Origin: Bacillus sp. 491mf
Lineage (GTDB): Bacteria > Bacillota > Bacilli > Bacillales > Bacillaceae_G
DNA length: 37,007 nucleotides
Direction: 5' to 3'
Assembly (NCBI RefSeq): GCF_900112415.1
Contig: NZ_FOLV01000037.1
Coordinates: forward strand, 1 to 37,007
Part shown: one piece after another, positions 1 to 37,007 of the stretch
Layout of the letters: every line of letters begins with the position of its first letter
How positions within the stretch are numbered: position 1 is the stretch's first letter
Notes under the pieces: model-generated
Told to the model about the DNA's origin: nothing
What the model saw: only the letters and a program-made list of their open reading frames with translations
Databases searched by the model: none
Program-made: the position numbers and the translations under genes

Positions 1-133
1 TCAGAATGCATCATATAAGCGTGTATTAGAGGAATTGGACAACGTTTCTAAGCAATTGACAACGCTACTATACAACCAAACGTTATTAATGCAGGAAATA
101 CAGGAATTGAAAAAAGGTAAGGTGACGATATGA
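1..133 (+). CDS. 3' end of a small hypothetical protein (cut by window edge)
   Basis: An open frame runs in from the window edge (first full codon at base 2) and stops at 131-133. The visible 43 residues are hydrophilic and heptad-like (LEELDNVSKQLTTLLYNQ...), consistent with a short coiled coil. Its stop overlaps the start of the next gene (ATGA), so the two are very likely co-transcribed and translationally coupled. The start lies outside the window and I do not recognise the family. Confidence 0.55.
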   Translation, partial: QNASYKRVLEELDNVSKQLTTLLYNQTLLMQEIQELKKGKVTI

Positions 134-288
134 AAAATAAATATGTGATCATCGGCATAGCGTTTTGCGTGGCCACGGGTTTCGTAGCAACAAACATAAT
201 TGTAGATAAACACTGTCAGCGGCAGGGCGGACCAACACAAGATGGTTTACACAATTGGCATAAAACAAAAGATCAGTATTGTGAATGA
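130..288 (+). CDS. Small single-pass membrane or exported protein, 52 aa, unknown function
   Basis: It starts with MKNKYVIIGIAFCVATGF, a short basic N-terminus followed by a hydrophobic stretch of about 17 residues (a membrane anchor or signal peptide). The remainder is polar, with two cysteines (CQRQ... and the C-terminal YCE) that could pair outside the cell. The ATG overlaps the stop of the upstream frame by four bases (ATGA), which is the main support that it is real. A GGTAAGGTG-like ribosome site lies inside the upstream gene. No family is recognised; similar tiny membrane proteins are common on phages and plasmids. Confidence 0.55.
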   Translation: MKNKYVIIGIAFCVATGFVATNIIVDKHCQRQGGPTQDGLHNWHKTKDQYCE

Positions 289-777
289 TTGTTATGGTAC
301 TTTATTTTTGGTGATGAGTTTTGGGGCTGATTTTTAACTGTATTTCATTCTAATTTAGTAGAAATAAATAAAGTTCCACAAACGACCGTTTTTGTTTTTT
401 TTAAGAAAAAAAGTCTGGATATGCTAGACTCTTTTTCTTAAGATAGTTTATTAATGGAGTGTTTCCATATCAAAACTACTATTACTTCCCCACATAAACA
501 TACTTCATAGATAATACTTGCAATATTCCCGAAGATTTCTAATCCAAAAGGTGTTGATTTAAAATAAAGTTCGATTATTTATAATAAAGATTGATAACTT
601 GTAAAAAAGTTTGATAAAAAGATCCGTTTTGTAGAGTATTTCTTTGTTCCACAAGCGGGCCATTTAATGGAATAAAGCTTATTGAGTTAACCGGGACAGG
701 TTGATTAATAAGAAAAGGAAATGAAACCAGTTTTATAGAATTAATTAGGTAATTCATTTTCCTGGAGGGATAACTGA
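289..777. other. Intergenic stretch before the reductase gene
   Basis: About 490 bases with no convincing gene. It holds the strong inverted repeat listed at 401-442. The rest is AT-rich and has no frame with a good ribosome site. A motif starting gttccacaa occurs twice (near 373 and 655), which may be leftover repeat sequence. The promoter of the reductase gene presumably lies between about 600 and 760. Confidence 0.5.
401..442. terminator. Bidirectional rho-independent terminator
   Basis: Two 16-base arms with a single mismatch (ttaagaaaaaaagtct and agactctttttcttaa) enclose a loop of about 9 bases. A runs on one side and T runs on the other let it work in both directions. It separates the two small genes at the left edge from the reductase gene. 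Confidence 0.7.
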
Positions 778-1329
778 ATGGCTGAATTGATTTATCATGT
801 TGCAGTTTCACTAGATAACTTTATTGCAGATCAAGGTATGATAGATAGAAATATTAATAATTCTAGCTTTTTATTTGATGGGGATCATGTCCCAGACTTT
901 TTATCAGATATTCATCAATACGATGCCGTATTGATGGGTAGAAAAACATATGAGTTTGGATTTCAATTCGGTGCTAAACCAGGTGAACCTGGCTATAAGG
1001 GCATAAAACATTACATATTTTCAAACTCCATGCAGTTTGAGTCAAACGAAGAGGTCGAACTTATCAAAGGTGATGCTATAGGATTTATTAAGAATCTCAA
1101 ACAGCAAGGGGAGGGTAAAATTTGGCTATGTGGAGGCGGAGAATTAGCTGGGTCGTTGATTAAACATAAACTCATTGATCAATTGGTGCTGAAGGTTAAT
1201 CCAATTATAGTCGGTGAAGGTATTTCTCTATTCGGAAGCGTAAGGCCACGTCTTAACTTAAAGTTAGTGGACATGAAACAGTACTCTAGTGGAGTTGTCA
1301 AACCGACTTACAATATTATTTATACTTAG
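778..1329 (+). CDS. Dihydrofolate reductase family protein (RibD C-terminal domain)
   Basis: A 183-aa protein of the RibD-C/DHFR-like fold, a family of NADPH-dependent reductases related to RibD and to Bacillus YwjB/YyaP. Visible family features are the N-terminal strand and SLDNFIA loop (residues 8-17), the central VLMGRKTYEFG motif (about 51-61), which matches the DHFR-type MGRKTxE nucleotide-binding helix, and the C-terminal WLCGGGELAGSLI glycine-rich motif (about 118-130), then LIDQLVLKVNPIIVGEGI. The ATG at 778 is preceded by GGAGGG ten bases upstream. The gene stands alone between terminators. The substrate is not evident; it need not reduce dihydrofolate and should not be called trimethoprim resistance without a test. 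Confidence 0.85.
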   Translation: MAELIYHVAVSLDNFIADQGMIDRNINNSSFLFDGDHVPDFLSDIHQYDAVLMGRKTYEFGFQFGAKPGEPGYKGIKHYIFSNSMQFESNEEVELIKGDAIGFIKNLKQQGEGKIWLCGGGELAGSLIKHKLIDQLVLKVNPIIVGEGISLFGSVRPRLNLKLVDMKQYSSGVVKPTYNIIYT

Positions 1330-1468
1330 GATTATCCTAGAGAACCCCTGTCTTTAATTAATTTTCAACAATAAAATTTCAACCAATTGTTCAATAAAAG
1401 GGCGCTTTAATTGAGCAGGGATCACAAAAATTATCAAATTTTTTTATAAAAGGATGATTCAATTGAAT

Positions 1469-1520
1469 ATAGAAAAAGCGTGTTTTGATCAATCTTTTTT
1501 TCAAAACACGCTTTTTCTAT
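1469..1520. terminator. Perfect 20-bp inverted repeat, bidirectional terminator
   Basis: The arms atagaaaaagcgtgttttga (1469-1488) and its exact complement (1501-1520) surround a 12-base loop. It sits between the convergent reductase gene and the small membrane gene at 1563-1796 and would terminate both transcripts. Confidence 0.8.
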
Positions 1521-1562
1521 TTGCTCTTTTATCAAGGTTTATTAAGTTAATTTAATCAAACT

Positions 1563-1796
1563 TTATTCAAAAGCTACAAAAGGTAGTAAAAATGTAGCAA
1601 TTCCTACTACGTAAGCAAATATACCGCATAATTTAGCTAGTTTATTTTTGTCACCAATAAAAGTTTCTTCCTGATATCCAGCAATAAGAGATAAGCGTTT
1701 TTTAATATGAATTTGATAACCACTTATCATAATAATTAAACCAACAATCGTACAAATCACCAATAAAACCACCAACTTCACTGTCCTCACCATCAT
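1563..1796 (-). CDS. DUF3784-like small membrane protein
   Basis: A 77-aa protein with two hydrophobic segments (about residues 7-26 and 57-74) separated by a polar stretch reading LIAGYQEET...KLAKLCG. That central GY plus KLxKLCG pattern is what I associate with DUF3784, a family of two-helix membrane proteins of unknown function common in Firmicutes. The start is uncertain: the ATG codons at the 5' end have no good ribosome site, while GGTGAGG inside the frame could serve a TTG or GTG start 15-21 bases further in. The gene ends against the strong terminator at 1469-1520. The transposon end at 1835 begins just upstream, so the native promoter may be lost. Confidence 0.6.
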   Translation of the reverse strand: MMVRTVKLVVLLVICTIVGLIIMISGYQIHIKKRLSLIAGYQEETFIGDKNKLAKLCGIFAYVVGIATFLLPFVAFE

Positions 1797-1834
1797 TTTT
1801 ATAATTTTACCATAAAAGGTTATTATTCTAGATG

Positions 1835-1872
1835 CTTAGCGTACGAAATTCGTGTTCTGTTGGCGAGACCCC
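1835..1872. repeat. 38-bp Tn3-family terminal inverted repeat (orphan right end)
   Basis: It starts cttagcgtacgaaatt and ends gcgagacccc, exactly 38 bases. Read on the minus strand it begins GGGG and ends TACGCTAAG, the signature of Tn3-family ends such as Tn4430. The GGGG tip faces right, so the transposon body lay to the left. No transposase of this element is in the window. Confidence 0.7.
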
Positions 1873-1884
1873 ATCGCTATCAGT
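1872..1884. repeat. Remnant of an IS231-like terminus
   Basis: The sequence catcgctatcag directly abuts the GGGG tip of the Tn3-type end and matches the IS231-like end at 36853-36864. IS231 is known to target the tips of Tn4430, so its position here fits. The rest of the element is missing. Confidence 0.45.
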
Positions 1885-1923
1885 ATGTCCAAGTTTACTA
1901 GACCAATTTCATATATTTTGAAG

Positions 1924-1937
1924 TTTGCACCAGAACC
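1924..1937. repeat. Orphan IS6/IS240-type terminus
   Basis: tttgcaccagaacc is the complement of GGTTCTGGTGCAAA, the terminal repeat type of IS240/IS6-family elements. The same core occurs at 6972 beside an IS6 transposase remnant and at 25218. No transposase is present here. Confidence 0.5.
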
Positions 1938-1940
1938 GTT

Positions 1941-1968
1941 TAAAAGCCCTGTATAAACAGGGCTTTTA
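1941..1968. terminator. Terminator of the parM-parR operon
   Basis: Perfect 12-base arms (taaaagccctgt and acagggctttta) with a 4-base loop lie four bases downstream of the parR stop on the minus strand, with a U tract on that strand. Confidence 0.75.
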
Positions 1969-1972
1969 CTAG

Positions 1973-2209
1973 TTATTCAGATTCAAAATTTCCACCACGA
2001 TTTAATTTTGGACGTTTCTTCTTTTTTGGTTCTTCTTTCGTCTCAATTACTTGTGCAACAATCGGAGCTGTTCCACTAGTATGAATGTATTGTCTAATAG
2101 CTGTTCTTACCATTTCTGCCTTACGATTACGTGGTAAAGACTCTAACCATAATTTAATGTCCTTATCTAGAACATCATCATAAGACAAAAGGTACGTCTT
2201 ATTCGCCAT
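1973..2209 (-). CDS. parR: ParR-type centromere-binding partition protein
   Basis: A 78-aa protein directly downstream of and overlapping the ParM gene by 11 bases, the position of ParR in type II partition loci. The N-terminal half (LSYDDVLDKDIKLWLESL, then RKAEMVRTAIRQYI) reads as a ribbon-helix-helix DNA-binding fold, as in known ParR proteins. The C-terminal 25 residues are very basic (KEEPKKKKRPKLNRGG) and probably form the flexible tail that contacts the actin-like filament. It would bind the repeats upstream of parM, cap ParM filaments and repress the operon. The assignment rests on position and architecture rather than a strong sequence signature. Confidence 0.7.
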   Translation of the reverse strand: MANKTYLLSYDDVLDKDIKLWLESLPRNRKAEMVRTAIRQYIHTSGTAPIVAQVIETKEEPKKKKRPKLNRGGNFESE

Positions 2210-3209
2210 CTTCTTCGCCTACCTCGAATTTTCCGTATCTATAGAAACCTTCTACGTTTGCCGTTTGGCTTTCTTCTAATTTTGTTACTTTACCAATCCA
2301 CTCTTCTAATAACTGATGGAACGTATTCGCACCACCACCAGAAACAAGTACTTCATCGAAACGGTCGAATGTTTTCCAAGCATTATTTACACCATTTACA
2401 ATGAAATCATAAACTTCTTTAATTGAAGCTGATTTCTCTTCATTGAAGTCAATTGAATCCATACGTTTAGAAGCTTGATATTCTCCAATTTCAAATACTT
2501 TTTCTAATTTATAATCATTAATAGTAGCACTTGTTTCCTTCTTGATTTTAGAAACAATCGGCTCATATACATCATGCATTCCTTTTGGAACAGAAGTAGA
2601 CTCTTTTTCGCGACGCAACATAGAGATTACATCTAAATCAGTTGTACCTGTTCCGATATCAATAATACCTACAATCATATCTTCATAAGAATCATCACTT
2701 ACAAAACCATCTTCATCTAAGTAACGGCTCATAACTGTACCTACCGGTTGAGCAAGAACGATTACATCCACAACATTAATCGTTACTTTCTTACCATTCA
2801 CTTCAATTTCGTGAGCTCCTTGGTATACTTCTTTAATTTCATCAACTGCTTTTGTCCCGATTTCTTGACTAGGAACACCAGTCACAACTAAAACTTCATC
2901 ATAACTTTTTATGTTTGTTTTAACTGCCATTTCAGCTAAAGCAATCTTAGATAATGTTTTGTATTGATTTGTTTTATAACGATTTTGTTGAGCGTATGTG
3001 TTCAAAGTGTTACTCACTTTGATGATGTCATCGCCCCATACATATTCAGCGCCGTCAACTTTATATGTTTTTAACTTCATTTTACCACCAGATAGTGCTT
3101 CGCCTACATTAGAAGCAAATGAATAGATAGATGGAAGTGTCTTTTTAAACACATCTGTACGCATTTTAACAGCCCCATTCCCATGATCAATTGCAAATAC
3201 TTTTGTCAT
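2199..3209 (-). CDS. parM: ParM/StbA-family actin-like plasmid segregation ATPase
   Basis: A 336-aa actin-fold protein. Motifs visible in order: phosphate 1 FAIDHGNGAVK at residues 5-15, phosphate 2 VGIIDIGTGTTDLDVI near 180-195, and the adenosine loop VLVSGGGANTF near 288-298. It polymerises in an ATP-dependent way and pushes or pulls plasmid copies apart together with ParR and the centromere. The length is typical for ParM. The B. thuringiensis plasmid pBMB67 has a related ParM that forms nanotubules; whether this one behaves that way cannot be told from sequence. The ATG is preceded by a purine-rich AGGGGGAAATAAA ribosome site. It forms an operon with parR. Confidence 0.9.
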   Translation of the reverse strand: MTKVFAIDHGNGAVKMRTDVFKKTLPSIYSFASNVGEALSGGKMKLKTYKVDGAEYVWGDDIIKVSNTLNTYAQQNRYKTNQYKTLSKIALAEMAVKTNIKSYDEVLVVTGVPSQEIGTKAVDEIKEVYQGAHEIEVNGKKVTINVVDVIVLAQPVGTVMSRYLDEDGFVSDDSYEDMIVGIIDIGTGTTDLDVISMLRREKESTSVPKGMHDVYEPIVSKIKKETSATINDYKLEKVFEIGEYQASKRMDSIDFNEEKSASIKEVYDFIVNGVNNAWKTFDRFDEVLVSGGGANTFHQLLEEWIGKVTKLEESQTANVEGFYRYGKFEVGEEDGE

Positions 3210-3375
3210 TTTATTTCCCCCTAGAAAATAATTAATAATTATCTATCTGTTATATAAGAATTATGTATTTATGAGTTTATTCTAACTGAAAGTTGGTAGA
3301 TTCACAACAAATGATTAATACTTATAAAATAATTATATAACAGTTATATAATTATTTAAATAAAAAAGAGACTCA
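3210..3375. promoter_or_regulatory. Candidate parC centromere and par operon promoter
   Basis: This very AT-rich gap upstream of parM contains a perfect inverted repeat, aaataattatataac at 3327-3341 and its complement at 3343-3357, around a single base. On the minus strand a TTATATAAC(A/T)G core recurs near 3247-3257 and in both arms of the palindrome. Repeats at this position are where ParR usually binds in ParMRC systems. The upstream DUF3967 regulator is another possible ligand. Confidence 0.5.
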
Positions 3376-3903
3376 TCACCAGAATCTCCACCAAGACTTC
3401 TTATTCGTTGCAGCTGCTTCTAAAAGAGCTTTTTGCTCCTGCGAGTCTCTAATTGTTTGCATAAGTAATTGATCTCGTTTCTCTAATCTCTCGTCAATAT
3501 ATCGCTGCTGATCATCTAATTTCTTAGCCATTTGCTTTAATAGGCCATTCTGCTGCTGAATCATTTCTTTTAACTCGTTATATCGCTCGTCATGTTTCTC
3601 ATTTCGCGTTATAACATCAGTATCGACATCTGCTATATCTTTTTCTTTAATCCATGTCATTATTGCGTTACAAGCCTGTTTTAATGTCATATCAGGGTGC
3701 GACTTTATTTCAATTAATTTACGTAGTGTTATAACGTCGTTATCCATGAATCCACGATGGCCATGCTCATTTTTATGAAAGTGATATCCATGTTCTTCAA
3801 GCATGATACAGTACTTACGTAAAGTAGACTCCTGGATCTTCAATAACACTGCTACGTCCTTGCTGGCATGTATAGATTGAGAGCTGTCTGTTTTATCTGT
3901 CAT
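3376..3903 (-). CDS. MerR-like HTH protein with coiled coil and DUF3967 C-terminus
   Basis: 175 aa. The N-terminal 80 residues resemble a MerR/RacA-type winged helix: VAVLLKIQESTLRKYCIMLE followed by GYHFHKNEHGHRGFMDNDVI, where a turn and wing would lie, and VITLRKLIEI. Residues 100-150 are a long coiled coil (RYNELKEMIQQQNGLLKQMAKKL). The C-terminal KRDQLLMQTIRDSQEQK block matches what I know as DUF3967, common on B. cereus-group plasmids and phages. It ends in the aromatic tail WWRFW, which might contact membrane. The gene reads in the same direction as parMR, 166 bases upstream, so it may be a DNA-binding factor of plasmid segregation or copy control. Function not established. Confidence 0.75.
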   Translation of the reverse strand: MTDKTDSSQSIHASKDVAVLLKIQESTLRKYCIMLEEHGYHFHKNEHGHRGFMDNDVITLRKLIEIKSHPDMTLKQACNAIMTWIKEKDIADVDTDVITRNEKHDERYNELKEMIQQQNGLLKQMAKKLDDQQRYIDERLEKRDQLLMQTIRDSQEQKALLEAAATNKKSWWRFW

Positions 3904-4090
3904 AGCACCATCACCTCACGTTATAACATTCGTGATAGTGAAAGAGGAATCCTTGTCTTCGCCAAAATCCCCACCTCAAAACCAATAATTCCCAAAAAGG
4001 ATATTTCTATTTTGAATAATCATAATTAAATGTGATGATTTAGGTAATGGTATTATATATAACTGACTAATTTCTTCATCTTCTGTGCTT

Positions 4091-4145
4091 ATCCGCTCCT
4101 TTTTCTTGTCCATACTGGTTCCAAGGACAAGAAAAAGGAGCGGAT
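4091..4145 (+). promoter_or_regulatory. Hairpin enclosing the IS630 transposase ribosome-binding site
   Basis: Exact 21-base arms (atccgctcctttttcttgtcc at 4091-4111, complement at 4125-4145) have a 13-base loop. The right arm contains AAGGAG, the ribosome site for the transposase start at 4151. A transcript entering from outside would fold this site shut, while one starting inside the element would lack the left arm. Confidence 0.55.
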
Positions 4146-4150
4146 TATGA

Positions 4151-5175
4151 ATGAAACGTTTGACGATTACAAATACACATGGCCTTACGGTTACTGACTT
4201 GCGGATACAAGAAAAATAGGAAAGCAATGCATTTTTTCGCACACGGATTATGGCTGTGCGTCTCGTCATGCAAGGGAAATTGGGCAAAGAAGCAGCCGAG
4301 ATTTGTGGGATCCATCGCCAGTCTGTTTCCGAATACGTAAAACGGTTTAATGAAGGTGGCATGGACCTCCTTCTTGAGCGTAAAATGGCACCGGGACGCG
4401 CATGTTTTCTAACGGACGACCAACAACAGGCGCTCACAGAAATCATTCTAACAAGCACACCGACGGATCAAGGCTTGGGAAGTGCTGTGTCCTGGACTAC
4501 ACCAGTCATTCAGGAATATTTGCGTCGTACGTATGATGTAGAAATGTCGACTACAGGTGTTTTACGCATGCTTTGGCGGTTGAAGTTAAGTTATACCCGT
4601 CCGACCTACACACTCAAGGAGGCAGATCCCAAGAAACAGCGTATGTTCCGACATCAAATTACCTTGATTAAAAAAAACTGCTGAATGACGACATGGTTCT
4701 TCTCTATCAAGATGAGACGCATGTGCGAGCGTATCAAAGTCTACACGCTACTTGGTCACAACGGGGATCGCAAAAACAGATTCCAACTTACGGTCATCAT
4801 ACCAGCGTAACCGTTTTTGGAACAGTAAACGCCCAAACAGGAGAAGTAGTACACCAGACGGCGTCTTCCTGTAAACAGGAAGACTTTTTGTCATTCCTCT
4901 TCTATGTGTTAAAGCAATACAAAGATAAGTTTGTGGTCATGGCCACAGACAACGCTCGCATTCATAAAAGTAAATCCGTACAAAACTTCTTGTATGAACA
5001 GAAAGAGCGGCTGATGTTCGTATACCTTCCGCCGTACTCACCGAATCTGAACCCCATTGAGAGACTGTGGAAATGGTTAAAACAACAAGTCATTGCCAAC
5101 CGATTTCATCCGAAACAAGCATCCATAAAAGAGGCGGTACAAGGCTTTCTATCAGCAAGGAAACATCTTTGGTAA
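4151..5175 (+). pseudogene. IS630-family transposase, interrupted (amber codon, then -1 frameshift at A8)
   Basis: The frame starts at ATG 4151 (MKRLTITNTHGLTVTDLRIQ) behind AAGGAG and meets an in-frame TAG at 4217-4219. It continues in the same frame through an N-terminal HTH (KEAAEICGIHRQSVSEYVKR) to 4684. The catalytic half resumes in the -1 frame from the run of eight A at about 4669-4676 and runs to 5175, with the IS630 DDE residues visible: LYQDETHVR, MATDNARIH and YSPNLNPIERLW. A -1 slip on A8 could be programmed frameshifting as used by some IS630 elements. The TAG, however, probably inactivates the copy unless translation starts at a later codon such as 4250. Confidence 0.8.
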
Positions 5176-5187
5176 TTAAAAATTCGT

Positions 5188-6090
5188 TTATGAAGCTAAC
5201 CAATCATAAAACGGAACTTTACCTGTATATTCATGTTCCGAAAGTGACTTAGCTACCATATTTCTATCCAGTTTGTCTGACTCTAATTGTTTCTTTGCAT
5301 TCTCTTTAATTCTACGAAGTTCCAAATCTTCGATTTTATTAACCAATGCCGTAATTAAATAATCCCTAAAGTTAGAGATTTTCCCTTGATTGTATTTATC
5401 CATTACTTTTCGTAAAACAGATTTGAAGCTTCTATCTGTTAATTCATCTTTTGTAGCTTCTCGAAGAGTATTAACGATTAAATTTAATTGCTCTTCAGTT
5501 AAGGAAGGAGAAGAGAAGCTTCGCTTATCATCATCAAGTTTTGCTATATCATTTATATATGTTTTGGTATTTTCTTTTTTGGTATTTTCTCTTTGGTTAT
5601 TTATATTGTACTGACTTTCCGGATTCGGGTTTTCCACATGCGGATTTTCAGGAAGTGGATTTTCGGAGCCCTCCGAACGTTCGGAAACCATTTCCGGATT
5701 TTCAGGAAGAGGCTCTCCGAACTCTACACGAACCGTATAATCTTGTGTTTTTAGTTCTTCTAGAGTTTCTTCTAACATTTCAGCTACATCTTCTTTTATC
5801 TGTCCATAAATGTAAATTTGTTGTATGAACTTACCCTTTTCTAAAACTTTAACACGGGCAACATATTTATTATGTATCAATTCTTTAAGTGCGTTATAAT
5901 GTGCATCACGTCCGTTTTTAGAACGTTTAATAATGTCTGGCATATTAACCTTCCAAACTCCATCACGATGCGAACAGAACTGAATTAAAAGGTATTTCGC
6001 CATTCCAGTTAGGTTACAATCATCTAATAGTGCATTTTCCACAATACTGTGCCCGCGTTTCCGAGCGTGTTTAAAAACATCATTAGTCAT
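5188..6090 (-). CDS. Putative plasmid replication initiator, winged-helix N-terminus
   Basis: 300 aa. Residues 25-100 read as a winged-helix replication domain: LTGMAKYLLIQFCSHRDG, VWKVNMPDIIKRSKNGRDAH, YNALKELIHNKYVARVKV. A low-complexity linker follows (about 125-165) with PLPENP-type repeats, then a helical C-terminal part ending VPFYDWLAS. The conserved-looking FYDWL tail is typical of Rep-like proteins from Bacillus plasmids and related phage DnaD-like replication proteins. The context (next to partition genes, with a long structured leader) supports an initiator role. The ATG at 6090 has GGAGG ten bases upstream. An alternative is a phage-type HTH protein; I do not recognise a specific Rep family, so no symbol is given. 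Confidence 0.6.
   Translation of the reverse strand: MTNDVFKHARKRGHSIVENALLDDCNLTGMAKYLLIQFCSHRDGVWKVNMPDIIKRSKNGRDAHYNALKELIHNKYVARVKVLEKGKFIQQIYIYGQIKEDVAEMLEETLEELKTQDYTVRVEFGEPLPENPEMVSERSEGSENPLPENPHVENPNPESQYNINNQRENTKKENTKTYINDIAKLDDDKRSFSSPSLTEEQLNLIVNTLREATKDELTDRSFKSVLRKVMDKYNQGKISNFRDYLITALVNKIEDLELRRIKENAKKQLESDKLDRNMVAKSLSEHEYTGKVPFYDWLAS
5620..5735. repeat. Iteron-like direct repeats and palindrome inside the rep gene
   Basis: The motif cggattttcaggaag(t/a)gg occurs near 5641-5658 and 5694-5712, with further cggatt/ttttcc variants near 5621-5634. A 14-bp palindrome tccgaacgttcgga lies at 5672-5685, and a half copy tccgaac occurs at about 5717. The repeats encode the PLPENP units of the linker. 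Origins embedded in the rep coding sequence are known for RepA_N plasmids, so this may be the origin. Confidence 0.4.
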
Positions 6091-6107
6091 AATAAAAAAT
6101 CCTCCAT
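6087..6107 (-). CDS. Candidate 6-residue leader peptide coupled to rep
   Basis: An ATG at 6107 opens MEDFLL and stops at TGA, which overlaps the rep start codon (ATGA). GGGGAGG lies just upstream, though with short spacing. The rep ribosome site lies inside this mini-ORF. Such leader ORFs couple translation of replication genes in some plasmids. The length alone gives little statistical support. Confidence 0.35.
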   Translation of the reverse strand: MEDFLL

Positions 6108-6300
6108 TTTCCTCCCCGGCTTAAAATTGGGTATAGGAAAGTAGAGGATTTGTATTTACGTTTTTTTGAAGTTATGATACTATCGTTATAGATAGTATTA
6201 ACTTAATGACGTAATTTACAAAACCTCTGCTTTTGGAGTTTTTAAATGGTGGTCTGGCGGCCAACCTCTACCATCTAAAAACTGAGCCGGGGGTTTTTTA
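6108..6300 (-). promoter_or_regulatory. Structured rep leader, candidate copy-number control region
   Basis: On the minus strand the leader carries CCCCGGCT (6285-6292) near its 5' side. This can pair with AGCCGGGG (6114-6121), which merges with the GGGGAGG ribosome site just before the leader peptide and rep. Between them lie an imperfect hairpin (about 6246-6274), containing a tggcggcca core, and an 8-base-arm inverted repeat atactatc/gatagtat (6177-6198). This resembles plasmid leaders controlled by long-range pairing and an antisense RNA, but no promoter for an antisense transcript could be assigned with confidence. Confidence 0.45.
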
Positions 6301-6387
6301 ATTTTATATAAAGTTATTTGTTTGAAAATCTATGTATCTATCCTTCATCATAGCAGAGATTTGCTGAAAAAAGAAGGGTAAAAGAGA

Positions 6388-6413
6388 AGACCGTCGTTTG
6401 ATGGTCTTTTTTT
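6388..6413 (+). terminator. Rho-independent terminator upstream of hfq
   Basis: agaccgtc and gatggtct (one G-T pair) form a stem with loop gttt, followed by seven T. It lies just before the Hfq-like gene and would stop plus-strand transcription, including any antisense RNA made across the rep leader. Confidence 0.65.
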
Positions 6414-6445
6414 GTTATACTTGAACCAAAAGGGGGATGAAGATC

Positions 6446-6712
6446 ATGCATATGTTTTTTGATAGTATCTTAATGTATCTAGAGCATTATGAAATACAGT
6501 GTACGTTTGTGTTGAGTAATAGTAAGTCATTAAAGGGAAAAGTAGTTGGAAGAGAACAATATATGATTTATGTTGAGACTGATGAGAAACAACACTTTTT
6601 GTTTAAATCTAGCATTGTAGACATTATTCCAAATGAAAAGTTAGATTTACAGAAGGTTAAAACATCTGTAAAAAATCATTTATCCAAGAAAAAAGAAATG
6701 GTAACGAAATAA
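6446..6712 (+). CDS. hfq: Hfq-like RNA chaperone (plasmid-encoded)
   Basis: 88 aa from the ATG at 6446, chosen because AAGGGGG ends nine bases before it; the ATG at 6437 is too close. The N-terminal helix (MFFDSILMYLEHYEIQ) is followed by an Sm1-like strand set, CTFVLSNSKSLKGKVVGRE, and MIYVETDEKQHFLFKSSIVD, the Sm2 region. In bacterial Hfq the Sm2 motif is usually Y-K-H; here it reads F-K-S, so the proximal RNA-binding face may differ. The basic C-terminal tail (VKNHLSKKKEMVTK) is typical in length. B. anthracis is known to carry a third hfq on pXO1, and this gene fits that plasmid-borne class. It would bind small RNAs, perhaps controlling plasmid or host transcripts. Confidence 0.75.
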   Translation: MHMFFDSILMYLEHYEIQCTFVLSNSKSLKGKVVGREQYMIYVETDEKQHFLFKSSIVDIIPNEKLDLQKVKTSVKNHLSKKKEMVTK

Positions 6713-6755
6713 TATATAGGATCTCTGCACAATGTGTGGGGATTTTTTCATAAAG

Positions 6756-6781
6756 AAAAGACACTCTTATGAGTGCCTTTA
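6756..6781. terminator. Terminator downstream of hfq
   Basis: aaagacactc and gagtgccttt pair with one mismatch around ttat, with A and T runs at the edges. It follows the Hfq-like gene by about 45 bases. Confidence 0.6.
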
Positions 6782-6971
6782 TTTGACTTGATAACCACTT
6801 TAATTTCAATAATACTTACAAGTATATCGTATTCCTATCCAACTACCATTTTACTATATTTATATATTGTTGTATTAGGGAAGATAAATTTAAATTAGTA
6901 CTTTGTTTACTTTATTTGTTCTAGATTCTTCGATTTGTTTAGATTTATTTTTAATTTCATCGGTAATTACA

Positions 6972-7375
6972 GTTCTGGTGCAAATATATGAAGAAGAACA
7001 TGGATGGTAGTAGATTCTCGTATTTTATGCTATAAGTCCAAACACTTGATGAATAAACTCTTTCTGACTTTGGACAGACTGATTCCGTAAATCAATCTGT
7101 CCCTTTTTTATCATATGCATGGATTCCACCCCACTCAATATAAACGTTACTGTTTTAAATGATTTGAATCCCAGCATAGAGCGTGCACGTTTCTTAATAA
7201 AACGATGATCTTGTTCTACTATGCTATTCAAGTACTTTTGTTGTCTAATTTGCATACCATCAGGTGTAACTTTGAAATGAAGTTTGTTTAAAAACACCTC
7301 GTAATCCCAAGTTTGACGATAAATAAAAAGAATCCATTTTGAAAAAAGACTGATCAAAATGGATTCTTTTTCAGC
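6972..7375 (-). mobile_element. Degenerate IS6/IS240-family element
   Basis: The right terminus gttctggtgcaaat lies at 6972-6985, 40 bases beyond the stop of the transposase remnant at 7025. The matching left end was not found. The 5' side instead has an inverted repeat (aaaagaatccattttga at about 7328-7344 and its complement at about 7354-7370). The copy has lost most of the transposase and one end. Confidence 0.65.
7025..7357 (-). pseudogene. IS6/IS240 transposase, C-terminal remnant
   Basis: The 110-aa frame ends with the hallmark of IS6 transposases: KYLNSIVEQDHRFIKKRARS followed by MLGFKSFKT and the VESMHMIKKGQ block. This includes the final Glu of the DDE triad within VEQDHR. Full IS6 transposases are about 230-240 aa; the zinc-finger/HTH N-terminus and both catalytic Asp residues are missing, replaced by a short unrelated stretch. 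The protein cannot be an active transposase. Confidence 0.8.
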
Positions 7376-7469
7376 AGATTTAATTTTGGTTTTTATAAAA
7401 AAGTTTGATCATTTCTACCTATGTTGAAGATTATTGCTTATTCAATATAAGCATCTGTTAATTCTACAA

Positions 7470-7512
7470 GGGGTTTTGGCGGAAAATTACGATTTTTCTA
7501 CCAAGGCCCCTA
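7470..7512. terminator. Possible hairpin terminator after the acetyltransferase
   Basis: An imperfect stem, aggggttttgg with ccaaggcccct, surrounds a loop of about 20 bases some 20 bases downstream of the acetyltransferase stop on the minus strand. There is no strong T run, so termination is uncertain. Confidence 0.35.
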
Positions 7513-7530
7513 CAATAAATTAATTTAAAT

Positions 7531-7938
7531 TTATCGATTTATATTCTTTGTCATACCAATGGTAAATTTCTTGAATCCAAAAGTTTCATAATATGTTTCC
7601 AAACTTTCTACACACATAAGTTGAGGAATTACTCGATTTTGCTCACAATGTTGAATAATTCGATTCACCATTTCTTTTCCGATTCCCTCAGACTGATAGC
7701 TTGGTAGCACACCCACTCCACATACAATTCCAGTAATTACACCATCCGAAATAACACGTCCCATACCTACTAATTGTTGCTTATCAAAAGCATATATTGC
7801 ATACCAACTTTGATTACAAATTTGTTCCAATTCATTAACTGTTAATTTAAGTGAATTCCATTCTAAAGATTCATATAGGGTTAGTAATTGCTCAAAGTTA
7901 TCAGGGGGCTCAATCGTATAATGTATAGATTTCTCCAT
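7531..7938 (-). CDS. GNAT-family N-acetyltransferase
   Basis: 135 aa with the GNAT fold. Motif A is clear: VCGVGVLPSYQSEGIGKEMV, the acetyl-CoA pyrophosphate-binding Q-x-x-G-I-G loop, at about residues 73-92. Motif B (SLETYYETFGFKKF) near the C-terminus holds the usual Tyr and the YxxFGF helix-strand. The short size is that of small-molecule or peptide acetyltransferases. A consensus GGAGGTGATTAT ribosome site precedes the ATG. It is a single-gene unit with its own promoter region at about 7940-7990. The substrate is unknown; an amino-sugar, polyamine or antibiotic are all possible. Confidence 0.88.
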   Translation of the reverse strand: MEKSIHYTIEPPDNFEQLLTLYESLEWNSLKLTVNELEQICNQSWYAIYAFDKQQLVGMGRVISDGVITGIVCGVGVLPSYQSEGIGKEMVNRIIQHCEQNRVIPQLMCVESLETYYETFGFKKFTIGMTKNINR

Positions 7939-7996
7939 ATAATCACCTCCTGACTTTTGTATATTACATTTAGCATTAACACATAAATTTATATTT

Positions 7997-8665
7997 TCAC
8001 ATAGCCTCTTCCATTAACTTGTCCCCATTACTTGAAGAAGAAACCGCACTATCATTGTTCCAGTAACGCGCCCGATTGTTAAACCATCCAACATTGTTTG
8101 CGAACTACAGTAATAATGTTTTCTTTAGGAATTTCTTCTTCTGATGTAGAATTTTTATCATAGGGTTCTTTTACTTCTTCAGCTTGTTCTTTTGTTAAAT
8201 CTTCACGAACTTCTTCTAAATCTTTTTCTACTTTTTTAACTTCTTCATTTTCTAATACTGCAATTTTTTTTCAACTACATTTTTTAATGCTTTTTCAATT
8301 ACATTTGCTTGTGCTGCGGAAAAGAAGAAAGAATAATCCTATTTACCATTTCTCACAACGGAAAAATCCACGCCTAATTTTTAAAATTCTTATTGATAAT
8401 CGCGTAATTGCTGCTTAGTTAAATTTTCATCTAAAGCAATTACGCCACCACTTTTTTCATGCTTTTTAATAAGCTCGTCGATTTTTTGCTTACCATCTTT
8501 GGTGTTTTCATCAAGAATATAATCTTTTGGATCTTGTTCTTTATTTTCCAGTAACTTTGTTAATGCTTCTAAAAGACGTAATAAAGCTTGCTCTGATAAT
8601 TTTATGGTTTGTGCTACAACTTCCATTGCGACCGGTGTATGTTCATCTACAGAAACCATTTTCAT
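7997..8665 (-). pseudogene. PcfB-like (DUF3801) conjugation gene, inactivated
   Basis: The intact first part (8393-8665, 91 aa) begins MKMVSVDEHTPVAMEVVAQT and ends LRDYQ; it reads like the DUF3801/PcfB family of Gram-positive conjugation loci. The same frame continues through three nonsense codons (8390-8392, 8381-8383, 8339-8341) as KLGVDFSVVRNGK and DYSFFFSAAQANVIEKAL. It then shifts at an 8-base homopolymer near 8270 into IAVLENEEVKKVEKDLEEVR and again near 8110 into VGWFNNRARYWNNDSAV, ending KLMEEAM at 7997. Its usual partner is the coupling protein/relaxosome, and it sits next to the oriT and relaxase genes here. Confidence 0.65.
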
Positions 8666-8754
8666 ACCAACCCCTTTATAAATTATTTTACCAAATTACA
8701 CCATATATAAGCTAAAGATGATATAATTTTCAGAAAAATTTATTGAGGCTTTAG

Positions 8755-8890
8755 CAAAAGGCAAGCTACGGGTTTGGCATGCCAAACCCCAAAAACGGTG
8801 TTTTTGACTTGGTAGGAGATTCCTACGACCTTTACAAATATATATAAGCGATTTTTTCAAAATCACTTATATATTTGTTGTCGCTTCGCT
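8755..8890 (+). other. oriT: Candidate oriT: four stacked inverted repeats upstream of mobC
   Basis: Within 110 bases lie a perfect 20-bp palindrome (gggtttggcatgccaaaccc, 8770-8789), a 7-base hairpin caaaaac/gtttttg (8790-8806), a 6-base hairpin gtagga/tcctac (8812-8826), and a long imperfect hairpin with arms of about 20 bases (8834-8855 and 8859-8878). Consecutive hairpins immediately upstream of an accessory protein gene and relaxase are typical of transfer origins. The nic position cannot be assigned with certainty; the aagctacggg sequence left of the first palindrome is a candidate. Confidence 0.6.
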
Positions 8891-8934
8891 CGATAAAATG
8901 TTAAATAAAATAAATTATCAGGAGGAAATAAAAT

Positions 8935-9642
8935 ATGGTTAGAACTAATACTTATTTTCAAATGAGATTAACCGAAGATGATAAAGAATACATTAAAAAT
9001 AAATCTGAAGAATTGGGCTATAAAAATGTTTCAGCTTTTCTTATTGATTCCGCAAAATCACATTTCAAACTTGAAGTGGATATGAAAGCTTATAGAGATT
9101 TAACTAAAGAAATAAATTACATTGGTAAGAACATAAATAGCCTAATTAGAAGAATCAATACAGATGGAATTTATACTGATTATGATATTGATTTTTTGAA
9201 AATTAATCAGAAGAAAATCATAAAATTAATCAATAAAGAATATGACCGATTAATTGATTTAAAAACTAAGTTTAATAGCGATAGCTTGAGTAAAAAACAG
9301 AAGGAAAAGTTAATAAAATCATTATCAGAAAATCAAATCAAGATACCAAAAAAATTAGTATTAGAAGAAGTGTATGAAAAGATAAAAGAAGATTTTGTTT
9401 ATATTATAGAATGTATAGAAAACTCTCCTGAACAAGATGAGGTAGTAACAGAATACGTATGGAAATATTTATATGGAGATACGCTTTATAAGTTAGGTGA
9501 TGACCAATTAATAAAATTGGCCGATAGCATTTTTATTTTTGCACAGAAATTGAAATTTAAGTTATCTAAACTCGATAATGTTTTTTCAGATGATGATTGG
9601 TTTGAACTGAAAGATATATTAGATGAATTTGAAATTTATTAA
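8935..9642 (+). CDS. mobC: MobC-like relaxosome accessory protein
   Basis: 235 aa. The first 50 residues fit a ribbon-helix-helix DNA-binding domain (RTNTYFQMRLTEDDKEYIKN, then SEELGYKNVSAFLIDSAK). The next block, LTKEINYIGKNINSLIRRIN, is the typical MobC/MbeC signature in which the protein opens oriT for the relaxase. The longer C-terminal part is rich in Lys/Asp/Glu helices with no recognised domain. The ATG follows AGGAGG at the right distance. It lies directly downstream of the hairpin-rich oriT candidate and 17 bases upstream of the relaxase start, so it is an operon with it. It is longer than many MobC proteins (about 110-130 aa). Confidence 0.75.
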   Translation: MVRTNTYFQMRLTEDDKEYIKNKSEELGYKNVSAFLIDSAKSHFKLEVDMKAYRDLTKEINYIGKNINSLIRRINTDGIYTDYDIDFLKINQKKIIKLINKEYDRLIDLKTKFNSDSLSKKQKEKLIKSLSENQIKIPKKLVLEEVYEKIKEDFVYIIECIENSPEQDEVVTEYVWKYLYGDTLYKLGDDQLIKLADSIFIFAQKLKFKLSKLDNVFSDDDWFELKDILDEFEIY

Positions 9643-9659
9643 TTAAAGGATTGATTACA

Positions 9660-10982
9660 ATGTCTATTGTTAAAATACAAAAAGTTAGGAATTTAGGGGC
9701 ATTCATTAATTACGGCATGCAAGAGCATAAAACAAACGAGGAATTAGTTACATCGTATGAGTGTTCTATTGAAACAATAGAGAGAGATTTTAAAAGTGTT
9801 TTAGTTGACTACAATGAAAAGAATAATAGTAATAAAAACATGAGTGCAAGAATGATAATTCAATCGTTTGATAGTGATGATATTTTAACCCCAGAGCAAG
9901 TTCATCAGTACGGAATTGAATTTGCTGATAATTATCTGAAAGGCAATCATCAATATACAGTAATTACACATACAGAAACAGATAATTTACACAATCATAT
10001 TATTTTCAATGATATTGATTTTAATAACTTAAAAATGTTCGATTCTAAGCGTGCAAATTCTTTGGATAGATTACGTCTAGAAAATGATAAAATCTCTGAA
10101 AAATATGGTTTGTCGATAATCGAAGCAGGAAGAAAAGGAAGAAAAAAATATTTAGCTTTTAACGAATATGTAGCTAGATCAAAGAAGGAATCCTTCAAAG
10201 GAAAATTAGAAGAAATAATTGATAAAAATATATCAAAATCAAATTCATTTGATGAATTTTTAAGTTTAATGCAAAAAGAAGGATATGAGCATAAACAAGG
10301 AAAATATCTATCGTTTCAGAATCCGAAGTCAGAGAAATTTATGAGGACTAAAACAATGGGGTTTAATTACCTTGAATCTTCTATCAAATACAGAATAGAA
10401 AACAAAGGTTATTCACCAATCAAAACAAGCATAATGAACAGACAATGGATAGATAAATCACAAGCGAAATTTAAAAATAATAAGGGACTTCAACGGTGGG
10501 CTACTAAACAAAATATTAATTACTTAAATGAATTAAGCTCTAAGCTATATAAACTAAATGTTTCACTTTCAGAACTTGATGAAATTGAAGCGACTAAGGA
10601 AGCGTTAATTGACAGCTTTGAAAAGCAACTTTTAGGTATTGATAATGAAATTTTTAGACTAAAGAAAATGAAGGGTTGTTTCCAAACTTATAAACAGAGT
10701 CATCCTTTAATCGTGGCGTATAAAAAAGCTGAAAATAAAATGGCGTTTAAACAAGAGCATTATCATGAATTTAAACAGTATGATGTTGCCAAGCGTGATA
10801 TGAACTATCTCAAAAAGAATTATGACATAACTGATGAAGCTGAATTGCATTATAAGTTGTCATTACTGACAAAAGAACGAAATTTACTTTATGGAAGTTT
10901 AGGAAAAGAAAAAGGAGTGGAGATAGACAGACAAGAGCAACAAAGACAGCAGCAACAGCGTAAAAAAGAAAATGAAAGATAA
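9660..10982 (+). CDS. mobA: Relaxase/mobilisation nuclease (MobA/VirD2-type)
   Basis: 440 aa from the ATG at 9660, which has AAAGGA nine bases upstream; a TTG at 9651 is less likely. The N-terminal 200 residues match the PF03432-type relaxase: VKIQKVRNLGAFINYGMQEH with the candidate nicking Tyr at about residue 18, MSARMIIQSF, and the metal-binding histidine motif HTETDNLHNHIIFND (near 106-120). It would cut one strand at oriT and lead it into a recipient through a helper conjugation system. The C-terminal 200 residues are coiled-coil and Lys/Gln-rich, ending in QEQQRQQQQRKKE. No coupling protein or mating-pair genes of this system are adjacent, which suggests mobilisation rather than self-transfer. 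Confidence 0.85.
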   Translation: MSIVKIQKVRNLGAFINYGMQEHKTNEELVTSYECSIETIERDFKSVLVDYNEKNNSNKNMSARMIIQSFDSDDILTPEQVHQYGIEFADNYLKGNHQYTVITHTETDNLHNHIIFNDIDFNNLKMFDSKRANSLDRLRLENDKISEKYGLSIIEAGRKGRKKYLAFNEYVARSKKESFKGKLEEIIDKNISKSNSFDEFLSLMQKEGYEHKQGKYLSFQNPKSEKFMRTKTMGFNYLESSIKYRIENKGYSPIKTSIMNRQWIDKSQAKFKNNKGLQRWATKQNINYLNELSSKLYKLNVSLSELDEIEATKEALIDSFEKQLLGIDNEIFRLKKMKGCFQTYKQSHPLIVAYKKAENKMAFKQEHYHEFKQYDVAKRDMNYLKKNYDITDEAELHYKLSLLTKERNLLYGSLGKEKGVEIDRQEQQRQQQQRKKENER

Positions 10983-11068
10983 GAAATTATAGGACATCAA
11001 AAAAAGGATATTGTATAGTACCTTGTGAATGGAATAAATAAATTAAGATGCTAGGGGGTGGGGCATTT

Positions 11069-11263
11069 TTGTCATACATATGGAATGAGATCTTAACGGC
11101 TCGTGAAGCGAGTATAAAGCTAGGTAAAAACCCTAAATATATATATTTTTTGTGGGTGAGACATTCAAATATGTTATTGAAGGGTAGCGTAGAAATGAAG
11201 GGTAGAGAGCTACTGATTACAAGAGACGGGTATGAATATTTAAAAATATTAGTAAAAAATTGA
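11069..11263 (+). CDS. Small helix-turn-helix DNA-binding protein
   Basis: 64 aa from the TTG at 11069. The ATG at 11048 is rejected because the ribosome site AGGGGGTGG (11053-11061) lies inside that extension. The sequence ILTAREASIKLGKNPKYIYF has the excisionase/MerR-like HTH pattern (T-A-x-E-A-S...L-G), followed by a wing-like GRELLITRDGYEYLK. Such proteins act as excisionases or local repressors. It is a monocistronic gene closed by the terminator at 11298-11338. Confidence 0.6.
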   Translation: MSYIWNEILTAREASIKLGKNPKYIYFLWVRHSNMLLKGSVEMKGRELLITRDGYEYLKILVKN

Positions 11264-11297
11264 GTAACCTTGTTGTTTAAATACCTTTAAATTAACG

Positions 11298-11338
11298 TAC
11301 AAGAGTAATCCATTAAATGGCACTCTTGTATTTTTTTA
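11298..11338 (+). terminator. Rho-independent terminator
   Basis: The stem tacaagagt/actcttgta has an inner ccatt/aatgg stem and is followed by eight T. It ends the small HTH gene. Confidence 0.8.
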
Positions 11339-11414
11339 AGTACAAATTCGAAAAAATGAATCATCATCATATTTATTAAATGCGCCTAGAAATTTATATG
11401 GATGGTGAGGAGAT

Positions 11415-11711
11415 GTGAGCCAATATCAAATGTTGTACAGTACACCTTATTTGTATTCTTCGAAAACCCTACGTCAAATGTTTAACAATACAAACAAGGA
11501 GGAGGATATTTGTGCTATACAAGAACACATGCTACGGCATGAAGTATACCTAGATCGACAATACAGAGGCTATTATTATTTGAGTCAAAAAATTGAAGAT
11601 GATTTGTATGGGGATGAACAGGCTGTGTCCTGGAATGAATTGCTTGATGATTATCAATTGTACAAAGATTGCCAAGGAAAGCTATCCATCAAACCGAAAG
11701 GGTGGGGTTAA
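11415..11711 (+). CDS. Hypothetical 98-aa protein, first gene of the FtsK operon
   Basis: It begins at GTG 11415 behind GGTGAGGAG. The product is soluble and rich in Tyr, Asp and Gln (RQYRGYYYLSQKIEDDLYGD) with no membrane segment or familiar motif. Its stop lies two bases before the next start, and it heads a four-gene run whose later members are an FtsK-like ATPase and a replication-relaxation protein, so it probably serves the same DNA-processing role. I do not recognise a family. Confidence 0.6.
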   Translation: MSQYQMLYSTPYLYSSKTLRQMFNNTNKEEDICAIQEHMLRHEVYLDRQYRGYYYLSQKIEDDLYGDEQAVSWNELLDDYQLYKDCQGKLSIKPKGWG

Positions 11712-11712
11712 C

Positions 11713-11898
11713 TTGACGATTATCGGAGAATTAGGGGTTGTTTATGGTGTTACTGGTGCTTCAGTTTTAGGAATCAAATTATTGAAAAAGAAAGGTTTAA
11801 ACCTTCCAGATTGGTTGCTACGTGCGGGGCTTAAATGCCTGCTGATTGGTACAGTTTGGTACGTGCTAATAGATATACTAGATGTGTTTCTACGTTAG
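11713..11898 (+). CDS. Small membrane protein, 61 aa, FtsK operon
   Basis: It starts at TTG 11713, two bases after the preceding stop, with AAAGGGTGGGG (11698-11706) as ribosome site. It reads GELGVVYGVTGASVLGIKLL (first hydrophobic helix), a basic loop KKKGLNLPDW, then LKCLLIGTVWYVLIDILDVF (second helix). The hairpin topology with a positively charged loop suggests a small inner-membrane partner of the FtsK-like ATPase. A longer frame from an internal ATG at 11593 covers the same region but overlaps the upstream gene and is not preferred. Confidence 0.6.
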   Translation: MTIIGELGVVYGVTGASVLGIKLLKKKGLNLPDWLLRAGLKCLLIGTVWYVLIDILDVFLR

Positions 11899-11999
11899 TA
11901 TTACAACTGGTAGTTGAAAATAGTTGTAGTAATGCATCTTGATGTAGCCTTTTTTACCTGCCATACATGCTCAACTACCTAATAGGAGGCATGGAGGAG

Positions 12000-13181
12000 A
12001 TGCTGTCACTTTTATTAATCCCAGTAACCTTTATAACAGTAGCTTATTTTTATCAAAATAAAGGGATGACTGATAAGAAAAAAATTGCAACTTTTTTTGA
12101 GATTACAAAGGTATGCGTTCAGCACAAAGGTGAACTCCAATACCCCATTTTTATAAAAGAAGTTGAAGATGACATAAGTATGAATTATGTCTACAAATTA
12201 CCGCTAGGCGTACCTAGCCAACTTATTAAAAAATTAGCTGAAGTATTAGAAGAAGGATTATACAAACCTGTTAAAATTTCATTTCAACAAAGAGAGCTAT
12301 ATATTCGAGTATTTAAGCAACAAATACCTGAGAGGTGGAATTGGTCTAAGGATCTTTTAAAAGAGCACACATGGAGCGTTATGATAGGGAAAGCATTAGA
12401 TAAACACATATATCATAATTTCGAGAAAACACCACATATGTGCGTAAGTGGCATGACTCGTTTTGGAAAGACAGTATTTCTAAAAAATATAATGACGAGT
12501 TTAATTCTACAACAACCTCAGCATGTAAAATTCCACATCATTGATTTGAAGGAAGGACTAGAATTTAGTCCTTATAAAGATCTGTCGCAAGTAGTAGAAG
12601 TTGCTGAAAATCCAGAACAGGCGTTAGAGATGTTAGTTAGAGTACGTGAAAAGATGGTGAACCAGATTGAGATAATGAAAAAGTCCTATTTTAACAATGT
12701 TGTAGACACATCAATTAAAGAACGTTGTTTCATCATAGTAGATGAAGGAGCAAATCTGTGTCCAACGCAAGGGTTACCTAAGAAACAACGGGACCTATTA
12801 TATATATGTCAGGAGATGTTATCTGAGATTGCAAGAATTGGGGGAGGTTTAGGCTTTAGGTTAATTTTTTGCACGCAATATCCAACCGCAGACACCCTAC
12901 CAAGGCAAATTAAACAAAACAGCGATGCAAAATTAGGTTTCCGTTTGCCAACGGCAGTCGCTTCTCAAGTAGCTTTAGATGAATCTGGTCTTGAAGAACT
13001 CCCTTCTCTTCCGGGTAGAGCATTATTTAAAACGGATCGTACAGAAGAAATTCAAGTTCCTTATTTAAAGGATAAAGATATGTGGGATTTATTGAAGCAA
13101 TACAAGGTGGTGAAGCAACATGAGGCATCAAACCCTCAAACAGAAAGCGAGGCAAATCGAGATTTTATCCACTTTGAGTAA
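12000..13181 (+). CDS. FtsK/SpoIIIE-domain DNA translocase, TcpA/ConQ-like
   Basis: 393 aa from the ATG at 12000, with AGGAGG ten bases before it; the ATG codons at 11967 and 11991 lack a properly spaced site. A single N-terminal membrane segment (LSLLLIPVTFITVAYFY) is followed by the motor domain: Walker A GMTRFGKT near residue 155, Walker B CFIIVDEGANL near 240, and a RecA-type sensor loop LIFCTQYPTADTLP. The short length and GxTRxGKT motif are those of coupling-type ATPases of Gram-positive conjugation (TcpA, ICEBs1 ConQ) rather than chromosomal FtsK (over 750 aa). It probably moves plasmid DNA at the membrane, in partnership with the overlapping replication-relaxation protein. Confidence 0.82.
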   Translation: MLSLLLIPVTFITVAYFYQNKGMTDKKKIATFFEITKVCVQHKGELQYPIFIKEVEDDISMNYVYKLPLGVPSQLIKKLAEVLEEGLYKPVKISFQQRELYIRVFKQQIPERWNWSKDLLKEHTWSVMIGKALDKHIYHNFEKTPHMCVSGMTRFGKTVFLKNIMTSLILQQPQHVKFHIIDLKEGLEFSPYKDLSQVVEVAENPEQALEMLVRVREKMVNQIEIMKKSYFNNVVDTSIKERCFIIVDEGANLCPTQGLPKKQRDLLYICQEMLSEIARIGGGLGFRLIFCTQYPTADTLPRQIKQNSDAKLGFRLPTAVASQVALDESGLEELPSLPGRALFKTDRTEEIQVPYLKDKDMWDLLKQYKVVKQHEASNPQTESEANRDFIHFE

Positions 13182-13734
13182 ATTAGACTTTGCAACCAGA
13201 AGGCAATTGCAAGCTATTCATTGCTTAGGGAGTATTCGAAATGCAAATCGAGTACTAAAGGATCTACAACCATATTGCCATATCACTAAATTGGCTCGTG
13301 AGTATGTTTATTACCTTAATAAAAAAGGACGTGATTTATTAGGAGTGACAAAGGAAGTAAAGAAAAATAGTCAATTACAACACATATTAATGCGAAATGA
13401 AGGTTGGATGTGGCTTGGATTTCCTGAATGGAAAACGGAGCGCCCCATAGAATTTTCAATCAATGGTCAGCAACATCAAATCATTCCAGATGCAATTTAC
13501 TTTGAGGATAAAGTCCCCCATTTTGTTGAAATAGACCGTATGCAACACATGAAAGCAAATGAACATAAAGTACAGTTATATGGCCATATAACAGATATCT
13601 ATAAACGACAGAATGATATTGTTCCAGTAATTATATTCTTTACATTATCGAATTACCGACAATCTAAATTAGAACAATATGCTGTAAAACAAAATGTTTT
13701 CATGAGAACATTTGTTATGAATGAAATATTATAA
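13120..13734 (+). CDS. Replication-relaxation family protein (PF13814-like)
   Basis: 204 aa. It overlaps the ATPase gene by 62 bases and has its ribosome site AAGGTGG inside it, a sign of tight coupling. The N-terminal winged helix (RQIEILSTLSKLDFATRRQL, NANRVLKDL, YVYYLNKKGRDLLG) is followed by a nuclease-like core, QQHQIIPDAIYFEDKVPHFV then EIDRMQHMKANEHKVQLY. This pattern of PDA..., VEID and a following Q/K resembles a PD-(D/E)XK site. The family (Replic_Relax) is found beside FtsK-like genes on Gram-positive plasmids and has been linked to nicking and relaxation of plasmid DNA. The precise reaction is not established here. Confidence 0.75.
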   Translation: MRHQTLKQKARQIEILSTLSKLDFATRRQLQAIHCLGSIRNANRVLKDLQPYCHITKLAREYVYYLNKKGRDLLGVTKEVKKNSQLQHILMRNEGWMWLGFPEWKTERPIEFSINGQQHQIIPDAIYFEDKVPHFVEIDRMQHMKANEHKVQLYGHITDIYKRQNDIVPVIIFFTLSNYRQSKLEQYAVKQNVFMRTFVMNEIL

Positions 13735-13740
13735 GAGTCT

Positions 13741-13971
13741 TCAAATATCTATATTCCAAAAGTCATGATAATCAATGCCTTTATCAAATTTTCTCAGCGT
13801 TTTAATTATTTTAGTTGCTGATGTAAGTGTAGGAACACGATCCTTTTTATTTGCTAAATCACTTATTAATGATTTACTTAATCCGGTCTTTTGCACTAAC
13901 CATTGTTGTTTAATTCCCCGACGATCTAAATAGTTGCCAAATGGAGTTCTCTTTTTACCTAACCCAAACAT
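13741..13971 (-). CDS. XRE-family transcriptional regulator, 76 aa
   Basis: A compact lambda-repressor-type HTH: FGNYLDRRGIKQQWLVQKTG followed by LSKSLISDLANKKDRVPTL (helices 2-4, about residues 22-50). It has no C-terminal sensor domain. It lies convergent to the replication-relaxation gene with a six-base gap, so the FtsK operon may be read against it. A terminator-like structure between them is absent, which makes transcript interference possible. It likely represses a plasmid transfer or prophage-like function. Confidence 0.8.
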   Translation of the reverse strand: MFGLGKKRTPFGNYLDRRGIKQQWLVQKTGLSKSLISDLANKKDRVPTLTSATKIIKTLRKFDKGIDYHDFWNIDI

Positions 13972-14205
13972 GGATACTCCCTCCGAATGATTATTGTGGT
14001 ACTAATAGCTTGTACAAAATTCCATAAAATTAAACCTTTGTTCATAAATATGGAATTATTTCTTTTAAGAAGACATAGAATAATATAAAACAAATAAAAA
14101 AAGTTGTAATAATTTTGAAGAATATAGCATTCATAGTAATAGCTACAAGTTGCGAATAAACTGAAGTATAAATGCAACTTGTTGTAAAGTGTATGCTTAA
14201 AAAAT

Positions 14206-14249
14206 AAAAAGCTGAAACTCCTTCTGTAAGAAGGGATTCAGCTTTTTTT
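14206..14249 (+). terminator. Rho-independent terminator
   Basis: aaaaagctgaaactccttct pairs with agaagggattcagctttttt, with small bulges, and ends in seven T. No annotated plus-strand gene directly precedes it, so it may end an unrecognised transcript or guard the DUF559 gene. Confidence 0.65.
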
Positions 14250-14341
14250 GTGTTACATAGATTAGTAATTTAATTTTAATTATTCTGAAAAGACTACGGA
14301 AATATGTCGAATGCTATTCTTCTATGAGTATTTTCAATAAA

Positions 14342-14414
14342 GGTTTTTAAAAATTTCACGCACCATAATAGGATATAAAAAATGCAAACCTAGAATTAAA
14401 GTTCACATTTTTTA
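14342..14414. repeat. Direct repeat copy 1 (hairpin-containing, about 73 bp)
   Basis: It shares the cores ttaaaaatttcac and accataataggatat, plus a gaattaa(a/g)gtt tail, with 15070-15142 in the same order and orientation. The 3' half folds: a cAAACCt arm and a matching aGTTc arm around agaatta, less well paired than copy 2. Confidence 0.55.
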
Positions 14415-14571
14415 CATGAATTTAATATGTTAATGTTTCTTGATATTGTTAGGTCTGAACACATAAAACATAGGTAATACTACTGAAGTAAGAACAAATG
14501 TAAAAACCTAATTAATTATTCGATTACATTTTTTCAATACAGATAAATTACTTAGGTAAGGTGGGAAGTAT

Positions 14572-15045
14572 ATGAGTGGTTTTTTAGTTGTTATAGTGGC
14601 TTTAATTTTCTTTTATGTATTGGCCAACATTACTTGGAAAAACTCCTATGATCCAGATAGCGATATGAAAAGAAAACAATGTGCAAATAACTTAGAACGA
14701 AAAGTTTATGATCAATTGCGTTACATGGGCCTTTCTCCTATTGTTCAAGAAAAGATTGGAAGATACAGGTTAGATTTTGCGATATACGGGAAAAACGGGA
14801 AAAAGTTGTGTATAGAAGTGGATGGTTACACTTTTCATAATACACCCGAGGCTAAAAGGAAAGATGCAATCCGAGATTCTTATCTAAAGAAATTAGGATG
14901 GGACATTTTGCGGATTAGTGATCGCCAACTAAAAGAAGATTTACACGCATGTATGCGGAAAATTGAAGTAAGACTTTACGAAATGGATTTACTTCCTGAA
15001 GAACATCCAAGTATGCAATTGAAATTGCATACAAAAGATGAGTAG
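14572..15045 (+). CDS. Membrane-anchored DUF559 (PD-(D/E)XK-type) nuclease-like protein
   Basis: 157 aa. An N-terminal hydrophobic helix (FLVVIVALIFFYVLANI, residues 4-20) anchors the protein. The rest matches DUF559, related to very-short-patch repair and type III-like endonuclease folds: NNLERKVYDQLRYMG, IGRYRLDFAIYGKNGKKLCI, EVDGYTFHNTPEAKRKDA, then DSYLKKLGWDILRI. The catalytic-type residues are D in RLDFAI and the ExD of CIEVDG. The anchor is unusual for a nuclease and suggests action on incoming DNA at the membrane. GGTGGG precedes the ATG. It is a single gene, flanked by the duplicated hairpins. Activity is inferred, not shown. Confidence 0.75.
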   Translation: MSGFLVVIVALIFFYVLANITWKNSYDPDSDMKRKQCANNLERKVYDQLRYMGLSPIVQEKIGRYRLDFAIYGKNGKKLCIEVDGYTFHNTPEAKRKDAIRDSYLKKLGWDILRISDRQLKEDLHACMRKIEVRLYEMDLLPEEHPSMQLKLHTKDE

Positions 15046-15069
15046 TTTATGCTACTCATTTTAAATACA

Positions 15070-15142
15070 GGGTTTTAAAAATTTCACATACCATAATAGG
15101 ATATATAAAATACAAACCCTGAATTAAGGTTTGCATTTTACA
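15070..15142. repeat. Direct repeat copy 2 with terminator hairpin
   Basis: A near copy of 14342-14414. Its 3' half forms a good hairpin, aaatacaaaccct with aggtttgcatttt, between the convergent DUF559 gene and the gene at 15145-15354, and would terminate both. Confidence 0.6.
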
Positions 15143-15144
15143 GT

Positions 15145-15354
15145 TTAGATCATAATACTATACTTTTCGTCTTCTGAAACTTGCAAGCTTGCGGAGCGAA
15201 TTGAAATTTCACAATTACCTATTCTTCGTTTAATTTCTGTTTTTAATTTTTCTTTTGCGAATTCTAAAGACTGTGCTGGAACTGTTGCAGATTGTACGGT
15301 TGTTACCCTGTCGTTATACATCACGGAAAAGTCAATTTCATATTGATATATCAC
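15145..15354 (-). CDS. Hypothetical 69-aa protein
   Basis: It starts at a GTG at 15354, with AAAGGGG about 12 bases upstream, so the start is only moderately supported. The product is soluble: YQYEIDFSVMYNDRV (two beta strands), an SLEFAKEKLKTEIKRRIG helix, then ISIRSASLQVSEDEKYSI. The alternation of strand-helix-strand suggests a small ferredoxin-like or ACT-like fold. No family is recognised. It converges on the DUF559 gene with the hairpin at 15070-15142 between them. Confidence 0.5.
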   Translation of the reverse strand: MIYQYEIDFSVMYNDRVTTVQSATVPAQSLEFAKEKLKTEIKRRIGNCEISIRSASLQVSEDEKYSIMI

Positions 15355-15478
15355 TGTACCATCAATCCCCTTTCCCTAGCTTACAATTAAAATATATGCA
15401 AGTACTAAGCAAAAACTTTCCACTTATTCTAAGAATCTTTTTAAACGTCTTAATATAGTTAATAACAAACAAAATGGA

Positions 15479-15528
15479 GTACCCCAAAAAGAACTTGTAG
15501 TGATTGCTACAAGTTCTTTTTGGGGTAC
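15479..15528. terminator. Perfect 22-bp inverted repeat, terminator-like
   Basis: gtaccccaaaaagaacttgtag (15479-15500) and its exact complement (15507-15528) have a 6-base loop. The right arm runs into the GGGGTAC tip of the Tn3-type end at 15522, so the hairpin straddles the transposon boundary. Confidence 0.6.
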
Positions 15529-15559
15529 TGATGGCAAAACGCTGATTTTATACGCTAAG
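15522..15559. repeat. 38-bp Tn3-family terminal repeat (orphan)
   Basis: It begins ggggtactgatggc and ends tacgctaag, with 33 of 38 positions identical to the end at 26977-27014 and in the same orientation, body to the right. No opposite-facing partner is recognisable in the window. Confidence 0.65.
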
Positions 15560-15590
15560 GATATGCACGATTTCATGCAGGCTACGGGAA

Positions 15591-15710
15591 CGGTTTGAAC
15601 TAGCAAATGCTGTTGTGACAGGAATGTATGAAATTCCGCATACAGCGGAGGCAACGGAAGGCTGGAAAACTCTTGGTATGAAGAGTTTTCTGGGATTTGG
15701 TTACTGCTGA
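15591..15710 (+). pseudogene. Gene remnant next to the Tn3-type end
   Basis: An uninterrupted reading of 39 codons, RFELANAVVTGMYEIPHT and so on to a TGA at 15708-15710, has protein-like composition but no start or ribosome site. Just upstream the frame breaks (a short frame begins MHDFMQATGTV and stops). It looks like an internal or C-terminal piece of a decayed gene; I do not recognise the family. Confidence 0.35.
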
Positions 15711-15795
15711 TAATGAGACGTTATGTCAACCGATCATGAATAGGGTATTCATGCTTTTCCTATGTTAAATTTATATAAAAAGGAGGCATTCATTC

Positions 15796-16680
15796 ATGGA
15801 AAAGTTACAAATCTTGTTTAATAGTTCAATCCAATCGATAACAGAATTGCATCCTGGATATGAAAATCACGCCAGTAATGTATTGTTAATTAAAACGGAA
15901 ACCGAGGAAGTCATTGTACGTTCCTCACAAATGATTCAAGAACCTCATAATGACTTCTGGTGGGGGTGTAAACAGCTATTTGGGATTGATCCTCGAAATG
16001 TATTTCATTTAGAAGTCATTAATAACTCCTTAGCGGAACTAAGTTCATTTCCTGTACCAAGGGTTCTACGAAAAATGACTATAGATAATAAGGAATACGT
16101 GGTAGTAGAAAAGTTAAATGGGCATACGATACATACTTTTTTGAATCAACCATCTTCCATATTAGAAAGCTTGGGGAAAGGATTAGCACTCATCCATCAA
16201 AAAAGCTTTAATTACATAGGTAATCCATTAGGGACTCATCAAACATCTATTTACGATTTTCACAGTACGCTTATAAACATAATGCAACAGCTAACTGAGA
16301 GATTTTATAAAAATAACCAACAAATATTAGAAGTTCTTCCTGAAATACAATTGTTATTAAAAAGGATTCCTACTCCAACAGAAAGTAATTTTATTTTAGT
16401 CGATATGGATCCCACACAATTTTTAAGCAATGGAACTGAAATTACCGGATTAGTAGATACAGAAGCTTATGCTGTAGCACCTAGAGAGTTAGATTTTATT
16501 GCTTTAGAATATGTATTGGATAAGAAGAGTGCTGAAGACTTTATTAGAGGATATATATCTGTACGGGATATTCCTGATTTAACTTATGTTAGAAAACCAT
16601 ATAGATATTTATATCGTTTGCTATCAGTTCAAGGTTCTGTTGGTATTGAAGAATGGCTAAACCATCCGACATATTTTTAA
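15796..16680 (+). CDS. APH/choline-kinase-fold phosphotransferase, divergent
   Basis: 294 aa with the overall plan of aminoglycoside phosphotransferase-family kinases: N-lobe (HASNVLLIKTETEEVIVRSS, then EYVVVEKLNGHTIHTFL as the hinge) and C-lobe with GKGLALIHQKSF. The catalytic loop, normally HGDxxxxN, appears as NFILVDMDPTQFLSNG near residue 197: the His is replaced by Asp and the Asn by Gln, while the catalytic-type Asp is kept. The metal-binding DxD/E strand is ITGLVDTEAYAVAPRELDFI. AAAAGGAGG precedes the ATG. Activity toward aminoglycosides is doubtful; related Bacillus proteins have unknown substrates. It is monocistronic, ending at the terminator at 16716. Confidence 0.75.
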   Translation: MEKLQILFNSSIQSITELHPGYENHASNVLLIKTETEEVIVRSSQMIQEPHNDFWWGCKQLFGIDPRNVFHLEVINNSLAELSSFPVPRVLRKMTIDNKEYVVVEKLNGHTIHTFLNQPSSILESLGKGLALIHQKSFNYIGNPLGTHQTSIYDFHSTLINIMQQLTERFYKNNQQILEVLPEIQLLLKRIPTPTESNFILVDMDPTQFLSNGTEITGLVDTEAYAVAPRELDFIALEYVLDKKSAEDFIRGYISVRDIPDLTYVRKPYRYLYRLLSVQGSVGIEEWLNHPTYF

Positions 16681-16715
16681 AAACAACTTCCGGTAACTAT
16701 AATTATGTGAACACG

Positions 16716-16748
16716 AAAGTCCTCCAGTTAAACAATCTGGAGGACTTT
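16716..16748 (+). terminator. Rho-independent terminator of the kinase gene
   Basis: Perfect 12-base arms aaagtcctccag and ctggaggacttt flank a 9-base loop and are followed by a short T run. Confidence 0.8.
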
Positions 16749-16880
16749 TAATAGTCTTCTAAATACATTGAATCCCGATAATGATGCGTCATGTTAACTT
16801 TACATGAATATCCTATTCATCCAAATTTGTACAAATCTTTTCTGTTGACTGATACAATGAAAGAAAGAGGTGAATAGATT

Positions 16881-17072
16881 ATGGCAAAGAAAACAAATTG
16901 GCTTCAAATTGTTGGTTTAACATGGCTGGCAACCATTATATTACTTTCAACAGACATTATTAATCTAATTCCAAATCAGGTAGTTTCTCTAAGTGTTTCT
17001 GTTGTTATAGGTGTGATTGCACTAGGAGCTAATCTGACAGGACTTTACTTACTTAAAAAGAAAAAATATTGA
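16881..17072 (+). CDS. Small two-helix membrane protein, 63 aa
   Basis: AGAGGTG precedes the ATG. Two hydrophobic helices are visible, WLQIVGLTWLATIILLSTDI and VVSLSVSVVIGVIALGANLT, with a basic C-terminus (LKKKKY) that places the tail inside the cell. No conserved motif or family is recognised. It has its own promoter region and no partner gene; its size would also fit a small toxin or a regulatory membrane peptide. Confidence 0.55.
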   Translation: MAKKTNWLQIVGLTWLATIILLSTDIINLIPNQVVSLSVSVVIGVIALGANLTGLYLLKKKKY

Positions 17073-17127
17073 GAGCAAATCGTGCCTCTCTCCAAATAAA
17101 GAGGGGTTTGGAATAACTTCCAATAAC

Positions 17128-17166
17128 GGGTTTCTTTGCCCATCCCCCGAAAAAGGGGAATAAGAC
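17128..17166. repeat. Third copy of the 39-bp Tn3-type end (orphan)
   Basis: It starts gggtttctttgcccat and ends gaataagac; it differs from the copy at 27548-27586 at only two positions. The same orientation means the body lay to the right, where the IS231 cassette now begins 28 bases away. Confidence 0.65.
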
Positions 17167-17440
17167 AGAAAATGCTAATTAATAACCTATCAGGGGTCAC
17201 CATACATGCCCATCAACTTAGGGATTTTATAACGCCCCCAAAACGAAAAAAATGAGTCGAACTCTTATAAATAACTGTAAAAAGGTAAAATTTTCGTTAT
17301 GGGGGATGTCTCAAAATATTATCTTAATGCGTATGTAGTGGATCACTTAATACAGCTATACAAAATAATTAATTTAATTAAAAATACATTTCATTCGTTT
17401 TTTTTATGTATTTACTATAACTTGAATCTCCAGAAAGCAA

Positions 17441-18202
17441 TTAAAATGCTTTCCTTTTAGTTTTGTTCTCAAGCTTAGTTAATTCATGATTAATTAATGT
17501 ACCTTTATGTTGTTCCCCTAGGCATACTTTTTTCATTACTCCCGGTTCATCAAAATTAAATATGTGGACTGGTAAATTATAATCACGAGCAAGCAACAAT
17601 GCTGACTGATCCATAACTTTTAAATTTTTTTGAACTACGTCATTATAATTTAAATTACTGTACATTTCCGCTTCCTTATCATTCTTTGGATCACTCGTAA
17701 AGACTCCATCCACTCCTTGCTTTGCGACTAAAATTGCATCACTGTTTGTTTCTATAGCTCGTTGTACACTCGGATAATCTGTAGTGACAAAAGGCTGCCC
17801 ATTCCCACCGCCAAAAATGACAATATATCCTTTATCTAAATGATGAACCGCCCGTAAACGAATGTAAGGTTCTGCTACAGCTGTAATAGGAATAGATGTC
17901 ATAACACGTACTTCTTTGTCAGTTTTACTCTTTAGTACCCCTCTTAGCATTAAACTATTGATAATGGTACCTAATGTACCTATATTGTCTGCTTCTACCC
18001 TATCAATTCCCCATATGTCAGCTAAATTCCCCCTAAAAATGTTACCACCTCCAACAACAAGGGAGACTTCAATCCCTAAGTCTACAATAGATATAATTTC
18101 ATTTGCTATATGTTCCAAACATTTAGAACCAAAACTGTTTCCATCTTGATCAGCAAGAGCTCCTCCACTTAATTTAATTAAAACGCGCTTGTACTGTGTC
18201 AT
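17441..18202 (-). CDS. Divergent UMP kinase (PyrH-like), plasmid cassette passenger
   Basis: 253 aa from the ATG at 18202, which has AAAGGAGG eight bases upstream; an ATG at 18226 lacks a site. The amino-acid-kinase fold is clear: KRVLIKLSGGALADQDG, VSLVVGGGNIFRG, ADNIGTLGTIINSLMLRGVL, VFTSDPKNDKEAEMY, then MDQSALLLARDYNLPVHIFN and PGVMKK. These match PyrH order and length (usually about 240 aa). The loop usually reading GGTGNPxFTTDT is GGGNGQPFVTTDY, a clear divergence, so substrate use or regulation by GTP/UTP may differ. Chromosomal pyrH is essential; an extra plasmid copy in a mobile cassette could give tolerance to an inhibitor of UMP kinase, or buffer pyrimidine supply. That is inference. 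Confidence 0.85.
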   Translation of the reverse strand: MTQYKRVLIKLSGGALADQDGNSFGSKCLEHIANEIISIVDLGIEVSLVVGGGNIFRGNLADIWGIDRVEADNIGTLGTIINSLMLRGVLKSKTDKEVRVMTSIPITAVAEPYIRLRAVHHLDKGYIVIFGGGNGQPFVTTDYPSVQRAIETNSDAILVAKQGVDGVFTSDPKNDKEAEMYSNLNYNDVVQKNLKVMDQSALLLARDYNLPVHIFNFDEPGVMKKVCLGEQHKGTLINHELTKLENKTKRKAF

Positions 18203-18455
18203 AATTTTCCTCCTTTGAAATATCACTAAAATAAAAGGAACAAAGGCTGATGCCCCTGTTCCTTTAAAAGAAAATGAAGAATAAAAGAAATAGATTCTAT
18301 GAAATCGTTCGTATACATGTTCATATCATCCACTCCTTTTCATCACACTTAATTTAGAATAAACACACTTTTTACATTATACAAAACATTTAATTATTTA
18401 ATCAATATATTTTGTATAGTTCTAATTAAACATTTTACACATAGGAGTCGCCATA

Positions 18456-20114
18456 TACGCCCATAAACTTAAGAGCATTAACTACCCCAAGGTGTACAAA
18501 AACGTTATTCTTTCTAAACAAGACTATTAGAAAGGATGACGTTTTTTATGAATCTTTCCATTCAAAGTGAGCTGCAATTATTTGCTGAAGAATTATATGA
18601 ACATCTTACTCCTTCATTTCTGGAAAATCTCGCTAAAGAACTAGGGTTTGTACAACGGAAACGAAAGTTTTCTGGTCATGATTTAGCTACTATCTGTGTC
18701 TGGATTAGTCAACGAGTAGCAAGTGATTCTTTAGTGAGACTGTGTAGTCAACTTCATGCTGTTACAGGAACACTTATGAGTCCAGAAGGACTCAATAAGC
18801 GTTTCAATAAAAAAGCTGTTTGCTTTTTAAAACATATTTTCTCTTCGTTATTAAAAAGTAAAATTTGCGAAACATCAGTGATTCCTAGTTCTTCAATCGC
18901 TTATTTTCAACGAATTCGTATTTTAGATGCAACGATTTTTCAAGTGCCAAAGCATTTAGCTAGTGTGTATCCTGGATCAGGTGGTTGTGCTCAAACAGCG
19001 GGTATAAAAATCCAGTTAGAATATGATTTACACAGTGGCCAGTTTTTAAATTTCCAAGTGGAACCAGGGAAAAATAATGATAAAACCTTTGGAACAGAGT
19101 GTTTAGCAACATTACGTCCTGGGGATCTATGTATTCGGGATTTAGGCTATTATTCACTGGATGATTTAGATCAAATGGACCAACGTGGCGTGTATTACAT
19201 ATCACGGCTCAAATTAAACAATAGGGTGTATATCAAAAATGAATTTCCTGAATACTTTCGAAATGGGACAATAAAAAAACAATCTCAGTACATCAAAGTT
19301 GATTTAGAACACATTATGGATACCTTAAAACCAGGACAGGTCTATGAAATAAAAGATGCTTATATTGGAAAGGATAAAAAATTATTCACTCGAGTGATTA
19401 TGTATCGATTAACAGAGAAACAACTTCGTGAGCGTATGAAAAAACAAGTGTACACAGAAAGCAAAAAGGGCATTACATATTCGGAAAAAAAGCAAACGAT
19501 TAGCTGGCATGAACCTATATGTTACCAATACACCTTGGGAGATTGTTCCGATGGAACAAATCCATAATTTTTACTCTCTCCGCTGGCAAATTGAAATCAT
19601 TTTTAAAACTTGGAAATCCTTATTTCAAATTCATCATTGGCAACATATTAAACAAGAGCGATTAGAATGCCATGTTTATGGAAAACTCATTGCCATTTTT
19701 CTATGTTCTTCTACTATGTTTAAGATGCGACAATTAATTTTACAAAAGAAGAAACAAGAATTAAGTGAATATAAAGCAATCGGAATGATTCAAGATCATT
19801 TACACATTTTATATCAAGCCATACAGCAAAACACCCAAGAAATAACAAAGATTCTAATCCGACTATTCCACTTACTCCAAAAGAACGGCCGGAAATCTCA
19901 TCGATATGAAAAGAAAACAGTCTTTGATATTTTGGGTGTTGTCTATGAGTATAATGGATTGAGAAAACAGAAGAAAGCTGCATAATTTTTAAAAACGATA
20001 CCTATAAAGGTTTATTTGGTATGGTCATTTTTAAAGACACGAAATATTTCAAGAGTTTTTTCGTTTATATGAACGAAAGTTCATTTTGTTTCCTCTCTTA
20101 AGTTGATGGGCATG
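18456..20114 (+). mobile_element. IS231-family insertion sequence
   Basis: Left end tacgcccataaacttaag (18456-18473) and right end cttaagttgatgggcatg (20097-20114) are IS231-type inverted repeats, about 1.66 kb apart, the family's length. The left flank ggagtcgccata (18444-18455) resembles the right flank gggtcaccata at two mismatches, so the left end was probably itself inserted at, or duplicated from, the same target. Confidence 0.8.
18548..19985 (+). pseudogene. IS231 transposase (IS4 family), frameshifted
   Basis: The intact protein would be about 478 aa. The first frame ([20 protein letters not shown]...) carries the catalytic start [13 protein letters not shown] and [18 protein letters not shown], where the two Asp of DDE lie. 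It leaves frame after QTISWHE near 19505-19515. The remainder reads in the +1 frame as [20 protein letters not shown] and [17 protein letters not shown], which contains the IS4 signature Y-(2)-R-(3)-E-(6)-K. A one-base insertion or two-base deletion at the junction explains this. The copy is probably inactive, but it may have been mobilised by a related active IS231. Confidence 0.88.
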
Positions 20115-20125
20115 GGGTCACCATA

Positions 20126-20472
20126 TCAAAAAAAGAAAATTGTACGTTTAGACACAATTTGGACATAAAATATCCGATTCCTTGTATGCTAAGGGACCGG
20201 ATATTTATTTTACTGTTTTATATAGCGTACAATTTCTCGCTTACGAGGTCTGTGTAGCAACCGAACCAAATCTTACGTTAAGTATTAGTGGACATCAAAA
20301 ATAGTAATGACTAAACCAGATTAACATCCATCCGATTCACAATTAAATATACCAATATGTTAAATAGCTAAGTAATACAAACGGTATGAAAAGAATTTCT
20401 ATTCTTTTCACACTTTTTTAAATTTGTTTATAAGTTTCATACGAAATACGTGGAAAGATGGCAGCCTCTCTT
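20126..20472. other. Intergenic stretch with two terminator hairpins
   Basis: About 350 bases. aaatatccg...cggatattt (20168-20206) is a hairpin, and gaaaagaat...attcttttc (20387-20412) followed by a T run lies 60 bases downstream of the kinase stop on the minus strand and probably ends the two-component operon. No gene is seen. Confidence 0.5.
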
Positions 20473-21495
20473 TTATAAATAAGGCTCAAAAGTTACCATA
20501 CCTGACAACGGAAATATTAATGTAACTCTAGTTCCTTTATTCACTTCAGATTCAATGCCAATTTTCATTCCTAATTTTGAGCACAGTTTTTCGCATAGAT
20601 ACAAGCCCATTCCTGTACTTTTGCTAAATCTCCTTCCATTCTCTCCAGTAAATCCTTTTTCAAAAACTCTATTTATATCTTTAGTTATTATCCCTACTCC
20701 ATTATCCTCTATAGTTAGTATTACTGAGTTAGCTTTCTTAATTGAGTATATACGTATCATTTGTTCTTTGTTATTTGAGTACTTTATAGAATTTCCTATT
20801 ATTTGATTAATAATAAATTCAACCCATTTTCTATCACTATATACGATTTTATTAATATCTTTTATATCTAATTTTATTCTCTTATGAATAAAATCTCTAT
20901 AATTTCTTTTAATTACAGTTCTTACTAGATCATCAAGGTCAATTGGTTTTATAATATAGTCCTTACTGACATTATTGCTTCGAGAATAATACAGCACCTG
21001 TTCTACAAACCTTTCGATTCGATCCATTTGGGAGTCTATTTTATTAGTTACTTCATTTTGATTGTTTTCAATTATTAGCTTTGTAGAAGCTATCGGCGTC
21101 TTAATTTCATGCACCCATGTTTCTATATATTCTCTATAATCCGCTTGCATATCTCTATAATATTTTACATTCTCATGCATATCTCTACTTATTTCTTTTA
21201 GTATAGAGGTAAGCTTTTCCCCATGTAGAAAGTTTGCTTCCTTTACTACCTCTGGAAGTAGGTATTTTTTCTCCAAGTTTTCTAATATGCCATTGATCTC
21301 GTTATAATAATTTTTGCATTTTATAAATTCTATAGCCATATATGAAATCAATGGAAAAAACCAAATACAAAAGACAAAGAATATTATAATGAACTGAACA
21401 TTCGCAGTCAGCAATATACCTGCTAGTATAATAAATACCAGTACATTAGATAGTATTACTACCATTTTATCTTTAATAAATTCACCTGTATTCAT
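20473..21495 (-). CDS. BceS/YxdK-like intramembrane-sensing histidine kinase
   Basis: 340 aa. Two transmembrane helices (about residues 11-30 and 33-55) have almost no loop between them, the hallmark of Bce-type kinases that sense through the partner transporter. The dimerisation/phosphoacceptor box is ETWVHEIKTPIASTKLI with His at about 129. The ATPase domain shows FIINQIIGNSIKYSN (N box), LTIEDNGVGI (G1) and KSTGMGLYLCEKL (G2). The start overlaps the stop of the response regulator by four bases, so the two are co-translated. With the ABC transporter downstream in the same region it forms a four-component antimicrobial-peptide detection and resistance module. Confidence 0.88.
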   Translation of the reverse strand: MNTGEFIKDKMVVILSNVLVFIILAGILLTANVQFIIIFFVFCIWFFPLISYMAIEFIKCKNYYNEINGILENLEKKYLLPEVVKEANFLHGEKLTSILKEISRDMHENVKYYRDMQADYREYIETWVHEIKTPIASTKLIIENNQNEVTNKIDSQMDRIERFVEQVLYYSRSNNVSKDYIIKPIDLDDLVRTVIKRNYRDFIHKRIKLDIKDINKIVYSDRKWVEFIINQIIGNSIKYSNNKEQMIRIYSIKKANSVILTIEDNGVGIITKDINRVFEKGFTGENGRRFSKSTGMGLYLCEKLCSKLGMKIGIESEVNKGTRVTLIFPLSGMVTFEPYL

Positions 21496-22163
21496 GGCAT
21501 TATATACCCTAGCTTTCTTCTTGTTTCTATTGGATTTTCTATACCTATCTCTTCAAGCTTTTTTCTTAATCTATTTATATTAACAGTTAAAGTGCTATCA
21601 TCCACAAAATAATCAGATTTCCATAAGGATTCCATGAGTGAATCTCTTTTTACAATATTACCGCGATTATTTATTAAGCATGAGAGTATCTTAACTTCAT
21701 TTTTAGTTAAATCTACGGACTTGTCTTGATAAGTAACCGTTGCATTCGAAAGGTTCAAATGAATGTCTTTATAATGTAAGATGTTATTCGTCTTTATGCC
21801 TCCATAAGCTCTTCTTAAAACATTTGTAACTCTTGCTAACAATATTTCTGTATTATAAGGCTTTGTTATAAAATCATCTGCTCCTAAATTCATACTCATT
21901 AGTTCATCTACATCACTATCTCTGCTCGTAACCATTATAATTGGAACATCTGAAGTTTTACGTATTTCTCTGCATATATAATAACCATCAAACACAGGAA
22001 GATTTATGTCTAGTAATATAAGGTTTGCATTCTCGTTTTCTACATATTCGATAATATGATTAAAATCTATGGGAGCCTTTACTTCATATCCATACTTTTC
22101 AAAAAAAAATTGTAACTCTTCTCTTATAATTTCATCATCTTCAATAAGAATGATCTTTTTCAT
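21492..22163 (-). CDS. BceR/YxdJ-like OmpR-family response regulator
   Basis: 223 aa. The receiver domain has the acidic pair IEDDE (residues 8-10), phosphoacceptor Asp in LILLDINLPVFDG (about 52), VTSRDSDVDELMSMNLGADD and the invariant Lys in ITKPYN. The C-terminal OmpR/PhoB winged helix is visible as LTKNEVKILSCLINNRGNIV and DDSTLTVNINRLRKKLEEIG. It is co-translated with the kinase. It should activate the ABC transporter genes and yxeA upstream; matching operator-like sequences are listed at 25088-25104 and 25833-25849. Confidence 0.9.
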   Translation of the reverse strand: MKKIILIEDDEIIREELQFFFEKYGYEVKAPIDFNHIIEYVENENANLILLDINLPVFDGYYICREIRKTSDVPIIMVTSRDSDVDELMSMNLGADDFITKPYNTEILLARVTNVLRRAYGGIKTNNILHYKDIHLNLSNATVTYQDKSVDLTKNEVKILSCLINNRGNIVKRDSLMESLWKSDYFVDDSTLTVNINRLRKKLEEIGIENPIETRRKLGYIMP

Positions 22164-22244
22164 GGATTTTCCCTCGCTATATAGAATATAAGGCTATTAA
22201 ACCTTAAGTAACAAGATTTAATAGCCTTAATAATTATTATAAAA

Positions 22245-24236
22245 TCAAGTATTACCTTTTACTATATTTTTATACCCGATATATGTTGTGTAGAAATATC
22301 CTGCATAAACTACAATAAATATTAGCGCTGTCATGAACGCTGAAAAACTAATATTTGTTGGTTGAAGTTCGTTTACAAAATCATTAGCTACCTTAATCCC
22401 GATTACTGAATGAACGAACGCAAGAGTAATTGGAAAACTAAAGTACACTAAGGTTTGAATGAAAATGGTTTTGTCTATCATTTTTCTGTTTGATCCAATT
22501 CTCTTCAAAGATTTATATCTTTCTATGCTGTCGCTGGCTTCTGATAATTGTTGAAGAGCTAATACAGCCATACTGGTTATTAAAAATACAATACCTACAT
22601 ATATCCCAACAAATAGTATAATAGTTGTTATTCCCTTACTTATTTCATAAGCTCCATCCCTTGATATGCTAGTTATACTTTTAACATTTATATTCGTACC
22701 TTTCTTATAAAAGTCTGCTGTAATTCTATCATCATCATATTTTTTATTATGTTCTTTTTTATTTCCGTCTAAATAATTTACATTAAGTACGGATGTACTA
22801 ATTTTGTAGCCTGATAAAAACTCATCATTTATAACGATTGTGAATACATTATTTAACCCATCAAAAGTTTGAAGATTTTCTTGTATAACTTTAGGATTTT
22901 TTACTAGATATTCTTTTTCTTTAATATTCATCTTATTGCTATTTTTTAATCTTTCATTTATTGGATTAACCAACTCGTTATGATTTGATAAAAGCAAAAC
23001 TTCATTGTTATTTAAATCGATTTCTTTTTCACCTTTAAGTGTTAAAATTTTATTGTAATCAGATACTTTAATGAAATCCACATCACGACCCCTAAATCTT
23101 TTGGGTTTTTTTGTTAAAAAATCACTGACTTTCATCCCTGTATGATATACATTATAAGATACATATTTTTCGTTATTACTTTTTTTAAAATTTATTGTAT
23201 TTAATGCGTCTTCTATAGTGTAACTTTCATCATTATTTTCCAACATAACACTAGCATCAAAAGGTGTTGCTGCTTTCATTGCTGCGTCTGAACTTCTTTT
23301 TAAGCTTATTCCTGTAGATAAAACTACCATTGTAATAAATAACATTAAACAAATTAAAGATATGGATATAAAATTTGTATTAACCTTACTATTTAGTTGT
23401 TTGATGATAAATATATTTAACCCTTTAAAATAGACTTTTTTATTTTTCTTTACAACATACAATATAAATCCAGATAAGCTAAAGAAAAACAACAATGTAC
23501 CTAATACTCCAAGAAGTATTGCTACTATGAGCATAGGATTTCTAAAATTTAACCCTATCTTTAGTACAGAACTATATGCAAATCCAAGTGATACCACGCA
23601 TAAAATCAATGTTATTACATATATGATAGGATTTTTAAATTTTATCTCTTCGCTTTTTCTACCTGCTGTTAACATGTCAATTATTTTGTATTTAGAAACA
23701 ACATATACATTAAATAACATAACAAGCAAAAACATGATTCCAAAGTATAATACAGTTTTACCTATAGCACCTGTTGAAACTGCAAACTTATATCCATCTA
23801 TGGGCAAATCGAATAACTTTAATGTAAATGTAGATAATCCCTGTGATACTCCAATACCTAATATAAGTCCACTTATTAAAGATATAACGCCAACTAAAAA
23901 TGTCTCTGTTACTAATATTCTGGATATATTTTTTCTTCCCATACCTAAAGTCATATATATTCCTAATTCTTTTTTACGTTTTTTAATTAAAAAATTATTT
24001 GCATAGAGTATTAAACTACCCAATATTACAGATACAAATACTGACACACCTGAGATAAAGTCCATTAAAGTGGACACATACGCTCTACCTGATCCTTCAA
24101 TTTCCGTAAGTGCCTTTTGTGATTCTATCGAGTTAAAGCTATAAAATATACAAACAGCTAGTGTTAGTGTTAAGAAATATATCGCATAATCCTTAAAACT
24201 TTTCTTTACATTACCAACAGCAATCTTAGAATACAT
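22245..24236 (-). CDS. BceB/YxdM-like ABC transporter permease
   Basis: 663 aa from the ATG at 24236, chosen because GGAGGTG ends eight bases before it; the frame reaches 24254 only through a GTG/TTG-type extension. The layout is that of Bce-type permeases: one N-terminal helix, a bundle (FtsX-like) around residues 55-260, a large extracellular domain of about 200 residues (between roughly 335 and 540) and a final three-helix bundle with the ALQQLSEASDSIERYKSLKR coupling helix. The big domain recognises peptide antibiotics and passes the signal to the kinase. It overlaps the ATPase gene by 11 bases. Confidence 0.9.
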   Translation of the reverse strand: MYSKIAVGNVKKSFKDYAIYFLTLTLAVCIFYSFNSIESQKALTEIEGSGRAYVSTLMDFISGVSVFVSVILGSLILYANNFLIKKRKKELGIYMTLGMGRKNISRILVTETFLVGVISLISGLILGIGVSQGLSTFTLKLFDLPIDGYKFAVSTGAIGKTVLYFGIMFLLVMLFNVYVVSKYKIIDMLTAGRKSEEIKFKNPIIYVITLILCVVSLGFAYSSVLKIGLNFRNPMLIVAILLGVLGTLLFFFSLSGFILYVVKKNKKVYFKGLNIFIIKQLNSKVNTNFISISLICLMLFITMVVLSTGISLKRSSDAAMKAATPFDASVMLENNDESYTIEDALNTINFKKSNNEKYVSYNVYHTGMKVSDFLTKKPKRFRGRDVDFIKVSDYNKILTLKGEKEIDLNNNEVLLLSNHNELVNPINERLKNSNKMNIKEKEYLVKNPKVIQENLQTFDGLNNVFTIVINDEFLSGYKISTSVLNVNYLDGNKKEHNKKYDDDRITADFYKKGTNINVKSITSISRDGAYEISKGITTIILFVGIYVGIVFLITSMAVLALQQLSEASDSIERYKSLKRIGSNRKMIDKTIFIQTLVYFSFPITLAFVHSVIGIKVANDFVNELQPTNISFSAFMTALIFIVVYAGYFYTTYIGYKNIVKGNT

Positions 24237-24993
24237 TATTATCGTCACCTCCAAGAAGGGTTATTACTTCGATAATCTTATTAAAGAATTCTTTTCTAGA
24301 ATCATTCCCTCTTATCAACTCGCTAAATATTTTTCCATCTTTAATAAAAAGAATTCTACGAGCATAGCTTGCTGTAAATGCATCATGAGTAACCATTAGT
24401 ATTGTAGCTTTCAAATCCTTATTTAGACTTTCAAATCTTTCAAGTAATAACCTAGCTGATTTAGAATCTAATGCTCCTGTTGGTTCATCTGCAAGTACTA
24501 AAGATGGATCTGTTACGATAGCTCTTGCCGAAGCAACCCTTTGTTTTTGTCCGCCTGACATTTGATAAGGGTATTTGCTTAATACTTGTTCAATGTCTAA
24601 ATATTTTGCAACTGCTTGTATTTTGCCATCAATTTTTGAACTTTCCTCACCTTTTATTGTTAACGCTAGGGCAATATTTTCATAAGCAGTAAGGGTATCT
24701 AATAAATTAAAGTCCTGAAATATAAACCCTAATTCATTTTGTCTAAACTTATCTAGTGACTTTGATTTTAACCGAGTAATGTCACTATTATTTATTATTA
24801 TTTTTCCCGTAGTAACATTATCAATCGTTGATATACAGTTCAGTAATGTAGTTTTGCCACTTCCTGAAGGCCCCATTATTCCAACAAATTCTCCCTCATC
24901 TACCTTAAAACTAATATTATCTATAGCCTTTGTTACATTATCTTTATTACCATAATATTTTTCAATTTTTTCTACACTTAATATATTTCGCAT
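24226..24993 (-). CDS. BceA/YxdL-like ABC transporter ATPase
   Basis: 255 aa. Walker A is GPSGSGKTT (residues 41-49), the Q loop lies in GFIFQDFNLL, the ABC signature is MSGGQKQRV, and Walker B with its glutamate is LVLADEPTGALDS, followed by the H loop in MVTHD. This is the MacB/LolD-like branch used by Bce transporters. Its 3' end contains the ribosome site of the permease. It is the first gene of the transporter pair; the promoter lies in 24994-25120, where an operator-like direct repeat is found. Likely role: release of target-bound antimicrobial peptides from the membrane. Confidence 0.92.
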   Translation of the reverse strand: MRNILSVEKIEKYYGNKDNVTKAIDNISFKVDEGEFVGIMGPSGSGKTTLLNCISTIDNVTTGKIIINNSDITRLKSKSLDKFRQNELGFIFQDFNLLDTLTAYENIALALTIKGEESSKIDGKIQAVAKYLDIEQVLSKYPYQMSGGQKQRVASARAIVTDPSLVLADEPTGALDSKSARLLLERFESLNKDLKATILMVTHDAFTASYARRILFIKDGKIFSELIRGNDSRKEFFNKIIEVITLLGGDDNNVF

Positions 24994-25084
24994 TAATACT
25001 TCTCCTTTTTCATTATAAAAATTCTTTAACTCCTATTCATTTATGTAATTCATTTTATATAATTTCATTTATAGTATCGATGGA

Positions 25085-25109
25085 ATTACATTTCATTAAC
25101 ATTACATTT
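25085..25109 (-). promoter_or_regulatory. Candidate response-regulator operator upstream of the ABC operon
   Basis: The direct repeat attacattt (25085-25093 and 25101-25109) is separated by cattaac. The core acatttcattaacatta (25088-25104) matches the yxeA upstream sequence at 25833-25849 in 14 of 17 positions, which suggests one regulator for both. Confidence 0.5.
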
Positions 25110-25217
25110 TTGTTATATTGAACGATACCTCTAAATGTAAGTTATCAGAAATCGCGATAGTATAAGTAAGGATTATTGGATACCTTACCAAAGAGGCAGA
25201 TAAATGTAGAGGTATCT

Positions 25218-25230
25218 GTTCTGGTGCAAA
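25218..25230. repeat. Orphan IS6/IS240-type terminus
   Basis: gttctggtgcaaa matches the tips at 1924-1937 (inverted) and 6972. It cuts into the coding remnant that follows; no transposase is nearby. Confidence 0.45.
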
Positions 25231-25363
25231 AAACGATAAGACTTATGTAATTAGTGAAAATAAACAAACTGGTTACGGCGTAACAACAGCTCTATTTAAA
25301 AGACATGGATTCATAGTCATTTCAGAAGAAGATTTTGAAAACAGAAAAGGATTTGACCTTTAA
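25226..25363 (+). pseudogene. 3' remnant of a gene truncated by an IS6 tip
   Basis: In frame with the stop at 25361-25363, the last 45 codons read NDKTYVISENKQTGYGV, then TTALFKRHGFIVISEEDF and NRKGFDL. The composition is that of a real soluble protein, but the 5' part is absent: the IS6-type terminus occupies 25218-25230. It is not recognised and has no start. Confidence 0.5.
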
Positions 25364-25385
25364 GGCCAAACCCTTTTTATTTTTA

Positions 25386-25772
25386 TTATTTCGCAGCTAG
25401 TTTTTCTTTCACTTTCGCAGGAAGCTCTTCCTGCTTCACTTCTTCCCAACCTGATACATCTTCTTCACCTTTTTTATCACAGTAGTAGACGCGTAAGAAT
25501 GCTTCTTTACGAAGGTTTTTTTGAGTATTGAATTCTAATTCTTTTTCTTTACCGTCTTTATCAAATCCAGTTAAATTGTAATTAAAACGTTTCGATGTTC
25601 CTCCGTCATCAGCTTTTTCAATTCCATCCGTTGTAATTTGAACATAATATTTATCCTGAGATAATTTACCCAAATGATGTAAACCCCAAACGTTCCAACC
25701 CGAACCTACTAATAAGCTTGCAAATACGATTAAAATACTAAAAAGTGCGATATATTTTTTCAATTTCTTCAC
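25386..25772 (-). CDS. yxeA: YxeA-family (DUF1093) secreted protein
   Basis: 128 aa. An N-terminal signal or anchor segment (KKYIALFSILIVFASLLVGS) is followed by a beta-rich domain typical of YxeA: GLHHLGKLSQDKYYVQITTD, KRFNYNLTGFDKDGKE, LRKEAFLRVYYCDKKGE and a C-terminal VKEKLAAK. In B. subtilis yxeA lies next to yxdJKLM, the Bce-type module responsive to cationic peptides; the same arrangement here supports the reading of the whole cluster. It has its own promoter region (25773-25860) with an operator-like match to the ABC operon. Confidence 0.8.
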   Translation of the reverse strand: MKKLKKYIALFSILIVFASLLVGSGWNVWGLHHLGKLSQDKYYVQITTDGIEKADDGGTSKRFNYNLTGFDKDGKEKELEFNTQKNLRKEAFLRVYYCDKKGEEDVSGWEEVKQEELPAKVKEKLAAK

Positions 25773-25832
25773 CTCATGTGTTTTTATTATATTGTTATGT
25801 TAAGTCTTTCTCCACAAAGAAGAAATGTAAAA

Positions 25833-25849
25833 ACATAACATTAACATAA
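25833..25849 (-). promoter_or_regulatory. Candidate response-regulator operator upstream of yxeA
   Basis: acataacattaacataa matches the ABC-operon site in 14 of 17 positions, sharing the cattaacat core. It lies about 60-75 bases upstream of the yxeA start, a position suited to activation. Confidence 0.5.
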
Positions 25850-25982
25850 CACCTTTGTAAGATATTAAAAAAATCGGATGTACAATCATTCCGTTACCAA
25901 TCAAAATACGTACAGATTTTAAATTCGGATGGTTTGCTACAGTTTCGTTAAAGTGTTGGTGGTATGTTTTATAGGAAAAGCC

Positions 25983-26615
25983 CTAATTTACTTCTTCATA
26001 TTCCTTCATAATTTTATAAAAGGTGTTTTTCTTTAGTTTTAACATTTCCATAAATATAACAGCAGTTATTTCTCCACTTTTCCATTTTGAATGAGTTTCT
26101 TCTATTATATTTATTTGCTGTTTGCTTAAGGTCAAAAGGTTCACCTGAGGACGGCCTAAATGTTTTCCTTGAGACTTAGCTACAGCAATACCTTCCGCTT
26201 GTCGCTGATGAATCTTTTTACGTTCTTGATCCGCAACATAGGACAGCAAAGATAAAAATTGATCTTCCATTAATCGGCCCATATCACCCATATCACGAAA
26301 TTTCCGACTATCAAACAGGGTTTCATTTTCTAAAACTACGATATCCGCTTGTAATTCTCTTGTTATATACTTCCATTCTGAAATTACCTCATCATAATTA
26401 CGGCCCATACGATCTAAGGCGTCTATGTAAACAATATCACCTGTACTTAATATCTTTCGTAATAATTGATATTGAGGACGATCAAAATGTCGTCCACTTG
26501 CTTTATCGACAAAAATGCGTCGAGCTTCCACTCCTCGTTCCATCATCTTATGTAACTGACGTTGTTCATTTTGATCTTTTGTACTTACACGTATATATCC
26601 ATAAATATTTGCCAC
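25983..26615 (-). CDS. Serine recombinase (resolvase/invertase family)
   Basis: 210 aa from the GTG at 26615 (AAGGAG nine bases upstream); the ATG at 26645 lacks a site. The N-terminal catalytic domain begins IYGYIRVSTKDQNEQRQL with the nucleophile Ser at about 10, then VDKASGRHFDRPQ, IDALDRMGRNYDEV with the catalytic Arg, and SYVADQERKKIHQRQAEGI. The linker GKHLGRPQV precedes a C-terminal HTH (SGEITAVIFMEMLKLKKNTF). It is distinct in sequence from the second resolvase at 30767. It probably belonged to the Tn3-type element whose orphan end lies at 26977. Confidence 0.85.
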   Translation of the reverse strand: MANIYGYIRVSTKDQNEQRQLHKMMERGVEARRIFVDKASGRHFDRPQYQLLRKILSTGDIVYIDALDRMGRNYDEVISEWKYITRELQADIVVLENETLFDSRKFRDMGDMGRLMEDQFLSLLSYVADQERKKIHQRQAEGIAVAKSQGKHLGRPQVNLLTLSKQQINIIEETHSKWKSGEITAVIFMEMLKLKKNTFYKIMKEYEEVN

Positions 26616-26866
26616 GTTTTGTATTCTCCTTACATTTGTTACCACAATTATACCATTTTGTTTATAAAGGTATTCATTAAAAATAAACGTTTATAAAATG
26701 ATTTTAATCACCTTTATTAACTTGATATTTCAACGTTTCATAGATAAGGCACGTTAGTTTGTAAAGGTATACCTTTACGAATAAGAAACATTGTTGAGAA
26801 AGTTGTATTAGTTTCCAGAAAATTTTGTATTTAATTGATTGTAATATAATCCCAATCATATAATAA

Positions 26867-26900
26867 ATTTGCCAATACCGATTAGTTGGTATTGGCAAAT
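26867..26900. terminator. Perfect 13-bp inverted repeat
   Basis: atttgccaatacc (26867-26879) and ggtattggcaaat (26888-26900) have an 8-base loop. It could terminate transcription or mark an element boundary. Confidence 0.5.
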
Positions 26901-26976
26901 AACACTTTAAAGGAGTGGGTTTATGACATTATTCTGATACTGAAACCGGAGGTGAATGGAAAGATGTAACTTAACT

Positions 26977-27014
26977 GGGGTCCTGACGTCAAAACGCGGA
27001 TATTATACGCTAAG
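26977..27014. repeat. 38-bp Tn3-family terminal repeat (orphan)
   Basis: It begins ggggtcctgacgtc and ends tacgctaag, exactly 38 bases. It is closely related to 15522-15559 (33/38) and has the same orientation, so the two cannot be the two ends of one intact transposon. Confidence 0.65.
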
Positions 27015-27215
27015 ACATTTTATGGAAAAATTCCTGGTTTTTATACACTAAGAAGGAAGTCTTGTGCTCTCTAAAAGGGCATAAATAAGTCCCTGTTTTT
27101 GGAGTTTGGAGAGTAGTCACCATCTAACGTAACCTTAAAAGGACAAGAAATAAGAAAAACCATCACTGGAGGATGGTTTTCTATATATGGCAAAGTCGCT
27201 TATTAAAGCTGTTTC

Positions 27216-27542
27216 CTATTTCTTCTTGTCAGATAAAGGGAGCGATACATCATATCTTGCCTTTCTAATTCTCCATATACTATAAATGGTTACAAGGATA
27301 AAATGTAAGAAACTAATTACCATAATTGCAGAGTAGACAGGATAAAATTTAGCTGTATACACAAAGAAATCAAGTTGAGAAATATCATGAGAATTATAAA
27401 TTTTTTCCCTATTGTACAGCCATTTTGTGAACTTGGCAGTATATTTCCACTCTTCAGGGTAATCTACTAATTGACTGCCCTGATACCAATTTATAAGTGT
27501 AGATACAACGAACACAATGAACGAGAATCCTAGTTGAAACAT
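27216..27542 (-). CDS. DUF4306-like membrane protein, 5' end disturbed by Tn3-family insertion
   Basis: About 108 aa from the ATG at 27542. Two hydrophobic helices (LGFSFIVFVVSTLINWYQGS at the start; PVYSAIMVISFLHFILVTIY near 75-95) flank an extracytoplasmic segment with DYPEEWKYTAKFTKWL and ISQLDFFVYTAKFYP, which is the pattern I know as DUF4306 of B. cereus. The transposon end begins six bases upstream of the ATG at 27548, replacing the native ribosome site and promoter. A longer frame starting inside the transposon end has its G-run directly against the start and is unlikely. The gene is probably silent. Confidence 0.6.
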   Translation of the reverse strand: MFQLGFSFIVFVVSTLINWYQGSQLVDYPEEWKYTAKFTKWLYNREKIYNSHDISQLDFFVYTAKFYPVYSAIMVISFLHFILVTIYSIWRIRKARYDVSLPLSDKKK

Positions 27543-27611
27543 ATGTAGGGTAACTTTGCCCATCCCCCGAAAAAGGGGAATAAGACAAAATATACCAAAT
27601 TATATTTTATC

Positions 27612-30600
27612 TTATTCTTCTTCAAGTGAATGTTCTTGCGTTAATCTGGCTAAAATATCATCTTCATTGATGCTCTCAATGATTGTCTCTAAATTTACCA
27701 CTGCTGGAGATTTACTAAATTCATAACGGCCATAAAAATTGATATGTTGCCAGGCAACCGGTGAAATATACTTTAGTATGTTCATCTCAATACCTTTATT
27801 TTGAGATTTCGTTAATAAATTTGATAATATACTCGCATTGTAGTAAATAATACAATTGGTTAGCAACCTACTACATTCATTCCAGATCTGCTGATCTTGT
27901 TCAGTCTTGAAACGAAGTTTCCCAAAGTTTGCAAAAGAGACAGCCCGACGTAATTTGTGATAACTTTCCCCGCGGTTTAGCGCCTTTTGAACATTTTGAC
28001 GTAATGGTAGCGAATCAATGTATTCTAAAAAATATAGACTTTTGATGATATTATCATACTCCCACAATGCACGTTTGGTTTGATTTTTTCGCGCATAGGA
28101 ACTTAACTTTCGAACAATCACATTTTGAGTAGTCGTTTTTAAAGCAAGAGACAGTATAATTCGTTTAATATTGTCCCATTCCTTCATAATTAGCTCTGTA
28201 TTAATTTTCCGCAAAGGTTTGATAAGGAATTCTTCATACTGGCTTGGATGCTGAAAACCATATAAATTTCGAGATATTGTCGCATGAATATCTTTATATC
28301 TTGGGGCAAACTGATAACCAAATAAATCTAAAATTGCAAAATTAACCTCATTTGTTCCGTGTGTATCTGTAGAATGAATATTAGGCTTTATATCAGTTGT
28401 ATTATTGTATAAGATATCGAATACATAATGGCTTTCATGTTCATTCGCACCAATAATTCTTGCTTGAATCGGAATATGGTTGGCCACCATTGTATAAGAG
28501 GTAATCCCTTTATTCATTCCGAAATATTTAGAGGAATGACGGGACTGCAGCGTATGAATCTGTGTTTCAAATTTTTGACCGTCACTACTCGAATGCACGA
28601 AATCATCCATATTATAATATTGAACAATAGGAAGTTTACTTATTGCGTTACTAATACAGTCATTCGCTTCTCTTAACGTTTCTAATCGAATAAAATCAGA
28701 TGAAATAGTTGCTAATTTTGAATAATCTATATCAGAGACTTCCCCCATTCTATATAATCCCATATTTGTTCCCCAAGCTATTAAACATGGAATGAGAATA
28801 GTATCATTTGCTTTTTGATTTGCATAACGTCCCAGGATATGTTCAAAGTTATCTAGGAAATTACATTGTTGATTTACAAAGTACAGAATACTTCTCATAT
28901 CACCTTGTGGTAATACATCGAAAAACGAATGATTAATAGGAGCTGAAGCTCGAGTATATGGAAGTGTCCAGGAATGATGATTTTTATGCTTTTTTACTTG
29001 AACATGTTTGTTTTTTCCTGAAGTAATTCTTTTATTAATTGAGATGATACGAGCTTCTAATTTGTTTTCAAGTTCTTTTAAATGTTGTTCGATGGGCTGT
29101 TGTAGCATAGTTAAATGGAGATCTTGAATGATACTCTCTTTTTGTTCCCACTTATCTTCATCGATTAAATCATCTTCAAAACTTCTATACTGTATACTAT
29201 CTCTACAAAAAATATCTCCTGATTGCAAACGATGCCATAAGGAATAATAAATTAAAAATTCATATCGATCTATTAGTAAACGTTTTGAATGAGGCTCATC
29301 TTTCGTGTAAAGATAACGTTTGTTGCTATTTGTTATAAAGGCTTGAGGGATATCTTCGATATCATATTTGGTTAAGGCTTTTCGTTTCGTAAAAACTCCT
29401 TTTAAAAAAGTTATTGCATCCATAAGAGAGTCATCCATATCTGTTGTAACAAAATCGATCATCATAAAAATAGGACGAATTTGTCGTTTAAACTGTAATG
29501 CCAATGTATCAATACGTTCCCAACGGAATGCTTTTTCATCTATTTTTGTATTATCCAGGATTTGATTGGCTAGTTCAGTTAACTTTGGACGGTCTAGGAT
29601 AGAAAATACACGTTTTTGAATGTCTTTAAATGCTGTATTATCTGAAATATTTTCATCTACTATAACTTGTAAAACCTTTCCTACTTTCGTAAAATCCTCC
29701 TGGTTTTCTGTGTAATAGGTATATATCTGGTCTTTAGCAAAGGATAGGATATCATCGTTGTATTTTCTCATTTTATAAATAAAACTATTAATCAAATGAT
29801 CATTCATTCTTTGATAACGATGAAAAATAAAGCACAGTAAATAAATATAGATAAGGTATTCATCAAACCGTTTTAATTTATATACGGAATAATATTCTAC
29901 TAAAGAAGCGTAGTATTTAATGCTTTCATTAGAAATTTTTAGTTGAGGTAAAATAATATTGGCCAGTTGAAAAAAGGAGCGTATATTATTTCCACATTCG
30001 ATTTCACGCTTAATTTCATTAATACTAAAATCTTTTGGTTGATGTTTTATTCTAGTGATCTCATATAGTCCAGAAGAATTATATAATAATTTTTTTAAAT
30101 GCTGTTTATCTGTTTCAGATAGATAATTTTGTATAATCATTATGAGTCGTTGTTCTTCAGATGTAATAGCAGTTCCTACAATATCTTGCATAAAACTATA
30201 CGCGGGAATAATAATGTGTTCTTCTATTAAATAATTGAGTAATTCACGAAAAATGAAAATAGGTTTTCCACTTACTGTTGCAGCCCTACGGGCTTTTTCT
30301 TGTAAAACACCTCGATAATATGAGTCACAAATACGGTAATTAGATATTTTAAGAATTAATTTTTTATGAGTTGATCGTGTCTTTTTATCAATCGATCCAA
30401 AATCTCCAAATGACTCATTTTTAAAATAGACTTTTAAAATATATTGAATATCTTCTTGGACTTCAGATAATTTAAACTGAAAAAATAAATGTTTTGATTT
30501 GAAATATCCAAGTTGAAGAATAAAATACACTTTAGACTTTATAGAACGTAAAGTATATAATAATTCCTTTTCTACTTGTGAAAGCGAAAAGTATAACACA

Positions 30601-30686
30601 CGTTCTTTAGGTGTAAATACAGGTCTACTATAAAGACGATTAATTTCATCAGTTGTTAAAATTTTTAGTCTGTTTTTAGTGTTCAT
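27612..30686 (-). CDS. tnpA: Tn3-family transposase TnpA
   Basis: 1,024 aa from an ATG at 30686 (starts at 30704 or a TTG at 30716 are possible). The N-terminal DUF4158-type region begins NRLKILTTDEINRLYSRPVF and TPKERVLYFSLS. The C-terminal catalytic domain shows the three acidic residues of Tn3 transposases: FVHSSSDGQKFETQIHT (D), NIHSTDTHGTNEVNFAILDL (D), and ALNRGESYHKLRRAVSF (E), ending LKYISPVAWQHINFYGRYEF. Full length for the family (about 970-1,020 aa). No internal stops, so it may be active. It cuts at the 39-bp ends and forms cointegrates resolved by the neighbouring resolvase. Confidence 0.93.
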   Translation of the reverse strand: MNTKNRLKILTTDEINRLYSRPVFTPKERVLYFSLSQVEKELLYTLRSIKSKVYFILQLGYFKSKHLFFQFKLSEVQEDIQYILKVYFKNESFGDFGSIDKKTRSTHKKLILKISNYRICDSYYRGVLQEKARRAATVSGKPIFIFRELLNYLIEEHIIIPAYSFMQDIVGTAITSEEQRLIMIIQNYLSETDKQHLKKLLYNSSGLYEITRIKHQPKDFSINEIKREIECGNNIRSFFQLANIILPQLKISNESIKYYASLVEYYSVYKLKRFDEYLIYIYLLCFIFHRYQRMNDHLINSFIYKMRKYNDDILSFAKDQIYTYYTENQEDFTKVGKVLQVIVDENISDNTAFKDIQKRVFSILDRPKLTELANQILDNTKIDEKAFRWERIDTLALQFKRQIRPIFMMIDFVTTDMDDSLMDAITFLKGVFTKRKALTKYDIEDIPQAFITNSNKRYLYTKDEPHSKRLLIDRYEFLIYYSLWHRLQSGDIFCRDSIQYRSFEDDLIDEDKWEQKESIIQDLHLTMLQQPIEQHLKELENKLEARIISINKRITSGKNKHVQVKKHKNHHSWTLPYTRASAPINHSFFDVLPQGDMRSILYFVNQQCNFLDNFEHILGRYANQKANDTILIPCLIAWGTNMGLYRMGEVSDIDYSKLATISSDFIRLETLREANDCISNAISKLPIVQYYNMDDFVHSSSDGQKFETQIHTLQSRHSSKYFGMNKGITSYTMVANHIPIQARIIGANEHESHYVFDILYNNTTDIKPNIHSTDTHGTNEVNFAILDLFGYQFAPRYKDIHATISRNLYGFQHPSQYEEFLIKPLRKINTELIMKEWDNIKRIILSLALKTTTQNVIVRKLSSYARKNQTKRALWEYDNIIKSLYFLEYIDSLPLRQNVQKALNRGESYHKLRRAVSFANFGKLRFKTEQDQQIWNECSRLLTNCIIYYNASILSNLLTKSQNKGIEMNILKYISPVAWQHINFYGRYEFSKSPAVVNLETIIESINEDDILARLTQEHSLEEE

Positions 30687-30766
30687 ATTTATCTTGGAAT
30701 CCATCCTTTTACACAAAATATTTTATAATCAAACTCACTATGTCACAAAGTATACGTCATTTTGTA

Positions 30767-31309
30767 TTAGTTCATATTTCGATAAATGGTCATTCTAGAT
30801 ATACCAGATTTTTCAGCAGCCTCTGTGATACTTGCTCCTTGTTCCATTAAATAAAATGCATAACTTAATTTTTCTTTGTCTACAGATGGTCTACCAGGAT
30901 ATTTACCTCGTTTTTTTGCTGCCAGAATTCCTTCTTTTGTCCGTTCTGAGGTTAAATCTCTTTCAAATTGAGCAATCCCTGCAAAAACAGTAAAGAGCAT
31001 TTTCCCGTGTGCTGTAGTTGTATCAAGCCATGCCTCTTTTAGACTTTTCAAGTTTGCTCCTTTACGAGAAATAAGTTCAGCAATTTCAATTAAGTCTTTA
31101 GTAGAACGTGAAAGGCGAGTCAAATCTGTAACTACTACTGTATCTCCTTGACGTAGAAACTCTAACATACGATTTAACTCAGGGCGTTCGCGTTTAACAC
31201 CTGTTACTTTTTCAAAAAAAAGACGCTCGCAACCAGCATCTTTTAGTTGCTGTTCTTGTCGATCTAAATTTTGATCAATTGTAGATACTCGCATATATCC
31301 AAATTTCAT
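30767..31309 (-). CDS. tnpR: Tn3-family resolvase TnpR
   Basis: 180 aa, the usual length. The catalytic domain begins KFGYMRVSTIDQNLDRQEQQ with Ser9; then VTDLTRLSRSTKDLIEI holds the conserved Arg residues, GKMLFTVFAGIAQFERDLTS, the E helix. The C-terminal HTH reads GASITEAAEKSGISRMTIYR. The ATG follows GGAGG-type AAAGGAGGAATTC. Transcribed with tnpA; the 80-base gap between them contains no terminator. It resolves cointegrates at res, probably the repeat region 31355-31400, which also serves as its promoter. Confidence 0.92.
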   Translation of the reverse strand: MKFGYMRVSTIDQNLDRQEQQLKDAGCERLFFEKVTGVKRERPELNRMLEFLRQGDTVVVTDLTRLSRSTKDLIEIAELISRKGANLKSLKEAWLDTTTAHGKMLFTVFAGIAQFERDLTSERTKEGILAAKKRGKYPGRPSVDKEKLSYAFYLMEQGASITEAAEKSGISRMTIYRNMN

Positions 31310-31354
31310 AGAATTCCTCCTTTTTTAGTTTTATTGTATCAAAAACGTTGTGAA

Positions 31355-31400
31355 ATAGATATTGTTACAAATTAATTTTGTTACATATTTTTGTTACACT
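31355..31400. promoter_or_regulatory. Candidate res site with three TTGTTACA repeats
   Basis: ttgttacaa (31362-31370), ttgttaca (31378-31385) and ttgttaca (31391-31398) form a direct array upstream of tnpR. Resolvases bind such subsite repeats and repress their own promoter. Confidence 0.5.
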
Positions 31401-31442
31401 GAGATTGCTAGTTTACTTAACTTCATAACCCAATACCAATCG

Positions 31443-31472
31443 CTGTCACAAAAACGGTCGTTTTTGTGACAG
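31443..31472. repeat. Perfect 14-bp inverted repeat
   Basis: ctgtcacaaaaacg (31443-31456) and cgtttttgtgacag (31459-31472) are separated by two bases, a tight hairpin or operator between the res region and the cargo genes. The core resembles cacaaacgaccgtttttg near 377. Confidence 0.5.
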
Positions 31473-31658
31473 GTACTTATCAACTTCCTTCAAAATTAAC
31501 CTCATTAATATATATATAAGATTATTTCTTATCGAAATAGCACATACATTTTAAGGAAACCAAAATATTATAAAGTTTTAAAATAAAATTCAAAAAATAT
31601 TGAATTTTATTTTCTGATATTTTAGAATATGTATTATAAATAGAAAGGAGGCTTTTAA

Positions 31659-32711
31659 ATGAAACAAACGTATTCCTCACAACTGATTGAAACTATATCC
31701 CTGGAAGTAGAATCTTCACCCGTTTGGGAAGTTATCCTAGGCATAGCTGGATACACACATGCACGAATTAGACATACATTTGATTTAGACGAGAAATGGC
31801 TGACAGACCAGAGTTCTATGCCTACGTCACTTATAGATGTTCTACAATTGATACAAGAGACTAACTTCTGGTACGGATTGCTTATGCTTCAAAACAGATT
31901 ATCTTCATCATCTGTTTCAGATTTTTCGAATCATCTTTATAACCTCTCAGCTGACTGTATATATGAAACTATTTTGCCATATGGAGGTCGGGAGCTTGAA
32001 CCTTTACGAAAAGAAGCTGTCGAGGCTGCTGCTTTCCGTCATAGCTTAGCCTCATTTGAGGAATATGCTACACATTTTAATGACCATGATTATTTATGTG
32101 GATACGTTCGAAGTTTAGCTCGTTACTCCCGTGAGGAATTATGTGCCCTTTTTATTGAAGTGATTACAGAGTGGCATAGCTGGATAAGTCAGCAGGAGGA
32201 ATGGGAGAAGTGGAATAAAGCATTATCTTTTGAACAAAAACAACATGATTCATTGGATATTACTAGACCTGTTGAGGAGATTGAACGTATTACGGACGGA
32301 GTGAGATATCAGCCAGAGCCATCTATTTGGACTGTCAAACTGATTCCTCATGTTTCATATCGTCCCTGGGTTTTAGAGCAAAGAACTTCGGACACTAAAT
32401 TATTATTTTATCCATTGAAGGACGAATATTTGCTAGAACCTGGGATACCATCTATTGATCTTGTTCGCGGCCATAAGGCATTAGGAGATGAAATTCGCTT
32501 ACGATTGCTATACCAATTGTTAAGGGGACCTTCATCTCTTCAAGAGATGAGCACCCAATTCAATATTTCAAAGACTACCCTGCATCATCAACTTTCACTA
32601 TTGAAAGCTGCAAAATTCATTAAGGTTGATAAAGGAATATATTCTGCCAATCCAACACAGCTTACTCACTTTTCCAGACGTCTTACCCAGTACCTTGGAG
32701 ATGACATATGA
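31659..32711 (+). CDS. ArsR-family regulator with DUF5937-like N-terminus
   Basis: 350 aa, much longer than plain ArsR proteins (about 100). The N-terminal 260 residues are the mixed helical domain of DUF5937-type regulators (LIETISLEVESSPVWEVILG, YGGRELEPLRKEAVEAAAFR). The C-terminal winged helix reads LGDEIRLRLLYQLLRGPSSL and SKTTLHHQLSLLKAAKFIK, the ArsR HTH; the metal-binding Cys residues of classical ArsR are absent, so the signal is not a metal. AGAAAGGAGG precedes the ATG. Its stop overlaps the start of the exporter by four bases (ATGA), so it probably controls that exporter's expression in response to an unknown small molecule. Confidence 0.8.
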   Translation: MKQTYSSQLIETISLEVESSPVWEVILGIAGYTHARIRHTFDLDEKWLTDQSSMPTSLIDVLQLIQETNFWYGLLMLQNRLSSSSVSDFSNHLYNLSADCIYETILPYGGRELEPLRKEAVEAAAFRHSLASFEEYATHFNDHDYLCGYVRSLARYSREELCALFIEVITEWHSWISQQEEWEKWNKALSFEQKQHDSLDITRPVEEIERITDGVRYQPEPSIWTVKLIPHVSYRPWVLEQRTSDTKLLFYPLKDEYLLEPGIPSIDLVRGHKALGDEIRLRLLYQLLRGPSSLQEMSTQFNISKTTLHHQLSLLKAAKFIKVDKGIYSANPTQLTHFSRRLTQYLGDDI

Positions 32712-33928
32712 AGAAATACTCTAAATCATTTAAGGCACTATGGGTGGGCGAAGTTGTATCGGAATTTGGTGGGGCGGCTGGCGGAATTCTAAACGGACTG
32801 TTACTATATCAAGTCACAGGTTCTAAGGAATGGATGGGGGTACTCTGGCTTATCTATTTTATTCCTTCTTTGCTTCTACAAATTATAAGTACTCCCTTTC
32901 TTAATTATGTTGTAAAGGAGAAGGTGCTTCGTAACATACAGCTTATTCGTTCCTTTGCATACCTTTTTCCTCTGGCTGGATATATCACAGATAAGTACAC
33001 AGGAACCATCCTAGGGTTAATTATTCTGCAATGTACATTGGGACTGTTGCAGCCCATCTATGCTAGCATTTCTTTTTCCCTGCTCCCTGATATTTGTAAA
33101 GAAGAGGAGCTTACTCAGGCAAATGGATTATTAGATGCTACCATTCGCCTTATGAGTTTTATAGCTCCCGGAGCTACATCTTTGTTACTACTAGTAAGTC
33201 CTATACATTTTATTTATGTATTTTCATCTATTATGTTCTTTATCAGTTTTCTTTCACTATTACAGATTCCTATAAGAAGTACAGAAAAAGTGGCTACCTG
33301 GTCAAAAAGGTTTTGGTGGGCTGAAATGAAGACAGGATACCGTATATTCTTCAAGTATCCTTCTCTCTTAAAATTGTCTCTTCTTTCCTCCACCGTCCAG
33401 TTTGCAGTAGGAACAGCAATGGTTATTGGTATTCCGTTTATAAAAGGAGAACTTAACGGTCACTCATGGGAATATGCCATCTTTTCTGGTGCTTTCCCAA
33501 TCGGCTATGCACTCGGAATGGTCTTACTTACACGGGTTCCTAAAACACCTCAAACTATGTATCTTGGTTTAATAGGAGGAGGTCTCTCCTTTGTCCTATT
33601 ATTCTTTGTTCATTCCATACCATTAGCTTGGATATGTGAGTTATTCGGAGGGATTGCTTTTCCACTTTTTAATGCTCAAAGTGCAGCCGTTTTTCAGCGT
33701 GAAGCTCCTAAAGATCGCCTACCCCAACTTAGCGCTGTACGTTTGCTCTTTCTCCGAATCACTATGCCAATAGGCATAGTGTTCGCATCGTCATCCTTCT
33801 TACATATGAATATAAGGCAGACATATGGAATTGCCGGATTAATAATTATCTTACCAGGATTATTCTATTTATTTTCTTCACTGTTTCAAAGCAAACTACC
33901 AGTGAAGAAAGAGAAGAAGACAAGTTGA
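32708..33928 (+). CDS. MFS exporter, transposon cargo
   Basis: 406 aa with about 12 membrane helices. The start KKYSKSFKALWVGEVVSEFG and the following FGGAAGGILNGLLLYQVTGS, IYFIPSLLLQIISTPFLNYV match the macrolide-efflux/enterobactin-exporter-like branch of the major facilitator family. Substrate not predictable from sequence; drug or peptide export is likely given the mobile context and paired regulator. Translation is coupled to the ArsR-type gene. The 262 bases downstream to the transposon end hold a weak hairpin (about 33965-34001) and no gene. Confidence 0.85.
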   Translation: MKKYSKSFKALWVGEVVSEFGGAAGGILNGLLLYQVTGSKEWMGVLWLIYFIPSLLLQIISTPFLNYVVKEKVLRNIQLIRSFAYLFPLAGYITDKYTGTILGLIILQCTLGLLQPIYASISFSLLPDICKEEELTQANGLLDATIRLMSFIAPGATSLLLLVSPIHFIYVFSSIMFFISFLSLLQIPIRSTEKVATWSKRFWWAEMKTGYRIFFKYPSLLKLSLLSSTVQFAVGTAMVIGIPFIKGELNGHSWEYAIFSGAFPIGYALGMVLLTRVPKTPQTMYLGLIGGGLSFVLLFFVHSIPLAWICELFGGIAFPLFNAQSAAVFQREAPKDRLPQLSAVRLLFLRITMPIGIVFASSSFLHMNIRQTYGIAGLIIILPGLFYLFSSLFQSKLPVKKEKKTS

Positions 33929-34240
33929 TTACAAGAGCAATGTTTTAAAACAATAATTCCTCTTGAGTAGGTAGTCATTTGATATTTTCTACTTACTCTT
34001 ATGTCTATATTTTTTGTTGCTATCCATAATTAAATCAACAATCTTAATAATCTTTTCTTAATATTGCTGTCTATAGCAAAAATGTTTATTTTGACTACAA
34101 CCAAAATAGCAACAATTTAGTAAATATTGTATTTCCATGACCTATTTTTACACGTATCTCGGCTGAATCCCAATCTATTTAGTATCTAATTGGTATATTT
34201 TGTCTTATTCCCCCTTTTCGGGGGATGGGCAAAGTTACCC

Positions 34241-34603
34241 AAATTAAGGTTATCTTTCATTGCCTTATCTGTAATACTTAGTATCGCATTCGTATTCTTT
34301 GTACAAAAAAAGGATGTCATTTTTCAAGAAGGAAATCCGATACCACTGGCAATTGCTATGTCAAAGATGGTACTTGCAGATAAAAATATAATGGAAGTGC
34401 AAACAGATGATATTACCCATCCTTATTTAGTAAAACAAGGAGAGCTAGATCCTTATATTGAAATGAAAGAGAAAAACGGATGGGAATTTATAAGTAGAGA
34501 TATATACGGAAATTATTTAACTTTTCAAAAAGGAAATACAACAGAAAGTATTCCTTACAGATATTTCACACGATATTATACAATCATTAATTTCCAATAT
34601 TAG
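34241..34603 (+). pseudogene. Membrane-anchored hypothetical protein, 5' end lost to the transposon
   Basis: The frame emerges from the transposon end and reads KLRLSFIALSVILSIAFVFF (one membrane helix), then a soluble part with DITHPYLVKQGELDPYIEMK and KNGWEFISRDIYGNYLTFQK, ending at 34603. The native start, and any residues before the helix, were removed or replaced by transposon sequence; a short fusion starting within the end is theoretically possible. It reads away from the transposon, as does the DUF4306 gene on the other side, so the two are not halves of one gene. No family is recognised. Confidence 0.5.
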
Positions 34604-34611
34604 TAAATGCA

Positions 34612-34916
34612 TTTACTTCCAATAACGGGAATTATGGTACGACAAGAAGTCGCATTCCCACAGTGTAGCTTCCGCTACTAGACTAGATGTAAAGTCTATC
34701 TCCATCCGAAACTGCGGACTTGGTAACAAGTCCGTGGGTTGCATGAGGAAATGAGGAAACAGAGAGTCTGTACATGGCTCAGAATACTGCTAGGAGAAGA
34801 CAAGTATGGTGAACGAGTGTGAAGGCTTGCAAGCTTCGTAACCGTTAGCTTGGGATAATGTACAGCGTTGCCCCTCGCTTACCCGACTAAAACTTAACTC
34901 CTCTTTTCGGGGGATG
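34612..34916 (+). ncRNA. About 300-bp structured non-coding repeat element (possible IS605-type 3' end, omega-like RNA or intron fragment)
   Basis: No sustained frame is present, yet the stretch is markedly GC-richer than its surroundings and full of short stems: gactagatgtaaagtc, cggacttggtaacaagtccg, aggcttgcaagcttc. It starts acttccaataacggg, a 15-mer also found at 17116-17130, and ends with a degenerate copy of the 39-bp transposon end (about 34890-34916). A short reading GTTRSRIPTV near its 5' side would fit the extreme C-terminus of an IS605 TnpB, whose guide RNA overlaps the gene's 3' end. A group II intron domain fragment is the main alternative. Confidence 0.4.
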
Positions 34917-34951
34917 GCCAAAAACACCTATATATTTTTTTACAAGAAATA

Positions 34952-34996
34952 ATAAAAAAGGCTTATTCCTTGTAAGGAAATCAAGCCTTTTTATTA
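34952..34996. terminator. Bidirectional terminator downstream of the 26-aa peptide
   Basis: aataaaaaaggctt and aagcctttttatta enclose an inner ttcctt/aaggaa stem. A and T tracts on both sides allow use from either strand. A further inverted repeat aaatgatctgt/acagatcattt (35010-35020 and 35042-35052) lies between it and the peptide gene. Confidence 0.75.
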
Positions 34997-35085
34997 TTTA
35001 GACTCACACAAATGATCTGTACATCAATTTAACTTTGATAAACAGATCATTTATACGATGATAATTCATTGTAAAAAAGTAAAGT

Positions 35086-35166
35086 TTACGCAAAAGCTTT
35101 TAGAAGTTCTTGAAAAAATGGAATGATTCCACCTAAAAATTTTAAAATTGCCATTACAGCTGCCAT
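35086..35166 (-). CDS. 26-aa amphipathic peptide, PSM-like or leaderless-bacteriocin-like
   Basis: ATG at 35166 is preceded by AAAGGAGGAATTATT, an ideal ribosome site. The peptide begins MAAVMAILKFLGGIIPFFQE and ends with LLKAFA, stop at 35086-35088. It is almost wholly hydrophobic with only K9, E20 and K23 charged, has a GG hinge and a Pro at 16, and would form a membrane-active helix. There is no leader or GG-type cleavage logic, so it resembles phenol-soluble modulins or leaderless bacteriocins; a type I toxin is another possibility. No transporter or immunity gene adjoins it. A strong terminator follows. Sequence evidence for translation is good; the activity is inference. Confidence 0.7.
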   Translation of the reverse strand: MAAVMAILKFLGGIIPFFQELLKAFA

Positions 35167-35365
35167 AATAATTCCTCCTTTATAATTTTCTGAATATTAA
35201 GAACTTTATAAGTTCATTTTATTATAAAAGTAATAATATTACAATATGTTTTTTGGATCTTTAAGGAAGTTTTTTTAGAATACCCTTGTATCTTAGAGAT
35301 CGGGTACGGAAACGATTCTAAATGTGAGGGGACAATCTTAAGTTGATAGATATATGGTGCTACCC

Positions 35366-35466
35366 CATGTCCATCAACTTAAGATTTTGAAATTCCCCCA
35401 AAACGAAAATTTTGTGCATTATGCTCGTTTTTATTGTTTTGAAGTAACCTGTTCTTGATAGCGATG
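35366..35466. mobile_element. 101-bp IS231-ended MITE-like element
   Basis: The left end is catgtccatcaacttaagat (35366-35385) and the right end ttgatagcgatg (35455-35466). Inside is a subterminal inverted pair, ccccaaaacgaaaa with gttttgaagtaacc. Flanks ggtgctaccc (35356-35365) and ggcggtaccc (35470-35479) differ at two positions and resemble the Tn4430 tip. A degenerate opposite-facing end, aatcttaagttgat, ends at 35347. Confidence 0.55.
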
Positions 35467-35592
35467 TGGGGCGGTACCCAATAAAGTGAAAGTCAATATT
35501 ATAAAAACAGTACCTCATTTTTCCAATCAAGGTATAATAGATGTAGGAATTTTCACTCAACTAAAGAATAAAAATGAGAGGAAGTGAATTTA

Positions 35593-35721
35593 GTGTTTGT
35601 ACCATCTAAATTAAAAAAAGGTGATGAAATACGAATTATTGCACCGAGTAGAAATGTAAAAATCTTATCTGAAGAAGGTATTCTACAAGCCGAAGTTAAG
35701 ATAATTGGAAAATGTTGGTGA
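35593..35721 (+). pseudogene. N-terminal fragment of an S66 LD-carboxypeptidase/MccF-like gene
   Basis: Starting at GTG 35593 behind GAGGAAG, 42 residues read FVPSKLKKGDEIRIIAPSRN, the N-terminal strand motif (LKKGDxIxIIAPS) of S66 peptidases, which include LD-carboxypeptidases and the microcin C immunity protein MccF. Then KILSEEGILQAE, and the frame leaves homology and stops at 35719-35721. Family members are about 300-340 aa; the catalytic Ser, Glu and His are all missing. The break coincides with the change to GC-rich DNA upstream of the methyltransferase gene, so an insertion or recombination event replaced the rest. Confidence 0.7.
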
Positions 35722-35874
35722 GCCCCCTTTAAGGAAATAAAGTCTTAGACTGACCGGGAGGCATTAAGCTAACGGACAGGTATGTGCGATCTAGAAAGGA
35801 AGCGTTCCTTTTGTCAAAATGATAACAAGCATCTAATTATTACGCTCTTCTCCGCAGAAAGTGAGGTTCTGACC

Positions 35875-36507
35875 ATGACGAGACGTTCAGAAGCTGAACA
35901 TTGGAACGAGGTGTTTGCCGATGTGAATCTCGGCAAGCCGCAAGTAGATTTTTGGCTGGAAAAATACGAGCCGATGCTAGAATTGGCCCAAGATGGACCG
36001 GTCATTGATCTTGGCTGCGGATATGGCAGCGACTCTTTGTTTTTAACAGAACGAGGTTATCGGGTCATCGCCTGCGACTTCTCCTCTGAGTCGTTGGCGA
36101 TTATACGCAAATATGTGCCAGGCGTTGAAACAAATCTATTCGATATGACAGGAGGATTGCCGTTTCCGGATGGTAGCGCGAGGGCGGTTGTCGCGGATTT
36201 GTCCCTGCATTATTTTCACTGGGACGATACTGTTTCTATCGTTAGCGAAATTGCGAGAGTTGTCGGCACTGGCGGATTGCTGCTAGCCCGCTTGAATTCC
36301 ACGCGCGATGTTCATTACGGTGCCGGCCAGGGCATCGAATTGGAACCCCGTTATTACGAGCATGAGGGGCGGCGGAAACGTTTTTTTGACGAAGCAGATA
36401 TGCGTCGGTTGTTTGACGGATGGGCGATCAACGTGTTGACGGAAACGGACATGCACCGCTACCGGAAGCCGAAAATTTGCTGGGAGATGGCAGCTTGCGT
36501 CCGCTGA
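35875..36507 (+). CDS. Class I SAM-dependent methyltransferase, GC-rich and imported
   Basis: 210 aa from the ATG at 35875 (GTGAGG eight bases upstream); a frame extension to 35782 has no protein-like character. Motif I is VIDLGCGYGSDSLFL (SAM-binding GxGxG-type loop), then GYRVIACDFSSESL with the acidic SAM ribose ligand, FDMTGGLPFPDGSARAVVAD, and SLHYFHWDD as post-motif. The domain is of the ubiquinone/tellurite-type (Methyltransf_11/25) class, substrate unknown. The gene is far richer in G+C than the rest of the window, with codons such as GCG, CGG and CTG, resembling Paenibacillus-type DNA. This supports a recent acquisition. It ends before the long hairpin at 36644. Confidence 0.85.
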   Translation: MTRRSEAEHWNEVFADVNLGKPQVDFWLEKYEPMLELAQDGPVIDLGCGYGSDSLFLTERGYRVIACDFSSESLAIIRKYVPGVETNLFDMTGGLPFPDGSARAVVADLSLHYFHWDDTVSIVSEIARVVGTGGLLLARLNSTRDVHYGAGQGIELEPRYYEHEGRRKRFFDEADMRRLFDGWAINVLTETDMHRYRKPKICWEMAACVR

Positions 36508-36643
36508 TGGCAGCCTCGGGAGGGGGGCTGTGTGTGCCGACGAACTTGCCGATGTGAATCCGACCGTCGGGACAGCTGGTCGAAAGCAGCCGGACAAAGA
36601 GACTCAAACCTTTTTTGTTCCGCTCACGGGGATCGATAATGCA

Positions 36644-36704
36644 ATAAACCAAAAACTAGTCAATAACACTTTATTTTCGTGTTATTGACTAGTTTTTGGT
36701 TTAT
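36644..36704. terminator. Perfect 26-bp inverted repeat, bidirectional terminator
   Basis: ataaaccaaaaactagtcaa... (36644-36669) is mirrored exactly at 36679-36704 around a 9-base loop, with A-rich and T-rich flanks. It may be the terminator of the imported methyltransferase or the edge of the imported segment, as base composition changes back to AT-rich beside it. Confidence 0.7.
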
Positions 36705-36779
36705 AAAGCCGGATTAGTATAGATTTTCCTCGAACAGAGTTAATTAAACAACTTAAAACTACATTGAATACATGTAAAC

Positions 36780-36817
36780 AAAGTGACAACCATTGATTTA
36801 ACAATGATTGTCACTTT
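36780..36817. terminator. Near-perfect 16-bp inverted repeat
   Basis: aaagtgacaaccattg and caatgattgtcacttt have one mismatch around atttaa. Likely a bidirectional terminator for whatever lies right of the window. Confidence 0.55.
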
Positions 36818-36852
36818 GGAGTTAAGATAATTAACGAATGCTGGCGGTACCC

Positions 36853-36971
36853 CATCGCTATCAAGCTAAGATTTTAAAGTAACCCCTAAACGAAAACTTT
36901 GTGTTTTTTATAGCACCGAAGTTCATTTTTATCGTTTTGGGGCAACCTGTTCTGTTAGGTTGATGGGCATG
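36853..36971. mobile_element. 119-bp IS231-ended MITE-like element
   Basis: The left end catcgctatcaagctaag (36853-36870) and right end ttaggttgatgggcatg (36955-36971) are IS231-type. Inner arms aacccctaaacgaaaac and atcgttttggggcaacc are shared with 35366-35466. The left flank aatgctggcggtaccc is the tip of a Tn4430-like end. Confidence 0.55.
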
Positions 36972-37007
36972 TCGTGTGACCCCTATATAAAAGATTTATT
37001 TGAAGTT

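Follow-up and report, generated by a model that had tools for sequence, protein, structure and literature searches.

An Spp-like peptide gene without a PlcR box in plasmid-like DNA of Bacillus sp. 491mf

Spp peptides and the gene in the window

In the Bacillus cereus group, Spp ("small PlcR-regulated peptide") was described as a peptide of 26 amino acids containing Gly-Gly at positions 12-13 (Brillard and Lereclus 2007, PMC1913518, cited here and below for the part of its text that was accessible). Genomes of the B. cereus group were reported to contain at most three spp genes, with a PlcR box approximately 100 bases upstream; spp1 was found to share a transcript with a cholesterol-dependent cytolysin gene (clo, cereolysin O), whereas spp2 and spp3 stood without a cytolysin (PMC1913518). 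The three B. cereus genes were placed in the PlcR regulon as sppc1-3 in the accessible text of PMC2464732. Synthetic Spp1 was tested in 2007, and the 26-mer produced a small inhibition zone whereas the C-terminal 13 residues were stronger and bactericidal, at millimolar concentration (PMC1913518). This antibacterial effect is the sole activity of Spp reported in the accessible text; its authors proposed a cut after Gly-Gly, could not rule out that hydrophobicity acted nonspecifically at doses this high, had no evidence of Spp being made and secreted, and left its role open (PMC1913518). In a literature search, no later study on the role of Spp and no paper on 'phenol-soluble modulin-like' together with Bacillus was found.

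The window, which is the whole stretch of 37,007 nt that was analysed, was found to contain a 26-codon frame with an ATG start codon on the minus strand (Table 1). In a single pairwise comparison, 17 of the 26 residues of the encoded peptide were identical (E 5e-12) to Pep1 (Spp1) of B. cereus ATCC 14579, the letters of which were taken as printed in the methods of PMC1913518. The identity of Pep1 to the other members, the window peptide set aside, was 73-85%, and the window peptide was 58-62% identical to the copies of Bacillus arachidis. An alignment of eight sequences was found to contain 11 invariant columns out of 26, the Gly-Gly at 12-13 included. The window peptide is thereby a 26-residue homologue of Pep1 with Gly-Gly at the family position, and the PlcR box approximately 100 bases upstream was absent from the window copy. 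Because it is an Spp homologue by sequence and departs from the family in the PlcR box, it was filed as an Spp-like plasmid-borne variant and not as a PlcR-regulated Spp. As judged from its sequence, the gene is not new in kind but a homologue of the family described in 2007 in B. cereus. As a whole, the frame is very probably best explained as a plasmid-borne homologue of the Spp family with a membrane-disturbing action and independent of PlcR. No family matching the window peptide was found in Pfam and NCBIfam, and no model for the Spp family was found there either.

The motif AGGAGG was found 4-11 bases 5′ of an ATG in eight cases in the whole window (ATG starts only; seven of the 15 table rows were TTG or GTG and were left out). 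Seven of these ATGs start frames of 135-393 codons, and the eighth starts the 26-codon spp-like frame, so that AAAGGAGG looks like a real ribosome site. The hydrophobic moment of the peptide was 0.401, a value as high being found in 4/20000 shuffles, and its charged residues were two K and one E. The earlier note, made from the letters of the window, had proposed an unannotated short frame with a good ribosome site and an amphipathic, almost uncharged product; each of these points was borne out, the frame by homologues of the same length. The window frame is an unannotated gene, bearing a ribosome site, for an amphipathic and probably membrane-active peptide. A second copy was searched for within the window and none was found.

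Table 1. Positions of the spp-like gene, its signals and other elements of the window
Feature	Position	Strand	Basis or remark
spp-like gene, 26 aa, MAAVMAILKFLGGIIPFFQELLKAFA	35166..35086	minus	ORF list; homology to Pep1 and B. arachidis copies
Ribosome binding site AAAGGAGG	35181..35174	minus	ATG follows after 7 bases
Candidate promoter TTGTAA-17-TAAAAT	35244-35216	minus	weak match
TATAAT	35221-35226		overlaps candidate promoter; resembles -10 of relatives
Conserved hairpin AAATGATCTGT...ACAGATCATTT	35010..35052	minus	shared by the window, one IMG/VR contig and three B. arachidis loci
Terminator-like hairpin with T-run, AAGGCTT...AAGCCTTTTTT	~34953..34991	minus	fold prediction
Segment similar to plasmid labelled Arthrobacter citreus	34632-34860		82.6% identical to CP053689.1; no Rfam match
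Small convergent gene	34241-34621		84% DNA identity to hypothetical gene at one of two NZ_CP127373.1 spp loci
MFS gene	32708-33928		Pfam MFS_1
ORFs called a Bce module in the earlier note	20473-24993
Dispersed non-coding repeat	35334-35422, 36848-36987, 17205-17329, 20096-20126		also in L003, L012 and L014

Relatives on other replicons and upstream control

A tblastn search of plasmids, suggested in the earlier note, was run with the window peptide on 72,556 plasmid records and gave three records with 26-codon homologues, all from B. arachidis YX15; the same three plasmid records were found with other members as query, Pep1 included. They were found to contain ten copies in total. The 217-kb plasmid NZ_CP127373.1 contained a lone copy besides three in tandem (146-base unit), the 78-kb plasmid NZ_CP127374.1 contained a tandem array of five (163-base unit) with one copy spanning the record start, and the 9.9-kb plasmid NZ_CP127375.1 contained one single copy. 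One more 26-codon copy was found on a 79-kb IMG/VR contig. Thus 11 copies besides that of the window were found, ten of which were readable in full and encoded 26 residues each, the remaining one being that which crosses the record start. None of the nine fully read B. arachidis copies was annotated as a gene in the plasmid gene table, which is incomplete by its own description. In both arrays (NZ_CP127373.1, L012; NZ_CP127374.1, L003) each copy contained its own ribosome site and the frames were near-identical. The ribosome sites of the relatives were GAGGAGG or GGAGGTG, at a position similar to that in the window.

On NZ_CP127374.1, 48 bases separate the end of the array of five from a gene annotated as thiol-activated cytolysin, which follows on the same strand; the two may be co-transcribed, as in spp1-clo. 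Among the genes listed next to the other B. arachidis copies no cytolysin gene was found, nor was one found in the ORF list of the window, which was checked by eye; a cytolysin gene directly downstream was treated as a trait of spp1 only and was not demanded of every copy. Neither tandem arrays nor a copy free of the PlcR box are described in the accessible parts of PMC1913518 and PMC2464732.

Phages gave no match by tblastn and DNA search, and viral contigs scanned with Pep1 gave nothing beyond the IMG/VR contig already known. In a peptide-alignment scan of contigs of species genomes, 73 stretches were matched, and comparison with the window peptide at E 1e-3 confirmed none of them; as one of the two patterns also accommodates Pep1, this result may reflect the confirmation step with a 26-residue query and not absence. 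The sampling is thin, since the relatives come from the plasmids of one strain and from one contig.

The strict PlcR box TATGNAN4TNCATA was found in all five of the other transcription units, 79-92 bases before the first ATG. Four of these units lie on the three B. arachidis plasmids and one on the IMG/VR contig, one upstream stretch being only 169 bases long; in mononucleotide-shuffled upstream stretches the box occurred in 7/10000. In the five other units a AAGCGCTTA palindrome that resembles a cre site adjoins the -10 box, and the window was without this palindrome. In the 300 bases upstream of the window gene no PlcR box was found, in either the strict form or the relaxed form ATGhAwwwwTdCAT (PMC2464732, accessible text). 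Any expression of the window copy would therefore come from another promoter, independent of PlcR, and the window copy is apparently a PlcR-independent plasmid variant. Promoter-like sites around the window gene numbered 12 on both strands against 4.3 expected, with low scores.

PlcR belongs to the RNPP family. A regulator of this family was found on NZ_CP127373.1 at 170286-171164 (L018; PF18768, 101.7 bits), a match present in one of four records, and on the same plasmid two PlcR boxes precede a total of four spp copies.

Downstream hairpins and neighbouring genes

The earlier note had placed strong hairpins after the frame. Two were predicted on the minus strand (z -3.93); however, the opposite strand of this stretch was found to fold at least as well relative to its shuffles (z -4.78), and a simple terminator scan listed no terminator on either strand. 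The relatives were found to contain a terminator-like hairpin AAGTCCCT...AGGGACTTTTTT, the sequence of which is unlike that in the window. A pattern search for the conserved hairpin gave no stretch in contigs of species genomes and one in viral contigs, namely the IMG/VR contig already found.

The 50-base hairpin element (the conserved hairpin of the window; L001, L002, L012 and L014) was found to be better conserved than the peptide gene. Conservation of the frame relative to its flanking DNA, on which the earlier note had let its reading depend, was thus seen in part: the coding sequence was 74-78% identical to the relatives, but the hairpin element was identical at 46 of 50 positions between the window and L014, as counted on the alignment. 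The DNA similarity of the window to the B. arachidis and IMG/VR loci spans the peptide gene and the hairpin. With B. arachidis and Priestia plasmids the window was found to share pieces of 80-91% identity, none of which spans most of the window.

The nearest transporter found was the MFS gene, approximately 1.2 kb from the peptide gene; the ORFs of the presumed Bce module lie at approximately 10-15 kb. In the earlier note both had been raised as possible protectors of the producer; the MFS gene was confirmed by its Pfam match, but nothing ties it or the Bce ORFs to the peptide.

The similarity of the small convergent gene to the hypothetical gene of NZ_CP127373.1 was found to start just past the start codon of the relative, the preceding DNA being unmatched. 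This gene, taken as 34241-34603, was considered as an immunity partner and the idea was dropped, because 12 of the 15 plasmid records with a relative of it are from Priestia and no Priestia plasmid was found to contain the peptide.

The Peribacillus and Pseudalkalibacillus matches to the window probably stem from the dispersed non-coding repeat. No Rfam family was found in the window at gathering score; a permissive search of 34150-35800 gave three matches (E 0.86-0.89), all far under their gathering scores.

Function, competing explanations and known systems

As a best guess, the product of the window gene would be a membrane-active antibacterial peptide. The leaderless 26-residue amphipathic helix would exit the cell, perhaps being cleaved after Gly-Gly, and would perturb the membranes of competing Gram-positive bacteria; in the relatives it may work alongside the cytolysin too. 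The earlier note had named a phenol-soluble modulin (PSM), a leaderless bacteriocin and a type I toxin as candidates: the antibacterial direction agrees with the activity of synthetic Spp1 as given in the accessible text of PMC1913518, whereas Spp itself had been missed.

The spp gene was found to occur on plasmids, to be amplified threefold and fivefold, and to be able to stand without the PlcR box and the cytolysin, and a cytolysin-free copy lets the function of the peptide itself be asked separately. It is tentatively suggested that a plasmid spp lineage, marked by the downstream hairpin, was arrayed in one host and elsewhere shed its PlcR control while the peptide was kept, giving a free-standing plasmid bacteriocin. 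If this is true, a peptide of the quorum-sensing regulon of B. cereus was turned into a PlcR-independent plasmid bacteriocin.

Alternatively, the window copy could be an spp gene in decay, which came with a plasmid segment common to B. arachidis, was severed from PlcR and is drifting without function. The PlcR box and the cre-like palindrome are missing upstream, and the flanks contain dispersed repeats and truncated similarity. In four pairs of the window with relatives, over 26 codons, pS was 0.21-0.24 and pN 0.22-0.23, whereas pairs between relatives (three) were mixed. Under simulated substitution of the window frame, set against three relatives, 14-26% of the frames stayed open with as few amino-acid changes as observed; since pS is about equal to pN and the amino-acid changes are no fewer than simulated, purifying selection is not visible. 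However, the frame has stayed open at 22-26% DNA divergence from the relatives, at which about half of the simulated frames gain a stop, and the ribosome site, the Gly-Gly and the pattern of charge and hydrophobicity are intact. Of the simulated frames, 0.1-0.7% stayed open and were no further off in hydrophobicity than the real one, and 1.1-1.5% stayed open and retained the charged residues (three relatives each). The conserved hairpin is retained and a terminator-like hairpin is present. Decay is regarded as possible but doubtful, and the window copy as probably functional.

That the peptide is secreted and acts on eukaryotic cells as a surfactant or cytolytic agent in the manner of PSMs, with or without the cytolysin, is unlikely. 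The short leaderless amphipathic helix, the PlcR boxes of the relatives and the array that precedes a cytolysin gene would suit such a peptide, whereas no export gene was recognised and the activity reported in the accessible text of PMC1913518 is antibacterial. Far less probable is the toxin of a type I toxin-antitoxin pair stabilising the plasmid: a short hydrophobic peptide in a plasmid-like location would suit it, but the tandem arrays of the relatives with their own ribosome sites, the PlcR boxes and the operon-like arrangement with the cytolysin do not fit, and no antisense gene was recognised, only weak promoter-like matches on both strands. A chance open frame, conceivable for 26 codons in a region with 41 ORFs of at least 20 aa in 3 kb, has practically no probability left, as homologous frames, equally long, on other replicons and in B. 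cereus already refute it.

The Spp-like peptide may finally be set beside the known systems. The PSMs are a Staphylococcus family of short leaderless amphipathic helices with a dedicated exporter. The window peptide is likewise short, leaderless and, as a putative helix, amphipathic, and a quorum-sensing box is a feature of its relatives; it differs in that no dedicated exporter was recognised beside the window gene, and the two are likened by features and not by sequence. Leaderless bacteriocins are usually longer and are accompanied by dedicated transport or immunity genes. The window peptide is leaderless and hydrophobic as they are, the antibacterial activity being that of synthetic Spp1 (PMC1913518, accessible text), whereas no immunity or transport gene was recognised beside the window gene in the ORF lists inspected by eye.

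With the spp-like genes of B. arachidis YX15, the window gene has the length of 26 aa, the downstream hairpin and the plasmid location in common. In contrast to the window copy, those genes carry the PlcR box and the cre-like palindrome, eight of the ten copies stand in tandem arrays, and one of the arrays is followed by a cytolysin gene. With Spp and sppc1-3, the window gene shares the 26 residues, the Gly-Gly at 12-13, an own ribosome site and the fate of being missed by annotation. It differs from them in its location on plasmid-like DNA, in being without a PlcR box and in having no adjoining cytolysin gene, which spp2 and spp3 are likewise without, and its peptide deviates from Pep1 at residues 2-4, 7, 11, 14, 17, 18 and 26.
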